Source: Candidatus Heimdallarchaeota archaeon (GTDB taxonomy: Archaea; Asgardarchaeota; Heimdallarchaeia; JABLTI01). From it: a stretch of 63,024 nucleotides of DNA. Location: positions 1 through 63,024 of the forward strand of contig JAGXNT010000052.1 of assembly GCA_019894765.1 (NCBI GenBank). The letters run 5' to 3'. Under the pieces are notes generated by a model. It did no database searches. It had not been told where the DNA came from and was given only the letters and a program-made list of their open reading frames with translations. Of the stretch, positions 1 to 63,024 are shown piece after piece (positions within the stretch are counted from its first letter, which is position 1; each line of letters starts with the position of its first letter). The position numbers and the translations under genes were made by a program.

Positions 1-578
1 ATGATTATAGCCCGTTTTTCTCTTTCAGCTTCAGCTTGCATAGCGAAAGCACGTTTCATTTCTGCAGGTAATTCAATTTCTTGAATCTTAATACCTTTGA
101 TATCTATACCCCATTCATTTGTTTCTTTGTCAACAATTTCTCGAATGTCAAGAGCAATATTATCTCGTTCAGTCAAAACTTGATCTAATTCCATTGTCCC
201 TATAGTGTCACGTAAAGCAGCTTGAGTGTATTGTCTCACAGCATACACATAATTCTCAATTTTAATGATTGCATCTTCTGGTCGTTCAACCTTGAAGTAA
301 ACCACTGTGTTCGCTAAAACAGGAATGTTGTCTCGAGTAATAACCTCTTGTCGAGGAATATCCTGAGTGATAATACGTAAGTCTACTTTCCTTCCAGTTT
401 CTAGGACTGGGAAGACATAAACTAATCCCGGACCTATTGTACGTTTGTATTTTCCTAATCTGAAAATAACTAAGCGTTCATATTCTAAGACTACTTTTAT
501 TCCTGCCAAGAAAACAAAGGCAATAAAGAATAAAACTAGCCCAGCACCAACTAATGTCCAAGTTAACCAAGTTTCCAT
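1..578 (-). CDS. SPFH/band-7 (stomatin-like) membrane protein, 3' end outside the window
   Basis: The readable part is about 192 residues. It starts METWLTW, followed by one hydrophobic segment (about residues 8-30), then a typical stomatin core with ERLVIFRLGKY, a GPGLVYVFP stretch and KVDLR, and ends inside a charged helix (EAEREKRA). Stomatin/prohibitin-family proteins are anchored on the cytoplasmic face, form large membrane rings and organise membrane domains or proteases. The ATG is preceded by a strong GAGGAG site and, further up, a TATA-like box, so the start is well supported. A neighbouring NfeD partner, common for this family, would lie outside the window and cannot be checked. Confidence 0.9.
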   Translation of the reverse strand, partial: METWLTWTLVGAGLVLFFIAFVFLAGIKVVLEYERLVIFRLGKYKRTIGPGLVYVFPVLETGRKVDLRIITQDIPRQEVITRDNIPVLANTVVYFKVERPEDAIIKIENYVYAVRQYTQAALRDTIGTMELDQVLTERDNIALDIREIVDKETNEWGIDIKGIKIQEIELPAEMKRAFAMQAEAEREKRAII

Positions 579-646
579 TTGGTTTCTCCTCTACAAAAAA
601 GAAATTTCCTCATTTTGATTTTCTAAGTTGTATTGACAATTCTAGG

Positions 647-660
647 TATTTAAATCAAAC
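647..660 (-). promoter_or_regulatory. BRE/TATA promoter of the SPFH gene
   Basis: Read on the minus strand this is GTTTGA followed by TTTAAATA. A box centred near 650 predicts a start of transcription near 624 and a leader of about 46 bases that would include the GAGGAG ribosome site at 586-591. Confidence 0.5.
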
Positions 661-752
661 TATTCCACTTTCATTTGAGAACCAATTATTCACAAGTTCA
701 AGTAAAGTTAAAGAAAGAGTAATTTTTAGAATTGTATAGGAGTATTAGTAAT

Positions 753-1139
753 ATGACAAAAAGAGTAGTAATAAAAACTGACAAAGCACCAAAAGCAGTA
801 GGTCCTTATTCTCAAGGAATCATCGCAGGAGATTTAATTTTTGTTTCTGGGCAAATACCATTTGACCCAATTGGTAACAAAATGATCGTAGGATCAATTA
901 AGGATCAAACTGAACAATCTTTAAAAAACGTAAAAGCTGTTATTGAAGCTGCTGGAGCAACATTAGAAGATGTTGTAAAATGCACTGTTTTTTTGAAAGA
1001 TATGAATGATTTCAAAGACATGAATGAAGTATATGCAACATTTTTCAAAGAAAATCCCCCAGCACGTGCAGCTGTTGAAGTAGCTCGTCTTCCATTAGAT
1101 GTTGGAGTAGAAATAGAAGCAATAGCTCTCAAGCAATAG
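753..1139 (+). CDS. ridA: RidA family (YjgF/UK114) enamine/imine deaminase
   Basis: This protein of 128 residues has the family length. RidA proteins are trimeric and hydrolyse reactive enamines/imines such as 2-aminoacrylate made by PLP enzymes. Visible signatures are KAVGPYSQG near the N-terminus, [10 protein letters not shown], and the C-terminal [22 protein letters not shown] block containing the active-site Arg. An in-frame TTG lies 21 bases upstream, but the ATG at 753 is preceded by TAGGAG at good spacing, so I chose it. The gene is followed by its own terminator-like hairpin and appears to be monocistronic. Confidence 0.95.
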
Positions 1140-1180
1140 ATTAGAAGTATCTGACTACTAATCTATACGTTTTTCTTTAT
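1136..1180 (+). terminator. Hairpin plus T-run after ridA
   Basis: A 9-bp perfect stem (1136-1144 with 1158-1166, ATAGATTAG and its complement) overlaps the ridA stop codon and is followed by a T-rich tract from about 1170. Confidence 0.55.
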
Positions 1181-1207
1181 TTGGTTTATAACAAGTAATT
1201 AATTGCT

Positions 1208-1222
1208 AAAGTGTTATATATA
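1208..1222 (+). promoter_or_regulatory. TATA promoter of the TerB-like gene
   Basis: AAAGTG followed by TTATATATA. Expected transcription start is near 1244, about 30 bases before the ATG at 1275. Confidence 0.45.
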
Positions 1223-1274
1223 TAGAAGAGAAAAAATAATAAAAAACCAATCAATGTATTGAATGGGAAGAAAA

Positions 1275-1589
1275 ATGGCGTTCAAAGAAAACTTCAAGCC
1301 TTTCCTCAGCAATCTGCTTGAAGCAATCATGAAACAGGCAATGAATGATGGAGTAATAACTCCTGAGGAGTCTCTTTTACTTTCCCAAATTGAAGTTGAT
1401 ATTAGATTGTTTGAGAAAGAAGTTGCGAAGTGCATAGAGGAAGAAGGTGGAATTCCAGAAGCATTAGGGAAGGATTGTTTCAAAGAACGCCTAATCTCCA
1501 GTATAAAACAACTAGCCCTAGAAGATGGCGTTATATCAAAAGACGAAGAAGCCATTCTAGCAAAACTAGAAGAATATTTTTCTGAGTAA
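1275..1589 (+). CDS. Small TerB-like helical protein
   Basis: This protein of 104 residues (108 if the earlier ATG at 1263 is used) has two similar halves, each with an acidic-Gly motif: MNDGVITPEES and LEDGVISKDEE. Such DG-V/I-(S/T)-xx-E loops inside helical pairs are typical of TerB/DjlA-like domains, which are thought to bind metal or act as adaptors near membranes. There is no signal peptide or membrane segment. The gene has its own TATA box and stands alone between ridA and the ribbon-helix-helix gene. The family assignment is an inference from pattern only. Confidence 0.6.
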   Translation: MAFKENFKPFLSNLLEAIMKQAMNDGVITPEESLLLSQIEVDIRLFEKEVAKCIEEEGGIPEALGKDCFKERLISSIKQLALEDGVISKDEEAILAKLEEYFSE

Positions 1590-1798
1590 AGCACTCAATA
1601 TTCACTGAAAATAGGGTAATACCGGAGTAGTACTCTAGCATTACTTTTCTTTTTAAAAGAGATATTACTATCAATCATATCTAGAGATTGCCCACGGGAT
1701 ATGTACAAAAACATACTCTCCGGAAAACGAAGGTAGCAAACCGGTGCGCGTGGATCATAACCAGGGTCTTCTCTTGTGTCGAGGTGTAAAAAGAATTG

Positions 1799-1945
1799 AT
1801 GAGATTACTAACAGTACACGTCCCCGAGGGCTTCCTTGATGGACTAGAAGAATTAGTCAGACAAAAACGATACCCAAACAAGAGTGAAATTATTAGGGTA
1901 GCAATTCGCGATTTATTGCGAGATGAATTGTGGGCAGCAGATTAA
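1799..1945 (+). CDS. Ribbon-helix-helix (CopG/Arc-type) DNA-binding protein
   Basis: A 48-residue protein: a short N-terminal strand (MRLLTVHVPEG), helix 1, a turn with RYPNKSE, and helix 2 (IIRVAIRDLLRDELW). The strand plus 'NxSExIRxAIRxLL' pattern is diagnostic of ribbon-helix-helix dimers, which place the strand in the DNA major groove. Such small regulators are very common in archaea, and one group (CdrS) controls cell-division genes; whether this one belongs there cannot be told from the sequence. A stop codon at 1787 limits the upstream end; TTG at 1796 is an alternative start. GAGGTG at 1781-1786 serves as ribosome site. Confidence 0.85.
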   Translation: MRLLTVHVPEGFLDGLEELVRQKRYPNKSEIIRVAIRDLLRDELWAAD

Positions 1946-1965
1946 ACAAACGTAATAGTTCTGTC

Positions 1966-2045
1966 CCTTTGTTCGTGGAGGACAAAGGTGAGCGGTGAAC
2001 GCATAGATGAAGGGTCAACCAATAGACCTTTCATCTTTAATTCCT
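1966..2045 (+). other. Two stem-loops and T-tract between the regulator gene and ahcY
   Basis: Stem 1: CCTTTGT (1966-1972) pairs with ACAAAGG (1982-1988). Stem 2: 12 pairs with one G-U, 2005-2016 with 2025-2036, followed by a T-rich run from 2037. Stem 2 looks like a terminator of the upstream gene; stem 1 could be part of the same 3' structure or a leader element of ahcY. Confidence 0.45.
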
Positions 2046-2111
2046 TTTTTTTCTTTTAATTTTCTAAAAATTCTTAAAGCAATAGTCTATTTTTCTAGTA
2101 CGTGATAGATT

Positions 2112-3410
2112 ATGAGTAAAGTAAAAGACCTAAAATTAGCGGATGAAGGGATGAAGGAACTAGAATGGGCAGAAAAAAATATGCCTATCTTAACTACCAT
2201 TCAGAAAAGATTCGAAAAAGAACAACCATTGAAAGGTAAGAAAGTGAGTCTTGCTCTTCACTTGGAAAAGAAAACTGGACAACTAATCAGAACACTACGA
2301 ACCGGGGGAGCAACCGTAAGAGTGGCTAGTTGCAATCCATTAACAACTGATGATCGAGTCGCAGCTGCCCTCACAAAATTTGATGGTATAGAAGTTTTTG
2401 CTTGGGCAAATCAAAGTACAGAGGATTATTATGCGAATTTGAATAGCGTACTTGATTCAAAACCAAATCTGTTAATTGATGATGGAGCTGACTTAATTAA
2501 TATTATACATTTCAAGAGACCGGAATTAATTCCAAATGTTGTTGGTGCTAGTGAAGAAACTACCACAGGCATTATCAGGTTAAAAGCAATGGAGAAGGAA
2601 GGAGCCCTTAAATTCCCAATAATCAATGCGAATGGTGCTTATTCCAAGCATTTGTTTGATAATCGCTATGGAACTGGCCAGTCAGCACTAAATGCAATTA
2701 TGACGATCACTAATAATTTGGTCGCAGGCAAAAATGTTGTTATTGTTGGTTACGGCTGGTGTGGAAGAGGATTAGCAATCAGGGCAAGAGGTATGGGGGC
2801 GAGAACAATTGTTGTCGAAGCTGGAGATAGAATGCCTTATGCAGAAGAAACAGAACCATCAGGTTGGCATAAGGGATTAGAAGCTTTGTACGAAGGGTTC
2901 GAAGTTATGAGCATGGATGAAGCTGCTCCTGTAGGAGATTTATTCATCACAGCAACTGGTGATAAGAAAGTAATTGACGTTAAACATATGAAACAAATGA
3001 AAAACGGAGCAATGCTCGCAAACGCAGGGCATTTTGATTTGGAAATAGATATCCCAGGTCTCGAAAAAATCACCAAAGAAATAAAGGAAATAAATTCAAA
3101 TTGTGAAGAATACATCCTAAAGGAAGGCAATAGCCTCTATCTCCTGTCAAAAGGACGTTTAGTGAACTTAGCCAGACCAGCAGGACAAGGACATCCTCTC
3201 GAGATAATGGATGGCTCATTTGCAATTCAAGCGTTAGCTCTCGAGTATCTAGCACAAAACGAAGGTATACTCGATAACAAGGTAATTAATATTCCACCTG
3301 AATTAGATGATTATGTCGCAAGAATGGCACTAGAATCACATAAAATACAATTACAACCATTAACGGATGAACAAAGAGAATACTTGACAGGATTCAAAGA
3401 AGGCACATAG
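2112..3410 (+). CDS. ahcY: S-adenosylhomocysteine hydrolase
   Basis: Predicted reaction: S-adenosylhomocysteine to adenosine plus homocysteine, with bound NAD, in the cytoplasm; it clears the product inhibitor of methyltransferases. Of 432 residues, the substrate domain contains EETTTGIIRL and NRYGTGQSAL, the Rossmann part has VIVGYGWCGRG, and the cofactor-capping NAGHFDLEID and MDGSFAIQAL motifs follow. The long C-terminal Lys/Tyr tail of bacterial and animal enzymes is absent, as in other archaeal members. The Methanocaldococcus homologue prefers S-inosylhomocysteine, so the substrate preference should be left open. The gene converges on rfcS with a shared hairpin between them. Confidence 0.95.
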   Translation: MSKVKDLKLADEGMKELEWAEKNMPILTTIQKRFEKEQPLKGKKVSLALHLEKKTGQLIRTLRTGGATVRVASCNPLTTDDRVAAALTKFDGIEVFAWANQSTEDYYANLNSVLDSKPNLLIDDGADLINIIHFKRPELIPNVVGASEETTTGIIRLKAMEKEGALKFPIINANGAYSKHLFDNRYGTGQSALNAIMTITNNLVAGKNVVIVGYGWCGRGLAIRARGMGARTIVVEAGDRMPYAEETEPSGWHKGLEALYEGFEVMSMDEAAPVGDLFITATGDKKVIDVKHMKQMKNGAMLANAGHFDLEIDIPGLEKITKEIKEINSNCEEYILKEGNSLYLLSKGRLVNLARPAGQGHPLEIMDGSFAIQALALEYLAQNEGILDNKVINIPPELDDYVARMALESHKIQLQPLTDEQREYLTGFKEGT

Positions 3411-3436
3411 GAGGTATTTCTTAATACCTCAAATTT
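3411..3436 (+). terminator. Terminator hairpin between ahcY and rfcS
   Basis: GAGGTATT (3411-3418) pairs perfectly with AATACCTC (3423-3430) around a 4-base loop and is followed by AAATTTTTATTTTT. It begins directly after the ahcY stop codon and may serve both converging genes. Confidence 0.65.
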
Positions 3437-4423
3437 TTATTTTTCATTTAATTTTAAACCAACAAGATGTGCGAGAAGGGCTGTTAATTGGATTTCAGGG
3501 TTAGAACCTTCTGTGAGTCTGAAATCAATTTCTCCGATCATTTTGATCATTTCAACTTTCGTTTTATCGTCTATATCGGTCATGACTATTGATTCTCGGT
3601 GAATCTGTTTAATGACATCTTGAGCTGCAAGTCCTTGTTTAATGAGTAATTCTAAGAGTAATTTTCGTGAATCATTAAAAGCACCAGTAGTAGCCAGTTT
3701 GATCATTTTACGGATTTCAATAGGTTGAGCTTTCCCAGTAGCATTGTAAATCTCTTCCTCAGTAATCTCTTTACCAAGAATGGCAGAAGATTGGAGAACA
3801 TTAGTTCCTCTCCTTAGATCTCCCTCAGACACATAAATAATTGCATCAATGCCTTCAGGTGTAATGGAAATATTTTCTTTTTTAATGATATTTTGAAGAT
3901 ACTTCTTTGTGTCTTTCTCATTGAGGGGGGCAAAGCGGAAGAGAGCACAACGAGATTGAATAGGTTCAATTATTCTAGAACTATAATTACAAATGAGAAT
4001 GAAACGACAAGTAGCGCTATACTTCTCCATAGTGCGTCGAAGAGCATGTTGAGCATCATTAGTCATGGAGTCGGCTTCATCCAAAATAATAACCCTAAAA
4101 GGAGCATTAATAGCCATAAGATGAGCAAAGTTCTTGATACGTTCCCTAACAACATTAATACCACGTTCGTCGGAAGCGTTTAATTCTAAGTAAGGAAAAT
4201 TAGTTTGAAGTTGATCTTCTTTACGACCAAAAACATCGAAATCCCCAAGAAGCTCGTTAATAAGAACAAGCGCAGCTGTAGTTTTGCCAGTTCCAGGCGG
4301 ACCTGCAAATAATAAATGAGGCATAGTTCCAGCTTCAATAAAACCTTTTAATCGATTCTTAATCTCGTCTTGATTGATGATGTCTTTCAAAAGTTTAGGT
4401 CGATATTTTTCTGCCCAGAGCAT
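3437..4423 (-). CDS. rfcS: Replication factor C small subunit (clamp loader)
   Basis: This AAA+ ATPase of 328 residues loads the PCNA sliding clamp together with the large subunit. It opens with MLWAEKYRP, has Walker A GPPGTGKTT, Walker B ILDEAD, the sensor/arginine-finger segment NYSSRIIEPIQSRC (SRC motif) and the C-terminal collar helices. The open frame reaches a further 13 codons upstream, but the ATG at 4423 has GGAAGG eight bases before it and matches the family N-terminus. The large subunit gene is not in the window. It lies head-on to ahcY and downstream of the TFB gene on the same strand, separated from it by a strong terminator hairpin. Confidence 0.96.
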   Translation of the reverse strand: MLWAEKYRPKLLKDIINQDEIKNRLKGFIEAGTMPHLLFAGPPGTGKTTAALVLINELLGDFDVFGRKEDQLQTNFPYLELNASDERGINVVRERIKNFAHLMAINAPFRVIILDEADSMTNDAQHALRRTMEKYSATCRFILICNYSSRIIEPIQSRCALFRFAPLNEKDTKKYLQNIIKKENISITPEGIDAIIYVSEGDLRRGTNVLQSSAILGKEITEEEIYNATGKAQPIEIRKMIKLATTGAFNDSRKLLLELLIKQGLAAQDVIKQIHRESIVMTDIDDKTKVEMIKMIGEIDFRLTEGSNPEIQLTALLAHLVGLKLNEK

Positions 4424-4460
4424 ACCTGTATAACCTTCCAAGTAAATTTGTATATATCGC

Positions 4461-4474
4461 ACATGATATCATGT
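4461..4474. promoter_or_regulatory. Perfect palindrome in the rfcS promoter region
   Basis: ACATGATATCATGT is a perfect 14-base palindrome. It sits between a TATA-like stretch (about 4477-4486 on the minus strand) and the rfcS start, close to where transcription should begin, a suitable place for a dimeric repressor. Confidence 0.35.
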
Positions 4475-4570
4475 TAACTTTTTATAATTTGCTATTACCT
4501 TTATCAAGTAGCAAAATATCGTACTATAACTAATCAGCATTCCTTTTTAAACATATTATGTTCAAAGAAA

Positions 4571-4620
4571 TCAAAAAAAGAGATGACAGAAGTGATGGTG
4601 GGTGATCTTGCACCATCACT
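4571..4620 (-). terminator. Terminator of the TFB gene
   Basis: A perfect 10-bp stem, AGTGATGGTG (4591-4600) with CACCATCACT (4611-4620). On the minus strand the hairpin is followed by a run of seven T near 4573-4579. It lies 42 bases past the TFB stop. Confidence 0.6.
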
Positions 4621-4661
4621 CCAATATCCGTATATGAGTTGTAAAAGAAGGTTTGAGACCC

Positions 4662-5654
4662 TTAGAATTTCTTGTAGGGATCCCTGACATATACTGGTGT
4701 CGCAGCAGCCCCTCTTTTTACAGTAACTTGACCAATTTCTAATGCTTTAACCAATTCCTTGAATCTATTTCGCAAGGTTACAGGTGTGGTTTTAGCCGCT
4801 TCAGCAACTTGTTGCTGGGTTCTTCTTTCTCCAGTCTGAATGCCTGCAATGTAAATGACTGCAGCAGCTATGGACATAGGATTCTTCCCTACATCGAGTT
4901 TGAATTCTCGAACAGTCAAGAGAATCTCGATTGCTCGATTTTGTGTGTGCATGGTTATGTTTAACTCAGATCCTAATCTTGAAACTAATTGAGCTGGATC
5001 GATTGGAGTTGGTTTTATCCCTAACTCAACAATGTAGACTCGTACACATCTAGCTAATTCTTTTCGATCCACTTTTCCAGTGGTGCATATGTCTTTGAGT
5101 GTTTTCGGAACGTTATGTGTTCTACATGCAATATAAATAGCGGAAGCCGTCATGGAATCTATACTTCTGCCTCGAATGAGCTTTGCTTTTAAGGCCCTTC
5201 GATAATAAATTGCTGCTGATTCAGTAATATCTTCAGATATTCCTAATTGACTGGCTATTCTTTTTAATTCAAAGATGGCGTCTCTTAAGTTTCTTGCTTC
5301 TGATCTTCCTGTGCGTCTGTTTAACCATCTTAGCCTATTCATTCTTGCAATTGTGGATGGACTTAAATTCTTTCCAGTTATGTCTTTATAACCGGCTCCA
5401 ATTTGTGTTCTTAATCCCTTATCAATTTTCAAATTTGAGGTTGGAGCACCAACTCTTTCTCGAGCGTCTTGTTCACTTTTTGTGAAGGCTCTCCATTCAG
5501 GACCTGAGCTAATAATGACTTCTTGAACCGCACCACAACTAGTGCATATCCTCTCACCACGCGATGTGTCATTTATTAAAGCGTCAGAACCGCAGACTTT
5601 ACAATTATTTTGAGAGTCGTCTTGCTCTTCCCTTACTTCTGTTTTGTTCAACAA
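4662..5654 (-). CDS. tfb: Transcription factor B (TFIIB homologue)
   Basis: TFB (330 residues) bridges TBP-bound promoter DNA and RNA polymerase. The N-terminus carries the zinc ribbon (CKVCG then CTSCG), followed by the B-reader/linker region around EWRAF and two cyclin-like repeats: the first includes AAIYYRRAL and IYIACRTHNVPKTLKDIC, the second AAAVIYIAG and QVAEAAKTTPVTLRNRFKELV. The length is slightly above the archaeal usual (about 300-320). The start is a TTG preceded by GGTG at nine bases. The gene has an excellent BRE/TATA promoter and a leader of roughly 90 bases with a hairpin, which suggests regulated expression. Confidence 0.97.
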   Translation of the reverse strand: MLNKTEVREEQDDSQNNCKVCGSDALINDTSRGERICTSCGAVQEVIISSGPEWRAFTKSEQDARERVGAPTSNLKIDKGLRTQIGAGYKDITGKNLSPSTIARMNRLRWLNRRTGRSEARNLRDAIFELKRIASQLGISEDITESAAIYYRRALKAKLIRGRSIDSMTASAIYIACRTHNVPKTLKDICTTGKVDRKELARCVRVYIVELGIKPTPIDPAQLVSRLGSELNITMHTQNRAIEILLTVREFKLDVGKNPMSIAAAVIYIAGIQTGERRTQQQVAEAAKTTPVTLRNRFKELVKALEIGQVTVKRGAAATPVYVRDPYKKF

Positions 5655-5707
5655 TTTTTATTACACCAAATATTCTTTTTATTAGTACTACTACAAGGAT
5701 AAGTTCA

Positions 5708-5732
5708 TACTCTCTTTCTCGGTATGAGAGTA
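5708..5732 (-). other. Hairpin in the TFB leader
   Basis: TACTCTC (5708-5714) pairs perfectly with GAGAGTA (5726-5732) around an 11-base loop. It lies inside the predicted transcribed leader, between the transcription start and the TTG at 5654. Confidence 0.35.
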
Positions 5733-5765
5733 GGACTACCTTGGTGGTATATCTCTCTATCTAAA

Positions 5766-5780
5766 TATATAAACCTTTCG
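5766..5780 (-). promoter_or_regulatory. BRE/TATA promoter of the TFB gene
   Basis: On the minus strand CGAAAGG is followed by TTTATATA (5773 to 5766), a near-consensus archaeal BRE plus TATA box. The expected transcription start is near 5743. Confidence 0.7.
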
Positions 5781-5945
5781 CCCAATTTTTCAAGCAAAGT
5801 ATTCCCCCTAATAGTACCCTATACTAGTACAATATAATGAAGAAACAAGAATATTTATTCTACTACAAGTTTGAAAATAGACCTACTGTCACCATATAGG
5901 AAAAACAAGAGAAAATAAAGAAATAAGAAAGAGAAAAAAGGAGAA

Positions 5946-6371
5946 TTAGTGTTTCACATCGAAATCTGGGCTGACATTACCACGGCATTTGCCATAGAAG
6001 AAATCTTTAGCACACCATGTGGCTTGGCCACCAACAAATGCAAAATTAATTTCACCTGAATCATAAATAATTCTATCATTTATCTCTACAACGATCTTAT
6101 TCAGAACCCATTTATCAGCATGAATACTGCGTTCTTTCTTAAGACAGAAATACTGGAACCAGTCTGATGTCAAACCTTCAGGAATATCCAAATCGAATTC
6201 ATCAGTTCGACCTTTTTCAAAATCATCACAGAATGGATGATCTAAATCCCAAGTGTGCTCACCAATGTATAACTTAATTGGATCATCGGTACCGCTTCCA
6301 CGTTTATTGTCAGTAGTAACAGTCACTTTCATCTTATGTATTATTTCACACATATCATCGTCTTCAGACAT
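5946..6371 (-). CDS. Single-domain PLAT/LH2-like protein
   Basis: The 141-residue protein reads as a stand-alone PLAT (lipoxygenase homology 2) beta-sandwich. The opening VTVTTDNKRGSGTDDPIKLYIGE-type segment, the acidic FEKGRTDEFDL strand and the closing DKWVLNKIVVEIND strand match the family order. In eukaryotes PLAT domains attach lipoxygenases, lipases and polycystins to membranes or proteins, often with calcium. Four Cys residues occur; no signal peptide is visible, so it is probably cytoplasmic. A strong GGAGG site precedes the ATG and a TATA-like AATTATATAG lies near 6424-6432. It stands alone between TFB and the dehydrogenase. Function is unknown. Confidence 0.75.
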   Translation of the reverse strand: MSEDDDMCEIIHKMKVTVTTDNKRGSGTDDPIKLYIGEHTWDLDHPFCDDFEKGRTDEFDLDIPEGLTSDWFQYFCLKKERSIHADKWVLNKIVVEINDRIIYDSGEINFAFVGGQATWCAKDFFYGKCRGNVSPDFDVKH

Positions 6372-6534
6372 TATGCTTTTCCTCCAATTTTTAGAAATTC
6401 ACTAATATTTTCTTTTAATTACTCTATATAATTCTTCTTACTAAAATTTGTTAGTTTATTTTCTTTACTAAATTAGGTTTTTTATTATACTTTCATGAAA
6501 TTCATCATAAAAAAATAAAAAGAATTGGTTGGAA

Positions 6535-7893
6535 TTAACCTGTCGGTTTTCCAACACCATAAGCAGTGAAACCTTTCTTTCGGAATTCTTTCAATTTTAT
6601 GACGTCTCGTCCATCAATAATTATTGGTGTTTTCATTACACCTTTGAGCCAGTCAGCTTTCAAATCAAAATATTCTTTGTGCTTAACAAAAATTACAACT
6701 ATGTCAGCGTCCTTAACAGTTTCTTCAAGGTCCTTGGAAACTGTGTAAGGAAATTCTCTTTGACGAACGAATGGATCATGAATCGCCCATTTTACACCTT
6801 CTTTCTCAAGAAGCTCAATATAAGTTTCAGTAGGTGAATTCCTTGTATCTTCTGAATTTTCAATAAACGATGCACCTAAAACAGCAACTTTTGCTTTAGC
6901 AAAATCAATGCCAGCATCCTTGGCTCCCTTTTTAGCAAGATTAATCATATGTGAAGGCATCATTTCATTTCGCATTCTAGACTTAACTATTACATCAAAA
7001 GGTACGTCTGTTTTCCCATAAGTATCCACACCATATTTCAAAAGCCAAGGATCTTTTGGTAAACAATGACCACCAACACCAGCGCCAGGTAAATGCAAAT
7101 CACGATAGGCATTGGAATTAAATGGAAGGCTATTAACACACTTACGAACTTCATTGAAGTTGACATCAAGTGATTCGCAAGCGAGAGCAACCTCATTAGC
7201 AAATGCGATCTGAACATCTCGATAGGTGTTTTCTACCACTTTAGCAACTTCAGCTGTAGTTGCTGAAACAGGTATTAATTCCTCATTCACAATATGCTTG
7301 TATAACCATAAGCCTTTCTTAGTGCATTCTTTTGTAATGCCACCGATAATTCGAGGGTAGTTAACTATATTGTTTATCAATCTACCAACCATGACACGTT
7401 CATAAGCAAAGACTAAGAAGAAATCTTTACCAACTTTCATGCCAGAATTTTCTTCTAAAATAGGTTTTACAATAAATTCAGTAGTTCCAGGAGCTACAGT
7501 GGATTCAACAGCAACAACAGCTCCCTTTTTCATTTTCTTACCAACAGTAGCGGAAACTTCTCGAAGGGATCGATACAAAGGTTCATGGGTATCTTTCTCA
7601 GTCGGAGTTTGTACATCGATAAGAATGAAATCCATATCCTTCAAAACATCCGTATCATCGGTTACACGGAAAGTCTTTTTTTCCAATACAACACGCTTTA
7701 TTAGTTCAGGTAAATCTGGTTCATTTAAGATTGGACACTCGCCTTTATTTAAAGCATCAATCTTCCAAGCAGAACGCTCGGACCGTCTTTGAATACCAAT
7801 AACATCAAAACCATCCTCATCAGCAAATAACGCTGCTGCAGGAATGCCAACATATCCCATTCCAATTACAGCGACTTTTGTTTTGTCAGCCAA
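6535..7893 (-). CDS. Nucleotide-sugar dehydrogenase (WecC/UDP-glucose 6-dehydrogenase family)
   Basis: Such enzymes oxidise the C6 (or equivalent) hydroxyl of a UDP-sugar to a carboxylate with two NAD. The 452-residue protein has the NAD motif VIGMGYVG at the N-terminus, the central helical domain with CESLDVNFNEVRKCVN, the catalytic thiol in GGHCLPKDP, and a C-terminal Rossmann domain with VAVLGASFIENSEDTRNSPT. UDP-ManNAc or UDP-GlcNAc dehydrogenase are the likeliest activities, supplying uronic-type sugars for surface glycans. The N-terminal motif is followed by an unusual IQRRSER instead of the common acidic residue that binds NAD ribose, so the cofactor preference may differ. The start is TTG. 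Confidence 0.88.
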   Translation of the reverse strand: MADKTKVAVIGMGYVGIPAAALFADEDGFDVIGIQRRSERSAWKIDALNKGECPILNEPDLPELIKRVVLEKKTFRVTDDTDVLKDMDFILIDVQTPTEKDTHEPLYRSLREVSATVGKKMKKGAVVAVESTVAPGTTEFIVKPILEENSGMKVGKDFFLVFAYERVMVGRLINNIVNYPRIIGGITKECTKKGLWLYKHIVNEELIPVSATTAEVAKVVENTYRDVQIAFANEVALACESLDVNFNEVRKCVNSLPFNSNAYRDLHLPGAGVGGHCLPKDPWLLKYGVDTYGKTDVPFDVIVKSRMRNEMMPSHMINLAKKGAKDAGIDFAKAKVAVLGASFIENSEDTRNSPTETYIELLEKEGVKWAIHDPFVRQREFPYTVSKDLEETVKDADIVVIFVKHKEYFDLKADWLKGVMKTPIIIDGRDVIKLKEFRKKGFTAYGVGKPTG

Positions 7894-8010
7894 TAGATAC
7901 CAACTCGTATGTAATTTTATTTGAATAAACTAGGAATATTGAAAATTTCTCCAAAAATATCTCTTACTCTTTCAAAAAAAGTGTTGTTTATTACTTTTTC
8001 TTTCAGTTTC

Positions 8011-10122
8011 TCATTTTGGGTTAAGGAGCTCAAGCATTTTACCAATTTCATTTGTGGGGAACTTGCAAAATCGATTAATACAAACATATGCCGTTGCTTT
8101 ATCATTTTTCGCAGACTTGTATTTCACAAAATCAGTAATATTGTAGATTTCAGGATTCTCTTCATCTGAAGGTACAAATAGAACAACCTTATTGGGAACA
8201 TATTCACTACTTACAGCCTTAAGCATTTCAGAAGTATCATTTGCATTATACTTTCCAACAATGACGACTTCAAAAGAAGGACCAAAGGCATATTCTAGTG
8301 CAGATAGAAATAGGGTAAACGCGAGGAGAGATTGCTCAATTGTAGTCGAAAATAGTTTATTCATTTGTACTGCTTTTTCCTCGAGAGTTAAGTCCATGGT
8401 AATTCTTGAGATTCGTAACATGTTCAACATAGCAACAGAATTTCCCGATGGAATTGCTCCATCATAGATTTCTTTCTTACGAACAAGTAATTCTTCTCCA
8501 TCATTAGGTGTGAAGAAGAAAGCCCCTTTGTCTTCATCCCAGAAATGTTCAATAAGTATATCATTATATTGAATTGCTTTTTTGAGATATACTGCCTTAA
8601 ATGTAGTTTGATATAATTCCAATAAAGCCCAAATCAGGAAAGCGTAATCATCGATCATACCTTTGATAGCAACTTCCCCTTCACGAAATCTGTGCATTAA
8701 TCGACCTGAATCTGTTTCGAGATTTTTTATGATAAAATCAAGAGCTTTTTCTGATGCCGTGATATATTCCTCATTACCAAAAGTTCTTCCTGCAATCGAA
8801 AAAGCAGCAATCATTAAACCATTCCAATCTGTAAGAATTTTATCATCTTTATGAGGATGAATACGTGTCTCTCGGTTCTCAAATAGCTTTGCTCTCATAA
8901 CCTCTAATTTTTCACTTAGCTCTTTAGTTGAAATCTTAAGCTCAGAAGCCAAATCAGTAATTGATTTCCTTAGATGTGGAATATTACTGCCTGTTTTTTT
9001 CTGTGTAGCTTGATCTTTGAAATTACCTTCTTTCTCAAAATTGTAAACTTGTAAGAATAAATTGCCATCTTCCTTTCCTAGAACTTTTAGTATATCGTCA
9101 TTTGTCCAAATATAGAATGTTCCTTCTTCACCTTCGCTATCAGCATCTTCTGCTGAATAAAATCCTCCTTCTTGTGAAGTCATGTCTCTTAGAACATAAG
9201 AAAGAATTTCTTCAGCAACTACCCGAAACTCATCTTTCTTTGTAGCTTGATAAGCTTCAACATAAGCAATAACTAAAAGTGCTTGATCATAAAGCATCTT
9301 CTCAAAATGTGGGAGAAGCCATTCAGAATCTGTGGAATATCGATGGAAACCAAAACCAATATGATCATACATACCACCTGATCGCATTGCTGTTAGCGTT
9401 TTTTCCACCATCATTAATGCTCCTTTATTACCAGTTCTTTTCCAATAACGAAGTAGAAACATTAACTTATGCGGTGTTGGGAATTTTGGAGCTCCTCTAA
9501 AACCACCATTTTTTTCATCGAAAAGAAGTGTGGCTTCACGATAAGCTTCATCTAACATATCTTGTTTTAATTCCTCTCCGGGTATAGTTTCAATACTTTG
9601 TAATTGAGAAATAACCTCTTTAGCCGCCATTTGTAATTCATCACGGTTATTGTCCCAATAATTCTTTATTTTTGGAATCAATTCGAGCATTCCGATTCGA
9701 CCAAAACGACTCTCTTTAGGAAAATAAGTACCAGCTGTAAATGGTTTCTTCTCAGCATCCATTATGATAGTTAATGGCCAACCACCACTCCCAGTTATCA
9801 TTTGGCAAACTGTCATGTATATATTATCAATTTCAGGTCTTTCTTCTCTGTCAACTTTGATGTTCACAAAAGTATCATTCATGAGCTTTGCAACCACAGG
9901 ATCCTCAAAAGATTCATGTGCCATAACATGGCACCAATGACAAGTAGAATAACCTATAGAGAGAAAAATTGGTTTGTCTTCCTTTTTCGCTTTCTCAAAA
10001 GCTTCTTTTCCCCAAGGATACCAATCCACTGGATTAGTTGCATGTTGCAGTAAATACGGACTTTTCTCTTTAATTAACCGGTTGTATTTTGGCTTATTTT
10101 TTTCACTAGCTTCTTTACTCAA
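8011..10122 (-). CDS. SPATA20/YyaL-like protein: thioredoxin-fold domain plus six-hairpin domain
   Basis: This 703-residue protein belongs to the DUF255 family, found in all domains of life (human SPATA20, Bacillus YyaL). The N-terminal thioredoxin-like domain carries the family's [15 protein letters not shown] motif, and a long alpha/alpha-barrel-like region follows with [27 protein letters not shown] and [13 protein letters not shown]. The exact biochemical role is unknown; the CxxC pair suggests a redox activity and the barrel resembles sugar-processing folds. The start is TTG preceded by GGTG at nine bases. The next gene upstream on the same strand is a peroxiredoxin (45 bases away), so both may belong to one redox transcript. 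Confidence 0.93.
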
Positions 10123-10167
10123 AATCTATACACCTAGAAAAATGAAAATGAGAAGGAATGCCTTCGT

Positions 10168-10641
10168 TTAACCTTGTAATTCCTTAAGTTTTTCTTTGAC
10201 GATATTAATATGTCCTTGTGCTGTTACTTTGGGAAATGTTTCAGCAATTTTCCCTTCAGGATTGATAATAACAGTACTTCTAGTGACACCTAAGGATGTT
10301 TTCCCATACATGGTCTTTTCACCCCAAGCACCATAATCTTCTAAGACTGTTTTTTCTTCATCACTTAGAAGAAGTACTTTCAGCTCGTGTTTATCCACGA
10401 ATTTCTGATGACTTTTTGGCGAATCTGGACTCACACCTAATACTACAGTATTCATCTTCTCAAATTCTGGTAGACTTGCTGTAAAATCAATTGCCTGGAT
10501 TGTGCATCCACTTGTAAGATCTTTAGGATAAAAGTAAAGTATTACCCACTTATCCTTGAAATTATCCAAGCATACTTCAGTCCCATCTTTATCTGGCAAA
10601 CAAAAGGTTGGCGCAGAATCTCCTACATGAACTTTTAACAT
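10168..10641 (-). CDS. bcp: Peroxiredoxin of the BCP/PrxQ group
   Basis: This 157-residue enzyme reduces hydrogen peroxide and organic hydroperoxides. The peroxidatic Cys46 lies in DLTSGCTIQA (family PGCT-x-E), with YFYPKD before it. The usual PrxQ resolving Cys five residues after Cys46 is missing; Cys14 and Cys24 are other candidates, so this may be a 1-Cys or atypical enzyme. A GTG lies one codon upstream, but GAGGT eight bases before the ATG at 10641 favours the ATG. An inverted repeat sits just upstream. Likely co-transcribed with the thioredoxin-like gene that follows. Confidence 0.93.
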   Translation of the reverse strand: MLKVHVGDSAPTFCLPDKDGTEVCLDNFKDKWVILYFYPKDLTSGCTIQAIDFTASLPEFEKMNTVVLGVSPDSPKSHQKFVDKHELKVLLLSDEEKTVLEDYGAWGEKTMYGKTSLGVTRSTVIINPEGKIAETFPKVTAQGHINIVKEKLKELQG

Positions 10642-10666
10642 CACTAATTACCTCAGTTTTTTTATT

Positions 10667-10687
10667 ATGTTATCTCCGAAATAACAT
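10667..10687. promoter_or_regulatory. Inverted repeat upstream of the peroxiredoxin gene
   Basis: ATGTTAT and ATAACAT form a perfect 7-base inverted repeat with a 7-base spacer, 26 bases before the start codon. Position and shape suit an operator for a dimeric regulator, possibly redox-responsive. Confidence 0.4.
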
Positions 10688-10802
10688 CTAATTAACATAA
10701 ATCGCTGAAAAAGTATTAAGTTAATGATTAACAATCTAAGAAAAAATGTGCCATTTAGATAACTAAGTATATTGATTGGGCAAAAACAAAAGAAAGAAGA
10801 AA

Positions 10803-11366
10803 TTACTTGCCATATAATTGCTTGAGTAAGATTTCTCTAGCTATAGATTGGAAAGCTCTCTTAACACCAATTCCTTTTGTAGCGATTGTTTCATACACAG
10901 GATAACCATCTAATCCGAGACCAGCCATCATTTCAGGTCGGCTAAGTGCACCTGGAACATCTCGCTTATTTAGAGTGATAACAATGGGAACTTCTTTTCC
11001 AAATTGATCGCCTAAGAATTCTTTGAGCTCATCAACAGATTCTTGATTATATTTTTGCATTTCAGGAGTGGAATCTAGCATAAGAATAATTCCATCAACA
11101 CCACGTAGGATAACTTTCCTTTGGCTTTTGTGTCTAGTTTGTCCGGCAACTGTGTAGGCGTCAAGAATTACTCGTCCAGAAGCAGAAAATGGTGTGAAAT
11201 CGAAATAAAGTGTTCTACCAGTCGGATCAGCGATTGATGTAAAACCACCTTTGGTTAACCCTTCGACTTGGTCGTAGAGCCATCGTAAACCTGTAGTTTT
11301 TCCACTAAGAGAAGGCCCGTAGAAGACAATTTTTAAGTGAATTCGACCTTGACTATCCTTTCGCAA
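10803..11366 (-). CDS. MglA-like small Ras-family GTPase
   Basis: A 187-residue G domain. Motifs: G1 GPSLSGKTT (residues 17-25), switch region with GRTLYFDFTPF, G3-equivalent TVAGQT in place of DxxGQ, the following RKVILRGVDGIILMLDS, G4 NKRD. The G3 with T-V-A-G, the KxILRGVDG block and NKRD closely match bacterial MglA, the polarity switch that pairs with roadblock protein MglB. There is no C-terminal lipidation motif. The start is TTG with GAGGT upstream and several TATA-like boxes near 11388-11411. It lies downstream of the FYVE-like/GRAM-like gene on the same strand but behind a terminator-like hairpin. Confidence 0.93.
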   Translation of the reverse strand: MRKDSQGRIHLKIVFYGPSLSGKTTGLRWLYDQVEGLTKGGFTSIADPTGRTLYFDFTPFSASGRVILDAYTVAGQTRHKSQRKVILRGVDGIILMLDSTPEMQKYNQESVDELKEFLGDQFGKEVPIVITLNKRDVPGALSRPEMMAGLGLDGYPVYETIATKGIGVKRAFQSIAREILLKQLYGK

Positions 11367-11462
11367 TGTTTGGAAACCTCGTTTTGTGCTATTTATAAGG
11401 GAATTTATATGTGTTATATGTTTTTCTATCTATTACTAGGGTTATTTCTTTTCGTGTTCTAT

Positions 11463-11494
11463 AAAAAAACCTTTGGTTGGTGTAAATCTCAACC
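11463..11494 (-). terminator. Hairpin plus T-run after the zinc-finger/GRAM-like gene
   Basis: On the minus strand GGTTG pairs with CAACC (11494-11490 with 11479-11475), followed by seven T at 11469-11463. The stem is short. Confidence 0.4.
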
Positions 11495-11523
11495 TTAAGA
11501 ATACTTTCTTCAGTACTAATTAA

Positions 11524-13008
11524 TCATCTTGTAGGATGCCTATCAGGGTGCCTTTCTGAGTAGTATCTAAGTAAATCAGTGAAGCCAAAATCTAAGCTTG
11601 ACTTTTGAACTTCCTGTAATTGTTGCTCAAGCATGTAGATTTTTTGTGTTGTTTTCTCTCTTCTTGAGAAATAGACTTCCGGAGTAATACTTCGTTCATT
11701 AAAAGCTTTAATCAATTCCCTTAACGTATCTTTAGCAGCTTTTAATTCAATCTTTAGATTCATTACTTCTTCAGACTCAACTTCGCGTCGTGGTTCAATA
11801 GGGCGTTCTTTGAGTTGATAATTAGAAGAAGAAAATGGAATTTCCTTCAAATCCTTAATGCGTTTATCAAGCTTATCATTTAGCTGACCAAAATTTAAAT
11901 TGGCTCGATAATTCTCCATCATATAAGGATCTGTAACAATATAGTTTTCATTTTCGTTAAAGAGAATCCCAAAAATAAATTTTAGTTTAGTAATGATATT
12001 ATCTGGGCACTTAATCTTGACAATATTTCTTTCAGACATGTTGATGATTAATCTGTTGCCGGTGAAAATGCTTCGCTTGGAATCCACATCTTTAATCATA
12101 GAAATTGGAACAGATTTTGCCTTTTTCTTGATAAGTTTTGATTTGGGTAAGAAGTACATTTTCTTATTTGTAATAAATAAAGTTCCAACCTTCCTTCGTT
12201 TATTGGATGGAAATGTCACTTTAATATTTGCAAAAGCAGCAATCTTTAATTCATAAATTTCGGGTTCGAATTTTTCAATAGCATTATCAAATAATTCTGA
12301 AAATGTTTTTAGCTCTTTTACTTTAGCTTCAATATCTTCAAGCTCATTCAAAGGATCACTAAAATAATCACTGAGAATATTAGAGTAACTCAAAGCATGA
12401 GTTTTAATAATTTTGAGAGTCTTATCAATTCCTCTTAATTTACTAACTGAAATGTTTTGATTGAAGATAAGAGTTCTGGCATCTTGATATATGTGTTGAC
12501 TAACTTTGTCTAAGATTTCTGATGCCCTTTGAATTATTTCATAAAAGAGATCCTGGATACGTAATAAGTTGCCTTCAATATTTGGATAAAGACCAAAACG
12601 TTCTCTACGAATGTGTTTTGCAGAAGTAACAATTTCAGAGTACTTATTTGAGAAAGACTTGATAGTATCTAGACCTGTGCTTAACAAATTTACATTACTA
12701 CTAAATTCCTCTGAAAGACCTTCGATTTTTCTCTTAGAATCTTTGATCTTAGATGATGAACACATAGGACACCTCTTCATAGTTTTCTCAGCAGTTAGAT
12801 GATTCAACTTCCCACACACATCACACTTACTTCCAATGCTTATATGAGCGCACTCATTACAATATGTACAATCAGTTTTCTCAGAAACAATACAACCATT
12901 GCAAAATGTACCACCACAATCTTCACAATAGTATAGATAATCATTATACTGATAGCACTTCAAGCATTTTTTATTTGTATCATATTCCAATTTTAGTCTC
13001 ACACTCAT
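11524..13008 (-). CDS. FYVE-like zinc finger, coiled coil and GRAM/PH-like domain protein
   Basis: I do not recognise this 494-residue protein as a known family. Residues 15-83 contain 13 cysteines. The first eight are spaced like a FYVE finger (C15-x2-C18, C28-x2-C31, C36-x2-C39, C47-x2-C50), with CEDCGGTFCNGC very close to FYVE's central CRxCGxxFCxxC. The basic HHCR motif that binds phosphoinositides is lacking. CDVC and CPMC pairs follow. Residues about 85-245 are helical/coiled coil. Residues about 250-345 (GTLFITNKKMYFLPKS, SVPISMIKDV, NRLIINM) look like a GRAM/PH-like domain. The C-terminus is coiled coil. No membrane segment is seen, so it is probably a peripheral membrane or adaptor protein. 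A terminator-like hairpin separates it from the MglA-like GTPase downstream; a Rab-like GTPase is divergent. Confidence 0.7.
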   Translation of the reverse strand: MSVRLKLEYDTNKKCLKCYQYNDYLYYCEDCGGTFCNGCIVSEKTDCTYCNECAHISIGSKCDVCGKLNHLTAEKTMKRCPMCSSSKIKDSKRKIEGLSEEFSSNVNLLSTGLDTIKSFSNKYSEIVTSAKHIRRERFGLYPNIEGNLLRIQDLFYEIIQRASEILDKVSQHIYQDARTLIFNQNISVSKLRGIDKTLKIIKTHALSYSNILSDYFSDPLNELEDIEAKVKELKTFSELFDNAIEKFEPEIYELKIAAFANIKVTFPSNKRRKVGTLFITNKKMYFLPKSKLIKKKAKSVPISMIKDVDSKRSIFTGNRLIINMSERNIVKIKCPDNIITKLKFIFGILFNENENYIVTDPYMMENYRANLNFGQLNDKLDKRIKDLKEIPFSSSNYQLKERPIEPRREVESEEVMNLKIELKAAKDTLRELIKAFNERSITPEVYFSRREKTTQKIYMLEQQLQEVQKSSLDFGFTDLLRYYSERHPDRHPTR

Positions 13009-13320
13009 ATTGTTTGTTATTTCATATCGTTGAAACTAAAGCATTCAACGAGTGATACTTTCGTCTAAATGTAGTTTCATAAGCACAGATTCTTACATCT
13101 AGTATTTCATTTGTAGATAAAATAAGGTCGTTTTTGAAAATAAGTGAATGTAATATGAGGATGTTTTCCTAACAATGTCAAAAATGAGAGATTTTTCTTG
13201 GTTTATTTTCTAAAGCAAACGATTTAGGTATGCTACTAACGAAAAATAAATGAAGGGTGAAACTAAATAATTAATACCAATTGAGAGAATATTATAGTGA
13301 ATGAAGGTGCGTTATAAGGT
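13009..13320. promoter_or_regulatory. 312-base divergent promoter region
   Basis: No gene was seen here. It contains a perfect 7-base inverted repeat (CGTTGAA at 13028-13034, TTCAACG at 13044-13050) in the presumed leader of the FYVE-like/GRAM-like gene. For the Rab-like gene there are two weak TATA-like stretches, CGAAAAATAAAT near 13239 and AATATTATAG near 13287. GGTG at about 13304 and AAGGT directly before the ATG may act as ribosome sites. Confidence 0.4.
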
Positions 13321-15057
13321 ATGGAAGAGAAGAAATCATCAGACTACCTCTGGAAGATTGTGCTCTGTGGCACAAGTTTCGTAGGTAAAACTACAATAAG
13401 AAAACGTGCTATGGGAGAGCATTTTGCAGAAGAGTATATTTCAACCGTTGGTGCCGATTTCTCCTCCTATAAATTAAGACTTGGAGATTTGACAATAGGA
13501 TTCCAAGTATGGGACTTAGCTGGTCAAGACAAGTACAAATATATTCGTTCAAGTTTTTATGGAGGAGCAACAGGATGCTTCCTAGTTTTTGATGTAACAA
13601 ATCCAAAATCCCTGAAGGACTTATCCTCATGGGTAGACGAAGCAATTAGATACTCTAATGGTACTATTGAGATTTTTGTGATTTGTGCGAATAAAATTGA
13701 CTTGAAAGGTTATCGAGAAATAACAAGGGATATGGGAGAAAAATATGCTTCAGCAATAAGAGAGAGCTCAGGTCTCCAATGCGAATACATTGAAACATCC
13801 GCATTGACTGGAGAGAATATTGATGTTGCTTTTGATCAAATGGCAAAGTGTTTGCTTGAGCGCGAAGGAATTAGTCCTATTCAACCAATAGAAGAAATTA
13901 TAGAAACTGCTGAAGAAAGTCCTGTACATGTTAGTGAATCTCCTGTAGATGTATCTGAACCCTTGCCCACTGAAAGCACTATTGAACCAACTACTACAAA
14001 AGTAATTGATACTATACCATCGACAAGTAAATCCATACTTATAGAGGAAGACAGTGGGGAAGCGACAGAGAAATTAATTGCAGAAGTAATGGCTGTTCTC
14101 GACGAAACAGATGAAATAATAATTGGTCGAGAAAAAACAGCGGATGGAGAAAGAGCAATAACAGTAACAAAGGATGAAATCACAGAACAAGCTGTGGAAG
14201 ATGAACAAGAACCTAAAATTAGCAACGAACTCGAACGTGTTCTTGGACAAATAAACATAAAACTCGACAGCTTAACTGATCGATTAAAAGGTCTCGAAGA
14301 AGAAATATCCCAGGTAAAACCTGAGGAATTGTTAGCAGAATCTGAAGAAGAAATCGTAGATATTAGTGACATGAGGGATGAATTAGATATAATTACTCAA
14401 GAAACATTTACAACAGAAACACTGGTCACAGAAGAGGAACCTTTCACAGAAATAATCGAAGAAGTGATTTTTGAACCTGAAGAAGAAGAAGAACCCGAAT
14501 TACCTGAACCTATGCTTCCCTTAATGGATGAATTTGAAAAAGATAAACTAGATGAAGATCAGAAAGTTTTGGAAAGTCTTGTAGAAACAATTCCACTTCA
14601 TCCTAAACCTATTCAAGCTCAAGAAATAGAAGAGGATATTGAGGAAGAAGATGAAGAAGAAATTGAAGAACTAGAGGAAGAAATATCGGAACCAAATCCC
14701 AAAGAGAAAGACACTCAAATAAGATATCTAGCTGATATACCAGACAATGAATTAGTAGAGATTCCTGATGAAGAACCACTTTTATCAATAGATGATGAAG
14801 GAGTGATTGAAGAGGTTGAAGATGAAATCAGTTCAGATGATAGTGTTATAGGGACTGAACTATCAAGTGCTATGATTTCAGAATTAAAAGATATGTCAGA
14901 GGATGAAGAAGAACAAGTAGAAGCAACTTTAACTCAACCTGTCCAGGTAGAAAGAATTGAGAAGAAAAATCATTGTCCCATCTGTGGAGAAGACACAAAA
15001 TACATTAGACAATACAATAAGTATTATTGCGTAAAATGTGGACGTTATTTAATCTAA
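13321..15057 (+). CDS. Rab-like GTPase fused through an acidic linker to a C-terminal zinc ribbon
   Basis: Residues 1-180 are a complete Rab/Ras-type G domain: G1 GTSFVGKTT (17-25), G2 threonine in STVGADF, G3 WDLAGQDKYKYIR, G4 NKID, G5 ETSAL. The Gln after DLAG is present, so it should hydrolyse GTP. Residues about 185-545 are a very acidic Glu/Asp/Pro/Thr-rich, probably disordered linker. Residues 550-578 form a zinc ribbon (C552, C555, C570, C573). Ordinary Rab proteins end near 200 residues with a prenylated Cys; here the zinc ribbon replaces that tail, so any membrane contact must be indirect. The ORF is continuous without frameshift. It is divergent from the FYVE-like/GRAM-like gene. 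Confidence 0.92.
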   Translation: MEEKKSSDYLWKIVLCGTSFVGKTTIRKRAMGEHFAEEYISTVGADFSSYKLRLGDLTIGFQVWDLAGQDKYKYIRSSFYGGATGCFLVFDVTNPKSLKDLSSWVDEAIRYSNGTIEIFVICANKIDLKGYREITRDMGEKYASAIRESSGLQCEYIETSALTGENIDVAFDQMAKCLLEREGISPIQPIEEIIETAEESPVHVSESPVDVSEPLPTESTIEPTTTKVIDTIPSTSKSILIEEDSGEATEKLIAEVMAVLDETDEIIIGREKTADGERAITVTKDEITEQAVEDEQEPKISNELERVLGQINIKLDSLTDRLKGLEEEISQVKPEELLAESEEEIVDISDMRDELDIITQETFTTETLVTEEEPFTEIIEEVIFEPEEEEEPELPEPMLPLMDEFEKDKLDEDQKVLESLVETIPLHPKPIQAQEIEEDIEEEDEEEIEELEEEISEPNPKEKDTQIRYLADIPDNELVEIPDEEPLLSIDDEGVIEEVEDEISSDDSVIGTELSSAMISELKDMSEDEEEQVEATLTQPVQVERIEKKNHCPICGEDTKYIRQYNKYYCVKCGRYLI

Positions 15058-15092
15058 TAAACAAAACATTTGTGGAAAAATATCATCCAGTA

Positions 15093-15239
15093 ATGAATAC
15101 GCTGGTATTTGATACAAATATATTTCTGGATTTCGATCAAGACTTAGTAAAACTGGATATAGTATCAAACAACGCAAAAAAAGACTTGCTCCTAGAAAAA
15201 ATTCCCTTCTGGAAAAAAATTTTCGCACGAAAAAAATAA
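15093..15239 (+). CDS. Small hypothetical protein, PIN-domain-like start
   Basis: A 48-residue ORF starting at an ATG 36 bases after the Rab-like gene; an overlapping longer frame from 15027 is less likely. The opening TLVFDTNIFLDF resembles the first strand and acidic residue of PIN nucleases, but the rest is a short basic, helical tail and no further PIN motif is present. It could be a remnant, a tiny real gene or a chance ORF. There is no good ribosome site. Confidence 0.3.
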   Translation: MNTLVFDTNIFLDFDQDLVKLDIVSNNAKKDLLLEKIPFWKKIFARKK

Positions 15240-15331
15240 CATGGTAATTGCTTTTCTATTGGAAACACCACTGTTTCTGAGTGCCACAAAAGATAAAAGA
15301 GAAATGCTCTAATGGAAATAAGGGTAAGGTA

Positions 15332-15946
15332 ATGAATGCAGAAACATTTGGAAAAACAGATCTCTTTCTATGGGATCACACAAGCCCAGAAGAGACAATA
15401 AAGTTCTTAAAAAACGCTTATGACTTCTTTAGTTCAAGTTCCGTGAAGGATTCTTACAGAATTTTTGCCTTGAAAGTAGTTGCAAAGTATATCACAAAAG
15501 CAGGTTTCCCTCGAGACCAAAAAGCTTTGAATGCTGCTGCTTTATATATTGTGAATAGATTACCTGCTTCTCATCCCAATCATAGCTCCAAAAAGGAATT
15601 TGCAGAGAGGCTTAAAGTTACTGAAACAAGTCTTGATTGGTATGTGAGTTCTATTATTGAAAATCTTGGATTCTTCACAATACGTGATAGGAAAAACTTT
15701 CCTTACTACATTGAAAGAGATGGAATAACTTTTGCAGTAATTTCTTCTGTAGTAAAAGTTTTTGTGGAGGAATCCATAGTTCAAGGATTAGCAGAATTGA
15801 AACCATTTGATATAAAAAATGTTGTAGATCAAATTCTAGATATGTTAATAACCAAATTACGAATAGTCCCTCCTGTTTTTCGCCGAGATTTAACAATAAA
15901 AATCGAAGCTGATTTACAGGAAGAATTCGCAAATACAATAATATAG
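15332..15946 (+). CDS. Helical protein, possibly cyclin/TFB-like fold
   Basis: A 204-residue soluble, mostly helical protein. The segment around residues 50-110, with ALNAAALYIVNRLP, then KKEFAERLKVTETSLDWYVSSII, recalls the TFB/cyclin repeat (AAAxYIAxR followed by xEIAExxxVTExTxRxR). No zinc ribbon precedes it, and the second half is unlike a second cyclin repeat. A GTG at 15281 could extend the protein, but the ATG at 15332 is preceded by AGGGTAAGGT. It sits directly upstream of truA (51 bases), perhaps in one transcript. The function is unknown. Confidence 0.6.
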   Translation: MNAETFGKTDLFLWDHTSPEETIKFLKNAYDFFSSSSVKDSYRIFALKVVAKYITKAGFPRDQKALNAAALYIVNRLPASHPNHSSKKEFAERLKVTETSLDWYVSSIIENLGFFTIRDRKNFPYYIERDGITFAVISSVVKVFVEESIVQGLAELKPFDIKNVVDQILDMLITKLRIVPPVFRRDLTIKIEADLQEEFANTII

Positions 15947-15997
15947 TTCATTTTTAGTTGAATATAATAGAATGGTTTCAAGGGAAAGACAGCCAAT

Positions 15998-16837
15998 ATG
16001 ACCAAACAATTTGCAATTAAGGTTGCTTACCTTGGAAAAAACTACCAAGGATTTCAAAGACAAGCAGAATCAATAAAAACAATTGAAAAATCAATTTTTG
16101 AAGCTTTAATAGAACTTGAAATCATAAACAACTTTTCCGAAGCAAGATACTCATCTGCAGGACGAACAGATAGAGGAGTTAATGCAATAAGTCAAGTAAT
16201 TACCTTCAATTCCTTAAGAGAAGAAGTATACTTGGAAGAGTTAAACACTATTTTACCCAATGATATTTATGCCTGGGCAATTGCTGAGGTAAAAGAGAGT
16301 TTCAATGCAAGAAGAGATGCACTCTTACGAACGTATCGATTTTATCACTATCACTTCGATGAAAATTTTAAGTTGATGAAAAAAGCATTGAAAAAATTGG
16401 AAGGAACACATGATTTTGCTAAGCTGTGTAAAAAAGCAGATATACTCCCAAGCGGAATTGAAAAATCTACTGTCTTAAACTTGGAAACTGCAAAATTGAA
16501 TAAACGAGATAATATTTTAGAATTTGAATTCACCTCGAGAAGCTTTCTCTGGAACCAAATAAGAAAAATGGTCTCTGTAATTTTAGCTATCGGATCAGGA
16601 AAATATACCTTGGAAATCATTGATGAAGTATTAAATCCCCAATCCTTAGAACCAAAAGGTGGAATAAAACCAGTACCACCAGAAGGACTTGTTTTATATG
16701 ATGTTTATTATAAAGATCTTAAATTTACTACTCTCGCCAAAAAAGCATCTTTTCAAGATGGAATACATGAGAAGTTAAATTCCTATTCCTCTACATCAGC
16801 AGTTCTAGAATTAATGAAGAGCTCCCTGTTAAAATAA
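15998..16837 (+). CDS. truA: tRNA pseudouridine synthase A
   Basis: TruA converts uridines 38-40 of the tRNA anticodon arm to pseudouridine. The 279-residue protein has the family order: N-terminal VAYLGKNYQGFQRQ, catalytic Asp in SAGRTDRGVNA, LPNDIYAWA, RTYRFYHYH, and the C-terminal FLWNQIRKMV with PPEGLVLYDVYY. Length is within the usual 240-290. The ATG follows a short spacer after the cyclin-like gene. Confidence 0.95.
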   Translation: MTKQFAIKVAYLGKNYQGFQRQAESIKTIEKSIFEALIELEIINNFSEARYSSAGRTDRGVNAISQVITFNSLREEVYLEELNTILPNDIYAWAIAEVKESFNARRDALLRTYRFYHYHFDENFKLMKKALKKLEGTHDFAKLCKKADILPSGIEKSTVLNLETAKLNKRDNILEFEFTSRSFLWNQIRKMVSVILAIGSGKYTLEIIDEVLNPQSLEPKGGIKPVPPEGLVLYDVYYKDLKFTTLAKKASFQDGIHEKLNSYSSTSAVLELMKSSLLK

Positions 16838-16946
16838 GCTCATTTTTCCTAATACTAATAGTATGGGTAGGATGGATACATACTAAATATAGTACTGTTT
16901 TACTTCTTTTAATACAAAAAATTGTAATATTGATGGATGCAGATCA

Positions 16947-18281
16947 ATGAATTCTAGTAGTATTCAAACGAAAACCACAATTGATGATGTTAATCAAAAA
17001 CTAAAAACACCTAAAGATGATTGGTTTCGATTAGATAATGCTGCAACAGTATTTTCATTTATTACCTCAGCTAGGATACCATGCATGTTTAGACTAATTG
17101 CTAGTCTAAAAAAACCAATAAATATAGCAATTTTGCAGCAAGCTCTTGAGAATATTATTGGAAGATTTCCTTATTACAAAGTGAATTTAAGAAATGGTCT
17201 TTTTTGGTCTTACTGGGAAACAAATCCTGGAATGCCTGTCGTTATTGGGGATTCAAAATATCCATGTCAAAAGATGCCCATAAGAAGAAAAGGGATATTC
17301 CCTTTTAGGGTAAGGGCTTATTATAATAGAATTTCCGTGGAGTTTCACCATAGTATCACAGATGGAACTGGTTCACTAATTTTTCTAAAATCACTTGTAG
17401 GGGAGTACCTAAATTTATTAGGAACAATTATTGAAGATTGGCAGGATATTTTTAGACCTACACAAGAACCTCATATCGAAGAATATGAAGACGCATACAA
17501 AAAAAACTATCGAGAATCCATACCTTGGCCACCTCGAATCTCGAGAGCATTTCATTTACCATATAAATTGGAGCCGAAAGGCGTCTATCACATAACATCG
17601 GGGATCATGCCCGTAAAACAAGTGCTTAATAAATCAAAGGAATTGAATGTAACTTTAACAGAATATTTAGTAGCAATTCACTTAGAAGCACAACAAGATA
17701 TTTTATTCAGTCTGCCAATAAGAAAACAAAAGAGGTTAATGAAACCAATTCGCTTACAGGTTCCTGTAAATCTGAGAAGATTCTTTCCCTCTAAAACTAT
17801 GAGGAATTTCTCTCTCTATGTAACACCTAATATTGATCCAAGACTAGGAAGATTCTCTTTCGAAGAAATTCTGAAACAAGTACATCATTACATACGAGTA
17901 GAAGTATCTGATAGATACATAAGCCAACAAATAACAAGGAATGTTAGAGGAGAATTACATCCGTTAATTCGAGTAACACCATTAATCATAAAGAGATTAT
18001 TTGGAAAAATAATTTATAATGGGCAAGGAGAATTTTTGTATTCAGGAGCAATAACAAATTTAGGCAAAGTGTCTTTACCAGAACCAATAAATAGTGAAGT
18101 TGAAGGCATACAATTCTTACCAGCACCAAGCCCTGTAACAAAAATAGGCTGTGCAGTAAATAGTTATGGAGAAACCCTCTACATAAATTTCGGAAGAACA
18201 ATAAAAGAAGCACATGTAGAAAAATTGTTCTTTAGAAAACTAGTAAAAGATGGAATAAAAGTCAGAATTGAAACAAATTAG
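16947..18281 (+). CDS. Condensation/alcohol-acetyltransferase-like acyltransferase
   Basis: A 444-residue protein of the CoA-dependent acyltransferase/condensation superfamily (COG4908-like). The active-site signature HHSITDGTGS (HHxxxDG) is intact, and residues 30-70 have the N-terminal FRLIASLKKPINIAILQQAL-type start of these two-domain enzymes. The second half contains RLQVPVNLRRFFPS and an FGRTIKE-like terminal block. The acceptor and acyl donor cannot be read from sequence. The next gene, 13 bases downstream, encodes a zinc-ribbon membrane protein; a similar pair occurs in bacteria, from memory, which suggests a membrane-linked or lipid-type acylation. The ATG has GGATG upstream. Confidence 0.8.
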   Translation: MNSSSIQTKTTIDDVNQKLKTPKDDWFRLDNAATVFSFITSARIPCMFRLIASLKKPINIAILQQALENIIGRFPYYKVNLRNGLFWSYWETNPGMPVVIGDSKYPCQKMPIRRKGIFPFRVRAYYNRISVEFHHSITDGTGSLIFLKSLVGEYLNLLGTIIEDWQDIFRPTQEPHIEEYEDAYKKNYRESIPWPPRISRAFHLPYKLEPKGVYHITSGIMPVKQVLNKSKELNVTLTEYLVAIHLEAQQDILFSLPIRKQKRLMKPIRLQVPVNLRRFFPSKTMRNFSLYVTPNIDPRLGRFSFEEILKQVHHYIRVEVSDRYISQQITRNVRGELHPLIRVTPLIIKRLFGKIIYNGQGEFLYSGAITNLGKVSLPEPINSEVEGIQFLPAPSPVTKIGCAVNSYGETLYINFGRTIKEAHVEKLFFRKLVKDGIKVRIETN

Positions 18282-18294
18282 GAGTAGTTGATAG

Positions 18295-19029
18295 TTGACA
18301 GAAAACAAAGCTTTCTGCAGTAGATGTGGTGTAGAAGTAGAACCACACAAAACTAAATGCCCTCTCTGTGGAACATCAATACAGCAAACAGATGAAGAGC
18401 CAACAGAATATATCAAAAAATATCCAGATGAACCTGCAATCAAAACAGAAAAAGTAGGTAGAACTGTAAAACGAAAGAGAATCCTAATCTGGGAAGTCAT
18501 TAGTGTATCATTATTAATTCCATTACTAATCACACTCTTCATAGATCTTATTGTTAACAAATCTGTTACTTGGTCATTGTACCCAATATCATCACTAATA
18601 CTTGCTTGGTTTGTTATATCAGCACCTTTACTGTTTCCCAATAAACTACCATTTCTTTATCTTGGAGAAGCTCTTCCGCCTGCAATATTTCTACTAGTAA
18701 TTGACAAGATAGAAGATGGACAAATAAATTGGTTCTTAGATGTGGGTTTACCTATCGAAGTAATAGTTGCAGTTATAGCTGCAATAGTAATTATTGGGTC
18801 TATAAAGGTAAAGAATAAGGGTATGAACATTGCAGCATTCATTCTCTTCGGAATAGGAATAACATGCTTAGGTATTGATTTTGTAGTAACGAAACATGTC
18901 ACTGATTCATTCGGTGTAAATTGGTCATTATACGTCATAGCATCCACAGTAGTAATTGGTGGATTCCTTTTGTATTTACATTATAGATTAATGAAAAATA
19001 CAAAACTGCAAAGAAAATTACAAATTTAG
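18295..19029 (+). CDS. Zinc-ribbon membrane protein (DUF6320-like)
   Basis: 244 residues: N-terminal zinc ribbon (CSRCG then CPLCG, about residues 6-25), a charged linker ending in KRKR, then six to seven hydrophobic segments to the C-terminus. The layout resembles the DUF6320 proteins found beside alcohol acetyltransferases in Firmicutes; that match is from memory. It starts with TTG preceded by GGAG and lies 13 bases behind the acyltransferase, so they are almost surely co-transcribed. Likely role: membrane partner or scaffold of the acyltransferase (inference). Confidence 0.7.
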   Translation: MTENKAFCSRCGVEVEPHKTKCPLCGTSIQQTDEEPTEYIKKYPDEPAIKTEKVGRTVKRKRILIWEVISVSLLIPLLITLFIDLIVNKSVTWSLYPISSLILAWFVISAPLLFPNKLPFLYLGEALPPAIFLLVIDKIEDGQINWFLDVGLPIEVIVAVIAAIVIIGSIKVKNKGMNIAAFILFGIGITCLGIDFVVTKHVTDSFGVNWSLYVIASTVVIGGFLLYLHYRLMKNTKLQRKLQI

Positions 19030-19097
19030 TCTATTTGAAAATTAAGGATTAGATTTTCAAGCATCAGTTTTATATCTAAAATTACTTAGAATTAATT

Positions 19098-19697
19098 ATG
19101 GATACTTTTGATAAATTACCAGATGCTGAAATAGTTGCTTCTGGTGATATTAGCAAGAAATTCCTTGAATTGGGTATTACATCTTTCAAAAATGCATGCC
19201 TTTATGTCCATAACTTAGAATATGGTTACAATAGTGACAAAGATGATAAAATGATTCTCTTCAAAGAAAACATGGGTAGTTGTACAACAAAGCATGGGGT
19301 AATTGCAAGTCTAGCAGAAGAACTAAACATACCCCTTTACAAAAAGGTCGGAATTTACAAACTAACAGAAGACATTGCTACAGGCACAGGCAAGATCATG
19401 GAAAAATATTACGTTCCGTATGTCCCAATGATACATTGCTTTCTAATCTATGAAAAACATCGATTTGATTTAACAGAAGGAAACAATAACGGAAAAAACA
19501 CCTCTATTGAAGAATTCATTCATGATGAACAAGTAATTCCGTTCATAACCGTAAAAGATGAGTATTTATTGTTTAAACGAGTTTTAGAAGAAAAAATAAT
19601 GACTTCACATGAAATGGTTGGAATCGAGAAAAGAACACTTCTGAAAGCAAGAGAAGAAGCTATCAAATTATTAAAAGATAACATATCTAAGAACTAA
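19098..19697 (+). CDS. Transglutaminase-like fold protein
   Basis: A 199-residue soluble protein. A possible Cys-His-Asp triad follows transglutaminase order: Cys62 in MGSCTTKHG at the start of a helix, His113 in MIHCFLIYE, and Asp124 in RFDLTEG. The surrounding GVIASLAEELNIP matches the 'cysteine helix then GIP' pattern of this superfamily. It could be a peptidase, an amidase or an inactive binding version. No signal peptide. It lies 68 bases after the zinc-ribbon membrane protein, same strand. The assignment rests on motif spacing only. Confidence 0.6.
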   Translation: MDTFDKLPDAEIVASGDISKKFLELGITSFKNACLYVHNLEYGYNSDKDDKMILFKENMGSCTTKHGVIASLAEELNIPLYKKVGIYKLTEDIATGTGKIMEKYYVPYVPMIHCFLIYEKHRFDLTEGNNNGKNTSIEEFIHDEQVIPFITVKDEYLLFKRVLEEKIMTSHEMVGIEKRTLLKAREEAIKLLKDNISKN

Positions 19698-19796
19698 AAC
19701 CTTTCAGCATTTGAAACTTTATTATTTAATAAATCACACTTAATAGAGGAGGAAGATAACTGGAGCATGGATAAATGAATCTTAATTGGTGAAGAA

Positions 19797-20072
19797 ATGA
19801 GCGAAGTGAATGATGAAAGAACAATTAAGAGAAGAACCATTATAATATTCAGTATAATCAATCTCATTCTAGTAACAGGAATAGTAATGTTCATCGTAGC
19901 ATTTATCGATGGTGGAAGCGGAGTTCTAGATTCAGAAGTTGTTTTTGGTTTAGGGATTTATTCATTATTTATCATGATTATTGCTGGAGTAGCTGATTTG
20001 ATCTACTTAATTGTAGTTCTTGTAAGGAGATCAAAGAAGAAGAACATTACAAGTAACGTAACTTATAGATAA
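19797..20072 (+). CDS. Small two-TM membrane protein
   Basis: 91 residues with an N-terminal charged segment, two hydrophobic helices (about residues 15-37 and 47-75) and a basic tail (RRSKKKN). GGTG precedes the ATG. A much stronger GAGGAGG site lies about 45 bases further up, followed by a three-codon ORF (ATG GAT AAA TGA); this might be a small leader ORF or chance. The function is unknown. Confidence 0.6.
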   Translation: MSEVNDERTIKRRTIIIFSIINLILVTGIVMFIVAFIDGGSGVLDSEVVFGLGIYSLFIMIIAGVADLIYLIVVLVRRSKKKNITSNVTYR

Positions 20073-20083
20073 AAAATAGAAAA

Positions 20084-20161
20084 TGGCGCCCCGAGCGGGA
20101 TTCGAACCCGCGTCCATCGGGTGACAGCCGAAGATGATAGGCCGTACTACACTATCAGGGC
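20084..20161 (-). tRNA. tRNA-Asp (GUC) with encoded CCA
   Basis: Read on the minus strand: acceptor GCCCTGA pairs with TCGGGGC (one U-G), D stem GTG/CAT, anticodon loop CTGTCAC giving anticodon GUC, T arm GCGGG-TTCGAAT-CCCGC, discriminator G, and an encoded CCA at 20086-20084. The top of the anticodon stem shows a U-U mismatch at 27:43. A TATA-like box (TTATAAAG type, about 20198-20206) lies about 40 bases upstream. The gene has no intron. Confidence 0.96.
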
Positions 20162-20235
20162 ACAAAAGACTTGCAGTTTGTTTCGAATGTTTCTACTTTA
20201 TAATATTTTCGTTCTTTTCTAAGTAAGCACCAATT

Positions 20236-21321
20236 TTACTTTTGCTGTTTATTATTTCTTATATTCTTAATTAACTCATCAATTTCCGTTATCCTCAAGC
20301 CAGATAACTCTTCTAGGTAGGTATTAAGATTCTCTACATGCGAAATACTTTCCTTAATCATTTGAGCAACACGGTTTTCTAAACCTGCATTTTCAGCATT
20401 GGATTTGAATACAATCAAAATATCACTTAGACGACGCAATATTGCTGATACCTCAAAGAAATCCATTTGTTCGATTTGTTTGCCGACTATTTTTTGGTAT
20501 GTGTCAAAAAGACGATTTCTACTCTCAAGATCCATATAGACACGATATAAAGTTAAAGTCCATCCTAAATCAAAGCGAAAATCACTTACTCTCGCAGATG
20601 GCCAATCAATTACAATAGGATCGCCATTCTCATTCAATAGTATATTAAATGTATGAAAATCGAAATGCCCAAGAGCTAAATATTCGTTTTTTATCTTGTT
20701 TCTTTCACTTCTTAACCAAGTCAAAATTGGGGATAATTCGTCTAAATTATTCTGCTTGACTCTGTTTTCAAGTAAATCAAGAAAATTATCAATTGAAGTG
20801 GCAGAATTTCTACTTGAATCACGATTTCCAATAAATGGTTTCCAATCCAAACTATGTAGTTCAACAAAAAGTCGACAAAATAATTCTATAGTTTCCTCTA
20901 GATTAGAACTCAACCTACTATCTAATGTTCCCCCTAGAATCCAATCCATTATTAGAAATGGTTTTCCAACATATTGTTTGTCTGTTGACATATAGTGAAT
21001 TTTCGGAACAGGATAATTTTGTTTACTTAAATTTGTATATATGAAAAATTCATTCGTTAATTTTCCTTCAGCAGAATCTCCAGGATACATTCTAATAACT
21101 AGCTTCTTACTTTTGATTTCATCATTTTCAGAATATTGCATTTCGAAGGAAAACAACTCTGTTTCCCAACCCGCAGTTATTTCATTCAAGTCAAGTATTT
21201 TAGTATCTTGCAATTTTTGTTTTGTATCATTGAAGAATCGAATTAATCCATTAGAAATTTCATTTTTTCTTGCATTAATTTTTGTCACCAGCGAAGAAAC
21301 TATCAATATTAATAAAGTCAA
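20236..21321 (-). CDS. APH/choline-kinase-like phosphotransferase
   Basis: This 361-residue protein has the protein-kinase-like fold of the APH family. Visible: an ATP-site region with KKLVIRMYP, hinge FLIMDWILGGTL, catalytic loop LGHFDFHTFNILL (HxDxxxxN) and metal-binding Asp in VIDWPSARV. Substrates in this family range from aminoglycosides to choline and small metabolites; none can be chosen here. The frame opens with TTG at 21321 and a hydrophobic MTLLILIVSSLV; the GTG at 21288 could be the true start, giving 350 residues. It lies next to the tRNA and is a single gene. Confidence 0.85.
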   Translation of the reverse strand: MTLLILIVSSLVTKINARKNEISNGLIRFFNDTKQKLQDTKILDLNEITAGWETELFSFEMQYSENDEIKSKKLVIRMYPGDSAEGKLTNEFFIYTNLSKQNYPVPKIHYMSTDKQYVGKPFLIMDWILGGTLDSRLSSNLEETIELFCRLFVELHSLDWKPFIGNRDSSRNSATSIDNFLDLLENRVKQNNLDELSPILTWLRSERNKIKNEYLALGHFDFHTFNILLNENGDPIVIDWPSARVSDFRFDLGWTLTLYRVYMDLESRNRLFDTYQKIVGKQIEQMDFFEVSAILRRLSDILIVFKSNAENAGLENRVAQMIKESISHVENLNTYLEELSGLRITEIDELIKNIRNNKQQK

Positions 21322-21378
21322 ATGAAATAATAATAAGATTCCTCTTCTTCGTAACTTCTTTCTTCACAGGTTTGATTC

Positions 21379-21711
21379 TTAACTCTTCAATTGGTTTATC
21401 TGATTTCTCTCTTCATGAACTTTTGATACATTTCCTTTTTGTTTCTCCAAGTCTTTATATTCACTTGAATTCTTCTCTTTCTTAGAATCTCTTGAACTAA
21501 TCTTTCTTTTATAGAGAATGTAACCGAATATAGCTCCGGCAACTACTGCAACAACAAGTACCACAATGAGAATTATTTTTCCAACTCGAAATAACTCTTC
21601 AAAACTATCAAAACTATCAAAACCTATGGCTAGAGGTATTAAAGCAAGAATTGCAAAAGATATTAGTACAACAAATCCGACATCAGAACTGTTAGAATCT
21701 TTACTAGTCAT
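21379..21711 (-). CDS. Two-TM membrane protein with charged tail
   Basis: 110 residues from the ATG at 21711 (MTSKDSN); the longer frame up to 21912 overlaps the polB start and has no coding character. Two hydrophobic segments (about residues 10-30 and 42-68) are followed by a highly charged cytoplasmic-looking tail (KKEKNSSEYKDLEKQKG). The neighbour polB is divergent. The function is unknown. Confidence 0.55.
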   Translation of the reverse strand: MTSKDSNSSDVGFVVLISFAILALIPLAIGFDSFDSFEELFRVGKIILIVVLVVAVVAGAIFGYILYKRKISSRDSKKEKNSSEYKDLEKQKGNVSKVHEERNQINQLKS

Positions 21712-21897
21712 TAATACTCGAAAGTGAGTACATATTAAATAATAAAAGCTCCCCACTCTCAAGTGATAAAAAAGTATGCAATGATATACTCTATTGAACA
21801 TAATTAGATGAGAATAAATTTTAATAATTCGATGAATATGTCTAAATGTAGCTTGAAATACTGACAATAATAAATTATTAGATTTTGAGGGTAAAGC

Positions 21898-24618
21898 ATG
21901 GCGAAAAAACAATCCTCTTTAGATGCATTCTTCACTGAAGAAGAAAAAACGGAAGAAAAACCGAAAGCTGTTAAGGAAGAAAAGGATTCCGAACAAGCTG
22001 TGGTAAAATCTCAGATCGTAGAAAATGATAATGATGTTATCGATGAATTTGAGAAAACACAAGAGGACGAAGAGGATGTAATTTTTGAAGGAGCCCCCGT
22101 TGAGCATTGCCCAACAAACACTCCCCCATGTTGTCTTTTACAATCTGTTTATGATGGTAAAAGTGGGAAAGCTTTTCTTTACTTACTTGATGAACATTCA
22201 AACAAATTGTATGGCTGGTATGATAATACAAACCATCAACCATATTGTCTATCAGATTTATCAGAAGCAGAATTAAAACAAATATCTCCAATAAAAAATT
22301 TCTCAAAAATAACAGGCTATGAAGACCTTAAGCTTAGAAATCTGTTAACTGACAAAGTCGTCCATATGACAAAAATCAGTGTAACAGACCCTCTAGCAAT
22401 TGCTGGTGGTTTTGATAGTCTTAGAGATAAATTACCTGCAGCTTGGGAAGCAAACATAAGATATCATCAAAATTATCTTTATGATCGATTATTGGTTCCG
22501 GGAATGTACTACCAAATCAAAGATGGAAATTTAGAACCCGCTTTTCCGAAAATCGAGAAAGTAGTTGAGAAACAGGTTCTAGAGCTTTTCAAAGACTCCC
22601 CAAAAGAAGTCACAGAATTGATTCCACAGTATCTTCCCTTGCTTCTATCAAGAATTCCTCATATTAAACGAGCAGCAATTGATATCGAAGTATATACACC
22701 AGATATGACCCATATTGTAGACCCAAATAAAGCAAGCGAGAAAGTTATCTCTGTAGCTTTTGCCGGAAATGATGGACTGAAAAGAGTCTTCGTTCTGAAA
22801 AGAGATGATGTTCCACTTGGAACTCGCCCAAAGAATTTATCTGAGGATGTTGAAATTCAATTCTTTGAGGATGAAGTAGAATTAATTCATGAAACCTTCA
22901 AATTAATGCAAACTTATCCTGTTATCATTACTTTCAATGGTGACAAATATGATTTGCCATATCTTTTTAATAGAGCAGAATTGTTGAAGATAGATCGAAA
23001 AGACAATCCAATAATAATAGTACGGGATAGTTGCAAAATCAGAAATTCAATTCATTTTGATGCGTATCGCTTCTTCAATCAGGCAGCAATAAAGGTTTAT
23101 GCTTTTGGAGCCAAATATAGTGAAAGCTCATTGAATGCAATAAGCAGTGCTTTACTCGAGTTAAATAAAATCGAATTGGAAAAAGAAATAGGATTTCTAG
23201 ACTGCTATACACTTGCGGAATATAATTACTTTGATAGTAAAATTACTCTTGAATTAACAACGTTTAATGATTCAGTTACAATGCGACTTATTATCTTGTT
23301 AATGCGATTAACAGGAATGACTTTTGAAGATATTACAAGACAATCGGTTTCGAGTTGGATAAGAAATTGGCTATTCGCAGAACATCGAAGAAGGAAATAC
23401 TTAATCCCCAGACCAGAGGAAATTATTGGCTCTCGAGGGGATTCAACAACAGATGCTATGATTAAAGGCAAAAAATACAAAGGAGCAATAGTTGTAGATC
23501 CAGATCCAGGAATTCATTTTGATGTTACAGTGCTAGACTTTGCTAGTTTGTATCCAAGCATCATAAAGATATGGAATTTATCATATGAGACAATGAATTG
23601 TACTCACGCAGAGTGTAAGGATAGAAAAATGGTTCCCGACACAGAGCACTGGGTTTGTACAAAAAATAGAGGGTTAATGTCCATACTCATTGGATTCATT
23701 AGAGATATTCGAGTTTCATGGTTTAAACCAAAAACAAAAGATAAAACACTGGATCAAAATACAAGGAATTTCTATGAAGTAATCCAATCAGCTCTTAAAG
23801 TTGTAATAAACGCTTCTTATGGAGTCTTTGGCGCTTCTCATTTTCCATTTTATTGTCCACCATTAGCAGAAGCAACAACCGCTGTTGGACGTGAAGCAAT
23901 CACAAAAACAATAGAAAAATGCAATGAGATGGGAGTAGAAGTAATTTATGGAGATACAGATTCAGTCTTCTTGAAGAATCCAAGTCAAGAACAAATAAAG
24001 GAACTAATCAAGTGGAGTGATAAAACTCTAAAGATTGACCTTGATGTTGATAAAACTTACAGATATTTAGCTCTATCAGATAGAAAGAAGAATTACCTTG
24101 GTGTCTATCATGATGGCAATGTGGATGTAAAAGGGCTGCTTGGAAAGAAAAGAAACACACCTCCATTTTTGAAGAAATTATTCAATAACATTGTAGGAAT
24201 TTTGAGTGAAATAAAAACTGAAGAGGACATTGATTCAGCTAGAAAAAGAATAGAAGACATTGTTCAAGAAAGCTATTCAAAATTAAAGAAACGACAACTA
24301 GAACTTGCAGATTTACAATTCAGAGTACAATTAAACAAAAATCTGGATCAATATGTAAAAACAACACCTCAACACGTAAAAGCGGCGAAATTACTAGTTG
24401 AGAAAAGGGGTGTTGATTTGGGCTCTGGCGATCTTATCTCTTATGTAAAAACAAAGGGACCAGAAGGCGTAAAACCTGTAGAATTAGCGGAAATAAGCGA
24501 GATTGATACCGATAAATATCTAGCACAAATGGATTCCACATTAACACAAGTGCTTGATCCTATAGGAATCTCTTTCGATAAAATAATCGGTATACGATCA
24601 TTAGACGATTTCTTCTAA
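21898..24618 (+). CDS. polB: Family-B DNA polymerase
   Basis: 906 residues with full exonuclease and polymerase domains. Exo I D262-x-E264 (AIDIEVYTP), Exo II ITFNGDKYDLPYL, Exo III YNYFDSKIT; Pol motif A DFASLYPSI (D547), motif B KVVINASYG (K634, N638, Y641), motif C YGDTDS (684-689, two catalytic Asp). The very N-terminus, QSSLDAFF at residues 5-12, is a perfect PCNA-interaction (PIP) box, followed by an acidic linker of about 60 residues; the C-terminus ends SLDDFF, a second PIP-like sequence without the Gln. It is probably the replicative or main repair polymerase and should work with RfcS-loaded PCNA. Confidence 0.97.
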   Translation: MAKKQSSLDAFFTEEEKTEEKPKAVKEEKDSEQAVVKSQIVENDNDVIDEFEKTQEDEEDVIFEGAPVEHCPTNTPPCCLLQSVYDGKSGKAFLYLLDEHSNKLYGWYDNTNHQPYCLSDLSEAELKQISPIKNFSKITGYEDLKLRNLLTDKVVHMTKISVTDPLAIAGGFDSLRDKLPAAWEANIRYHQNYLYDRLLVPGMYYQIKDGNLEPAFPKIEKVVEKQVLELFKDSPKEVTELIPQYLPLLLSRIPHIKRAAIDIEVYTPDMTHIVDPNKASEKVISVAFAGNDGLKRVFVLKRDDVPLGTRPKNLSEDVEIQFFEDEVELIHETFKLMQTYPVIITFNGDKYDLPYLFNRAELLKIDRKDNPIIIVRDSCKIRNSIHFDAYRFFNQAAIKVYAFGAKYSESSLNAISSALLELNKIELEKEIGFLDCYTLAEYNYFDSKITLELTTFNDSVTMRLIILLMRLTGMTFEDITRQSVSSWIRNWLFAEHRRRKYLIPRPEEIIGSRGDSTTDAMIKGKKYKGAIVVDPDPGIHFDVTVLDFASLYPSIIKIWNLSYETMNCTHAECKDRKMVPDTEHWVCTKNRGLMSILIGFIRDIRVSWFKPKTKDKTLDQNTRNFYEVIQSALKVVINASYGVFGASHFPFYCPPLAEATTAVGREAITKTIEKCNEMGVEVIYGDTDSVFLKNPSQEQIKELIKWSDKTLKIDLDVDKTYRYLALSDRKKNYLGVYHDGNVDVKGLLGKKRNTPPFLKKLFNNIVGILSEIKTEEDIDSARKRIEDIVQESYSKLKKRQLELADLQFRVQLNKNLDQYVKTTPQHVKAAKLLVEKRGVDLGSGDLISYVKTKGPEGVKPVELAEISEIDTDKYLAQMDSTLTQVLDPIGISFDKIIGIRSLDDFF

Positions 24619-24634
24619 CTAAGAAATAAAAGAC

Positions 24635-25147
24635 CTATAAAGATGCATCCTCATCTTTCAATCTTTTTTGTTGTTCAAGTTTTAATTCAAGCTCTCTGAA
24701 AGTTTTAGAACTAACGATTTTTCCATGCTCATCTCTATGATAAGGAATAGCAATAGCGATAAGTTCATCTAATCCGTTTTTCCTTCGAACATCATTTATT
24801 TCTAATAACCGTCCATAGGTTTCAGGACTGAGAACAATGACTCCTAGTTCTGGAATTTCATCTGCATATTGAGTTGCTCGAGAAAGAGGTTTAATGTCAA
24901 TTCGATCATCTGACACTCCAAGAGTATGAAGAAAGTCAGTTACATCTTTTGCTCGTTTCTCAAAATTCCAGATAAGTTCAGGAATTTCTTTGCCGTTTTT
25001 AGCTAAATTGTCTGTTGTAATGCCAATTAGCACTCTTTTTGCAAGTTTAAATGCAACCTCTAAGAGTAATTTATGTCCACCATGCAATCTATCAAATGTA
25101 CCGCCAAGACAAGCATATTCGAATTGATAATCATTGATTTTTGTCAC
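24635..25147 (-). CDS. coaD: Archaeal phosphopantetheine adenylyltransferase (PPAT)
   Basis: The enzyme joins 4'-phosphopantetheine and ATP to dephospho-CoA, the fourth step of CoA synthesis. The 170-residue length and the nucleotidyltransferase signature GGTFDRLHGGHKLLL (HxGH) match the archaeal COG1019 type, and IVSSKTFRELE near the end is the ISST-like ATP-binding segment. A GTG start with GAGGAT upstream. It converges with polB with only 16 bases between the stops. Confidence 0.93.
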   Translation of the reverse strand: MTKINDYQFEYACLGGTFDRLHGGHKLLLEVAFKLAKRVLIGITTDNLAKNGKEIPELIWNFEKRAKDVTDFLHTLGVSDDRIDIKPLSRATQYADEIPELGVIVLSPETYGRLLEINDVRRKNGLDELIAIAIPYHRDEHGKIVSSKTFRELELKLEQQKRLKDEDASL

Positions 25148-25286
25148 TTCTTATCCTCACGAAATTCCTACATATAATAAATAATCAATAATCTCGTTGG
25201 TGATAAATTCAGATTCCTTTTAAGACCTTCGTCTAATAGGCAAACTGAAAACAAGAAAAGCAGAAAATAAAAGAAAAAAGTGAAGA

Positions 25287-26099
25287 TTAGAATCTTCGCT
25301 TATCAGAAGCAGCACAAAATAGTACTCCAAAGAAGCCTACAACACCAGCTACAAACGAAAAGATCGTTGGTATAATAGCCGGGAAATTTCCGCTTCCTAA
25401 AGGTTTTGCTACTTTGGCCGTTATATTAGAGATCATTTGTGGTGAAACCGTCCACCAAATAACTAGTACTAATAAGATACCAATAAAGACTCCAGCAGTA
25501 ACCAAGGCTTCAGTACTACTATATCCCCATTTAGAACGAGCACCTATTGCAAGGGAAATTGCACCAAGTATGCCTATGAACCAGAAAACTAAAAGCCAAT
25601 AATAATTAGCAAGGTGAATTACAGTAATAATCTGTAGAGCCAAAGAGTTACTAATTAGAATACCACCAATAAGTGCTCCAGGTTTGACTCCTTTTAGTTG
25701 TTTACCAGCTCCTGCTACAATGAACAATGGTGCTATGGAAACTAAAAATGATGCAATAGTAGATAATCCAATTGCGCCAAATACCCAACCCACCGCTACA
25801 TTCTGAATGGGCGGAATAAGATCAGTCAAGGAGTTTAAAATTGCTGGACCTTGAAAGAGGGCAAAATAAGCAGTTAGTGCACCAATAGCACCAAAGCCTA
25901 TCCCAGAAATGGTAAAGTACTCCATTTTATCCGAATCAAAAGCCAGTCCCCCTAAAACATACGTTACTCCCGCGATAAGTCCTGCAGCCCAAATGAATAA
26001 TAACCAGTAGTAATGGGCGATCTCTACCAGAGTGATTACTTGAATTGCTACAGAAAGTGCAATAACAAAACCACCGACAATTGAACCTGGTTTGACCAT
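25287..26099 (-). CDS. Eight-TM membrane protein with internal duplication
   Basis: 270 residues from the ATG at 26099 (GGAG about 12 bases upstream); a further 16 codons are open upstream. There are about eight membrane segments. The two halves are clearly repeats: KPGSIVGGFVIALSVAIQ...IAHYYWLLFIWAAG versus KPGALIGGILISNSLALQ...LANYYWLLVFWFIG, each opening with KPG and containing a (H/N)YYWLL core. The C-terminus is short and charged. I do not recognise the family; a small transporter or channel-like protein is possible. Confidence 0.65.
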   Translation of the reverse strand: MVKPGSIVGGFVIALSVAIQVITLVEIAHYYWLLFIWAAGLIAGVTYVLGGLAFDSDKMEYFTISGIGFGAIGALTAYFALFQGPAILNSLTDLIPPIQNVAVGWVFGAIGLSTIASFLVSIAPLFIVAGAGKQLKGVKPGALIGGILISNSLALQIITVIHLANYYWLLVFWFIGILGAISLAIGARSKWGYSSTEALVTAGVFIGILLVLVIWWTVSPQMISNITAKVAKPLGSGNFPAIIPTIFSFVAGVVGFFGVLFCAASDKRRF

Positions 26100-26196
26100 T
26101 TTAGTAAAAGCTCCAATGAATTTGATATATAGTAAAAGAGAAATCAATCCTAAAAGGGTTTTCTTATAGCATTTTATTTAGGTAATTTATTTTTGT

Positions 26197-27081
26197 CTAT
26201 TGGAACCAATCAGTGCTATAATCCCCAATCCATCCGATTCCTAGGCAATTTGGTCCCATATGCGTTCCAAGAAAAGGACCGATTAAGAACATTTCAACTT
26301 GATTAGGTTTATTCTTTTTTTGGGAAAGAATGAATTCTTTTAATTCCTTAGCTTCAGTTGGCATGAGTGAGTGAATAATTATTACAAGATCAACTTTCCG
26401 ATTTCTTAGGATATCAGGAACTCGTGCCATCAAAAGCTCTAATCCCTTATCGAATCCTTTAACTCTACCAATGTTTTTCACAAGACCATCTTCAATTGCA
26501 ATTACAGGTCGAAAATTCGCAAGATTTCCTATAACTTGTTTCGCAAAACTAATTCTGCCCCCTTTGCGAAGGTAATCTAAGGATTTCATTATGGCAACAC
26601 CATGAGCGTGAGGGATGAGCTGATTTACTCGTTTAATTATTTCATCTTTAGAAGCACCAGCTTGAGCCATTTTGGCAGCTACATAAACAAGTAACCCCTC
26701 CACAACGGTGATAGTTTGAGAATCAATAACTGTAATGTCTTTATCAGTAAACATCTCTGAAACTTTCAAAGCGATGCTATAACTACCACTTATCTTACTA
26801 GAATGAGCAATGACAATCAAAGATTCAAAATCCTTCAAGGACTCTTCATAGACATTATAGATGTCTCCTTGAGTAGGAACAGAGGTAGTAGGGATTTCTT
26901 TTGATTTCTGTAATTTCTCGAAGAACTCCTCAGCAGTAATATCAACATAATTCTTGTATGGTTTCACTCGATCCTCGATCATAATTTGTGTGGGGAGAAT
27001 TCCAATATTGAATTTCTTCACCCATTGCGGAGGTAGATCTATAGTGCCATCTGCTAGAATCCTTACCTTTTGTATTGCCAT
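26197..27081 (-). CDS. DegV family fatty-acid-binding protein
   Basis: The 294-residue protein has the family's two-domain pattern: an N-terminal VRILADGTIDLPPQ with LPTQI, the ligand-site motif TTSVPTQGD, then IAHSSKISGSYSIA and the C-terminal YLRKGGRIS segment and FLGTHMGPNCLG. DegV/FakB proteins hold a fatty acid in a deep cavity; bacterial FakB hands it to the kinase FakA. What lipid an archaeon would use is unclear. AGGAGATGG precedes the ATG. It is divergent from the ESCRT-III gene. Confidence 0.92.
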   Translation of the reverse strand: MAIQKVRILADGTIDLPPQWVKKFNIGILPTQIMIEDRVKPYKNYVDITAEEFFEKLQKSKEIPTTSVPTQGDIYNVYEESLKDFESLIVIAHSSKISGSYSIALKVSEMFTDKDITVIDSQTITVVEGLLVYVAAKMAQAGASKDEIIKRVNQLIPHAHGVAIMKSLDYLRKGGRISFAKQVIGNLANFRPVIAIEDGLVKNIGRVKGFDKGLELLMARVPDILRNRKVDLVIIIHSLMPTEAKELKEFILSQKKNKPNQVEMFLIGPFLGTHMGPNCLGIGWIGDYSTDWFQ

Positions 27082-27338
27082 TAGGTGCCATCTCCTAGTT
27101 TCTGACGAATTATTTTAACTAAACACCATAAGTAGTTATTGGAAAAAAAACTAGGAACAGGAGAACTTTGGTCTGAATACAAAGATAAAAATATACTGTT
27201 TATAGAATATAATTTAGAATAAAACATTGAATTAAGAAAAGCTTGGAAAAATCGACACAATCAATAGTCAATTAAGAAAGCTTTTTTTTAGTGAAAGTAT
27301 TGTTATTTGATAAAAGAAAAAAGTAGGTTAGACAAAAA

Positions 27339-27947
27339 ATGGTATTTGGAAAATTTGTTCGTTGGCTTGGCGGTGGGAAATCCACCCGAGATTATATTAT
27401 TGATTTGAAAATGGTTAATAAGCGTTTAGCTCGCTCATCTAAGAAACTTGAAACTGATGAACAGAAACTGCAAAGAAAGACTCGAGATGCTATGAGAAGA
27501 GGATTAATGGATCAAGCAAGATTATATGCCTCAAATGTTGCTAGAAATCGAAAATGGGTTTATAGTTATACTCGACTCACTACAAGAATTGAAGGCATTA
27601 TTTTCAGATTAGAACAAGCTGATTCTGTCCAACAATTAGCAAGTGAATTGAAAGGAATGGCTGGTGCTTTACGAGAAGTAAATGCTAGTTTGAATGCTCC
27701 TGAAATTTCCGCGTTGGTTGAAGACTTAGAAAACTCATTTGAAGGCATCGAAATGACTACTGATATGATGGATGAAGATTTTGAAAGCATGATGTCCCTC
27801 GATGTTGATGAAACTGAAGTTGATAAAATCATGGGAGAAATCGGCACTGAGATTGGTCTTGGCGCGGAAACAGGCTTACCAACTCCAGATATTCGTTCTA
27901 CAGAATTAGCCAAAGAAATAGAAAAACTACGTGAAGATAAAGAATAA
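27339..27947 (+). CDS. ESCRT-III family protein (Snf7/CHMP-like)
   Basis: A 202-residue protein with the ESCRT-III layout: a basic N-terminal helical hairpin (KMVNKRLARSSKKLETDEQKLQRKTRDAMRRG then ARLYASNVARNRKW), further core helices, and an acidic C-terminal half (from about residue 140) with a late helix. The 'ARLYAxxxxRxRK' segment of helix 2 is characteristic. The final helix, L190-x2-E-I-x2-L197-R198, resembles a MIM1 motif that would recruit the Vps4 ATPase, and LPTP (180-183) precedes it. The protein should polymerise on membranes for scission or division. Vps4 itself is not in the window. The Rag-like roadblock gene follows on the same strand. Confidence 0.9.
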   Translation: MVFGKFVRWLGGGKSTRDYIIDLKMVNKRLARSSKKLETDEQKLQRKTRDAMRRGLMDQARLYASNVARNRKWVYSYTRLTTRIEGIIFRLEQADSVQQLASELKGMAGALREVNASLNAPEISALVEDLENSFEGIEMTTDMMDEDFESMMSLDVDETEVDKIMGEIGTEIGLGAETGLPTPDIRSTELAKEIEKLREDKE

Positions 27948-27961
27948 TCGTTTTTCTTAAA

Positions 27962-28000
27962 GTTCAGCATATTTTCGCTGAACATTGTTTTTTCTTTTTG
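27962..28000 (+). terminator. Terminator after the ESCRT-III gene
   Basis: GTTCAGC (27962-27968) pairs perfectly with GCTGAAC (27977-27983) and is followed by a long T-rich run, about 15 bases past the stop. Confidence 0.6.
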
Positions 28001-28085
28001 TTTTCCTTTTCCTTATCACAAATCTTTTTTTAGCTTAATGGTATTACAGTAAGAAAGTTAGCTTAATTTTGGCTTGGTGAGTGCT

Positions 28086-28985
28086 TTGTCAATTTATGAA
28101 GAAGAACAAAAAAAGATACTTATTGCCGGTCTTCCCGGAGCTGGTTTGCGGACTATAAAAGCAGTTGTTGTTGATAATACTCCTCCTACCGAACTAAAAG
28201 CTGTAATGGAAAAGCTTGATGTTGGGAATACTATGAGAGACCTTTTGCAACGAAAAGTTCTCGTTGTGAGATGCGGTGGTGAGTATTCAATACAAGACAT
28301 AGTAGCAAGTGACAATGATCCAATATACAAAGATGTTGAAGCTTTAGTATTTGTATTAGATATAAACGAGCAATCAAAGTTTTCAATGGCCAAATTTTGG
28401 TTTGATGCTCTTGTAAAACACTTGCAAAAATTCAGTTCCGAAGCAAGAATCTACTTACTTCTGAATAAAATCGATAAAATGGCAGAGCAAGAAAATATTT
28501 CTGATTATATTCGGGCTACTAAGAATTTGTTCATAGATGAAGGTTCAGATGTTATAATACATGAAACAAGTATCTATGACGCATCCACCTTTTATGCCTT
28601 TAAAGATGTTTTAATGAAGGAAGTAGACGATCAAATTTCAGTTAAGCAATTCCTTAAACGTTCTCTCAGAGGTTCGTCATTCTTGGGTTTGGCTGTCTAT
28701 TCAAAAGACGGATTACCTATTTACGATGCAGGTGAATTACCTCAAATTGTTGAAATTGCTGCTAATGTGATGTTGGGTTCCGTCAGTAGAATTTCGGATG
28801 AACTCGAGCAAGATGATGAAATCAGCTCTACGATTTTACAAATGAAAAAGAAGAGCTTTATGGTTTTCAAAGCAGTTAATGAAAACTGTGTTTTTATTGG
28901 GTTAAGTAAACGAAGACCAAGATTAGGGCAAATGCTTATCGAAACAGATCAAATAGTGAAAGTCTTACAGAGAGCAGTGGATTAG
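28086..28985 (+). CDS. Rag/Gtr-like pseudo-GTPase domain plus C-terminal roadblock domain
   Basis: 299 residues from TTG 28086, which has GGTGAG immediately upstream; TTG 28074 and GTG 28077 are alternatives. Residues about 10-185 have a Rag/Gtr-like G-domain order with broken motifs: the P-loop reads GLPGAGLRT (Lys to Leu, Ser/Thr to Arg, residues 15-23), the WDxGGQ motif reads VRCGGE (61-66), while G4 NKID (127-130) is intact. Residues about 192-299 (LGLAVYSKDGLPIYDAGE, then CVFIGLSKRR) form a roadblock/LC7 domain. G domain plus C-terminal roadblock is exactly the eukaryotic Rag architecture. Probably a non-hydrolysing partner in a heterodimer or scaffold. Confidence 0.8.
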   Translation: MSIYEEEQKKILIAGLPGAGLRTIKAVVVDNTPPTELKAVMEKLDVGNTMRDLLQRKVLVVRCGGEYSIQDIVASDNDPIYKDVEALVFVLDINEQSKFSMAKFWFDALVKHLQKFSSEARIYLLLNKIDKMAEQENISDYIRATKNLFIDEGSDVIIHETSIYDASTFYAFKDVLMKEVDDQISVKQFLKRSLRGSSFLGLAVYSKDGLPIYDAGELPQIVEIAANVMLGSVSRISDELEQDDEISSTILQMKKKSFMVFKAVNENCVFIGLSKRRPRLGQMLIETDQIVKVLQRAVD

Positions 28986-28998
28986 AAAAAACTAGAAT

Positions 28999-29802
28999 TC
29001 ATTGGGATCCTATCTGATCCTGTTTCAGCGTAACAATTTCCGGAAGATCGACTGCAACTTCTTCCATTAATCTTCTTCTTATACAAGCTAAAACAGCATT
29101 CTCAAGATTCCTCTTCTCTAAAATCACTAATGGTAATTTTTGAAGTTGTGCGGTAAGTAATCCTTCATAAGATGTATCGCCAATTAGAATAGCATCTAAA
29201 TTGAGCTCATGTACATTTTCCATTAATTCATTTCTGATTTCATAAAAGAAAGCTATTTTTTGCACCTTAGTTTGACTGTATCCTAAATAACGTAAATCAT
29301 CACTTATATGTTGTTTGAGTAATTCTAACAATTCTTTGTATGAAATTTTCTTTTTTCGCTCACCCATTCGTCCTGTTTGCTTTTTAGCTTTCTTATGCTT
29401 TGTTTGATACTCAGCTTCTAATAGCGATGTATATTCAAAATCGAGGAGATTAAGGAGATAATCAAACCCTCCTTTTTCTGTGATTAACCAGTCCTCTCCA
29501 AGAGAATAAACACCTATATTCTTCTCCAATAATATCTTGAGTAATTCAAGGTTTTCTTTGCTAATTTTTCGATGTTTGCTTTGCACAAAAATAGGGGGAA
29601 AAACAGTAATTATTAATTGTACATCATCTTTTGCTGCAGTAGCAACAGCTTTACGAGTAAGCCTTGCAGAGACTAAACATTTCTTTACTTTTGCTTTGGA
29701 TGTAAGTAACCGTTCCTCACCAATGATTATTCCCGCATCTTCTCCAATCTTGCCTTTGAATTCCTTACGTATTTTTTCCAAAGCTTGAATTACTTCATTC
29801 AT
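28999..29802 (-). CDS. Divergent NIF3/DUF34-like protein
   Basis: A 267-residue protein with the NIF3 (YbgI) pattern: KVKKCLVSARLTRKAVATAAKDDVQLIIT near the N-terminus, the central ISKENLELLKILLEKNIGVYSLGEDWL, and a C-terminal IGDTSYEGLLTAQLQKLPLVILE. NIF3 proteins usually bind two metal ions through a HHP motif; here the site reads TVFPPIF and the other His ligands are not evident, so metal binding is doubtful. A basic insertion (KHKKAKKQTGR) sits mid-protein. No specific reaction is established for the family. Divergent from acdA. Confidence 0.65.
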   Translation of the reverse strand: MNEVIQALEKIRKEFKGKIGEDAGIIIGEERLLTSKAKVKKCLVSARLTRKAVATAAKDDVQLIITVFPPIFVQSKHRKISKENLELLKILLEKNIGVYSLGEDWLITEKGGFDYLLNLLDFEYTSLLEAEYQTKHKKAKKQTGRMGERKKKISYKELLELLKQHISDDLRYLGYSQTKVQKIAFFYEIRNELMENVHELNLDAILIGDTSYEGLLTAQLQKLPLVILEKRNLENAVLACIRRRLMEEVAVDLPEIVTLKQDQIGSQ

Positions 29803-30062
29803 TAAACATCACATCCGAATATTAACAACTAATACTCAAATACTTTATTGGATAATCACTGAATTTTATTCTCTCTTAAAGGTGTAGATTATAGGGAGGG
29901 GTCACTTAAAGAAATAATTGAACGAAAAATGAGTCAATTTTTCTCTAGAACTATTTACCTACTCTCGAAAAGTCTTAAAAGAGATGAAAAAATAATGAAA
30001 CTCGAAAGATAAGATTAGATCAGTTAGACTATATTTACTACTACTGTGGGTGTATAATAAAA

Positions 30063-31490
30063 ATGGTAAAAAACCCGTTACATAGCTTTTTCGAAGCGGA
30101 AAGCATAGCGATTTTTGGTGCCTCATCAGAGACTGAAAAACCTGGCTATGTTATTGCAGAGAATTTCATTAAGAATTTTGTAGGTAAAACCTATTTGATA
30201 AATCCTAAAGGGGGAGAAATTCTCGGGCAACCAGTGTATAAATCAGTTTTTGATTTTGACGATCCTGTAGAAGAAGCAGTTATAATTGTTCCAGCAAAAT
30301 ACGTGCCTTCAACTATGGAAGATTGTGCTAAAAAGGGAATAAAATCCGTTGTGATTATCACAGGCGGATTTAAGGAGATTGGCGAAGAAGGAAAGAATCT
30401 TCAAAAACGAATTGATGAAATTGCCAAGGAAAACAACATAAGAGTTATTGGTCCCAACTGCATTGGACTTTTCAATCCAAAAAGAGGGATTGATATGGTC
30501 TTCCTACCAGAGAGTAAATTGACTAGACCAAGCAATGGTGGTATATCTATTCTCACACAAAGTGGAGCATTTGGTTCAGCATTTCTAGATATAATGGGTT
30601 CACTTGGAAATGGTAATTACCTTTCGAAATTCGTTAGCTATGGGAATGCTTCGGATATAAATGAAGCAGACATCTTAGAATATTTCGGAGAAGACCCTGA
30701 AACAAAAATTATTCTAGCTTACTTGGAAGGTTTCAATGAAGGAAAAAGATTCATAGAAGCAGCTAGAAAAGTTTCTTTGAAGAAACCAATCATAGCAATA
30801 AAAGCAAACAGAAACGAAGCAGGGGCACAAGCTGTTGCTAGTCATACAGCCTCTCTTGCTGCAAATGATGCCGTTACTGACGCTTTGTTTAGAGAAGCAG
30901 GCATTATACGCGTTTATACTTGGGACGAATTATTTGATTGTATGGTTGCTTTCAATAGCTCATTATTACCTGAAGGTAATCGAGTTTTGATAATTACTGA
31001 TGGAGGAGGAGCAGGTGTTATGGCTTCTGATTCTGTTGGTGAATTAGGTTTGGAATTAGCAGAAATATCTCCAGCAATTCACAAGAAAATGAAGGAGGAC
31101 TTGCCAGCATTTTTCTCCGTTGAAAATCCAATTGATTTAACTGGAAGTGCTACAGCAAAGGAGTATATTTATTCTTTAGAGCAAACGAAGGATGATCCTA
31201 ACATTGATTCTATAACATACATTATCATTCCAACACCTCCTGCAATCAACGTGAAAGACTTAATGGAAGGATTGAAACCATATGCCAAAACAATAAACAA
31301 AACCATTACTTTTTGCGCACTTGGTGGAGCTGAAGCTGTTTATATTCGAGAAGAATTAGAACAAATGAACTTTCCATTTTATCCTACTCCTGCAAGAGCA
31401 ATATATGGGATAGATAAATTAACTGAGTATGCAGACTTTCTCCGGGATCATGGGCAAAAACTGCCTATCATAAGGGAGATTCCAAAATAA
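30063..31490 (+). CDS. acdA: ADP-forming acyl-CoA synthetase, alpha subunit
   Basis: The alpha subunit (475 residues) binds CoA and carries the phosphorylated His; with the beta subunit it converts acetyl- or acyl-CoA, ADP and phosphate to acid, CoA and ATP, an energy-conserving step of archaeal fermentation. Visible: N-terminal CoA-binding Rossmann fold (IAIFGASSETEKPGYV), IGPNCIGLFNP, TQSGAFGSAFLD, the active-site His in ASHTASLAAND, and the ligase-CoA domain (ITDGGGAGVMASD). It is followed 14 bases later by the beta subunit. A TATA-like ACTATATTTA lies about 35 bases upstream. Confidence 0.93.
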   Translation: MVKNPLHSFFEAESIAIFGASSETEKPGYVIAENFIKNFVGKTYLINPKGGEILGQPVYKSVFDFDDPVEEAVIIVPAKYVPSTMEDCAKKGIKSVVIITGGFKEIGEEGKNLQKRIDEIAKENNIRVIGPNCIGLFNPKRGIDMVFLPESKLTRPSNGGISILTQSGAFGSAFLDIMGSLGNGNYLSKFVSYGNASDINEADILEYFGEDPETKIILAYLEGFNEGKRFIEAARKVSLKKPIIAIKANRNEAGAQAVASHTASLAANDAVTDALFREAGIIRVYTWDELFDCMVAFNSSLLPEGNRVLIITDGGGAGVMASDSVGELGLELAEISPAIHKKMKEDLPAFFSVENPIDLTGSATAKEYIYSLEQTKDDPNIDSITYIIIPTPPAINVKDLMEGLKPYAKTINKTITFCALGGAEAVYIREELEQMNFPFYPTPARAIYGIDKLTEYADFLRDHGQKLPIIREIPK

Positions 31491-31504
31491 AAGGTGAAAG
31501 GGAA

Positions 31505-32197
31505 ATGAAAATAGATAACAAACCAATAGATGTAGCTTACAAAGAAGGTAGAGATTTTCTTTTAGAGCATGAAGCTTTGAAAATCTTTGAAAGTGTAGGT
31601 ATAACTTTTCCACCTAATGCATTAGTGAACGATCTTAAGGAAGCGTTAGCTTTCGCAAAAAAAGTTGGATATCCAGTAGTCATTAAAGCGATGTCACCAA
31701 AAATTTTGCACAAATCAGATTACAAAGCAGTTGTTATAGGAATAAATGATGATGATGATCTAAAAGCAAAGTTTGACGACATGAAGAAAAGACTCGCAAA
31801 ATATAATTTGGTAGGAATCCTAATTGAGAAACAAGTGAAGAAAGGAATTGAATTAATAATTGGGATGAATATTGATCCTACCTTTGGTCCAGTAGTTGCT
31901 TTTGGAATTGGTGGAGTCCTAGTTGAAGCAATAAGTGATGTAACATTCAGATTATGTCCAACAACAAAGGAACGAGCTCTACGAATGATTAATGAAATTA
32001 AAACACAGAAAATGCTCAATGGGTTCAGAGGATTACCGCCTGTAGATAGAGATGCAATAGCTGAAATGATTGTCAAAGTTTCGCAATTAGCAATTGATTT
32101 AGAAGATTATATTAAAGAAATTGATCTTAATCCAATAATCGCAAATGAAGACGGCGTTTTTGGTGTAGATGCTCGGATAATTTTGAAGAAGAAATGA
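31505..32197 (+). CDS. acdB: ADP-forming acyl-CoA synthetase, beta subunit
   Basis: A 230-residue ATP-grasp subunit of the same enzyme. It has EHEALKIFESVGI at the start, VGYPVVIKAMSPKILHKSD with the His that accepts the phosphate from the alpha subunit, GIELIIGMNIDPTFGPVVAFGIGG, and DLNPII near the end. Length is the usual beta size. GGTGAAAGGG precedes the ATG. The split alpha/beta layout is as in Pyrococcus; some other archaea have a fused chain. Confidence 0.93.
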   Translation: MKIDNKPIDVAYKEGRDFLLEHEALKIFESVGITFPPNALVNDLKEALAFAKKVGYPVVIKAMSPKILHKSDYKAVVIGINDDDDLKAKFDDMKKRLAKYNLVGILIEKQVKKGIELIIGMNIDPTFGPVVAFGIGGVLVEAISDVTFRLCPTTKERALRMINEIKTQKMLNGFRGLPPVDRDAIAEMIVKVSQLAIDLEDYIKEIDLNPIIANEDGVFGVDARIILKKK

Positions 32198-32198
32198 A

Positions 32199-32232
32199 TT
32201 GTGCTCTTGAGCATAACTTTCTTTTTTTCTTA
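32199..32232 (+). terminator. Terminator after acdB
   Basis: A compact inverted repeat centred on TGCTCTTGAGCA (arms 32199-32206 and 32209-32216, one G-U) followed by TTTCTTTTTTTCTT. The two-base turn means the inner pairs will open. Confidence 0.5.
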
Positions 32233-32280
32233 TTTTTAGCAGTTCATTTATAAGAAATTACTTTGATAGCTTAATCTGAA

Positions 32281-32294
32281 GAATACTTTAAATA
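32281..32294 (+). promoter_or_regulatory. BRE/TATA promoter of the GluRS gene
   Basis: GAATAC followed by TTTAAATA. The predicted transcription start near 32316 gives a leader of about 34 bases to the TTG start. Confidence 0.5.
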
Positions 32295-32349
32295 ATCAAT
32301 AATTACGATTTTTGATAACAGAAACTCGAAGAGAAGGATTGGTCAAACT

Positions 32350-34170
32350 TTGTCAGATAAAGTAGAGAAAACAATCAAGGACTTGATTTTAAAATACGGT
32401 TTAGAAAATGCAATCAAACATGACGGTAAAGCAGATGATAGAGCAGTATTACAAAAAATAATGGCAACTCACGCTGATATAAGGCAGCATTCTAAGAAAG
32501 TAAAAGACCTAGTAGAAGAAATAATCCCTTCTCTCAATGAATTATCTTTAGATGCTCAAATTGAGCAATTGACCAAATTAGCTCCTGAATTACTCGAGCG
32601 AAAAGTAACAGAGAAAAAGGTTAGAGACCTACCTCCACTGAAAGATGCAAAAAAAGGAAAAGTTGTTACAAGATATGCTCCCGAACCAAATGGGGAAATG
32701 CATTTAGGGCATGCTTATACAGCATTTTTTGCTCATTATTATGCTAATAGATTTGATGGAATTTTTATCCTCCGATTTGAGGACACAAATCCCAAACAAG
32801 CGGAAATTAAGTTTTATGAAGCTCATCGAGAATCATTAGAATGGTTGGGACTCAATCCTGGCAAAGAAGTTATTGTGTCAAATGATATCCCCATTTTTTA
32901 TGAAAAGGCAAAAGAATTAATCAAAAATGGTTATGCTTACACATGCACTTGTTCTGTTGATACAATGAGAGATTTACGCTCAAAAATGAAATCATGTGAA
33001 CATGCAAAAAAGAAGCCTGATGTAATCATGAAAGAATGGAATAAAATGTTGAAAGGTGAGTATGAGGAAGGCGAGATAGTCCTACGGTTAAGAGGTGATA
33101 TGCAAAGTCAAAATGCCGTTATGCGTGATCCAGCAATTTTGACAATTAGAAAAGATGCTCATTGTCTTCAAAAACGAAAGTATAATGTTTGGCCTTTGTA
33201 TGATTTTGCAAACGCTATTGAGGATAAAATGTGTGGAATAACTCATGTCGGTCGAAGTGCAGAATTCGATACAAGAATAGAGTTACAAAATAAAATTAGG
33301 GAATTACTCGGTTTATTGCCACAACCACATATCTTCCATTATGCGAGATTCAATGTTGTTGGTAGTCCAGCTTCTAAACGTAAAATAATCCCACTAGTAG
33401 AAGAAGGAAAAGTAGAGGGATGGGATGATATCAGACTAGTGACCATTAAAGGACTGAAGAAAAGAGGCATTGTACCTGAAACAATAAAACAAGTTGCCAT
33501 AGAAGTTGGCATGACAACTCAACCAACAAATATTGATTGGAGCTTAATATCTGCAACTAATAGAAAAATCATTGATTTACAATCAAATAGATACTTCTTT
33601 GTTCCAGATCCTGTTATCTTGTTCGTAACAGGCTTATCTGAAAAAAGAACGTGTGAAATTCCTTTACATCCTGATGATGCAAAAAGAGGTTCAAGAAAGA
33701 TAGAAACAAGTAATTTATTCATGATTCCCAAAAGCGATTATGAAAAATTGAAGAAAGACGAAGAATTTCGATTAAAAGATCTCTATAATGTAAAGGTAAC
33801 TAACAAAAAAGTAGATTTGAATTCCAAAGAAAACATGCCAGAAATTTCTACAGAAATAAAAAACATGCTGAAAAAATATCCAATACATCTTATGGCAGAG
33901 TTCACTGGCGAAGAGCTAAAACCCGGACCAAAAATCCAATGGACAATAGCTGATCCAATAAACACCATTGCTGTTCAAGTAAAAGTACCGGATGTTCTTT
34001 TCATTGATGATGTTTTTAATGAAAATAGTTTGAAACTTGTTGATGGAATTGGTGAAAAGGGAATTAGTTCACTTAAGGTTGATGATATAGTTCAATTCGA
34101 GAGATTTGGTTTTGTAAGAATCGATCGAAAAGAAGAAGACAAATTATTCGTTAACTTAGCTCATAAGTAA
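32350..34170 (+). CDS. gltX: Glutamyl-tRNA synthetase, archaeal type
   Basis: The 606-residue class I synthetase charges tRNA-Glu (and in archaea normally also tRNA-Gln, to be amidated by GatDE). An N-terminal helical extension of about 100 residues precedes RYAPEPNGEMHLGHAY (HIGH signature HLGH), then FEDTNPKQAE, the editing/acceptor region, HYARFNVVG with the KMSKS-equivalent SKRK, and a C-terminal beta-barrel domain of the Gln/Glu type. The Q/E-type barrels and the N-terminal extension exclude the bacterial form. Starts with TTG. Confidence 0.95.
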   Translation: MSDKVEKTIKDLILKYGLENAIKHDGKADDRAVLQKIMATHADIRQHSKKVKDLVEEIIPSLNELSLDAQIEQLTKLAPELLERKVTEKKVRDLPPLKDAKKGKVVTRYAPEPNGEMHLGHAYTAFFAHYYANRFDGIFILRFEDTNPKQAEIKFYEAHRESLEWLGLNPGKEVIVSNDIPIFYEKAKELIKNGYAYTCTCSVDTMRDLRSKMKSCEHAKKKPDVIMKEWNKMLKGEYEEGEIVLRLRGDMQSQNAVMRDPAILTIRKDAHCLQKRKYNVWPLYDFANAIEDKMCGITHVGRSAEFDTRIELQNKIRELLGLLPQPHIFHYARFNVVGSPASKRKIIPLVEEGKVEGWDDIRLVTIKGLKKRGIVPETIKQVAIEVGMTTQPTNIDWSLISATNRKIIDLQSNRYFFVPDPVILFVTGLSEKRTCEIPLHPDDAKRGSRKIETSNLFMIPKSDYEKLKKDEEFRLKDLYNVKVTNKKVDLNSKENMPEISTEIKNMLKKYPIHLMAEFTGEELKPGPKIQWTIADPINTIAVQVKVPDVLFIDDVFNENSLKLVDGIGEKGISSLKVDDIVQFERFGFVRIDRKEEDKLFVNLAHK

Positions 34171-34324
34171 ATAAAAGGAGTTACAATTTTCGTAGTTGTG
34201 ATTGAAATAGCAATGCTCCTAAAAACAAATGTATTAATAGAGTTAAGTTCAATAACAGATAGAGCAAAAATAAAGTTTGAAATTGGAGTGTAACCAATTA
34301 GGTTCAAAATTGGTCGGTAATATC

Positions 34325-35578
34325 ATGGATCCGTGGCTAGTATTTCTAATAATTTTTGTATTTGTAGTAATCGTAATCGTCATAGCCTCGCTAAGGAGAA
34401 AGGGTCAGAAAAAAGAACCAAGAAGAGCTGTTCATACTTATTTAGAACATGGTGACTATGTCTCAGCAGGACGAATGCACTTACAACAGAAAAAAGAAGA
34501 AGAAGCAGCAAGTCTTTACTTCCAAATACCCCCAGATAAGAAACCATTATATGAATCCATGATCCTCCAACAATTAGGTGCACAATCCGCTCAATTATTC
34601 TGGATAAAAACAGGCAGAAGATTGGAAAGAAGTTCACCAGAACATGCCAAAATTGCCTATTTACTTGCAGGCGCTCATTTTGATGCTGTTAAGATGTTTA
34701 TCGATAGAAATAATCCGACCGATGCTATAGAAATTGTGAAGCATATTCAGGTAAGTCATCAAGAAAGTACCGTTAGAAGATTATCTCAATATGCATTTAA
34801 TCGTGGGAAATATACTATCGCTGCTGATTTATTACGTGCTATTGGTCTAGTAGATGAAGGTGATGCAATACTAGCAGTAGCTGCCCATGAATTTGGTGCT
34901 ATCGAAAGACCAGAAATGGCCGCAACTATGTATGATTCCGTTGGAAGACAAGACCTTGTAGGAGAGTCACAGGAACATCGTGGAGAACAAGCGCTCTCGC
35001 AGGGTAAGATTGAAGAAGCAAAAGTTGCTTTTGAGGAAGCTGTTAAAGCTTACGATGAATCAAATCAACCAAAGGATGCTTTAAGAGTAGAGGATCGCTT
35101 AAAGAAGTTCAATTTATTGGATAAATTCAGGGATTATGCAGCTAATGGGAATGCAGAAGCTGCGGAAGACATGATTGATGAAATCTCTGCAAGCTTTCCT
35201 GCTATAGCAATGTCCGACTTGTATGCCGAAATTGCCGCAGTTCTTGAGAGGAGTGGTCGGCCTTCAGATTCTGTTACCTATTATGATAAAGCTGCAGATT
35301 CAACAAATAATCCTTTGAAAAGACAAGGGTATGTTAATGCATTACGTAGAGTTGGATCACAAATTGCTTCACAACGAGGAGCAGGAGAAACAGTCGCTAC
35401 TTCGAATTTGAAAGATAATTGCATTGTATGTAAACGTCCAATTAGTAAAAACGAACGTATTGTTTCCTGTCCTCATTGCAGTAAAACCGCCCATTATTCG
35501 CACTTTATTGAATGGGTTAAAGTGCAAGGGTCCTGCCCAAATTGTAATAATAGACTAAAAGCAGATGATTTCAAATAA
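34325..35578 (+). CDS. Membrane-anchored alpha-solenoid with C-terminal RING-like zinc finger
   Basis: 417 residues from ATG 34325 (MDPWL); an in-frame TTG at 34277 is less likely. Residues 3-25 are one strong membrane anchor followed by KKEPRR, so the bulk should be cytoplasmic. Residues about 35-345 are TPR-like helical pairs (YLEHGDYVSAGRMHLQ, AAKIAYLLAG-like units, ALSQGKIEEAKVAFEEA). Residues 366-407 hold C366-x2-C369, C382-x2-C385, H390-x2-H393, C404-x2-C407, a RING-like cross-brace order. The overall solenoid-then-RING plan recalls Vps11/Vps18 of eukaryotic tethering complexes, but without a beta-propeller. I know no named family; a role in protein-protein assembly at the membrane or in ubiquitin-type transfer is inference. 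Confidence 0.75.
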   Translation: MDPWLVFLIIFVFVVIVIVIASLRRKGQKKEPRRAVHTYLEHGDYVSAGRMHLQQKKEEEAASLYFQIPPDKKPLYESMILQQLGAQSAQLFWIKTGRRLERSSPEHAKIAYLLAGAHFDAVKMFIDRNNPTDAIEIVKHIQVSHQESTVRRLSQYAFNRGKYTIAADLLRAIGLVDEGDAILAVAAHEFGAIERPEMAATMYDSVGRQDLVGESQEHRGEQALSQGKIEEAKVAFEEAVKAYDESNQPKDALRVEDRLKKFNLLDKFRDYAANGNAEAAEDMIDEISASFPAIAMSDLYAEIAAVLERSGRPSDSVTYYDKAADSTNNPLKRQGYVNALRRVGSQIASQRGAGETVATSNLKDNCIVCKRPISKNERIVSCPHCSKTAHYSHFIEWVKVQGSCPNCNNRLKADDFK

Positions 35579-35637
35579 TAAGGAAACATCTTAAAATACT
35601 ATAATTAGTTCTCGTTCTATATTATTGCTGTGATAAA

Positions 35638-36567
35638 ATGGTCAGTAAAGCTCATTCAGAAATAAGTAATCGAATCCTTAGAGATTATAATCAAGCAACT
35701 TTATTAAATGCTGAAGAAATCAATGAGTTAATTGATCGATTTATATTCTTAATGAAAGGTAAACCAACACTAAAACGGATTAAAGATGGTTCTGTATTGG
35801 TGGTTGGGGACATTCATGGTGATTTCACAATTCTAAAATCTATAATTGCAGGTTTTAGAAAAAATGATCATATTAATCACCTAATTTTCCTCGGAGATAT
35901 TGTTGATCGTGGATCACAATCAATTAGTTGTTTAAATCTGCTATATGCTCTGAAAATAACGTATCCAGAAAGAGTGCATATTGTAAGAGGGAATCACGAA
36001 GCTATCTCAGTTAATTCTCATTATGGATTTTTAGCAGATATAACACAGTTTTCCGATTCCTCTGAAACAAACCAAAAAACAATAAATAATTCCTTACCAG
36101 AATTGTTTGTTAACTTTAACAGATCATTTGGAGCGATGCCTTTAGCACTTGTTCATGAAGAATTCAGATATTTTTTCGTTCATGGTGGCATTCCAATTGA
36201 ACCAATATCTCTGAAGGAAATCAATGATTTGCCAAAAGCAGATTTACTTCTCAGTAATCCAATTATAAAACAAATGCTTTGGAATGATCCTCGAGAAGGA
36301 GTCGAAAAATATACTTATAGTATGAGAGGGGATGGAATCTATATTTACGGTCAGGAAGTTCTTGATAATTTTCTGAAACAAAATAATCTAAAAATGATAA
36401 TAAGAGCCCACGAAGTCTTTCCAGATGGACATGTTTACATGTTTAATAATAAACTACTAAGTTTATTTACATCTGAGGATTTCTATCAAGGTGTTAATGC
36501 AAAAATTGCTAAAATAACTGATAAGGGCAAAATCGATATTTTTCATCCTTCTTCGAATTCTTATTAG
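35638..36567 (+). CDS. PPP-family (PP1/PP2A-like) serine/threonine phosphatase
   Basis: A 309-residue metallophosphatase. All core motifs of the PPP family are present in order: VVGDIHGDF, FLGDIVDRGSQS, VRGNHEA, a later FFVHGG with the metal His, WNDPREG and IIRAHEVFPDG. The GDxVDRG/RGNHE/HGG set and WxDP are characteristic of eukaryote-type PP1/PP2A rather than generic calcineurin-like enzymes. It should dephosphorylate proteins in the cytoplasm using two metal ions. It follows the RING-like gene on the same strand by 60 bases, so they may be co-expressed. Confidence 0.93.
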   Translation: MVSKAHSEISNRILRDYNQATLLNAEEINELIDRFIFLMKGKPTLKRIKDGSVLVVGDIHGDFTILKSIIAGFRKNDHINHLIFLGDIVDRGSQSISCLNLLYALKITYPERVHIVRGNHEAISVNSHYGFLADITQFSDSSETNQKTINNSLPELFVNFNRSFGAMPLALVHEEFRYFFVHGGIPIEPISLKEINDLPKADLLLSNPIIKQMLWNDPREGVEKYTYSMRGDGIYIYGQEVLDNFLKQNNLKMIIRAHEVFPDGHVYMFNNKLLSLFTSEDFYQGVNAKIAKITDKGKIDIFHPSSNSY

Positions 36568-36592
36568 TTAACTCTTAATTTAAAAATGAGTT

Positions 36593-38506
36593 TCAGACCC
36601 AAATGAGTCCAAAACCTATCCACAAGAATACTGAGACCGTGGATAACAACAGAATACCTACAACATCCAGTATTGAACCTACTCGAAATATCTCCTTGAC
36701 ACTAAAGAATCCCGTTGAGTAACTTATCATCGTAGGAGGTGTTCCAAAGACCAAAGCATAATCAATACTGGACCCAATCGCCACAACTAAAGCCAGTAAC
36801 GTAGGATCGATTTGCAGACTAACTGCAATAGGAATTACTAGAGGAATAAGCATAGCAGCACTTGCGGTATTACTAGCGACCGCTGTAACTAATAGAGAGA
36901 CACCACCGACTATTAATGCAATAACTATGATGTGTTTTCCTTCTATAATACCCATTTTAGAAGCAATCCAATCACCAATACCTGTAGCGACTAATGCATC
37001 ACCTAAACTTAAACCCCCACCGAACAAGAATAAAGCGTTCCAATTAACTTTTTTTACATCTTTTGCTTCCAATAAATTAAACCCAAAAATAAGTACAACC
37101 GCTACAAGAGCTACGATACCTGAACTAATTGCAACTACCCCATTTGTCCAATTCTTGAGAGGCGTTGCCATCAACCAGAGCACAATGGTGAAGAGGAATA
37201 TTGCTACTGTAATCCATTGTTTCTTGTTCATTTTACCCATTTTCTTCAAATCATCTCGAAACACAATTTGAGCTTCCACTAGACTTTCCTTTGAGATTTT
37301 TGGTTTGAAAACAAGTAGTAAGTACCCCCAAATAATAAATATCATAATTAAAACGAATGGCAATCCGAATCCAATCCATTTCAAGAAGGAAATTTCTATT
37401 CCTACATCCGCTAAACCTGCTATAGCAATAGGATTCGCTGGGGTTCCAATAACTGATGCTATACCTCCTGTAGATGCAGCATAACCAATGCCCAGAATTA
37501 GTGCTTTCCGGAAGCCGGAGATATTTTTCTCCCGACCTCCACTTTCAATTTGTGTAACAAGAGCAATAGCAAGTGGGATCATCACAGCTGCACTAGCAGT
37601 ATTACTCATCCACATAGATAGAAAAGCAGAGACAGCCATTAAGATGAGAATTAGCATTGATGGACGAATACTAGCTTTACTTACAATGCCGAGTGCTAAA
37701 CGACGATCAATATTATGTTTTTTTAGTGCTTCAGCGATAATGAAACCACCAAAGAACAAAGCAATGACAGGATCAAAGAATGGCTGCAAAGCTTGTGTTG
37801 TAGTAGATATCCCCGAGATAACTACAATAATCGGGACCAAAAAAGCTCCAACAATAGTAGGAACAATTTCGGAAATCCAAAGACCAGCAATCAAAACTAA
37901 TAATCCCATAGCTACTCCAGCTTTGAATGGAATTGCCATGCTAAAATAAATAACATCAATGTTTTTTCCTAATTCTGTACTATGAATGGTTTCAATCTTT
38001 GTAGGTCGAACTTTCCTATCCATTCCATTTCCTACTATATTACTGGAAATGAGATTTAATTCCAAATTTTGGATAGAATTATTTGTATTATCTAATATCC
38101 CTACTCGGTATTCAACTTTAGAGTGAGTAGCTGATTTATACGCTTGATCCGCAAAGATAATACAAGAATTACCACTTGCTCCTAGAGATCTAAATAATTC
38201 AAGAGTAGTAGTATCAGCACTATCAGCCATATTAATATCAAAAATCAAATCATTATAAGTACTAAAAGTAAGTCGAACTTGATATTGACCCGGATCCATA
38301 TTAGCTGGACCGAGAAAAGTGGCACCTATTGCTACTCCGATAAGAACAAAAGCAATAATTGATTTTCTAATTAATTTCTTCTTTTTCAACTCCTTCTCTT
38401 CAGGAGTTAGCTCCTTCTTTTCTGAATCCTCTTTTGCTTCTTGTGTTTGAGGTTTTATAACATCATTTTCCACTGATGTCTTTCCATTTGCTTTCTCTTT
38501 GGACAT
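36593..38506 (-). CDS. SLC13/DASS-type sodium:anion symporter
   Basis: A 637-residue transporter with about 12-13 membrane segments. The two inverted-repeat anion-site loops are visible: MSNTASAAVMIPLA in the first half and ASNTASAAMLIPLV in the second (the SNT signature), with VIGTPANPIAIAG and FGTPPTMISYS nearby. Substrates would be di- or tricarboxylates, sulfate or phosphate with sodium. Unusual is the N-terminal part: a long charged tail (about 45 residues), one membrane helix and a soluble domain of about 120 residues before the transporter core, apparently outside the cell. Confidence 0.88.
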   Translation of the reverse strand: MSKEKANGKTSVENDVIKPQTQEAKEDSEKKELTPEEKELKKKKLIRKSIIAFVLIGVAIGATFLGPANMDPGQYQVRLTFSTYNDLIFDINMADSADTTTLELFRSLGASGNSCIIFADQAYKSATHSKVEYRVGILDNTNNSIQNLELNLISSNIVGNGMDRKVRPTKIETIHSTELGKNIDVIYFSMAIPFKAGVAMGLLVLIAGLWISEIVPTIVGAFLVPIIVVISGISTTTQALQPFFDPVIALFFGGFIIAEALKKHNIDRRLALGIVSKASIRPSMLILILMAVSAFLSMWMSNTASAAVMIPLAIALVTQIESGGREKNISGFRKALILGIGYAASTGGIASVIGTPANPIAIAGLADVGIEISFLKWIGFGLPFVLIMIFIIWGYLLLVFKPKISKESLVEAQIVFRDDLKKMGKMNKKQWITVAIFLFTIVLWLMATPLKNWTNGVVAISSGIVALVAVVLIFGFNLLEAKDVKKVNWNALFLFGGGLSLGDALVATGIGDWIASKMGIIEGKHIIVIALIVGGVSLLVTAVASNTASAAMLIPLVIPIAVSLQIDPTLLALVVAIGSSIDYALVFGTPPTMISYSTGFFSVKEIFRVGSILDVVGILLLSTVSVFLWIGFGLIWV

Positions 38507-38607
38507 TTACTCTTCACTTTCATTAGTTACGATCAACTATACTCGGACAAATAATACTGCAGAACAAATGATATTTATGTATATTGTTTATGTTTTGAGA
38601 AAACTAC

Positions 38608-39372
38608 TCAAGTTCCTATGAAATAAATAATCATCAAAACTAGATAAATTATCATTGGTATTCCAGTCGCAATAGCAGTCTCCAACCATGAGAACTCACT
38701 TGCAGGTTTTATGATGAAAACCATGTAAATGCTAGCTGCTGCCAAACCCAAAAAGTGGATGATTAAACCAATTACCCCAATAAAGGAATGTCTGAGGAAA
38801 CTCATATCTGCATAAATTCCTGAAAAATCATATGAATCTGGTTCTCTCCAAGGTAGTGCAATAAGGAATAAAATACCGTTTATGAGTTCTGAAAAAACAA
38901 TTGGCATCATTCCATAACCCACAGCTGCCCGGATTTGCTTTCGAGAAGCTTTTCCACCCAGTAATCGAGTCATTAATCTAATGACCCAACTCCCTAAAAG
39001 CCAAACAAGCGTTGGTAAAAGCAAAATTGTAATCCAACCAACGAGGAAAACAACTGGATAAAACTTCCACGCGAGTAATCTCGTGTGCATAACAAATGAT
39101 AATACTTGGAGTGATAAGCCAAGTGAAATGGCTATAATGAATAAGAAAGCTCCTTTCGTATCAGGATTATCTGCTATTTCTTGGGCAATAACCCTTGGTT
39201 TCACAATAAGAGACTTAAATCTGAACCAAAATTCTTTGTATGTAACTGGAGCGAAGATTTTCTGTTCATATGTAACTGTTAAATCTGCCCCACAAAATGG
39301 ACAAAGTAAGTATCCTTGTGGTGAGACTTCGTTACATATTGGACAACGAATAATTACATCTTCGGTGCTCAT
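38608..39372 (-). CDS. Zinc ribbon plus Yip1-domain membrane protein
   Basis: 254 residues. N-terminal zinc ribbon (CPICN then CPFCG, about residues 10-29), an amphipathic stretch (YKEFWFRFKSLIVKPRVIAQEIADNPDTKGAF, typical of Yip1 entry segments), then five membrane helices with GYGMMPIVFSELI. In eukaryotes Yip1/YIPF proteins sit in ER/Golgi membranes and bind Rab GTPases; archaeal and bacterial members have unknown roles. The zinc ribbon at the cytoplasmic end is a plausible docking site. It is divergent from the pyroglutamyl peptidase gene. Confidence 0.75.
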   Translation of the reverse strand: MSTEDVIIRCPICNEVSPQGYLLCPFCGADLTVTYEQKIFAPVTYKEFWFRFKSLIVKPRVIAQEIADNPDTKGAFLFIIAISLGLSLQVLSFVMHTRLLAWKFYPVVFLVGWITILLLPTLVWLLGSWVIRLMTRLLGGKASRKQIRAAVGYGMMPIVFSELINGILFLIALPWREPDSYDFSGIYADMSFLRHSFIGVIGLIIHFLGLAAASIYMVFIIKPASEFSWLETAIATGIPMIIYLVLMIIYFIGT

Positions 39373-39521
39373 GATTGTTACTCCAGAATAATCCTAATTG
39401 TAGTCGATAAAGAATCATCGGTATTAAGCTAAAATAACCTTTCGAAATTATCAAATTCCATATACAAAAGATGACAGAATTTATAAAATTGATAATATAA
39501 GATAAATTGGTGGGTGGACTC

Positions 39522-40133
39522 ATGAAAAAAGTGCTACTAACAGGTTTTGATCCTTTTGGAAAAGATAAAGTAAACCCTGCTTTAGAATTAGTAAAAAAAA
39601 TGGCAAACGAAGTAATTCAAGATGTAGAGTTAACAACCATTAGTTTACCAGTGGTTTTTGGAGAAGCAATTACTAAGCTTGTATCTTCAATTGAGAAAAT
39701 CAAACCTGATCTAATTCTTTCTGTAGGACAAGCTGCTGGAAGAATGGTAGTTTCAATTGAGAGGATTGGTTTGAATATGGATGATTCTGATTTTTCAGAT
39801 AATGCTGGAAATAAACCAAGAGATGAATTAATCGCTACTAATGGTCCTGCAGCATATTTCACAACTATTGATGTTAGAAAAACCTTCAAAGAAATCAAGA
39901 AAGCAGGTATCCCTGTAAAAATATCAAATTCAGCTGGAACCTATGTTTGTAATAATTTAATTTACGGTGCATTACATTACTTAGTCTCGAACAATTTGAA
40001 GACCATAAAATACGGATTCATACATATTCCATATTTACCTTCCCAAGTTGCAAAAAAACTAAAACCATTCCCATCAATGCCATTAGATTTCGTAGAGAAA
40101 GCTGTTCGAATAGCAATTAAAGTAAATATTTAA
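39522..40133 (+). CDS. pcp: Pyroglutamyl-peptidase I
   Basis: The cysteine peptidase removes N-terminal pyroglutamate from peptides. The 203-residue protein has VLLTGFDPFGKDKVNPA at the N-terminus, the catalytic Glu in IERIGLN, the catalytic Cys in NSAGTYVCNNLIYG, and the His in YGFIHIPYLP. The ATG at 39522 is preceded by GGTGGGTGG; an upstream in-frame TTG would add five residues. Confidence 0.95.
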   Translation: MKKVLLTGFDPFGKDKVNPALELVKKMANEVIQDVELTTISLPVVFGEAITKLVSSIEKIKPDLILSVGQAAGRMVVSIERIGLNMDDSDFSDNAGNKPRDELIATNGPAAYFTTIDVRKTFKEIKKAGIPVKISNSAGTYVCNNLIYGALHYLVSNNLKTIKYGFIHIPYLPSQVAKKLKPFPSMPLDFVEKAVRIAIKVNI

Positions 40134-40166
40134 TTTTAAAATGAAAAATAGGAGAAAACTGTCTAC

Positions 40167-40868
40167 TTAGACAGTTAGTGTTACTATAACTTGTTCAACT
40201 GAGACTCCTATAACAATATCACCAGGAGCTAGTGGAGCTGTATAAATATAGGTGCCGTTGTAAAGATCTGTTGTTGCAGCGGCGTTGACAGTTACTTGAG
40301 AGTACCCTATATAAGTAATCCCAAAAGCTGTTTCATAATAGAAATCAATTATGGCGTTAGTAGCAGTATTTGTGTAAGCAAGTGTATAATTGACACTATA
40401 GCTTAATTGAGTTACAATGGACATATAGTTACATTCCATATAAACATCAATATCCCCTCTGAAAGACATACGACCATTAGTACTAACCAATTCAACTGGA
40501 AGAACGGCGGGAATTAATTCATCTATCTCGAAAACAGCAATATACCCCTTCCCTAGCATTTGCACTTCCGCGAAATCAAGCCAGCTTTGTAAGATAATTC
40601 CTGCAGTAGTATTGCTATCTATAATTGTAGCGGGTTGAGAGAAATTTGCTAGCATAGATATAACATACGCATTTGTTTCGGATCTAAAATTATCAAATGT
40701 TGCTTGAAATTCATTTATTTCAAGTTCTTCTGTATATTGGGTTCGGTTTAATTCGTAAACTATGTTGATAAAAGATAACATGTAAATTGTCATGATAACG
40801 GTGCAAACCAAAAAGATTTGTCCCTTTCTGTTATCTTTTAGGAATCGTTTGAATTTGTTGTGTTTCAT
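40167..40868 (-). CDS. Type IV pilin-like protein 3
   Basis: 233 residues from the ATG at 40868 (GGTGAG upstream). A basic leader ends in R-K-G16 followed by Q17, then a hydrophobic helix (IFLVCTVIMTIYMLSF). K/R-G-Q before a hydrophobic helix is the class III signal peptide cleaved by PibD/ArlK-type peptidases in archaea. The exposed domain is beta-rich and Thr/Asn/Tyr-rich, with possible N-glycosylation sites. It is the last of three pilin-like genes, starting 4 bases after the stop of the second. Confidence 0.78.
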   Translation of the reverse strand: MKHNKFKRFLKDNRKGQIFLVCTVIMTIYMLSFINIVYELNRTQYTEELEINEFQATFDNFRSETNAYVISMLANFSQPATIIDSNTTAGIILQSWLDFAEVQMLGKGYIAVFEIDELIPAVLPVELVSTNGRMSFRGDIDVYMECNYMSIVTQLSYSVNYTLAYTNTATNAIIDFYYETAFGITYIGYSQVTVNAAATTDLYNGTYIYTAPLAPGDIVIGVSVEQVIVTLTV

Positions 40869-40872
40869 TTTC

Positions 40873-41325
40873 TCACCCAACCAACCGCCAAAGTTCTAAG
40901 TGAATCACTCGATATTGATTCAAAATGGTATCATAGCCAAAAAGAAAGTAATCAGCAGCACCAACTGATGCATCAGCAGGTGGCGTTCTTTCCCAATATA
41001 AAGTGAAAATACTTGCTCCAGCATCATCCTCAACGGATAACCGCCAGAAAATATTTTCCGGTAAAGCATTATCTAAGCTATCAGCAAGTTCTGTTGTTTG
41101 TAAATTATAGACAAAAGGCTTCAAATTTCCTGCTTTATTCAAAGATTCTAGAGTGTTATAGCCAATTTCAGATAAATCGTCTGGGTAAGTTTCATCGGAA
41201 GAAAATTCAACTTGATAAATAGCAATCATCAATAGTATAAGCACTGATAATGCAATGAAGACCTCTACGAGGAATAGTTGCCCTCTTCTTTTTTGTCGAA
41301 TTTTTATCTTAGAAATTGGGGCCAT
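40873..41325 (-). CDS. Type IV pilin-like protein 2
   Basis: 150 residues from ATG 41325 (MAPIS...), preceded by GGTG at eight bases; it overlaps the end of the first pilin gene by 22 bases. The leader is strongly basic (KIKIRQKRR-G15) followed by Q16 and a hydrophobic helix LFLVEVFIALSVLILLM with a Glu at position +5 after the cleavage site, the typical pilin Glu5. A short, acidic exposed domain follows. It is probably a minor pilin. Confidence 0.78.
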   Translation of the reverse strand: MAPISKIKIRQKRRGQLFLVEVFIALSVLILLMIAIYQVEFSSDETYPDDLSEIGYNTLESLNKAGNLKPFVYNLQTTELADSLDNALPENIFWRLSVEDDAGASIFTLYWERTPPADASVGAADYFLFGYDTILNQYRVIHLELWRLVG

Positions 41326-42410
41326 ACATATAACACCGCCTTGAATAAGCATTCTCTTATTACAACGATTTTTTCGATTTTCACAATTTGTTTGTTTTCC
41401 GGCATTAAATCAGAACCATAAATAGTGCCGAATTTTTCACTCAATTGTGATGGATAGAGAAATGATTTTCTCTGGAATCCAGTTATTGAATCTGCAGTTA
41501 CAATTGCAACACATGTACCATTTGTTGGTATTCTTAGATCAAAGGTTTCGGATGTACTTGGGCTGCTAATGACAACTGATTCATTGCCATATTGTTCATT
41601 TCCTTCAGTATATGGATACAAAATAATAGTACTTAAACTTGTAAGCGTTCCCACAAAAGATGTTTGGATATTTGCTAACCCATTATTCAAAACATTCTCT
41701 TGAACAATAAATTGCAATCCAAAATTAGTTTCAGTTCCAATAATGACTTCTTGATAATCGATAGCATAAATCCCGGTTTGACTTTGTGCAAAAACAACTA
41801 AAGTATAGTATCCATCTGGTAAAACCGCGACCCCTGTTGGAAAACTCAAGTCAAGGTCTCCAGAAGTATCTGTTTGGGATTTCTGAGTAAAAATAACAGT
41901 ATTATTTGGAGCGACTAGAAAGCTCCAAACGATGCAATCGCTTAGTGAAGTTGTAATATTGATACTTCCAGTTGGTTGTGATAAAGTAAGTATTGAGCTT
42001 ACATCAAACAAGGATTCAAGATTCAATTGAAAACCTATATCATCTTCTAATGATAAATTCCGCTTTAGATTTTGATAACTTAGACTATACAAAGCTTGTG
42101 GATTTATCCGAGAAATTTTATTCGCATCTAGACTTGTTGTGCCAATCTCTCGTAAACCAAAGGAGTTAAACTGAGTACTATATTTGTACTCCCAATCATT
42201 GGGATATCCTGTACTTGCAAAGAATGCCTCAGAGATCTGATTAGCTGAGGATTCAAAAGCTCTACTATCTAAATTTTGATATTTTGGTTCGAGAAAATTC
42301 AGAGATAAGACAATTACTTCGGCGAATATGATCAAGAAAATAATCATTGAGAGAGCAAAATCAACTCCTTGTATTTGCCCTTTCTTGTTTCGCCAAATAT
42401 TTCTCTTCAT
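41304..42410 (-). CDS. Type IV pilin-like protein 1
   Basis: 368 residues. Leader MKRNIWRNKK-G11, then Q12, then a hydrophobic helix FALSMIIFLIIFAEVIVLSL: a class III signal peptide. The large exposed domain is rich in Ser/Thr/Asn with predicted beta strands, resembling extracellular or S-layer-like modules. GGTGG lies seven bases before the ATG. It is the first gene of a three-gene operon with overlapping starts, and the largest. Confidence 0.78.
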   Translation of the reverse strand: MKRNIWRNKKGQIQGVDFALSMIIFLIIFAEVIVLSLNFLEPKYQNLDSRAFESSANQISEAFFASTGYPNDWEYKYSTQFNSFGLREIGTTSLDANKISRINPQALYSLSYQNLKRNLSLEDDIGFQLNLESLFDVSSILTLSQPTGSINITTSLSDCIVWSFLVAPNNTVIFTQKSQTDTSGDLDLSFPTGVAVLPDGYYTLVVFAQSQTGIYAIDYQEVIIGTETNFGLQFIVQENVLNNGLANIQTSFVGTLTSLSTIILYPYTEGNEQYGNESVVISSPSTSETFDLRIPTNGTCVAIVTADSITGFQRKSFLYPSQLSEKFGTIYGSDLMPENKQIVKIEKIVVIRECLFKAVLYVWPQFLR

Positions 42411-42718
42411 TGAGAATCCACCAATCTTTTGATAATATAAACCTAAAACATCATTGTTTAATTTGCTATTATTATGTGATTATTCAAGTCCTAAAACCTT
42501 TTCGCTTGTGGTATTTAATAATTTACTGAATAAAAGAATTTGCATTTTTTCACGATGTACTGTAAAATTAGCACTAAACACATGAAGTTTCCACAAACAT
42601 AGAATTTATTTAGTATAAACATCTAAAAGTAAATACTAATAGAATCCCTAAAAGGGATGTCATGGCAATAATTATTTATTTGTGAAATTTCATATTCACA
42701 TTAAGTGAGGAAAAAACA
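42411..42718. promoter_or_regulatory. 308-base divergent promoter region of the pilus locus
   Basis: No gene was seen. On the minus strand a TATA-like TTTATATT (42441-42434, preceded by GG) lies near the first pilin gene; its spacing predicts a very short leader, which would not include the GGTGG site, so another promoter further up may exist. On the plus strand a small hairpin (ATCCCT 42644-42649 with AGGGAT 42653-42658) lies about 65 bases before the platform-protein gene, and GTGAGGA precedes its ATG. Confidence 0.4.
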
Positions 42719-43606
42719 ATGCCCAAGATTCCACAGAAAACCCAAACTACGATTTGGGTTATCTCCATTTCTTTAGGAGTAGCAATGGGCGCTATTGCTG
42801 CTTTAATTTTTGCTGGAGTATTTAGTCTTCATGAGCAAATAACAGCAAGTGATTTTATAGCATTTGGCATACTACTTACGATTGCCCCTCCATCTGTAGC
42901 ATTTTTCATTGACAATAATTGGAGAAGTGGTATTGATGCGAATTTACCAAATCTATTAAGAGACATAGCTGATGCTCAAAGAACAGGATTATCCCTACCC
43001 AGAGCAGTTTCGGAATCATCTAAGAGAAATTACGGACCATTAACTCCTGAATTACAAAAAATGGCTGCTAAAATTTCCTGGGGAATTCCCTTCGATCAAG
43101 CGATGCGATCTTTTACAGATACTGCTGATACAGAATTGAATAACCGTGCTGCTATTCTCATACTTGAAGCTCAAAGATCAGGTGGGGTTATCGAAGATAT
43201 CTTTGATTCAGCACAGAAACATGTTGAAGATATCCTTGCGCTAAGGAAAGAACGATTAGGTCAAATGAAACCTTATATTTGGATTATTTATGCAGCTTTT
43301 GTTATATTCTTGTTAGTAATTGTTGTGTTGTTTAATACATTCTTTTACCCAATGGCGGAGATGTATACAGAATTCCAAGGAAATCAATTCCAAAATCTGG
43401 GACTGAATCCACAAGTACTGGATACGTATGAAATTCTCTTTCTCCATATGACTTTAGTTGAAGGATTATTCAGTGGATTAGTTGCTGGTAAAATGGGTGA
43501 AGGAAAAGCAAAATCAGGATTAAAGCATTCTGCAATCATGGTTTTAATTGGTTGGATAACATACAAATTAACTATTGAACTCCAACTGATAGAGATAAAC
43601 ATTTGA
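42719..43606 (+). CDS. Pilus platform protein, T2SSF/PilC-ArlJ-like
   Basis: A 295-residue membrane protein with one T2SSF (GspF) module: two N-terminal membrane helices, a cytoplasmic helical domain with LLRDIADAQRTGLSLPRAVSES, WGIPFDQAMRSF and AQRSGGVIEDIFDSAQ, then two further helices. These proteins anchor the motor ATPase under archaeal pili or archaella. Typical archaeal ArlJ/PilC-like proteins have two modules (about 500 residues), so this is a half-size or TadC-like form. The ATPase partner is not in the window. It is divergent from the three pilin genes. Confidence 0.85.
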   Translation: MPKIPQKTQTTIWVISISLGVAMGAIAALIFAGVFSLHEQITASDFIAFGILLTIAPPSVAFFIDNNWRSGIDANLPNLLRDIADAQRTGLSLPRAVSESSKRNYGPLTPELQKMAAKISWGIPFDQAMRSFTDTADTELNNRAAILILEAQRSGGVIEDIFDSAQKHVEDILALRKERLGQMKPYIWIIYAAFVIFLLVIVVLFNTFFYPMAEMYTEFQGNQFQNLGLNPQVLDTYEILFLHMTLVEGLFSGLVAGKMGEGKAKSGLKHSAIMVLIGWITYKLTIELQLIEINI

Positions 43607-43625
43607 ACACTTGGTGGTTAAACAA

Positions 43626-44042
43626 TTGGCAAAAATAGAACAAGAAGTAAAAGAAATGAAAGAAACCGTAGCAGGACTCGAAGGGAAAATTGACAAAATG
43701 CAGTTTTTCCTAATCCAAATAATGAACAAGTTAGGTGAAAGTGGAGATGCCACTTCGAATGGAGCTCCTGTTGGAGCAGCTTCAGGACCTATTTCAGTTG
43801 ATATTACTCCTTTGGAAGAACGTTTAGAGCAGCTCTCAAAAAGTATGGTTTCAAAAGCAGATATTGATCTAATTACTCAAGCTTTGAATAATTTGCGAGA
43901 TGAGCGCGTTAAGGAAGCAGAAGATACAATTGATAATGTAACTGTTCTCTTAGAGAAAGGATTAGCCTTAACAGAACTAGCAGCTTCTTTGAAGGAAATT
44001 GAAGCTCATCTTCAAGAATTGATCGCTCCACCAAAGAAATAA
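43626..44042 (+). CDS. Coiled-coil protein of the pilus locus
   Basis: 138 residues from TTG 43626 (GGTGG at eight bases); TTG 43611 would add five. Residues 1-40 form a coiled coil (EQEVKEMKETVAGLEGKIDKM), a Gly/Ala/Ser-rich linker follows, then a second helical, coiled-coil-like region. There is no signal peptide. It begins 20 bases (or 5) after the platform gene stop and is closed by a terminator, so it belongs to that transcript; it may be a cytoplasmic partner. Confidence 0.6.
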   Translation: MAKIEQEVKEMKETVAGLEGKIDKMQFFLIQIMNKLGESGDATSNGAPVGAASGPISVDITPLEERLEQLSKSMVSKADIDLITQALNNLRDERVKEAEDTIDNVTVLLEKGLALTELAASLKEIEAHLQELIAPPKK

Positions 44043-44046
44043 TTAC

Positions 44047-44085
44047 CAATGCTGAAACAGCATTGTTTTTCCTCTTTTTTTTTCT
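44047..44085 (+). terminator. Terminator of the platform/coiled-coil transcript
   Basis: CAATGCTG (44047-44054), loop AAA, CAGCATTG (44058-44065): a perfect 8-bp stem followed by a long T-rich tract. Confidence 0.7.
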
Positions 44086-44148
44086 TTTTCTTCAATAATT
44101 TTTTAATGTGGCAATTCTGTTTTTTCTTATTAGTCTCAGGAGTAATGA

Positions 44149-44430
44149 TTGAAAATGAAAAAAGCCACGCATAGAACGCAAAAAGGATTAATTGAAGTGG
44201 AATTAAACTTAGAAAATAACAAAATATCCGCCTTAAAAATCACTGGAGATTTTTTCATATATCCTGAGGAAGCCTTAGAAATTATTGAGCAGGAGTTACT
44301 GAATTTTGAGATTGAAGAGGAACAACTCAAAAATAAAATAGATGAAATCTATAAGCAGCAACAAATATCTACTCCGGGAATTTCCATTGATGATTGGGTT
44401 ACAGTAATTTTGAAAGCAGTCAATCTTTAA
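44149..44430 (+). CDS. lplB: Lipoate-protein ligase C-terminal subunit (LplB-like)
   Basis: A 93-residue protein matching the separate C-terminal (accessory) part of lipoate ligase: GLIEVELNLENNKISALKITGDFFIYPEEALEIIEQEL is the family signature, seen in archaeal bipartite ligases such as that of Thermoplasma, where LplB assists LplA in lipoylating target proteins. It starts with TTG six bases after AGGAG. LplA is not in the window. Next on the same strand, with a small overlap of open frames, is a ubiquitin-like gene; the transcript seems to continue into the EF-2-like gene. Confidence 0.8.
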   Translation: MKMKKATHRTQKGLIEVELNLENNKISALKITGDFFIYPEEALEIIEQELLNFEIEEEQLKNKIDEIYKQQQISTPGISIDDWVTVILKAVNL

Positions 44431-44489
44431 ACAAATTTAAAAACAGCATCAAAAATTCATCATTAATAAACTTAGAAGAGTGGATAAAA

Positions 44490-44762
44490 GTGAAAATAAC
44501 TTTCGAATTTAAAGGATCGATTTTTGGTCAAAAAGAGAAAGTTATCTTAACAATGAAAGATAATCTCTCAGTTCTAGATGCACTTAGAGAGCTAACCACA
44601 CAAATTTCATCACTTAAACCTCTGCTCTTCAAAGAAGATTCATTACGGAATGACATCCTAGTATTTGTTGACAGAACAGATGTAATCACCATGAAATTAC
44701 TTGATATGGTTTTAGAAGATGGTCAACAAGTAACCGTCTTACCTCTTGCTCATGGTGGATAA
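44490..44762 (+). CDS. Ubiquitin-like beta-grasp protein (MoaD/ThiS/SAMP-like) ending in Gly-Gly
   Basis: 90 residues from GTG 44490, which has GAAGAGTGG just upstream; the larger frame from 44394 overlaps lplB. Pattern: strand KITFEFKGSIFG, helix VLDALRELTTQI, and terminal ITMKLLDMVLEDGQQVTVLPLAHGG. The terminal diglycine and the 'DGDxVxxLP' type end (here EDGQQVTVLP) are the marks of sulfur-carrier/SAMP proteins, which are activated by an E1-like enzyme for sulfur transfer or protein conjugation. Located 39 bases before the EF-2-like gene. A second, similar protein is at 55383-55586. Confidence 0.85.
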   Translation: MKITFEFKGSIFGQKEKVILTMKDNLSVLDALRELTTQISSLKPLLFKEDSLRNDILVFVDRTDVITMKLLDMVLEDGQQVTVLPLAHGG

Positions 44763-44801
44763 AAGCAAGAAATCAACCAATAAACGGAGAGCTTGATTTA
44801 G

Positions 44802-46856
44802 ATGAGCTTGATAGAGAAAATTTCGAAACTAATGACAAATCAAAGAAAGATAAGAAATATAGCTCTAGTTGCTCATATCGATCATGGAAAAACAACTTTA
44901 TCAGATTCCTTACTTGTATCTGCAGGCGTTTTAGCTCCATCTATTGCAGGTGAAGCGCGTGCCTTAGATTTTTTGCCTGAGGAGCAACGTCGCGGTATTA
45001 CAATGAAAACAGCAAATATTTCATTACTTATCAATAAAGACGACCAAGAATTTTTAATTAATTTAATAGATAGCCCGGGCCATGTCGATTTTTCCGGAAA
45101 AGTTGCTCGAGCGTTACGAATTGTTGATGGTGCAATTGTTGTCATTGATGCTGTGGAACAAGTTATGGCCCAAACAGAGACAGTTATTAGGCAATGTGTT
45201 GCTGAAGGCGTTAAACCTATTCTCTTCATAAACAAAGTAGATCGGTTAATTAATGAATTAAAACTAACCCCAACACAAATTGCCGAAAGAATTGAGATTA
45301 TCTATAATAATTTTAATGCGTTGGTGAAGAAATTTTCAAAAAATTTCAATGTACCAAAGTGGCAAAGTACTACTCGAGATGGAAGTGTGGTATTTGGCTC
45401 CGCTCTTCATTGTTGGGCGATTTCAATTCCAATCGCTAAAGAAACTAAAATTACATTTGATCAAATCGTTGAATTCTACTCAAAGAACGAGATTGAAGCT
45501 TTGCAACAATTATTACCAATAGAGAAACCTTTGATAGACATGATTATCAATCACTTACCAGATCCGATAACCGCACAAAAATATAGAATTCAGAACATTT
45601 GGAAAGGAGACTTAACATCTGCTGTTGGCAAGGCAATGATTAACTGTCAGGCTGAGGGAGAAGATGTACCACTTGTTTTTGGTTCAACTAAAATATTAAT
45701 GGATAAACACGCTGGATTACTAGTTCTCGGACGAATTTTCTCAGGGGTACTAAAAGAGAAAACAAATGTAATACTACTAAACGAAAAGGAAACAAAGAAA
45801 ATTCAAAACATCTATGTCTTTATGGGTCAGGATAAGAAACGATTGGCTCAAGTTCCAGCTGGTAATACGGTAGCAATCGCTGGATTAGGAGAAATTACTC
45901 CTGGAGAAACAATTGTAAGTATAACTCAAAAAGAGATGTTGCCTTTTGAAGAGATAAAATATCTAGCAACTCCTGTTGTTACTGTTGCAATAGAACCTGA
46001 AATGCTTCGAGATTTACAAAAACTCAAGAGGGTTCTTGAGAGGTTCGACTTGGAGGATCCAAATCTTCTCATCAAAATTGATGATCAATCAGGTGAAATT
46101 CTCTTAATGGGACTTGGGGAATTGCATCTAGAAACTGTAGTAAATGATATTTCAGAATTAGTTAAATGTACTTCATCATCACCCCTTGTTATTTTTGTTG
46201 AAAGACTAAGTAAACCAAGTGGTGAAATAACTCGAGACGAATTTGGTTCGAAAGTGAAATTACTCGTCGAATCCAAAACAGAAGATAAAACTCCCGTACA
46301 AAGTCTAGAAACTGGAGATTATAGTGAAAGCTTGAGTCAATATCAGAATGAAATAATTATCAAGAATTCAATAATCACCAAATTTTCAAAGGAAGCAATT
46401 GAAAATATCTTAGTAGGAACAAGAAATGCATTGTTTTCAGGTCCTATATCTTCTAAACCAGTTTCAGGTGTTCGTGTTATAATATCAGATTTTGAAGTCA
46501 CTGAGGGTGAAAAATTCGAGCATACTGTGCCATTGCTGAGAAATTCTGTATGGGATGCATTACGTGCAGGAGAAATCACGATTCAAGAACCCTTTTATAA
46601 AATACAAATCACAACTCCAGCAATGCACTTAGGAAAAGTCACATCAATTATCAATAAAAGAAAAGGGAACATAGTTGATGTTCGATCCGATCAAGATCTC
46701 ATTATAATCTCTGGGAATCTACCAGTTGCGGAATCATTCAATATAGATCAAGATTTACGATCCGATACTGAAGGCAGAGCTTTTTGGCAAATGTCTTTTG
46801 AACGTTATGAACCAATATCAAAAACTCGCCTAGAGGAATACAAACAAAGAAAATAA
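44802..46856 (+). CDS. Elongation factor 2 paralogue (EF-2-like GTPase)
   Basis: 684 residues, shorter than usual archaeal EF-2 (about 730). GTPase motifs are intact: AHIDHGKTT, RRGIT, DSPGHVDF, NKVD, GSAL. Domain II, III (LGELHLE) and V (PAMHLGKVTSIINKRKG) follow. The tip of domain IV differs: where canonical EF-2 has HEDxxHRGPAQ with the His that becomes diphthamide, this protein has VTEGEKFEHTVP (residues 566-577), with no HRG. This matches descriptions of EF-2 paralogues in Asgard archaea. It may be a specialised factor rather than the main translocase. Followed by a TPR-like gene after 7 bases. Confidence 0.88.
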   Translation: MSLIEKISKLMTNQRKIRNIALVAHIDHGKTTLSDSLLVSAGVLAPSIAGEARALDFLPEEQRRGITMKTANISLLINKDDQEFLINLIDSPGHVDFSGKVARALRIVDGAIVVIDAVEQVMAQTETVIRQCVAEGVKPILFINKVDRLINELKLTPTQIAERIEIIYNNFNALVKKFSKNFNVPKWQSTTRDGSVVFGSALHCWAISIPIAKETKITFDQIVEFYSKNEIEALQQLLPIEKPLIDMIINHLPDPITAQKYRIQNIWKGDLTSAVGKAMINCQAEGEDVPLVFGSTKILMDKHAGLLVLGRIFSGVLKEKTNVILLNEKETKKIQNIYVFMGQDKKRLAQVPAGNTVAIAGLGEITPGETIVSITQKEMLPFEEIKYLATPVVTVAIEPEMLRDLQKLKRVLERFDLEDPNLLIKIDDQSGEILLMGLGELHLETVVNDISELVKCTSSSPLVIFVERLSKPSGEITRDEFGSKVKLLVESKTEDKTPVQSLETGDYSESLSQYQNEIIIKNSIITKFSKEAIENILVGTRNALFSGPISSKPVSGVRVIISDFEVTEGEKFEHTVPLLRNSVWDALRAGEITIQEPFYKIQITTPAMHLGKVTSIINKRKGNIVDVRSDQDLIIISGNLPVAESFNIDQDLRSDTEGRAFWQMSFERYEPISKTRLEEYKQRK

Positions 46857-46863
46857 AAAATAG

Positions 46864-47619
46864 TTGTTGAATGATGTTTCATTTAAGCTACTAATTGACT
46901 ATCTTTTTAAACTTAAAAAAAGGATATTAGTTGAAAAATACAAATTATTCTTAAAATTGGTGAAGAGCAACGTGCGGCGAATTAAAGACGATTTAGGTAA
47001 AACAATTGATGAAGCTGACAATTTAGCGAAAATGATTATGATTGAGCAAGCTATTGATGCAGCATATGAAATTGAAGAACCCATATCTCGAAGTTATGCT
47101 TTTTGTGATTGCATAATAGCAATTTCTGAATTTGCCCGTGAAACAAATTCCTATGAGACTCTTGAAAGAACTCAACCCCTCCTAGAACAGATAACAAACA
47201 GTGGTGCTACAGCAAGAGCACTAAGTTATCTCGCAGTAGTTCTCTCATCACTAAATTACGAAGAAGAAGCAGAGAAAGCACTTCTCGATGCAATAAAATA
47301 CGCTTCAAAAATTAAGGAGGACTTTGATCGAAGAGATGCTTTGCTTGAAATAGCAACCTCTGCAGCAGATATGTCATTTTTATTAGATAAGCGAAAATTG
47401 GTAAACTTAGGCTTACAGTTTCAAGACCAATTAACACAAGGACAAAAAGCTTATCTCTTTGGTTATCTTTCAACTGTTATACCGTCAGAAGAAGGCACTC
47501 AGTTGATGAGAGAAGCCATGAATATCGCATCTCAAATAAATGACCCAATTACTAGGTCTAAAGTTTCGTTGGAATTAGCAACACTATTGACAAGCATCAC
47601 AAAGGAATTTGAAGAATAA
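46864..47619 (+). CDS. TPR-like alpha-solenoid protein
   Basis: 251 residues (TTG start; a second TTG follows directly). After a basic helical N-terminus the protein consists of repeated helical pairs, e.g. AIDAAYEIEEPISRSYAFCDCIIAI, ALSYLAVVLSSLNYEEEAEKALLDA and KLVNLGLQFQDQL units, with recurring 'I.D...R..AL..IA'. No catalytic motif or membrane segment. A scaffold or adaptor role is likely (inference). It begins 7 bases after the EF-2-like gene, so it is part of that operon. Confidence 0.65.
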   Translation: MLNDVSFKLLIDYLFKLKKRILVEKYKLFLKLVKSNVRRIKDDLGKTIDEADNLAKMIMIEQAIDAAYEIEEPISRSYAFCDCIIAISEFARETNSYETLERTQPLLEQITNSGATARALSYLAVVLSSLNYEEEAEKALLDAIKYASKIKEDFDRRDALLEIATSAADMSFLLDKRKLVNLGLQFQDQLTQGQKAYLFGYLSTVIPSEEGTQLMREAMNIASQINDPITRSKVSLELATLLTSITKEFEE

Positions 47620-47628
47620 GTAAAAATC

Positions 47629-48330
47629 CTAGTAATAATCAAGGAATCTCACTACTTTTCTCCCCTCTTTGGGAGTGAAAATAATTTTGAAGAAATTAGT
47701 AATGTCGTGTTGATCTATTGGTTTCGTTTTTGGTTGAGTTTTCTGGTTTCGAAGTGCATCAAGAACCTTCTCCTCATCGACTTCCCCTTCAATTTCCACC
47801 AGACTATAACAAGTTCCAATGGCGTGAACATGATGAGCATCTGAACCGCCAATTTTACTGAAGCCATTATGTTTGAAAGCCACTTTAGCCATAATGTTTG
47901 GGAAGTTTAGAAAAATTTTAGCGAATCCATTATAGAATTCCATCGCATCAGCTTTTAAAGTATAAGCTTTCCAACCAACACTATTGTGAGACATAAATGG
48001 GTGTGGAATAATTGAAACTCCACCCAAATCATGGATTAATTCCAGTGTTTCCTCTGAAGGACAATTTGGAGGAATTTCCTCATTTATTCCATATGCAATA
48101 ATATGTCCATCAGCAGTGTCCACTTCAACCCCAGCTAAATAAACCATCTCTTTGTCTTTAGCTTTAAATTTATCAGTCACTTTTTTAGCAAAGGCAAAGT
48201 CATTATGAGTAAGCAGACCAGCACCATTCAGTCCTCGAGAACGTAAAACACTAGGAATTTGCATGTACTTGACACGTTCATCTACGTGAACATGAAAATC
48301 AATAGCTATTTGTTTTTTCTCAGAGGACAT
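47629..48330 (-). CDS. PHP-domain metal-dependent phosphoesterase
   Basis: 233 residues with the PHP order of metal ligands: IDFHVHVDE (motif I), LLTHND, GVEVD, IPHPF (motif III) and GGSDAHHVHAIG (motif IV). PHP proteins hydrolyse phosphate esters or phosphodiesters using two or three metal ions. No extra domain is present, so the substrate is open; RNase AM-like and polymerase/histidinol-phosphatase members exist. No signal peptide. Confidence 0.88.
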   Translation of the reverse strand: MSSEKKQIAIDFHVHVDERVKYMQIPSVLRSRGLNGAGLLTHNDFAFAKKVTDKFKAKDKEMVYLAGVEVDTADGHIIAYGINEEIPPNCPSEETLELIHDLGGVSIIPHPFMSHNSVGWKAYTLKADAMEFYNGFAKIFLNFPNIMAKVAFKHNGFSKIGGSDAHHVHAIGTCYSLVEIEGEVDEEKVLDALRNQKTQPKTKPIDQHDITNFFKIIFTPKEGRKVVRFLDYY

Positions 48331-48464
48331 GATATATTAAATATTAAGAATCCCTTTTAGAAATTTTTCACTAATCCCTTGAAATAAAGTCGGAGTTTAG
48401 GAGGGAAAATCTTTTGAGTAAGCACTGTGAAACTTATTATACCTTTTACGGAGGGTACTAACAT

Positions 48465-48662
48465 ATGGTTATTAAAGTAGTAGAAATAATTGGAAGTTCT
48501 CCCAAGAGTTGGGAAGACGCTGCAAATGCTGCTGTAATAGAAGCAGCAAAATCTATTCGTGGACTTTCTGGTGTAGATGTTATGAATTTTACAGCAGTAG
48601 TCAAAGATGGTAAAATAGTCAAATACAAAGCATGCTGCAAAGTTGCTTTTTCTGTAGAATGA
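48465..48662 (+). CDS. Dodecin
   Basis: A 65-residue flavin-binding protein that assembles into a hollow dodecamer storing riboflavin/FMN. The whole sequence matches: KVVEIIGSSPKSWEDAANAAVIEAAKS, RGLSGVDVMNF and DGKIVKYKACCKVAF. The Trp of the family's flavin-stacking position (usually W36 in RxxxxW) is not present; here RGLSGVDV, so flavin binding may be altered. GGAGG 11 bases before the ATG. It is a single gene between divergent/convergent neighbours. Confidence 0.92.
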   Translation: MVIKVVEIIGSSPKSWEDAANAAVIEAAKSIRGLSGVDVMNFTAVVKDGKIVKYKACCKVAFSVE

Positions 48663-48742
48663 TTGGTTTACCAAAGTGTTTGAAGGGATTCACCCCTTCC
48701 ATAATTTTTATTTTTTATAGACATAAATTGTAATTTGTTAAA

Positions 48743-49165
48743 TTAGAATTTATAAACAAAACGTGCTCGATTTTCTAAATCAAATTTTTCTATGTCCCAT
48801 CTTATATTTGTTCTTAGCTTGTTTCTAAATTCTTCCGTTATAATTTTCTGTTGTAATATATCTACTATCCTGCTAGTAATAATTAACTTAGGATCTATTC
48901 TAAGAAGTTTTTTTGTGTAATCCAATTCAGTAGTTGTGTATCTGACATCTAGTTCTGGATTTTCTATAAATTGAGATATTAGATGTGGTTTTTCTAATAA
49001 TTCATCATCAAAAAGAATTGCAGTTATCTTTGCTGATAGTCTTGGATCATTTTTCTCAACAAAATTAGGATTGAGAAGCAAAAGACAACTTAGTATTTCA
49101 TAATATTCAGTGTAGTTCTCCCTTAAGATCTCAGAGCAAGCAATCTCCAAATGTGTTTTTTCCAT
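48743..49165 (-). CDS. Hypothetical helical protein
   Basis: A 140-residue acidic-to-neutral protein with helical, leucine-rich text (SCLLLLNPNFVEKNDPRL, KLIITSRIVDILQQK) and no recognisable domain, membrane segment or zinc site. Two internal stretches with 'NP..'/'DPKL' turns hint at helical repeats. It stands alone, upstream of and divergent from uvrB. A real gene by length and codon pattern, but I do not recognise it. Confidence 0.5.
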   Translation of the reverse strand: MEKTHLEIACSEILRENYTEYYEILSCLLLLNPNFVEKNDPRLSAKITAILFDDELLEKPHLISQFIENPELDVRYTTTELDYTKKLLRIDPKLIITSRIVDILQQKIITEEFRNKLRTNIRWDIEKFDLENRARFVYKF

Positions 49166-49328
49166 GCTTTATATCCCCAAATTTGCCTAAGTAATATTAA
49201 TTGTTTCATTATTTAAAATTTTATAAATTTTGAAGCTATGAAACAAATTTTAAGTGTAAACTTTCGCTTATCTCTCTATAGATGTGTTTTTAGTTTGAAG
49301 ATATTTGGGACACTAGGTGCAATTAGCG

Positions 49329-51299
49329 ATGCCTGAATTCAAGTTAGCCAAAAACTTAACTCCAAAAGGCGATCAACCAAAAGCGATCAAAGCTTTAGTA
49401 AATGGCTTCAAAAAGGGACTAAAACACCAAGTACTAAAAGGAGTCACTGGATCAGGCAAAACTTTTTCAGTTGCAAATATAGTCGAAAAGCTACAGGTGC
49501 CAACTTTGGTTTTATCGCCAAACAAAACCTTAGCAGCACAATTGTGTTCTGATTATCGGAGATATTTTCCAGATAATAGTGTTCAATACTTTGTTTCCTT
49601 CTATGATTATTATCAGCCAGAAGCTTATGTTCCTAGGACTGACACCTATATTGGCAAGGATACTTCCATTAATGAAGAAATTGAAAAAATGAGGCATGCA
49701 ACAACTCATGCACTTGCAACTAGAAATGATGTAGTAGTTGTTGCTAGTGTTTCTGCTATTTTCGGTCTTGGTCCCCCTTCAGCTTATCGGACCATCCTTA
49801 ATCTTGAAAAGAATATGACAATTAAGAGGATGCATATTCTTAGAAGATTAGTTGCCTTACAATACGAGAGAAACGATTTTGAATTAAAAAGAGGAACGTT
49901 CCGAGCCAAAGGTGATACAATAGAGATATTTCCTCCTCACTCAGACAAGACAACTATACGTGTTGAAATGTTTGGTGATACTGTCGAAAAGATAACTGAA
50001 AATGAGTATCCTACTGGTAAGAAATTGAACGAAATCGATTCGTACAATGTTTTTCCTGCAACTCATTATATGACCGAGGAGGAAACGATTTCCGGGGTTG
50101 TTGATAAAATCAGACTTGAACTTGATGAGAGAATCGCTTATTTCGATGAAAAAGATTTGCTTATAGAAAAGCAACGAATTTCTGAAAGAACTCGTTATGA
50201 CCTCGAATTATTGCAATCAATTGGGTATTGTCCTGGAATTGAAAATTACTCCATGTATTTAGATAGCCGTAATTTCGGTGAACGTCCATTTGTGTTATTG
50301 GATCATTTTCCTGATGATTATCTTATGATTATAGATGAATCACATATAACTATCCCTCAAGTCAATGGAATGTATGGTGGAGATCGTTCGCGAAAACAGA
50401 ATCTAGTGAATTATGGTTTCAGACTTCCCTCAGCACTTGAGAATCGTCCGCTTCAATTTGATGAATTCAAAGCTTTTATGAGGAAAGTTGTTTTTACTTC
50501 AGCCACTCCTGGACCTTATGAATACAACAATAATGAAGCAATTGTTGAACAAATTATTCGTCCAACTGGGCTTGTTGATCCTGAAATCATCATCAAACCT
50601 ATTGAAAATCAAGTTGATGTATTGCTTGATGAAATAATAAAGCGCGTGAAAGTCAAGGAAAGAACTTTGGTCACTACTCTCACTAAGAGAATGTCTGAAG
50701 AGTTAGCTCAGTATCTAGTCGAGAAAGGTATTAAAGCGGAATACTTGCACTCAGAAATTGACACTATTGATAGAGTATCAATCTTGCGTGATTTGCGTAA
50801 AGGAAAATTCGATGTTATTGTTGGAATTAATCTTTTACGTGAAGGTTTGGATCTTCCGGAAGTATCACTTGTTACAATTTTGGATGCTGACAAAGAAGGT
50901 TTTCTTAGGTCTCAACGTTCTCTCACTCAAATTATTGGAAGAGCTTCAAGGAATATAAATGGAAAAGTAATTTTGTTTGCTGATAAAATGACTGATTCCA
51001 TAAAAAGAACAGTGGAAGATAATAATCGTAGAAGAAGAATACAGATACAGTATAACAAGAAACACGGTATTACTCCACAAACAATCCAAAAGTCATTAGA
51101 AGATATAACTGATGGATTACTTAGATTAGAGAAAATTCCTGCGAAGAAAGCTCAAGAACTTAGACAAATGGAAGAGAGTGATTTGGTACTTGTTCTCATG
51201 GAACTTAAAGATCAAATGAAGGAAGCTGCACAAAAGCTTGAGTTTGAAAAAGCAGCTGAAATTCGTGACTTAATCCGCGAACTTGAAGGCGCCAATTAA
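49329..51299 (+). CDS. uvrB: Excinuclease ABC subunit B (bacterial-type)
   Basis: 656 residues from ATG 49329 (GGTG nine bases upstream; GTG 49317 is the alternative). Motifs: Walker A GVTGSGKT, the DNA-inserting beta-hairpin segment YDYYQPEAYVPRTDTYIGKD, DEXH-like MIIDESH, helicase motifs VFTSATPGPYE and NLLREGLDLPEVSLV with QIIGRASRN, and a C-terminal UVR domain (AAQKLEFEKAAEIRDLIREL) that binds UvrC. UvrB with UvrA and UvrC removes bulky DNA lesions. The system is bacterial and spread to mesophilic archaea by transfer. uvrA and uvrC are not in the window. Confidence 0.97.
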   Translation: MPEFKLAKNLTPKGDQPKAIKALVNGFKKGLKHQVLKGVTGSGKTFSVANIVEKLQVPTLVLSPNKTLAAQLCSDYRRYFPDNSVQYFVSFYDYYQPEAYVPRTDTYIGKDTSINEEIEKMRHATTHALATRNDVVVVASVSAIFGLGPPSAYRTILNLEKNMTIKRMHILRRLVALQYERNDFELKRGTFRAKGDTIEIFPPHSDKTTIRVEMFGDTVEKITENEYPTGKKLNEIDSYNVFPATHYMTEEETISGVVDKIRLELDERIAYFDEKDLLIEKQRISERTRYDLELLQSIGYCPGIENYSMYLDSRNFGERPFVLLDHFPDDYLMIIDESHITIPQVNGMYGGDRSRKQNLVNYGFRLPSALENRPLQFDEFKAFMRKVVFTSATPGPYEYNNNEAIVEQIIRPTGLVDPEIIIKPIENQVDVLLDEIIKRVKVKERTLVTTLTKRMSEELAQYLVEKGIKAEYLHSEIDTIDRVSILRDLRKGKFDVIVGINLLREGLDLPEVSLVTILDADKEGFLRSQRSLTQIIGRASRNINGKVILFADKMTDSIKRTVEDNNRRRRIQIQYNKKHGITPQTIQKSLEDITDGLLRLEKIPAKKAQELRQMEESDLVLVLMELKDQMKEAAQKLEFEKAAEIRDLIRELEGAN

Positions 51300-51391
51300 A
51301 ATTATTGAACTTTAAGCTATTTGAGCAATTCTTTAAAAAGCGAGAATTTTATCGTTAAACAAGTAAAAACAACAATTCCAGTGATGTTAGT

Positions 51392-51997
51392 TTGGGAAAT
51401 CAAGAAAAGACAAACCAAAAACCTGAAGATGAAAGCTCAGAGGATAAAAAAGACAAAAAAAGAAAATCTTCAGAACCAATTCTTACAAAATTAAAAGGTA
51501 CAGAAATTATTGTGGAAGATCACCAAGACGCAAGAATAATTTATGACAATGGTCATTACGGTCTTCTCAGTAAAGACAAAACCTTATCACTGAATTTTGA
51601 AGAAGCACTTCATTTACTGGAAAGAGAAGTGATACAAATCGCAGACGAAAATGGTGTTTGGCTTGATGTTAGTAAATCTGCACGAATTTTCTCTGAAAGG
51701 AAAGAAGGTTTCTGGAAAGATTACCTAGTTTACAAGGATCTACGAAACAGAGGATATATTGTAGGACAAGGTATTAGTGACACCGTGAAATACCGACTCT
51801 ATCCACGTGGGGCAAAAATTGGTCAAGAAGTTGCGAAAATCATGGTTTGTCCCTTAGGAGAAGGTATGACTATAAATATTGAGAACCTGGATGAGATTGT
51901 AACCCAGACTCAAAGCTTGAAAAAGAAATTATTAATTGCTTGTGTTGATCGATTGGGTGATGTTTCTTATTATGAGCTACAATCACTCTTTAATTAA
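51392..51997 (+). CDS. endA: tRNA-splicing endonuclease-like subunit (EndA), catalytic His apparently missing
   Basis: A 201-residue protein (TTG start, charged N-terminal tail of about 30 residues). The catalytic-fold hallmark YLVYKDLRNRGYIVGQG, then VKYRLYPRG with Tyr137, and the closing SLKKKLLIACVD with the Lys are present. At the place of the catalytic His (usually HSxYLVH) the text reads GQEVAKIMVCP (about 144-154) with no His. It may be a structural subunit of a heteromeric enzyme or a divergent active form; a second EndA gene would be expected elsewhere. It sits 31 bases before rpiA. Confidence 0.8.
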   Translation: MGNQEKTNQKPEDESSEDKKDKKRKSSEPILTKLKGTEIIVEDHQDARIIYDNGHYGLLSKDKTLSLNFEEALHLLEREVIQIADENGVWLDVSKSARIFSERKEGFWKDYLVYKDLRNRGYIVGQGISDTVKYRLYPRGAKIGQEVAKIMVCPLGEGMTINIENLDEIVTQTQSLKKKLLIACVDRLGDVSYYELQSLFN

Positions 51998-52027
51998 ACA
52001 TAAAATAGTAAGAAGTAGTGGGACACA

Positions 52028-52732
52028 ATGGTTGGGAATAAAAAAGCAATTCAAGAAATGAAAATTAAAGCAGCATTAGAAGCTCTCAAATTCGTAAAAG
52101 ACGGGATGGTCCTAGGGATTGGGAGCGGTTCAACGGTTAGAGAATTCATAAAATTATTAGGAAACTCAGATATTGATACGCAGAAAATAATCAGTATTCC
52201 TAGTTCTCTTGACACTGAAAATATGCTGATAGAAAACGGTATGGTTGTCGGATCATTTAATCAGCACCCCATTATTGACTTGACTGTTGATGGTGCAGAT
52301 AGAGTTGATGAAGACTTAAATGTAATCAAAGGCGGTGGAGGAGCATTGCTGAGAGAGAAGATAATTGCTGCTGCAGCTAAGGTTGTAGTTATCATCGTTG
52401 ATGAATCGAAATTGGTTTCTGAATTAGGAGGAAGCTTTCCAATTCCTGTTGAAGTTATTCCTTATGCAATGAAATTCGTGGCGAGAAAATTGCAAGCTAT
52501 CTCAGGTGAACCCAAGTTACGAATGGCTTCTGATAAACTAGGCCCTACAGTAACAGATAATGGTAATATCATTCTTGATACTGATTTTCAAACAATCAGT
52601 AATCCTTTGGTTTTTGAAGGAATTCTCAACAATATACCTGGTGTAATGGAAAATGGTCTTTTTCCGAATAATTTAGTGAGTAAAGTAATAATTGCATCTG
52701 AAAAAAAGATAATAGTAAAAGAAAAAAACTGA
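52028..52732 (+). CDS. rpiA: Ribose-5-phosphate isomerase A
   Basis: A 234-residue enzyme interconverting ribose-5-phosphate and ribulose-5-phosphate. The family signature set is complete: GIGSGSTVREF near the N-terminus (phosphate loop), TVDGADRVD with catalytic acidic residues, KGGGGALLREKII, and the catalytic area around VDESKLVSELG followed by PVEVIPYA. The ATG follows 30 bases after endA; the two may be one transcript. Confidence 0.97.
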   Translation: MVGNKKAIQEMKIKAALEALKFVKDGMVLGIGSGSTVREFIKLLGNSDIDTQKIISIPSSLDTENMLIENGMVVGSFNQHPIIDLTVDGADRVDEDLNVIKGGGGALLREKIIAAAAKVVVIIVDESKLVSELGGSFPIPVEVIPYAMKFVARKLQAISGEPKLRMASDKLGPTVTDNGNIILDTDFQTISNPLVFEGILNNIPGVMENGLFPNNLVSKVIIASEKKIIVKEKN

Positions 52733-52742
52733 TAGTGCTTAG

Positions 52743-54590
52743 CTATTTCTTCTTGGCGTAAACAGTTTCTCCTTTATTAATCAGTTTAATGATTTCATTA
52801 GCAATAGAAGTAGCACGTTCTATTTTGATTTCCCCATTCTTACCAATGGATCCTTGAAATAGTACTTTTTCACTCGTAGAGATTTCCACATTGGTTCCTC
52901 GTAAATTTTCTGAGAAACTCAGAACCACATGGGTCTTGGTTAAGCGAATATCAATAGGAAGCTGATCGTTGTGTTGAGCTTTTTCAGTTGATTCATTTGC
53001 TACAATGTCATAATTCAAAGCTTTAACATCAATTCTCATACCTATTTTCTTTTCAAGCTCAGTAATTGTTTTCCCCTTACGACCAATTATTAAGGGGATT
53101 TCGTCTTCTGGCACTTCAATTCGTATTGAATTTTCACTCATTTTTGTAATCTTTATTTGATTCGAGTTCATATGACGACGAATAATTCTTTCAATTTGCT
53201 TCTTCTCTTGTGGTTGCATTGGCATAGATTGTTGAGTGCTAACACCATCAACAGGTATAACAGATACTTGTTCACCGAAAACAAAGATGTCATATTTTAA
53301 TTTATGAGTTTCAAAATCTCTGACTTCAATAACTGGACGAGCAAGATCTCTTTCTTGCATTCCAGAAGGAACTTTAACTGTCATTTTGAGTTCTAAAACA
53401 TCACAAATTTCTCCATCTTCGATGAAGATAACAGTATCAAGAATGCTTGGTATCATTCCAAGATCGATTCTTCCAATAAAGCGCTGAATTGCTTCAATTG
53501 CTTTGGTGGAATGAATTACCCCTACTAATCCGATTCCTGAGAGACGCATATCAGCAAAAGCCTCAAAATCAGGGGTTTTTCGCAGTTCATCAAATATAAC
53601 GAAATCAGGTCTCATAAGCAACATGATATCAGCAGTTTTCCGAAAATCACCCGCAAGAGTTGTGTATTGTGAGACCTCGGGTCCTACTTGTAGATCTCTA
53701 GGTTTTTCTACTGTTTTCACGGTTTTATTTTGCGCTGCATAGAAATCAGCTAGTGCTTGTGCGAAAGTTGATTTTCCTGCACCTGGTGAACCAGCAACTA
53801 AAACTCCCTCTGCCCTCTTTTTCAACCTCTCCAATAAATTTGGAGAGAGCTTGTAATAATCCAAAGAAAGTTTTGTAATAGGTTTAACTGCAGTAATCTC
53901 GAGAGCATCAGAAAATGGTGGCTGAGCAATAACAATTCTCATAGATTCAAGTTGGATAACTTTTACTCCTGGCTCATCCATTTCAATAAATGAGTCTGGG
54001 GTAACGCGTGCTATTGAGAGAATATCTGAGATAAGTTCATCAATTTCATCATGAGTGGTTGGGTTCTCATTTAGCTTTACTAATTGCCAATCACCTGGTT
54101 TTCCTTTTTTAGCTTTAGGGGGAACTTTCTCTCTGATGTGTACAGACATGGTTTCTTCATCAAAGAAATCAAAAATTCTCATAAGGGGTTTCTTCTTAGG
54201 TGTCTGTTTTAGATATTCAACAGCAATTCCCTCAACTTCACACATAGAGACAAGAATTCTATCGCTGGTGAAAACAACTGCATCGTGTTCTCGAGCAACA
54301 TCTCTTATTCTCGCATCTAGTTCTCCTGAGGATGCTAATCGAATTTCTTCAAGCTTCGGTCTTTCCCCTGCAAGAGTCATTGGGATTCCCATGCGTTTAC
54401 ATTCAAAACGAAGATTCTTTAATTCCTCTAACCCTTCAAAACCTTTTGCTCGATGATTATTTGCCATATTCTCAATTTCACTTATCACTACATGTGGAAT
54501 AATAACTTCTACTACTTTACCTTCAAGAGCAAGAATTTCTTCTACGATAAACTTTGAAACAATCACACTGGTATCTGGTACTATTTTCAC
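52743..54590 (-). CDS. PIN domain plus PilT-type ATPase plus KH domain protein
   Basis: A 615-residue protein of the widespread archaeal COG1855 type. N-terminal PIN nuclease fold (KIVPDTSVIVSKF, residues 2-14, with later acidic residues in FTSDRIL), a PilT/VirB11-like secretion-ATPase core with Walker A GSPGAGKST (about 267-275), DFVIFDELRKT and GLVGVIHST, then a C-terminal KH domain (EDEIPLIIGRKGKTITELEKKIG) suggesting RNA binding. The function in RNA metabolism or ribosome-linked processes is not established. It starts with GTG after GGATG. It converges with rpiA with 10 bases between stops. Confidence 0.93.
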   Translation of the reverse strand: MKIVPDTSVIVSKFIVEEILALEGKVVEVIIPHVVISEIENMANNHRAKGFEGLEELKNLRFECKRMGIPMTLAGERPKLEEIRLASSGELDARIRDVAREHDAVVFTSDRILVSMCEVEGIAVEYLKQTPKKKPLMRIFDFFDEETMSVHIREKVPPKAKKGKPGDWQLVKLNENPTTHDEIDELISDILSIARVTPDSFIEMDEPGVKVIQLESMRIVIAQPPFSDALEITAVKPITKLSLDYYKLSPNLLERLKKRAEGVLVAGSPGAGKSTFAQALADFYAAQNKTVKTVEKPRDLQVGPEVSQYTTLAGDFRKTADIMLLMRPDFVIFDELRKTPDFEAFADMRLSGIGLVGVIHSTKAIEAIQRFIGRIDLGMIPSILDTVIFIEDGEICDVLELKMTVKVPSGMQERDLARPVIEVRDFETHKLKYDIFVFGEQVSVIPVDGVSTQQSMPMQPQEKKQIERIIRRHMNSNQIKITKMSENSIRIEVPEDEIPLIIGRKGKTITELEKKIGMRIDVKALNYDIVANESTEKAQHNDQLPIDIRLTKTHVVLSFSENLRGTNVEISTSEKVLFQGSIGKNGEIKIERATSIANEIIKLINKGETVYAKKK

Positions 54591-54833
54591 TGGTAATTAC
54601 ACATCCTTGCAATACAAATTACAATGATTAAATTAAGCTTTAAATGCTTTCTTTTAATTCACAAGTTCCTATGTGTTTTCCTATTTTTAGTTATCTAAAT
54701 TATTTTCCCCAAAATTGAATTAATCTTCACAGAAAAAATATAGAGATTTTTTCATAATGAAAGAAATCCATAAACATTTAACTCAAAAATCGTAATTAAA
54801 GTGGAAATGAACGTCTTTAGACAGTGAAAGAAA

Positions 54834-55292
54834 ATGACTCACATGAATGCCTCTGAAGAAGAAAACCAAGAATTCGAGGAAGAGGAAATAGACGCAACAG
54901 CACTTACTAGAAAACAAAAAGAAGCTTTGATTCTTGATATGCAAGCAGAGGAAATGATGAAGAAGCGAGAGCAAGTAAAAGAAGTTCTCCCCTCACCTGA
55001 GAAAAAGAAGAAACGACGAAAGAAGAAGAAGCTAACAGAAATGTCGGGGGCTGAAATTGCACCGGGTTTTGGGTGGGTTGTTATTAAAATGGCTTCTGCT
55101 ATGACTTTTAGTATGGTATTTATCTTAATCGGACCAATACTCATTTTCTTTTCATTGGTACAGTTAATCCGGACTCAATGGTCTATTGACTGGAGTGCTC
55201 TGTACTTTTCCGGTTATATAATTTTCATATTTGTAGGTATTGGGATGGTTGTAGCTGCCTATTATTTATTCAGGTACATTATTCGAGATTAG
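54834..55292 (+). CDS. Lys/Glu-rich two-TM membrane protein
   Basis: 152 residues: an acidic N-terminus (EEENQEFEEEEID), then a highly basic block of about ten Lys/Arg (KKKKRRKKKKL), followed by two membrane helices (about residues 82-104 and 118-145) and a short basic end. The charged tail would be cytoplasmic. No family recognised. The shape (basic tail plus hairpin) recalls membrane proteins that bind nucleic acid or acidic partners. Confidence 0.55.
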   Translation: MTHMNASEEENQEFEEEEIDATALTRKQKEALILDMQAEEMMKKREQVKEVLPSPEKKKKRRKKKKLTEMSGAEIAPGFGWVVIKMASAMTFSMVFILIGPILIFFSLVQLIRTQWSIDWSALYFSGYIIFIFVGIGMVVAAYYLFRYIIRD

Positions 55293-55382
55293 TTTTTCAT
55301 CAAGAAATCCTTTATTCTAAAATAATTAATTAAAAGTAAAAAGAGAGTGAATTCATTCCCAAAAATGCAAATGATAAATAAA

Positions 55383-55586
55383 CTATCCACCTTTGAGAAT
55401 TGGAAGAACTATAATTTCATCATTTTTCTCGACAAGTTGTTCTAATTTTGCACGTGCACCATTAACTAGGATAGTGTGTATATCAAGATTTTTGATCCCT
55501 ACTTTCAAAAGAAATTCCTTTAATTCCATTCTCTCCTCTGGTACAAATTTCATTATGCTGCTTTTTCCAGATTCAGAACCACTCAA
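55383..55586 (-). CDS. Second ubiquitin-like beta-grasp protein ending in Gly-Gly
   Basis: A 67-residue protein (TTG start with GGTG nine bases upstream and a TATA-like CTTATAAATAT near 55611-55623). The short ThiS/SAMP fold is recognisable from ELKEFLLKVGI, TILVNGARAKLEQLVEKNDEIIVLP and the C-terminal LKGG. The pattern 'VNG...L.D.D.I..LP..GG' is that of ThiS/MoaD/SAMP2-like sulfur carriers. It differs in sequence and length from the one at 44490-44762. It stands alone in its own transcript. Confidence 0.85.
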   Translation of the reverse strand: MSGSESGKSSIMKFVPEERMELKEFLLKVGIKNLDIHTILVNGARAKLEQLVEKNDEIIVLPILKGG

Positions 55587-55766
55587 TTTTTTTCACCTAG
55601 GGATAGGATAGTATATTTATAAGATTAAAAGAGGAATAATAATCTTTCCCAATATTATCTTAGTTGTCTAAGAATATGAATCTTATCATTTTGAAGCAAA
55701 AAAAAGATTTTGTTCAAAAAAAAAGCAGCTAGAAAATGAATGTGTTAATTTTAATTTGAGATTTTT

Positions 55767-56414
55767 CTAAATGGGTTTGGGAAATACCATTTGTGGAATG
55801 TTTTTAGACACTCGTCGTTTCTTAGTTTCAATTACCTGACCATGAATCCATTGAAATGCTTCGTATATTCCTAATCCTGTGATTGAGCTTGCCTTCTGTA
55901 CATGAATGGTACGATCGAACAATCCTGTGAGTTGAAAGAGATGAATAACATAAGCAAGTGAACAGACATTGGGTAAATCTTGCTTTGTAGCAAGAACTAA
56001 TATTGGAATGTCTGGATTACAGTAATTATTTATTGCTTTGTGGAAAATGTCCTTTGCTAAAGGTAATCGACTAATGTCACTCGAGTCAACTACGAAAATA
56101 AGAATGTCTGCTCTTTCAATATATGCTGGCCAAAAGTGACGAAATACTTCCTGACCTCCAAGATCCATAACAGACATAGATAATTTCCCTAGTTTAAAGC
56201 TCTCATGATTTACACCCATAGTAGCTATAGTTTCTCGAAATTCGCCTTTCTTGAGAAAACTAAGAATGGAAGTTTTTCCGGCGTTATCTAATCCACACAT
56301 AGCGATATTGACTTTACGTTCAACTTTTCCGAAGAGTTTTGCAAGAAATCCCAAAGTTATTCCATCCTTTTTTACTTTTAATTGAAGAGCAATGAGAGGT
56401 ATCAAAAAACGCAT
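55767..56414 (-). CDS. Arf/Sar-like small GTPase
   Basis: 215 residues from ATG 56414 (GGAG six bases upstream); a TTG at 56354 with GGATGG upstream would give 195 residues starting MGFLAKLFGK, which aligns better with Arf N-termini (Gly2, P-loop at 21-28). Motifs: G1 GLDNAGKTS, G2 Thr in TMGVNHESF, G3 DLGGQE, G4 TKQD, then a G5-like region QKASSITGLG. The DLGGQ and TKQD are Arf-specific. A basic C-terminal tail (TKKRR) extends past the fold. In eukaryotes Arf/Sar recruit coats to membranes. Confidence 0.93.
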   Translation of the reverse strand: MRFLIPLIALQLKVKKDGITLGFLAKLFGKVERKVNIAMCGLDNAGKTSILSFLKKGEFRETIATMGVNHESFKLGKLSMSVMDLGGQEVFRHFWPAYIERADILIFVVDSSDISRLPLAKDIFHKAINNYCNPDIPILVLATKQDLPNVCSLAYVIHLFQLTGLFDRTIHVQKASSITGLGIYEAFQWIHGQVIETKKRRVSKNIPQMVFPKPI

Positions 56415-56524
56415 ATAAACTCCACTTTCAACTACAAATTCGTCCAGAAGAATGAACTAACAAGACATAAATCAATATAAAAAATACGTTAAATTGGCGG
56501 TCTCAAAATCTTAAGACCAACCAA

Positions 56525-57394
56525 TTATTCTTCGCCATTTTCTTTTGGAACAAGAATTTTGAAAACTTCTTCACTTTCACGACTTAATAAAAGATCTTCT
56601 CGAGATTTGAAGAGCTCTCGTAAATTCGTGGGAATTTGTAATGCACCAAAAGCATCACTGAAAACTGGAATGTTTTTCTCATCAGCAAATCCCCGTCTAA
56701 CACTTGTTATGCGTCCATCTACTAAAAGCATAGTTCGATATCCTCGAGCGATAAGTCTTCTATCATGAGTAGCTAGAATCATGGTCACTCCAAGATCCTC
56801 ATTGATTTTTTCAAAGAAGCTAACTATTTTCTCAGAGGTTTGTGAATCAAGTTCGCCAGTAGGTTCATCAAGCACTACAAGCTCCGGTTTATTGGCTAGT
56901 GCGACCGCAAGGGAAATTCTTTGAATTTCTCCACCAGATAATTGTGTGGGTTTGTGATGCGCACGATCCAGTAGTTCTACTTCCTCAAGTAATTCTTTTG
57001 TTCTTGCCATCCTTTCCTCTCGAGGAATTCCGAGAATTCTCATAGGAACTTGAATATTTTGGGATGCAGATAATTCCCAAACAAGATTCATTTGTGGAAG
57101 TTGCCAAACAACACCTACTCGCTTCCTTCTGTAATCAACCATTTCTGCTCGAGTAAATTTCGCAATGTCGGTATTTCCTACCATCACAATCCCCGCAGAG
57201 GGTTTTAAATTGCCTGCTAAAATATTTAGCAAAGTTGATTTACCCGAACCACTTGGACCTACACAAAGGGTGATTTCCCCTTTGTTGACTTTCATCTCTA
57301 AACCGCGAAGAGCAGGAACTCGAACTCTATTCTTCTCATCTGCATAGATTTTTATCAAGTCGGTACATTCAATAAATATTTCACTATTTTTCAA
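56525..57394 (-). CDS. ABC transporter ATP-binding protein (MacB/LolD-like)
   Basis: 289 residues. Walker A GPSGSGKST, Q-loop VVWQLPQMN, signature LSGGEIQR, Walker B LVVLDEPTGELD, switch His in TILATHDRR (TILATHD). The FtsE/LolD/MacB subtype fits the adjacent FtsX-type permease. The gene starts with a TTG that overlaps the permease stop (TTGA, 57391-57394), evidence of tight translational coupling. A C-terminal extension of about 60 residues after the ATPase core is unusual for LolD-size proteins (about 230). Confidence 0.95.
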   Translation of the reverse strand: MKNSEIFIECTDLIKIYADEKNRVRVPALRGLEMKVNKGEITLCVGPSGSGKSTLLNILAGNLKPSAGIVMVGNTDIAKFTRAEMVDYRRKRVGVVWQLPQMNLVWELSASQNIQVPMRILGIPREERMARTKELLEEVELLDRAHHKPTQLSGGEIQRISLAVALANKPELVVLDEPTGELDSQTSEKIVSFFEKINEDLGVTMILATHDRRLIARGYRTMLLVDGRITSVRRGFADEKNIPVFSDAFGALQIPTNLRELFKSREDLLLSRESEEVFKILVPKENGEE

Positions 57395-60249
57395 ATTGAT
57401 TTCAACGCCCCGCTAATCTTTTTCCGAGTGTTAATAACTATTGGAATAATCGTACTAAGTAAACTTACACCAAATACTGCAAGTGTAGTCCAGACAACTT
57501 TCATAACTGGGAAAACCATTTCATGTTCTGGTATATTCGAACCAATTCTTAAAACTTGCATCAATAAGACAGATACACCAACACCTAAACCAACACCAAC
57601 AATCATTGTGAAGAGTAAAACGATAACAGCCTCCGAAATGAAAAAGCTGAATAATTGTCTGGGATTTATACCGAATGATTTCAAAACGGCAATTTCTTTT
57701 TCACGTTCTATACCCTGAACAATCATCATAGTAATTAGTGTTGCCGAAGAGATCAGTAGGGAAACAATGAAACTAGAATTTAACGCGCCAAACAGCACTG
57801 TAGCTTTCAATGTTCCCTCAGAGATAAGAGCCATATCTTCTATATTATCGGTATCATGCTGAGTAGATAATTCAATGAGTCTTGCAAGCTCATTAATACT
57901 ATACCCTTCCTGTACTTTGACATATAATTTCCCTTCAACATCATAATCATTTCTAGCAATAGAAAATGGCAAGGAAAGGTTTCCAATCAAACCTACATTA
58001 ATCTCTTTTGCTGTGGTTCGTGGAATGGAATTGTAAAGGGTTGGCCAATAATCATAATGATCTACAACATGAACTGGATAGAATCTTTCCACAACATCTG
58101 ATCCTTCCAAAATCCAATTACTAATTAAGAATGTAGAGTTTTCACCTAGGTTTAGTAAGTCTATCTCGTTTTGCTGACCTAAGACATCAGTATCATTTTG
58201 TATTGAATTTATTAAGTCATCAAATCCTCTGCCACTCGTATATTCACTTTCTTGAAATGCTGTTTTACTATGATTATCTAATTCGATACCCATTATTTTG
58301 ATTTGATATAGCAGATCACTTTCTGTATTTGATAATTCCAGAACACCAACATATGTTGTTGATTCAATACCCTCTAAAGCTTCAATGGTTGCCTTATATG
58401 TAGGAGTTAATACATCCACACCATTAACCACAATATCTGCACCCAAACTATAGTAATTGTCTTCAAGATCAAATGCTCTATATGAATCAGGAACAATCAT
58501 CGTTGCGACAGTTAATGTGAAAGTTATGGTCATCAATATTATGGTTCTACTTGTAGAACCCTTTCTTCTAATAGCATTCCTTGCTGAAACTGCAGGAATT
58601 TCCATTCGAGGAATTTTGAAGATTAAATTTGAGATGAATTTAACCACTATTGGATAAATTCTCGTTATAATCATAATCGCTCCAATAATTATCAAAATAG
58701 GAGCTGGAGCTGCGAAATAAAATGCAAACTCTAAAGCCGTTTCATTCGCTCCTTGTATTTGCGAATAGGATATAACCCACAGTAATAGGCCTATGAACAA
58801 AAGGAAGAAATCCAAATAGAAGCGTTCCCAGAAGGGTGGTTTTTCAACACGTTCTTGCAATGCTTCATCTATAGATGTTTTAGTTTTTCGCCAAAGCGAG
58901 AATATATTTGATAGGAAAGCAATTCCAAACCCAATACCTAAACAAATTCCAATCGTTTTTATGCTTAATACTAGATTAACTTGAGGTGCTGCAAAACTAA
59001 AGAATTCGTCACTCTTTAAAGCAACAAAAGTATAAGGCCACCCTATTAGTATTCCAATTAAAACAGCTAATAACGAGAAAACAACCAGTTCAAAGACCAT
59101 AAATCCAAAGAGCATTTGTCTAGACGATCCTCTTTGATGGAAATTAAGCACTTGTAAATCTCTTTGTTTTTTGACCTGGTTACTGGCAAAAGCTGTAAGA
59201 GTTAACGCCATGCCTAATGTTGGCATCATGAAAACTATGAGAAAAATCTGAAAGATTCTATACTCTTGCCTAAACCTTGCCAGAAATGGAAGTATTCTTG
59301 TATTAAGATTTAATTCATGGTTAGTTGAGTAGACATCTAATACACTTAAAAGAGACTCTTGAATTCGATTAATGAATACTTGTAAATTGCTTAGATGAGT
59401 ATCAAGTTCAAAAACGTCAAATCGTTCAATATCGAAAACCATTCTTCCTAATAACGAAAATTCCCAATTTGAATATAGTATCGTTCCCAGTAAATTTGGA
59501 ACGGTTTGAAAATTGGTAATAATTACTTCTTGTCCTAAACCCAAAACCATAGCAATTAGTGTTTGTAATTCTGGGGGTATAATATCATTATATGGGTTAT
59601 AGATTATATCGTCAATATTTATTATTCCAGTGAAAGCAATTTCTTGACCAGCTAAATTTAATCCTGCTTGATATGAATCCCACGGATTTCCTGTTTCATC
59701 TAGTTTTATATAGGCATTATATGTGTCACTTATATTTAGGTTAGTTTCTTCCAAAGTCTTGGTATTTGTAATAATAGCAAATTCTCCAATACCAGGAGGT
59801 GTACCCTCATACATAACATCTTCAAGAAAACCTTGTCCCAAAACCTCATCATCTACACCAATAACAAAAGTATCGTGGAATTCATTCTGTTGGTAAATTT
59901 CATTGTACAATAATAAGTAAAAGAATCTGTAGGTTATCCATTGCTGGTACTTGAGGTCCTCTTCAACAAAACCAGCTTCTTCCATGTCATTTAGAACAGA
60001 TCCCTCAATAATAGATTGAAGCGAAACGCCTGGCCATCGCACATTATCGATCTGTGCTTCTACATAGGTATCAGTTGTGTTCGCAGCGATATCTTTGAAT
60101 GCATTGTTCCGAAAACTATCCAAAAAAAAGATATTCTGAGTTATCATTGCAACGCTAATACTCAACCCCACAATAGTAATGATAGCTAATCGTCTACTAA
60201 TCCCAATGAATTTTAAATTCAATTTAAAGAGTTCATTGATTTTACCCAT
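57391..60249 (-). CDS. FtsX/MacB-type ABC transporter permease
   Basis: A 952-residue permease, partner of the ATPase downstream. An N-terminal membrane helix (LAIITIVGLSISVAMITQN), a long extracytoplasmic domain (about residues 40-350), three to four membrane segments, a hydrophobic middle, a second extracytoplasmic domain (about 610-800) and a last group of helices with KSFGINPRQLFSFFI, the FtsX signature near the C-terminus. The two-domain, two-repeat layout (about 8-10 helices) fits lipoprotein- or peptide-export type MacB/LolE relatives; the exported substrate is unknown. It may act in the cell envelope. Confidence 0.88.
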   Translation of the reverse strand: MGKINELFKLNLKFIGISRRLAIITIVGLSISVAMITQNIFFLDSFRNNAFKDIAANTTDTYVEAQIDNVRWPGVSLQSIIEGSVLNDMEEAGFVEEDLKYQQWITYRFFYLLLYNEIYQQNEFHDTFVIGVDDEVLGQGFLEDVMYEGTPPGIGEFAIITNTKTLEETNLNISDTYNAYIKLDETGNPWDSYQAGLNLAGQEIAFTGIINIDDIIYNPYNDIIPPELQTLIAMVLGLGQEVIITNFQTVPNLLGTILYSNWEFSLLGRMVFDIERFDVFELDTHLSNLQVFINRIQESLLSVLDVYSTNHELNLNTRILPFLARFRQEYRIFQIFLIVFMMPTLGMALTLTAFASNQVKKQRDLQVLNFHQRGSSRQMLFGFMVFELVVFSLLAVLIGILIGWPYTFVALKSDEFFSFAAPQVNLVLSIKTIGICLGIGFGIAFLSNIFSLWRKTKTSIDEALQERVEKPPFWERFYLDFFLLFIGLLLWVISYSQIQGANETALEFAFYFAAPAPILIIIGAIMIITRIYPIVVKFISNLIFKIPRMEIPAVSARNAIRRKGSTSRTIILMTITFTLTVATMIVPDSYRAFDLEDNYYSLGADIVVNGVDVLTPTYKATIEALEGIESTTYVGVLELSNTESDLLYQIKIMGIELDNHSKTAFQESEYTSGRGFDDLINSIQNDTDVLGQQNEIDLLNLGENSTFLISNWILEGSDVVERFYPVHVVDHYDYWPTLYNSIPRTTAKEINVGLIGNLSLPFSIARNDYDVEGKLYVKVQEGYSINELARLIELSTQHDTDNIEDMALISEGTLKATVLFGALNSSFIVSLLISSATLITMMIVQGIEREKEIAVLKSFGINPRQLFSFFISEAVIVLLFTMIVGVGLGVGVSVLLMQVLRIGSNIPEHEMVFPVMKVVWTTLAVFGVSLLSTIIPIVINTRKKISGALKSI

Positions 60250-60383
60250 ACAAGTCAGCTCAAATCGTTACAATTGATAAACTCACAGTAAACTTAGAAA
60301 AAGTGAATAAAAGAATTCCTAAAGCACTTGGAAATAAAAAAGAAAAGGATATTGAAGGCTTTAAATCCTTCAAATGCTATATT

Positions 60384-60800
60384 TTATGTTTTCTTCTTGT
60401 GATTCGGATATCCCTTTGGTCGGAATTTAAAACCGTAAGTGATGACTCCTTCTTCTCCCTCTGAAGAAATTTTTCTAAAAGCAAATTCCACCGGCATATC
60501 TATTGAAACTTCTGTCTGATCAACAGCAACTATTTGTGATGTTAATCGAGGTCCTTCATCTAATTCGATTATTGCTAAACAATAAGGAATACTGCTTCTG
60601 AATCCCTTAGGGGGAGTGTAAACCCAGGAGTAACTAACAACTTTTCCATACCCAGAGTAAAAGAATGGTTCTAGCTCATCTGCATTACATTTTATACATC
60701 GATTGCGTTCTGGGAAAAACAAAGTTTCACACTTAGGACATTTAGTACCTTCAAGTCTATACAATGAATGAATTCTTCGCCAAAATCTCGGAACTGACAT
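60384..60800 (-). CDS. DUF35 zinc-ribbon/OB-fold protein, thiolase-HMGS scaffold
   Basis: 138 residues from ATG 60800 (GAGGTG upstream); a GTG nine bases earlier overlaps the thiolase stop. Zinc ribbon (CPKCE then CIKCN, about residues 20-38) followed by an OB fold (GYGKVVSYSWVYTPPKGF, IIELDEGPRLTSQIV). In archaea this protein bridges thiolase and HMG-CoA synthase, so acetoacetyl-CoA passes between sites in one complex. The gene order here, HMGS-thiolase-DUF35, matches that system. Confidence 0.92.
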   Translation of the reverse strand: MSVPRFWRRIHSLYRLEGTKCPKCETLFFPERNRCIKCNADELEPFFYSGYGKVVSYSWVYTPPKGFRSSIPYCLAIIELDEGPRLTSQIVAVDQTEVSIDMPVEFAFRKISSEGEEGVITYGFKFRPKGYPNHKKKT

Positions 60801-60801
60801 T

Positions 60802-61965
60802 TTAAGCACCTCTTGAAAAAACGTTCACAACACAGGTTGCTCCTGAACCGCCAATATTGTGCGTTACACCTATGTTATTATTTGTTACTTGCCGTTTTCC
60901 AACTTCATTTCGTAATTGATGGAATATCTCAATAACTTGGTAAATTCCAGTTGCACCAACAGGATGACCTTTTGATTTTAGACCACCACTTGGATTAACC
61001 GAAATAGTGCTATTTAGAGCAGTTTCACCATCGAGAGAGAATTTCCCACCTTGACCCTTCTTACAGAATCCAATATCTTCAAGTGTGATTACTTCAGCTA
61101 TAGTGAAGCAATCATGCACTTCAATAAAATCAACATCCTTTGTTTTTATTTTTGCCATATCAAATGCTGTCTTCACAGCTCTTTTTGCAGATTCCATGGT
61201 TGTAATGTCTGGTCTGTGATGTAGTGCAATATGATCTGTTCCTGCACCAGAACCAGTAACATAAACAGGATCATCAGTGTATTTCTTAGCTAAACTCTCT
61301 TTTGTTACTATGATTGCAGCAGCACCATCACTGACAGGTGAACAATCAAATAATCTAATCGGATCAGCTATTATTCGAGAATTCATTACAGTTTCCATGC
61401 TAATTTTATTTTTGAATTGGGCATCAGGATTCAGAGAACCATTGTCATGATTCTTTACAGCAACACTGGCAAATTCCTCAAGAGTACTCCCATATTTATG
61501 CATATGAGCTCTCATCATAAGTGCAAAGAGAGCTGGGAAAGTTGCTCCTACTCCAAGTTCCCATGAACTATCTGAAGCAGTTCCTAAAGCTGTTGTAACA
61601 TCGCCAATGTCAATGAGATCTGTCATTTTTTCTACACCTATGACTAATGCTGAATCATAATATCCTGCTTGAATCGCCATCATAGCTACTCTGAGAGCTT
61701 GTGATCCGCTAGCACATGCAGATTCAACTCGTAATGCTGGTGCATTCACACCAGAGTGAGGACCAATTAGAGCTGAAATATGCTCTTGTTGATTGAAAAT
61801 TCCAGGTGACATAGAGCCAATAAAAGTCGATTCGATTTCTTTAGGATCTATATTTGCTGATTCAATTGCTTTGGTAATCGCAATATCTGTAAGACCTCGA
61901 AGACTATTCTCATACCATTCACCGATTTTAGTGTTACCAACACCAACGATTGCTATTTTTTCCAT
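60802..61965 (-). CDS. Acetyl-CoA C-acetyltransferase (archaeal thiolase)
   Basis: The enzyme (387 residues) condenses two acetyl-CoA to acetoacetyl-CoA, the entry to the mevalonate pathway for isoprenoid lipids. Active-site Cys84 in RVESACASGSQAL, DCFTIAEV with the His of the substrate site, and GGLKSKGHPVGATG, with a final NIGGSGATCVV. The ATG follows a strong GGAGG directly behind the HMG-CoA synthase stop; its own stop is next to the DUF35 start. Confidence 0.96.
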   Translation of the reverse strand: MEKIAIVGVGNTKIGEWYENSLRGLTDIAITKAIESANIDPKEIESTFIGSMSPGIFNQQEHISALIGPHSGVNAPALRVESACASGSQALRVAMMAIQAGYYDSALVIGVEKMTDLIDIGDVTTALGTASDSSWELGVGATFPALFALMMRAHMHKYGSTLEEFASVAVKNHDNGSLNPDAQFKNKISMETVMNSRIIADPIRLFDCSPVSDGAAAIIVTKESLAKKYTDDPVYVTGSGAGTDHIALHHRPDITTMESAKRAVKTAFDMAKIKTKDVDFIEVHDCFTIAEVITLEDIGFCKKGQGGKFSLDGETALNSTISVNPSGGLKSKGHPVGATGIYQVIEIFHQLRNEVGKRQVTNNNIGVTHNIGGSGATCVVNVFSRGA

Positions 61966-61980
61966 TTTTTTTGTCCTCCA

Positions 61981-63024
61981 TTACATTTTGATTTTTCCAC
62001 GATGTTTCATGTAATATGAATAATCCAGAAATTGCTTGTCATCGATATAATTTTGCACTGTTGGAATTCCTTTTCGACGTTCTTCAATATCCTCCTTCAC
62101 GGTCATTGTGAAAGCATCACTACCAGACCCAGACCCATAGGATATCATTAAGATTTTATCACCAGCTTTTGCTATATCAAGCGTTGCCGCTAACCCTATC
62201 ATGGATGAAGCGGAATAAGTATTTCCAATCCATCTAACTGCTAGACTTGGCATTACTTTTTCTTTTGTAAAACCAAGTTTTTTCGCGGTTGCTAAGGGGA
62301 ATTTAGAGTTTGGTTCGTGAAATACTACATAATCGTAATCTTCAGGTGTTGTATTAGTGTTATACATGATGTTCTCGGCTGCTCTAGTTACATGTTTGAA
62401 ATATGCTGGTTCTCCTGTGAACCTTCCACCATGAGAAGGATAAGTTGCTCCTTCTCTTCTCCAAAAATCAGGAGTATCTGTAGTGAAACTCTCAGTGTGA
62501 TCTATACTTGCTATTATGTTATAAGAACCAATAATTAGTGCACACGCACCTGCACTTGCAGTATATTCCAATGCGTCTCCCGGTCGTCCCTGAGAACAAT
62601 CAGCACCAATTGCTAAACCAACATTTATCATTTTACTCTTCACAAGACCCATACACATTTGTACGCCTGCCGTTCCAGCTTTACAGGCAAATTCAAGGTC
62701 TGCAGCAGTAGTAATTGGTGCAGCACCTATTGCTTCAGAAACTATAGTGGCTGTTGGTTTCACAGCATAGGGATGACTTTCAGATCCTACATAAACAGCT
62801 TCAATATCTTCTGGTATAATACCAGACATCTTTAAGGCATTTCTTGAAGCTTCCACAGAAATAGTAATAGTATCTTCATCCATATCCGGAATACTTTTTT
62901 CCTCTACTCCCAGTGCCTTACTGACAACTTCCCCAGGTTGTCCCCAAATTCGAGCTATTTCTTCTACTTTAATTCTAAACCGAGGTATGTAGACACCATA
63001 ACCTACTATACCAACTTCTTCTGA
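61981..63024 (-). CDS. Hydroxymethylglutaryl-CoA synthase, 5' end outside the window
   Basis: The open frame runs from the stop at 61981 to the window edge; 347 codons are visible. N-terminal part [27 protein letters not shown] starts close to the expected first codon, so only a few residues are missing. The catalytic Cys in [11 protein letters not shown], the His in [11 protein letters not shown], and GSGSGSDAF are HMGS features. It makes HMG-CoA from acetoacetyl-CoA and acetyl-CoA. It is the first gene of the operon with thiolase and DUF35. Confidence 0.95.

Follow-up and report, generated by a model that had tools for sequence, protein, structure and literature searches.

In eukaryotes, Rag GTPases recruit TOR to lysosomes. 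They dimerise through roadblock domains at their C-termini, and pseudoGTPases serve as scaffolds or as allosteric partners. Eukaryotic Rags (RagA/B and RagC/D; yeast Gtr1/Gtr2; PF04670) consist of a G domain and, after it, a roadblock domain. Rag-like proteins also occur in Asgard archaea, and roadblock-mediated dimerisation has been proposed from AF2 models for a pair in MK-D1 (PMC10933270). The MK-D1 proteins, LokiRagO (PDB 8yl2) and LokiRagM (8zla, 9m28) have the same two domains; the titles of the LokiRag entries name GTP or GDP complexes, and no paper on these structures was found in the open-access literature searched. A G fold that lacks G motifs yet is conserved, being kept for binding or assembly, is seen in pG1 and pG2 of p190RhoGAP (PMC5593906), in CENP-M and Rnd1/3 (PMC10211241) and in degenerate septins (PMC10731463). 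These cases are eukaryotic, belong to other GTPase families and include several with biochemistry, whereas the protein described here is known from its sequence and predicted fold. Among the open-access titles and abstracts searched, a set outside which subscription papers and preprints fall, no archaeal small-GTPase pseudoenzyme was described.

The locus lies in a 63,024-nucleotide stretch of Asgard archaeal DNA (the window). Judged by its sequence, the gene product is homologous to Rag GTPases but does not itself pass the sequence tests for a GTPase, and it is real and conserved; we call it the pseudo-Rag, and its family, window protein included, C. We propose, as the rather probable reading, that it arose from an intact Rag-type GTPase, lost the switch and serves as a constitutive, non-cycling dimeric subunit. 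The open reading frame has a TTG start at 28074, or starts in frame at 28086, and its features are as follows.

28074..28985, + strand: pseudo-Rag gene, 303 codons plus stop, start at 28074 or 28086
28104..28625, + strand: Rag-type G domain, residues 11-184
28128..28160, + strand: degenerate P-loop GLPGAGLRTIK, residues 19-29, with Lys replaced by Leu and the Mg-binding Ser by Arg
28191..28226, + strand: switch I region, residues 40-51, with Lys47 in place of the conserved Thr
28263..28283, + strand: G3 motif, VVRCGGE instead of DCGGQ, residues 64-70
28464..28475, + strand: G4 motif NKID, retained, residues 131-134
28566..28580, + strand: G5 motif TSIYD, retained, residues 165-169
28632..28982, + strand: roadblock domain by predicted fold, residues 187-303

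The order expected by the original prediction, a Rag-type G domain and then a roadblock domain, is borne out by profile and fold. Pfam Gtr1_RagA (PF04670) matches residues 14-196 (E 1.3e-21; 77.6 bits against a cut-off of 22), and in sequence searches Gtr1 and RagA come out as the closest solved chains, at 2.3e-11 with the single sequence and 2e-18 with the family profile. In Foldseek the top PDB match is RagA/RagC/Gtr1 for a model built from orthologues only (E 2e-15) and for one with intact relatives included (E 1.7e-16); both models predict a G domain, and the non-G fold named beforehand as counter-evidence appears in neither. Pfam Robl_LC7 (PF03259) yields no score at E<=1 on the protein, and it is alignment of the predicted model that places residues 187-303 with MglB-type roadblock proteins; the model has a pTM of 0.58 and the orientation between the domains is uncertain. 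The roadblock fold is that of MglB and Roadblock-LC7 proteins, from which the pseudo-Rag differs in that its roadblock is fused to a G domain. Eukaryotic Rags, its best matches in sequence and fold, share the (N/H)KxD and TSI motifs with it; unlike them, the pseudo-Rag lacks the P-loop Lys, the Mg ligands and DxGGQ. It likewise lacks the P-loop Lys in comparison with the LokiRag entries, which were compared by the nucleotides in their titles.

How far does this loss extend across the family? A protein search with the pseudo-Rag returned 40 homologues, 57-92% identical to the window protein. Motifs were counted in 35 C rows (34 homologues and the window), P0004 being set aside as a near copy and P0011, P0037, P0038, P0039 and P0040 as shorter; P0004 and P0038 also lack the P-loop Lys. 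The rows were aligned with 115 intact relatives, which remained of the 120 listed from 165 found after P0143, P0151, P0153, P0157 and P0159 were left out; having been retrieved with an intact query, these relatives give no measure of how often the site is lost elsewhere. Columns were assigned to Mg, phosphate and base contacts by what we take to hold for GTPases in general. Five positions that are invariant among the relatives listed (115/115 for each) are gone from 32 to 35 of the 35 C rows: the P-loop Lys is in 0/35 (Leu 28, Val 5, Ile 1, Met 1), the Mg-binding P-loop Ser/Thr in 3/35, the switch-I Thr in 0/35, the G3 Asp in 1/35 (P0031) and the G3 Gln in 0/35 (Glu 16, Asp 16, Asn 3). The G4 Lys and G4 Asp are each present in 35/35, preceded by Asn in 19 rows and His in 16 (His in 115/115 of the relatives listed), and G5 reads Thr in 35/35, Ser in 32/35 and Ile in 32/35. 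By these counts the residue set for phosphate, Mg and hydrolysis is erased in C and the base-reading set of G4 and G5 is kept. The earlier claims of a P-loop without Lys (GLPGAGLRT), of a WDxGGQ motif lost to VRCGGE and of a retained NKID therefore hold for the family, and no orthologue with an intact P-loop, which would have spoken against them, was found among the 35 rows. With a predicted GTPase fold, canonical G motifs lost and this state conserved in its orthologues, the pseudo-Rag is a pseudoGTPase.

The altered P-loop is itself conserved, with Gly19, Leu20, Gly24, Thr27, Ile28 and Lys29 each in 35/35. A migration of the lost Lys to position 29 was considered and rejected: the column is Arg or Lys in 113/115 of the intact relatives listed, so that Lys29 looks ancestral. 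These constant letters, together with the G4 Lys/Asp and the G5 Thr, raise the question of whether G4/G5 and a non-canonical P-loop still allow C to bind a guanine nucleotide, which might be Mg-free GDP. NKxD and TSI are retained and might still be able to hold guanine or GDP in this way, and there is a parallel in the GMS-type IRG GTPases, in which Met replaces the P-loop Lys and GDP is bound without Mg. However, fewer residues are lost there than in C, where the P-loop Mg ligand, the switch-I Thr and the G3 Asp have gone as well, and we judge such binding unlikely.

The loss of motifs is in itself what a sequencing artefact or a decaying gene would produce. An artefact is ruled out by the identical P-loop loss, fixed in 35/35 members of C, and all eight genome copies are free of internal stops. 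Decay is ruled out by the dN/dS of the window gene against L001, L002 and L003 (0.055, 0.065 and 0.084; Nei-Gojobori, own script), values well below 1 from a measure that saturates in more distant pairs; this whole explanation is practically inconceivable. The pseudo-Rag gene is under purifying selection. In the same three comparisons dN/dS is alike for the G domain and the roadblock and somewhat higher (0.12, 0.14 and 0.11) for the P-loop plus G3/switch-II stretch; L004/L005, a very close pair with few changes, gives 0.38. Averaged per column, conservation amounts to 3.24 bits for the G domain and 3.13 bits for the roadblock half. These last values bear on the suggestion that C is a roadblock regulator of another small GTPase, an MglB-like GAP or GEF scaffold with the dead G domain as a structural or docking part: with both halves conserved to the same degree, the G domain is more than a remnant, and we consider this role distinctly unlikely.

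The likely source of C is H1, an intact Asgard RagA-like family (GLGASGKSS, DCGGQ, HKxD) with the same two domains; the full-length tree and the profile comparisons point to it, and the trees disagree. The P-loop Lys, absent from C, is kept by H1 in 115/115 of the relatives aligned. Profiles of C and H1 align end to end (296 columns, E 8e-38), whereas the alignment with class A, another intact Rag-like family, ends shortly past the G domain (208 columns, 3e-19) and that with class B, also intact, ends at the G domain (171 columns, 5e-11). In a full-length tree of 50 rows, 12 of them C (D, E, T, U and eukaryotes left out, H2 rows cut by the ends of short loci, long-branch warning), C and H1 share a branch with support 95/90, and C with A is not rejected (p-AU 0.37). 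P0031, the row that kept the G3 Asp, branches first within C in this tree (the rest 94/74), a position consistent with stepwise motif loss, as seen in one row. The G-domain tree (63 rows, 12 of them C; long-branch warning) recovers C as one clade (100/100) on a long stem. There a branch of support 95/92 sets 42 rows (H1, A, S, H2, B, T and two singles) against C, D, E and Gtr1/RagA, separating C from H1 and 28 other intact rows. Constraining C to H1 in the G-domain tree costs 5.6 log units and is not rejected (p-AU 0.074); C with Gtr1/RagA costs 0.02 (p-AU 0.46) and C with A and T 6.9 (p-AU 0.24).

The distribution of C is limited. A full orthologue is present in 8/227 Asgard genomes (10 candidates scored in some genomes); a ninth row at the cut-off, in G054, is an intact relative, and G058 carries a terminal fragment. 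The eight loci (L001-L008), in contigs taken as one genome per species, are titled Candidatus Heimdallarchaeota in seven cases and Asgard group archaeon in one; homologues from the protein database named 'Bathyarchaeia' (P0018) and 'Thorarchaeota' (P0035) count against a strict restriction to this lineage. Among the 58 genomes of the class, H1 (E<1e-100) is found in 10 and C in 8, with no genome holding both; among the relatives listed, H1 record names also include Hodarchaeota, Hermodarchaeota, Thorarchaeota and Odinarchaeota. In 10/10 H1 loci read (L047-L054, L056, L057) H1 stands divergently beside H2, a second intact Rag-like gene, and the two are a candidate archaeal Rag gene pair. One example of this divergent pair lies in the genome with the ninth row (L119: 5844-6752, - strand, and 7150-9366, + strand), its H2 being 739 aa long.

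Intact Rag-like paralogues were expected alongside the pseudo-Rag and are indeed present in 8/8 related genomes with a C orthologue: A in 6/8 (22/58 in the class) and B in 7/8 (24/58). These companions favour the view that C forms a heterodimer with an intact Rag-like GTPase of the same genome (A, B, D or E), in which C stays silent permanently and only the partner signals, by its nucleotide state. So do the roadblock-mediated heterodimers of eukaryotic Rags and those proposed with AF2 for MK-D1 (PMC10933270), as well as the degenerate septins, which are partners in hetero-oligomers (PMC10731463). However, A and B are found in genomes lacking C as well, and they are convergent neighbours in 19/19 genomes with both on one contig, so that they look like each other's partner. 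This heterodimer seems to us quite possible while falling short of probable. C was not seen to belong to a conserved pair of Rag genes: no Rag-like gene adjoins C across L001-L008, and the pairs found are H1/H2 and A/B, an adjacent intact pair being present in 6/8 C genomes. By these gene neighbourhoods, the intact Rag-like GTPases coexist with the pseudo-Rag and pair with each other, not with C. In one A/B locus (L120, genome G005; 3193-4887, + strand, and 4895-6112, - strand) the convergent genes have adjacent stops; A, of about 410 aa, carries a CDVCGKQ segment in its C-terminal part, and B has about 550-700 aa.

The surroundings of the pseudo-Rag gene in the window contain an ESCRT-III gene.

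26197..27081, - strand: DegV gene, upstream of the ESCRT-III and pseudo-Rag genes
27339..27947, + strand: ESCRT-III (Snf7) gene, Pfam Snf7 E 3.1e-19, probably a separate transcript
27962..27983, + strand: terminator-like element by eye, between the ESCRT-III and pseudo-Rag genes: an inverted repeat, GTTCAGC...GCTGAAC, with a T-rich tract after it that runs to about 28022
28999..29802, - strand: DUF34/NIF3 gene, downstream of the pseudo-Rag gene

The ESCRT-III adjacency noted originally stands, whereas a functional link is weak. The ESCRT-III gene lies directly upstream of C on the same strand in 8/8 loci, at 89.6-98.5% identity, an arrangement that would suit an ESCRT-III accessory factor co-expressed with the upstream Snf7 gene. 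Against this, the wider gene order over the fetched flanks of L001-L008 is also largely conserved, and the gap of about 125-187 bases between the two genes holds, by eye, a terminator-like hairpin and T-tract in 7/9 sequences, which makes an operon doubtful. The repeat reads GTTCAGC...GCTGAAC in the window, L001-L003 and L007; in L004 and L005 one of its pairs is G-T, and in the gaps of L006 and L008 it was not seen by eye. Because of the hairpin and T-tract, the two genes are probably transcribed apart. Elsewhere, no Rag-like ORF was found with the Rag profile within about 1.5 kb of ESCRT-III in 22 loci from other genomes of the class (L097-L118), and an accessory role for the pseudo-Rag is very unlikely. 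An ESCRT-III match is present in 54/58 genomes of the class. In 21 of the 22 other loci the adjacent ORF has a WLFG start and resembles, by eye, a second Snf7 protein; in pseudo-Rag genomes ESCRT-III stands apart from this second Snf7-like ORF.

The window also encodes other GTPases and two further proteins. A 187-aa small GTPase (10803-11366, - strand) has an intact GPSLSGKTT P-loop and a TVAGQ motif and is MglA-like by eye. A 578-aa Ras-family GTPase (13321-15057, + strand; PF00071 E 5.1e-39) has a long acidic tail and a zinc-ribbon-like C-terminus (CPICG...CVKCG), and a canonical Arf-family GTPase with an N-terminal extension (55767-56414, - strand; PF00025 E 2.7e-42) adjoins an ABC transporter ATPase and an FtsX-like permease. 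A Yip1-domain membrane protein is encoded at 38608-39372 (- strand; E 7.1e-16); in eukaryotes, Yip1 proteins bind Rab GTPases. Finally, a 433-aa TPR-repeat protein (34277-35578, + strand) has, by eye, a hydrophobic stretch near its N-terminus and a weakly matched RING-like zinc motif at its end.

What might a Rag without a switch do? In the non-cycling subunit that we favour, C would descend from a Rag-type GTPase with G and roadblock domains, most likely H1, and would have lost the residues for Mg, the beta and gamma phosphates and hydrolysis; its fold, base-reading motifs and roadblock domain would have stayed. Since those residues are lost, it would not be a GTP switch and would presumably not bind GTP.Mg. 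Its roadblock domain may mediate dimerisation, between two copies of C or with another Rag or roadblock protein, and C may present one fixed G-domain surface to its partners. Because the parts that grip and cut GTP are lost and the shape and the roadblock are kept, the probable role of the pseudo-Rag is that of a fixed scaffold or a silent partner, not that of a switch. A non-switching subunit is the most economical account of C, within which a homodimeric scaffold and one half of a heterodimer look the same in sequence. A bolder version, which we offer tentatively as possible but somewhat unlikely, is that the archaeal pseudo-Rag is a RagA-like protein that, in one Asgard lineage, was stripped of its switch to become the permanent structural half of a Rag-type dimer. 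If that were true, archaea would have evolved Rag complexes with a surface-only G domain in one subunit, either earlier than eukaryotes or independently of them.

A Rag homologue that selection has kept without a working nucleotide site separates the surface role of a Rag from its switch role, and does so in a prokaryote. It is relevant to the question of whether both GTPases of a Rag dimer have to work, and its carriers, some of the Asgard archaea, are relatives of the ancestor of complex cells.
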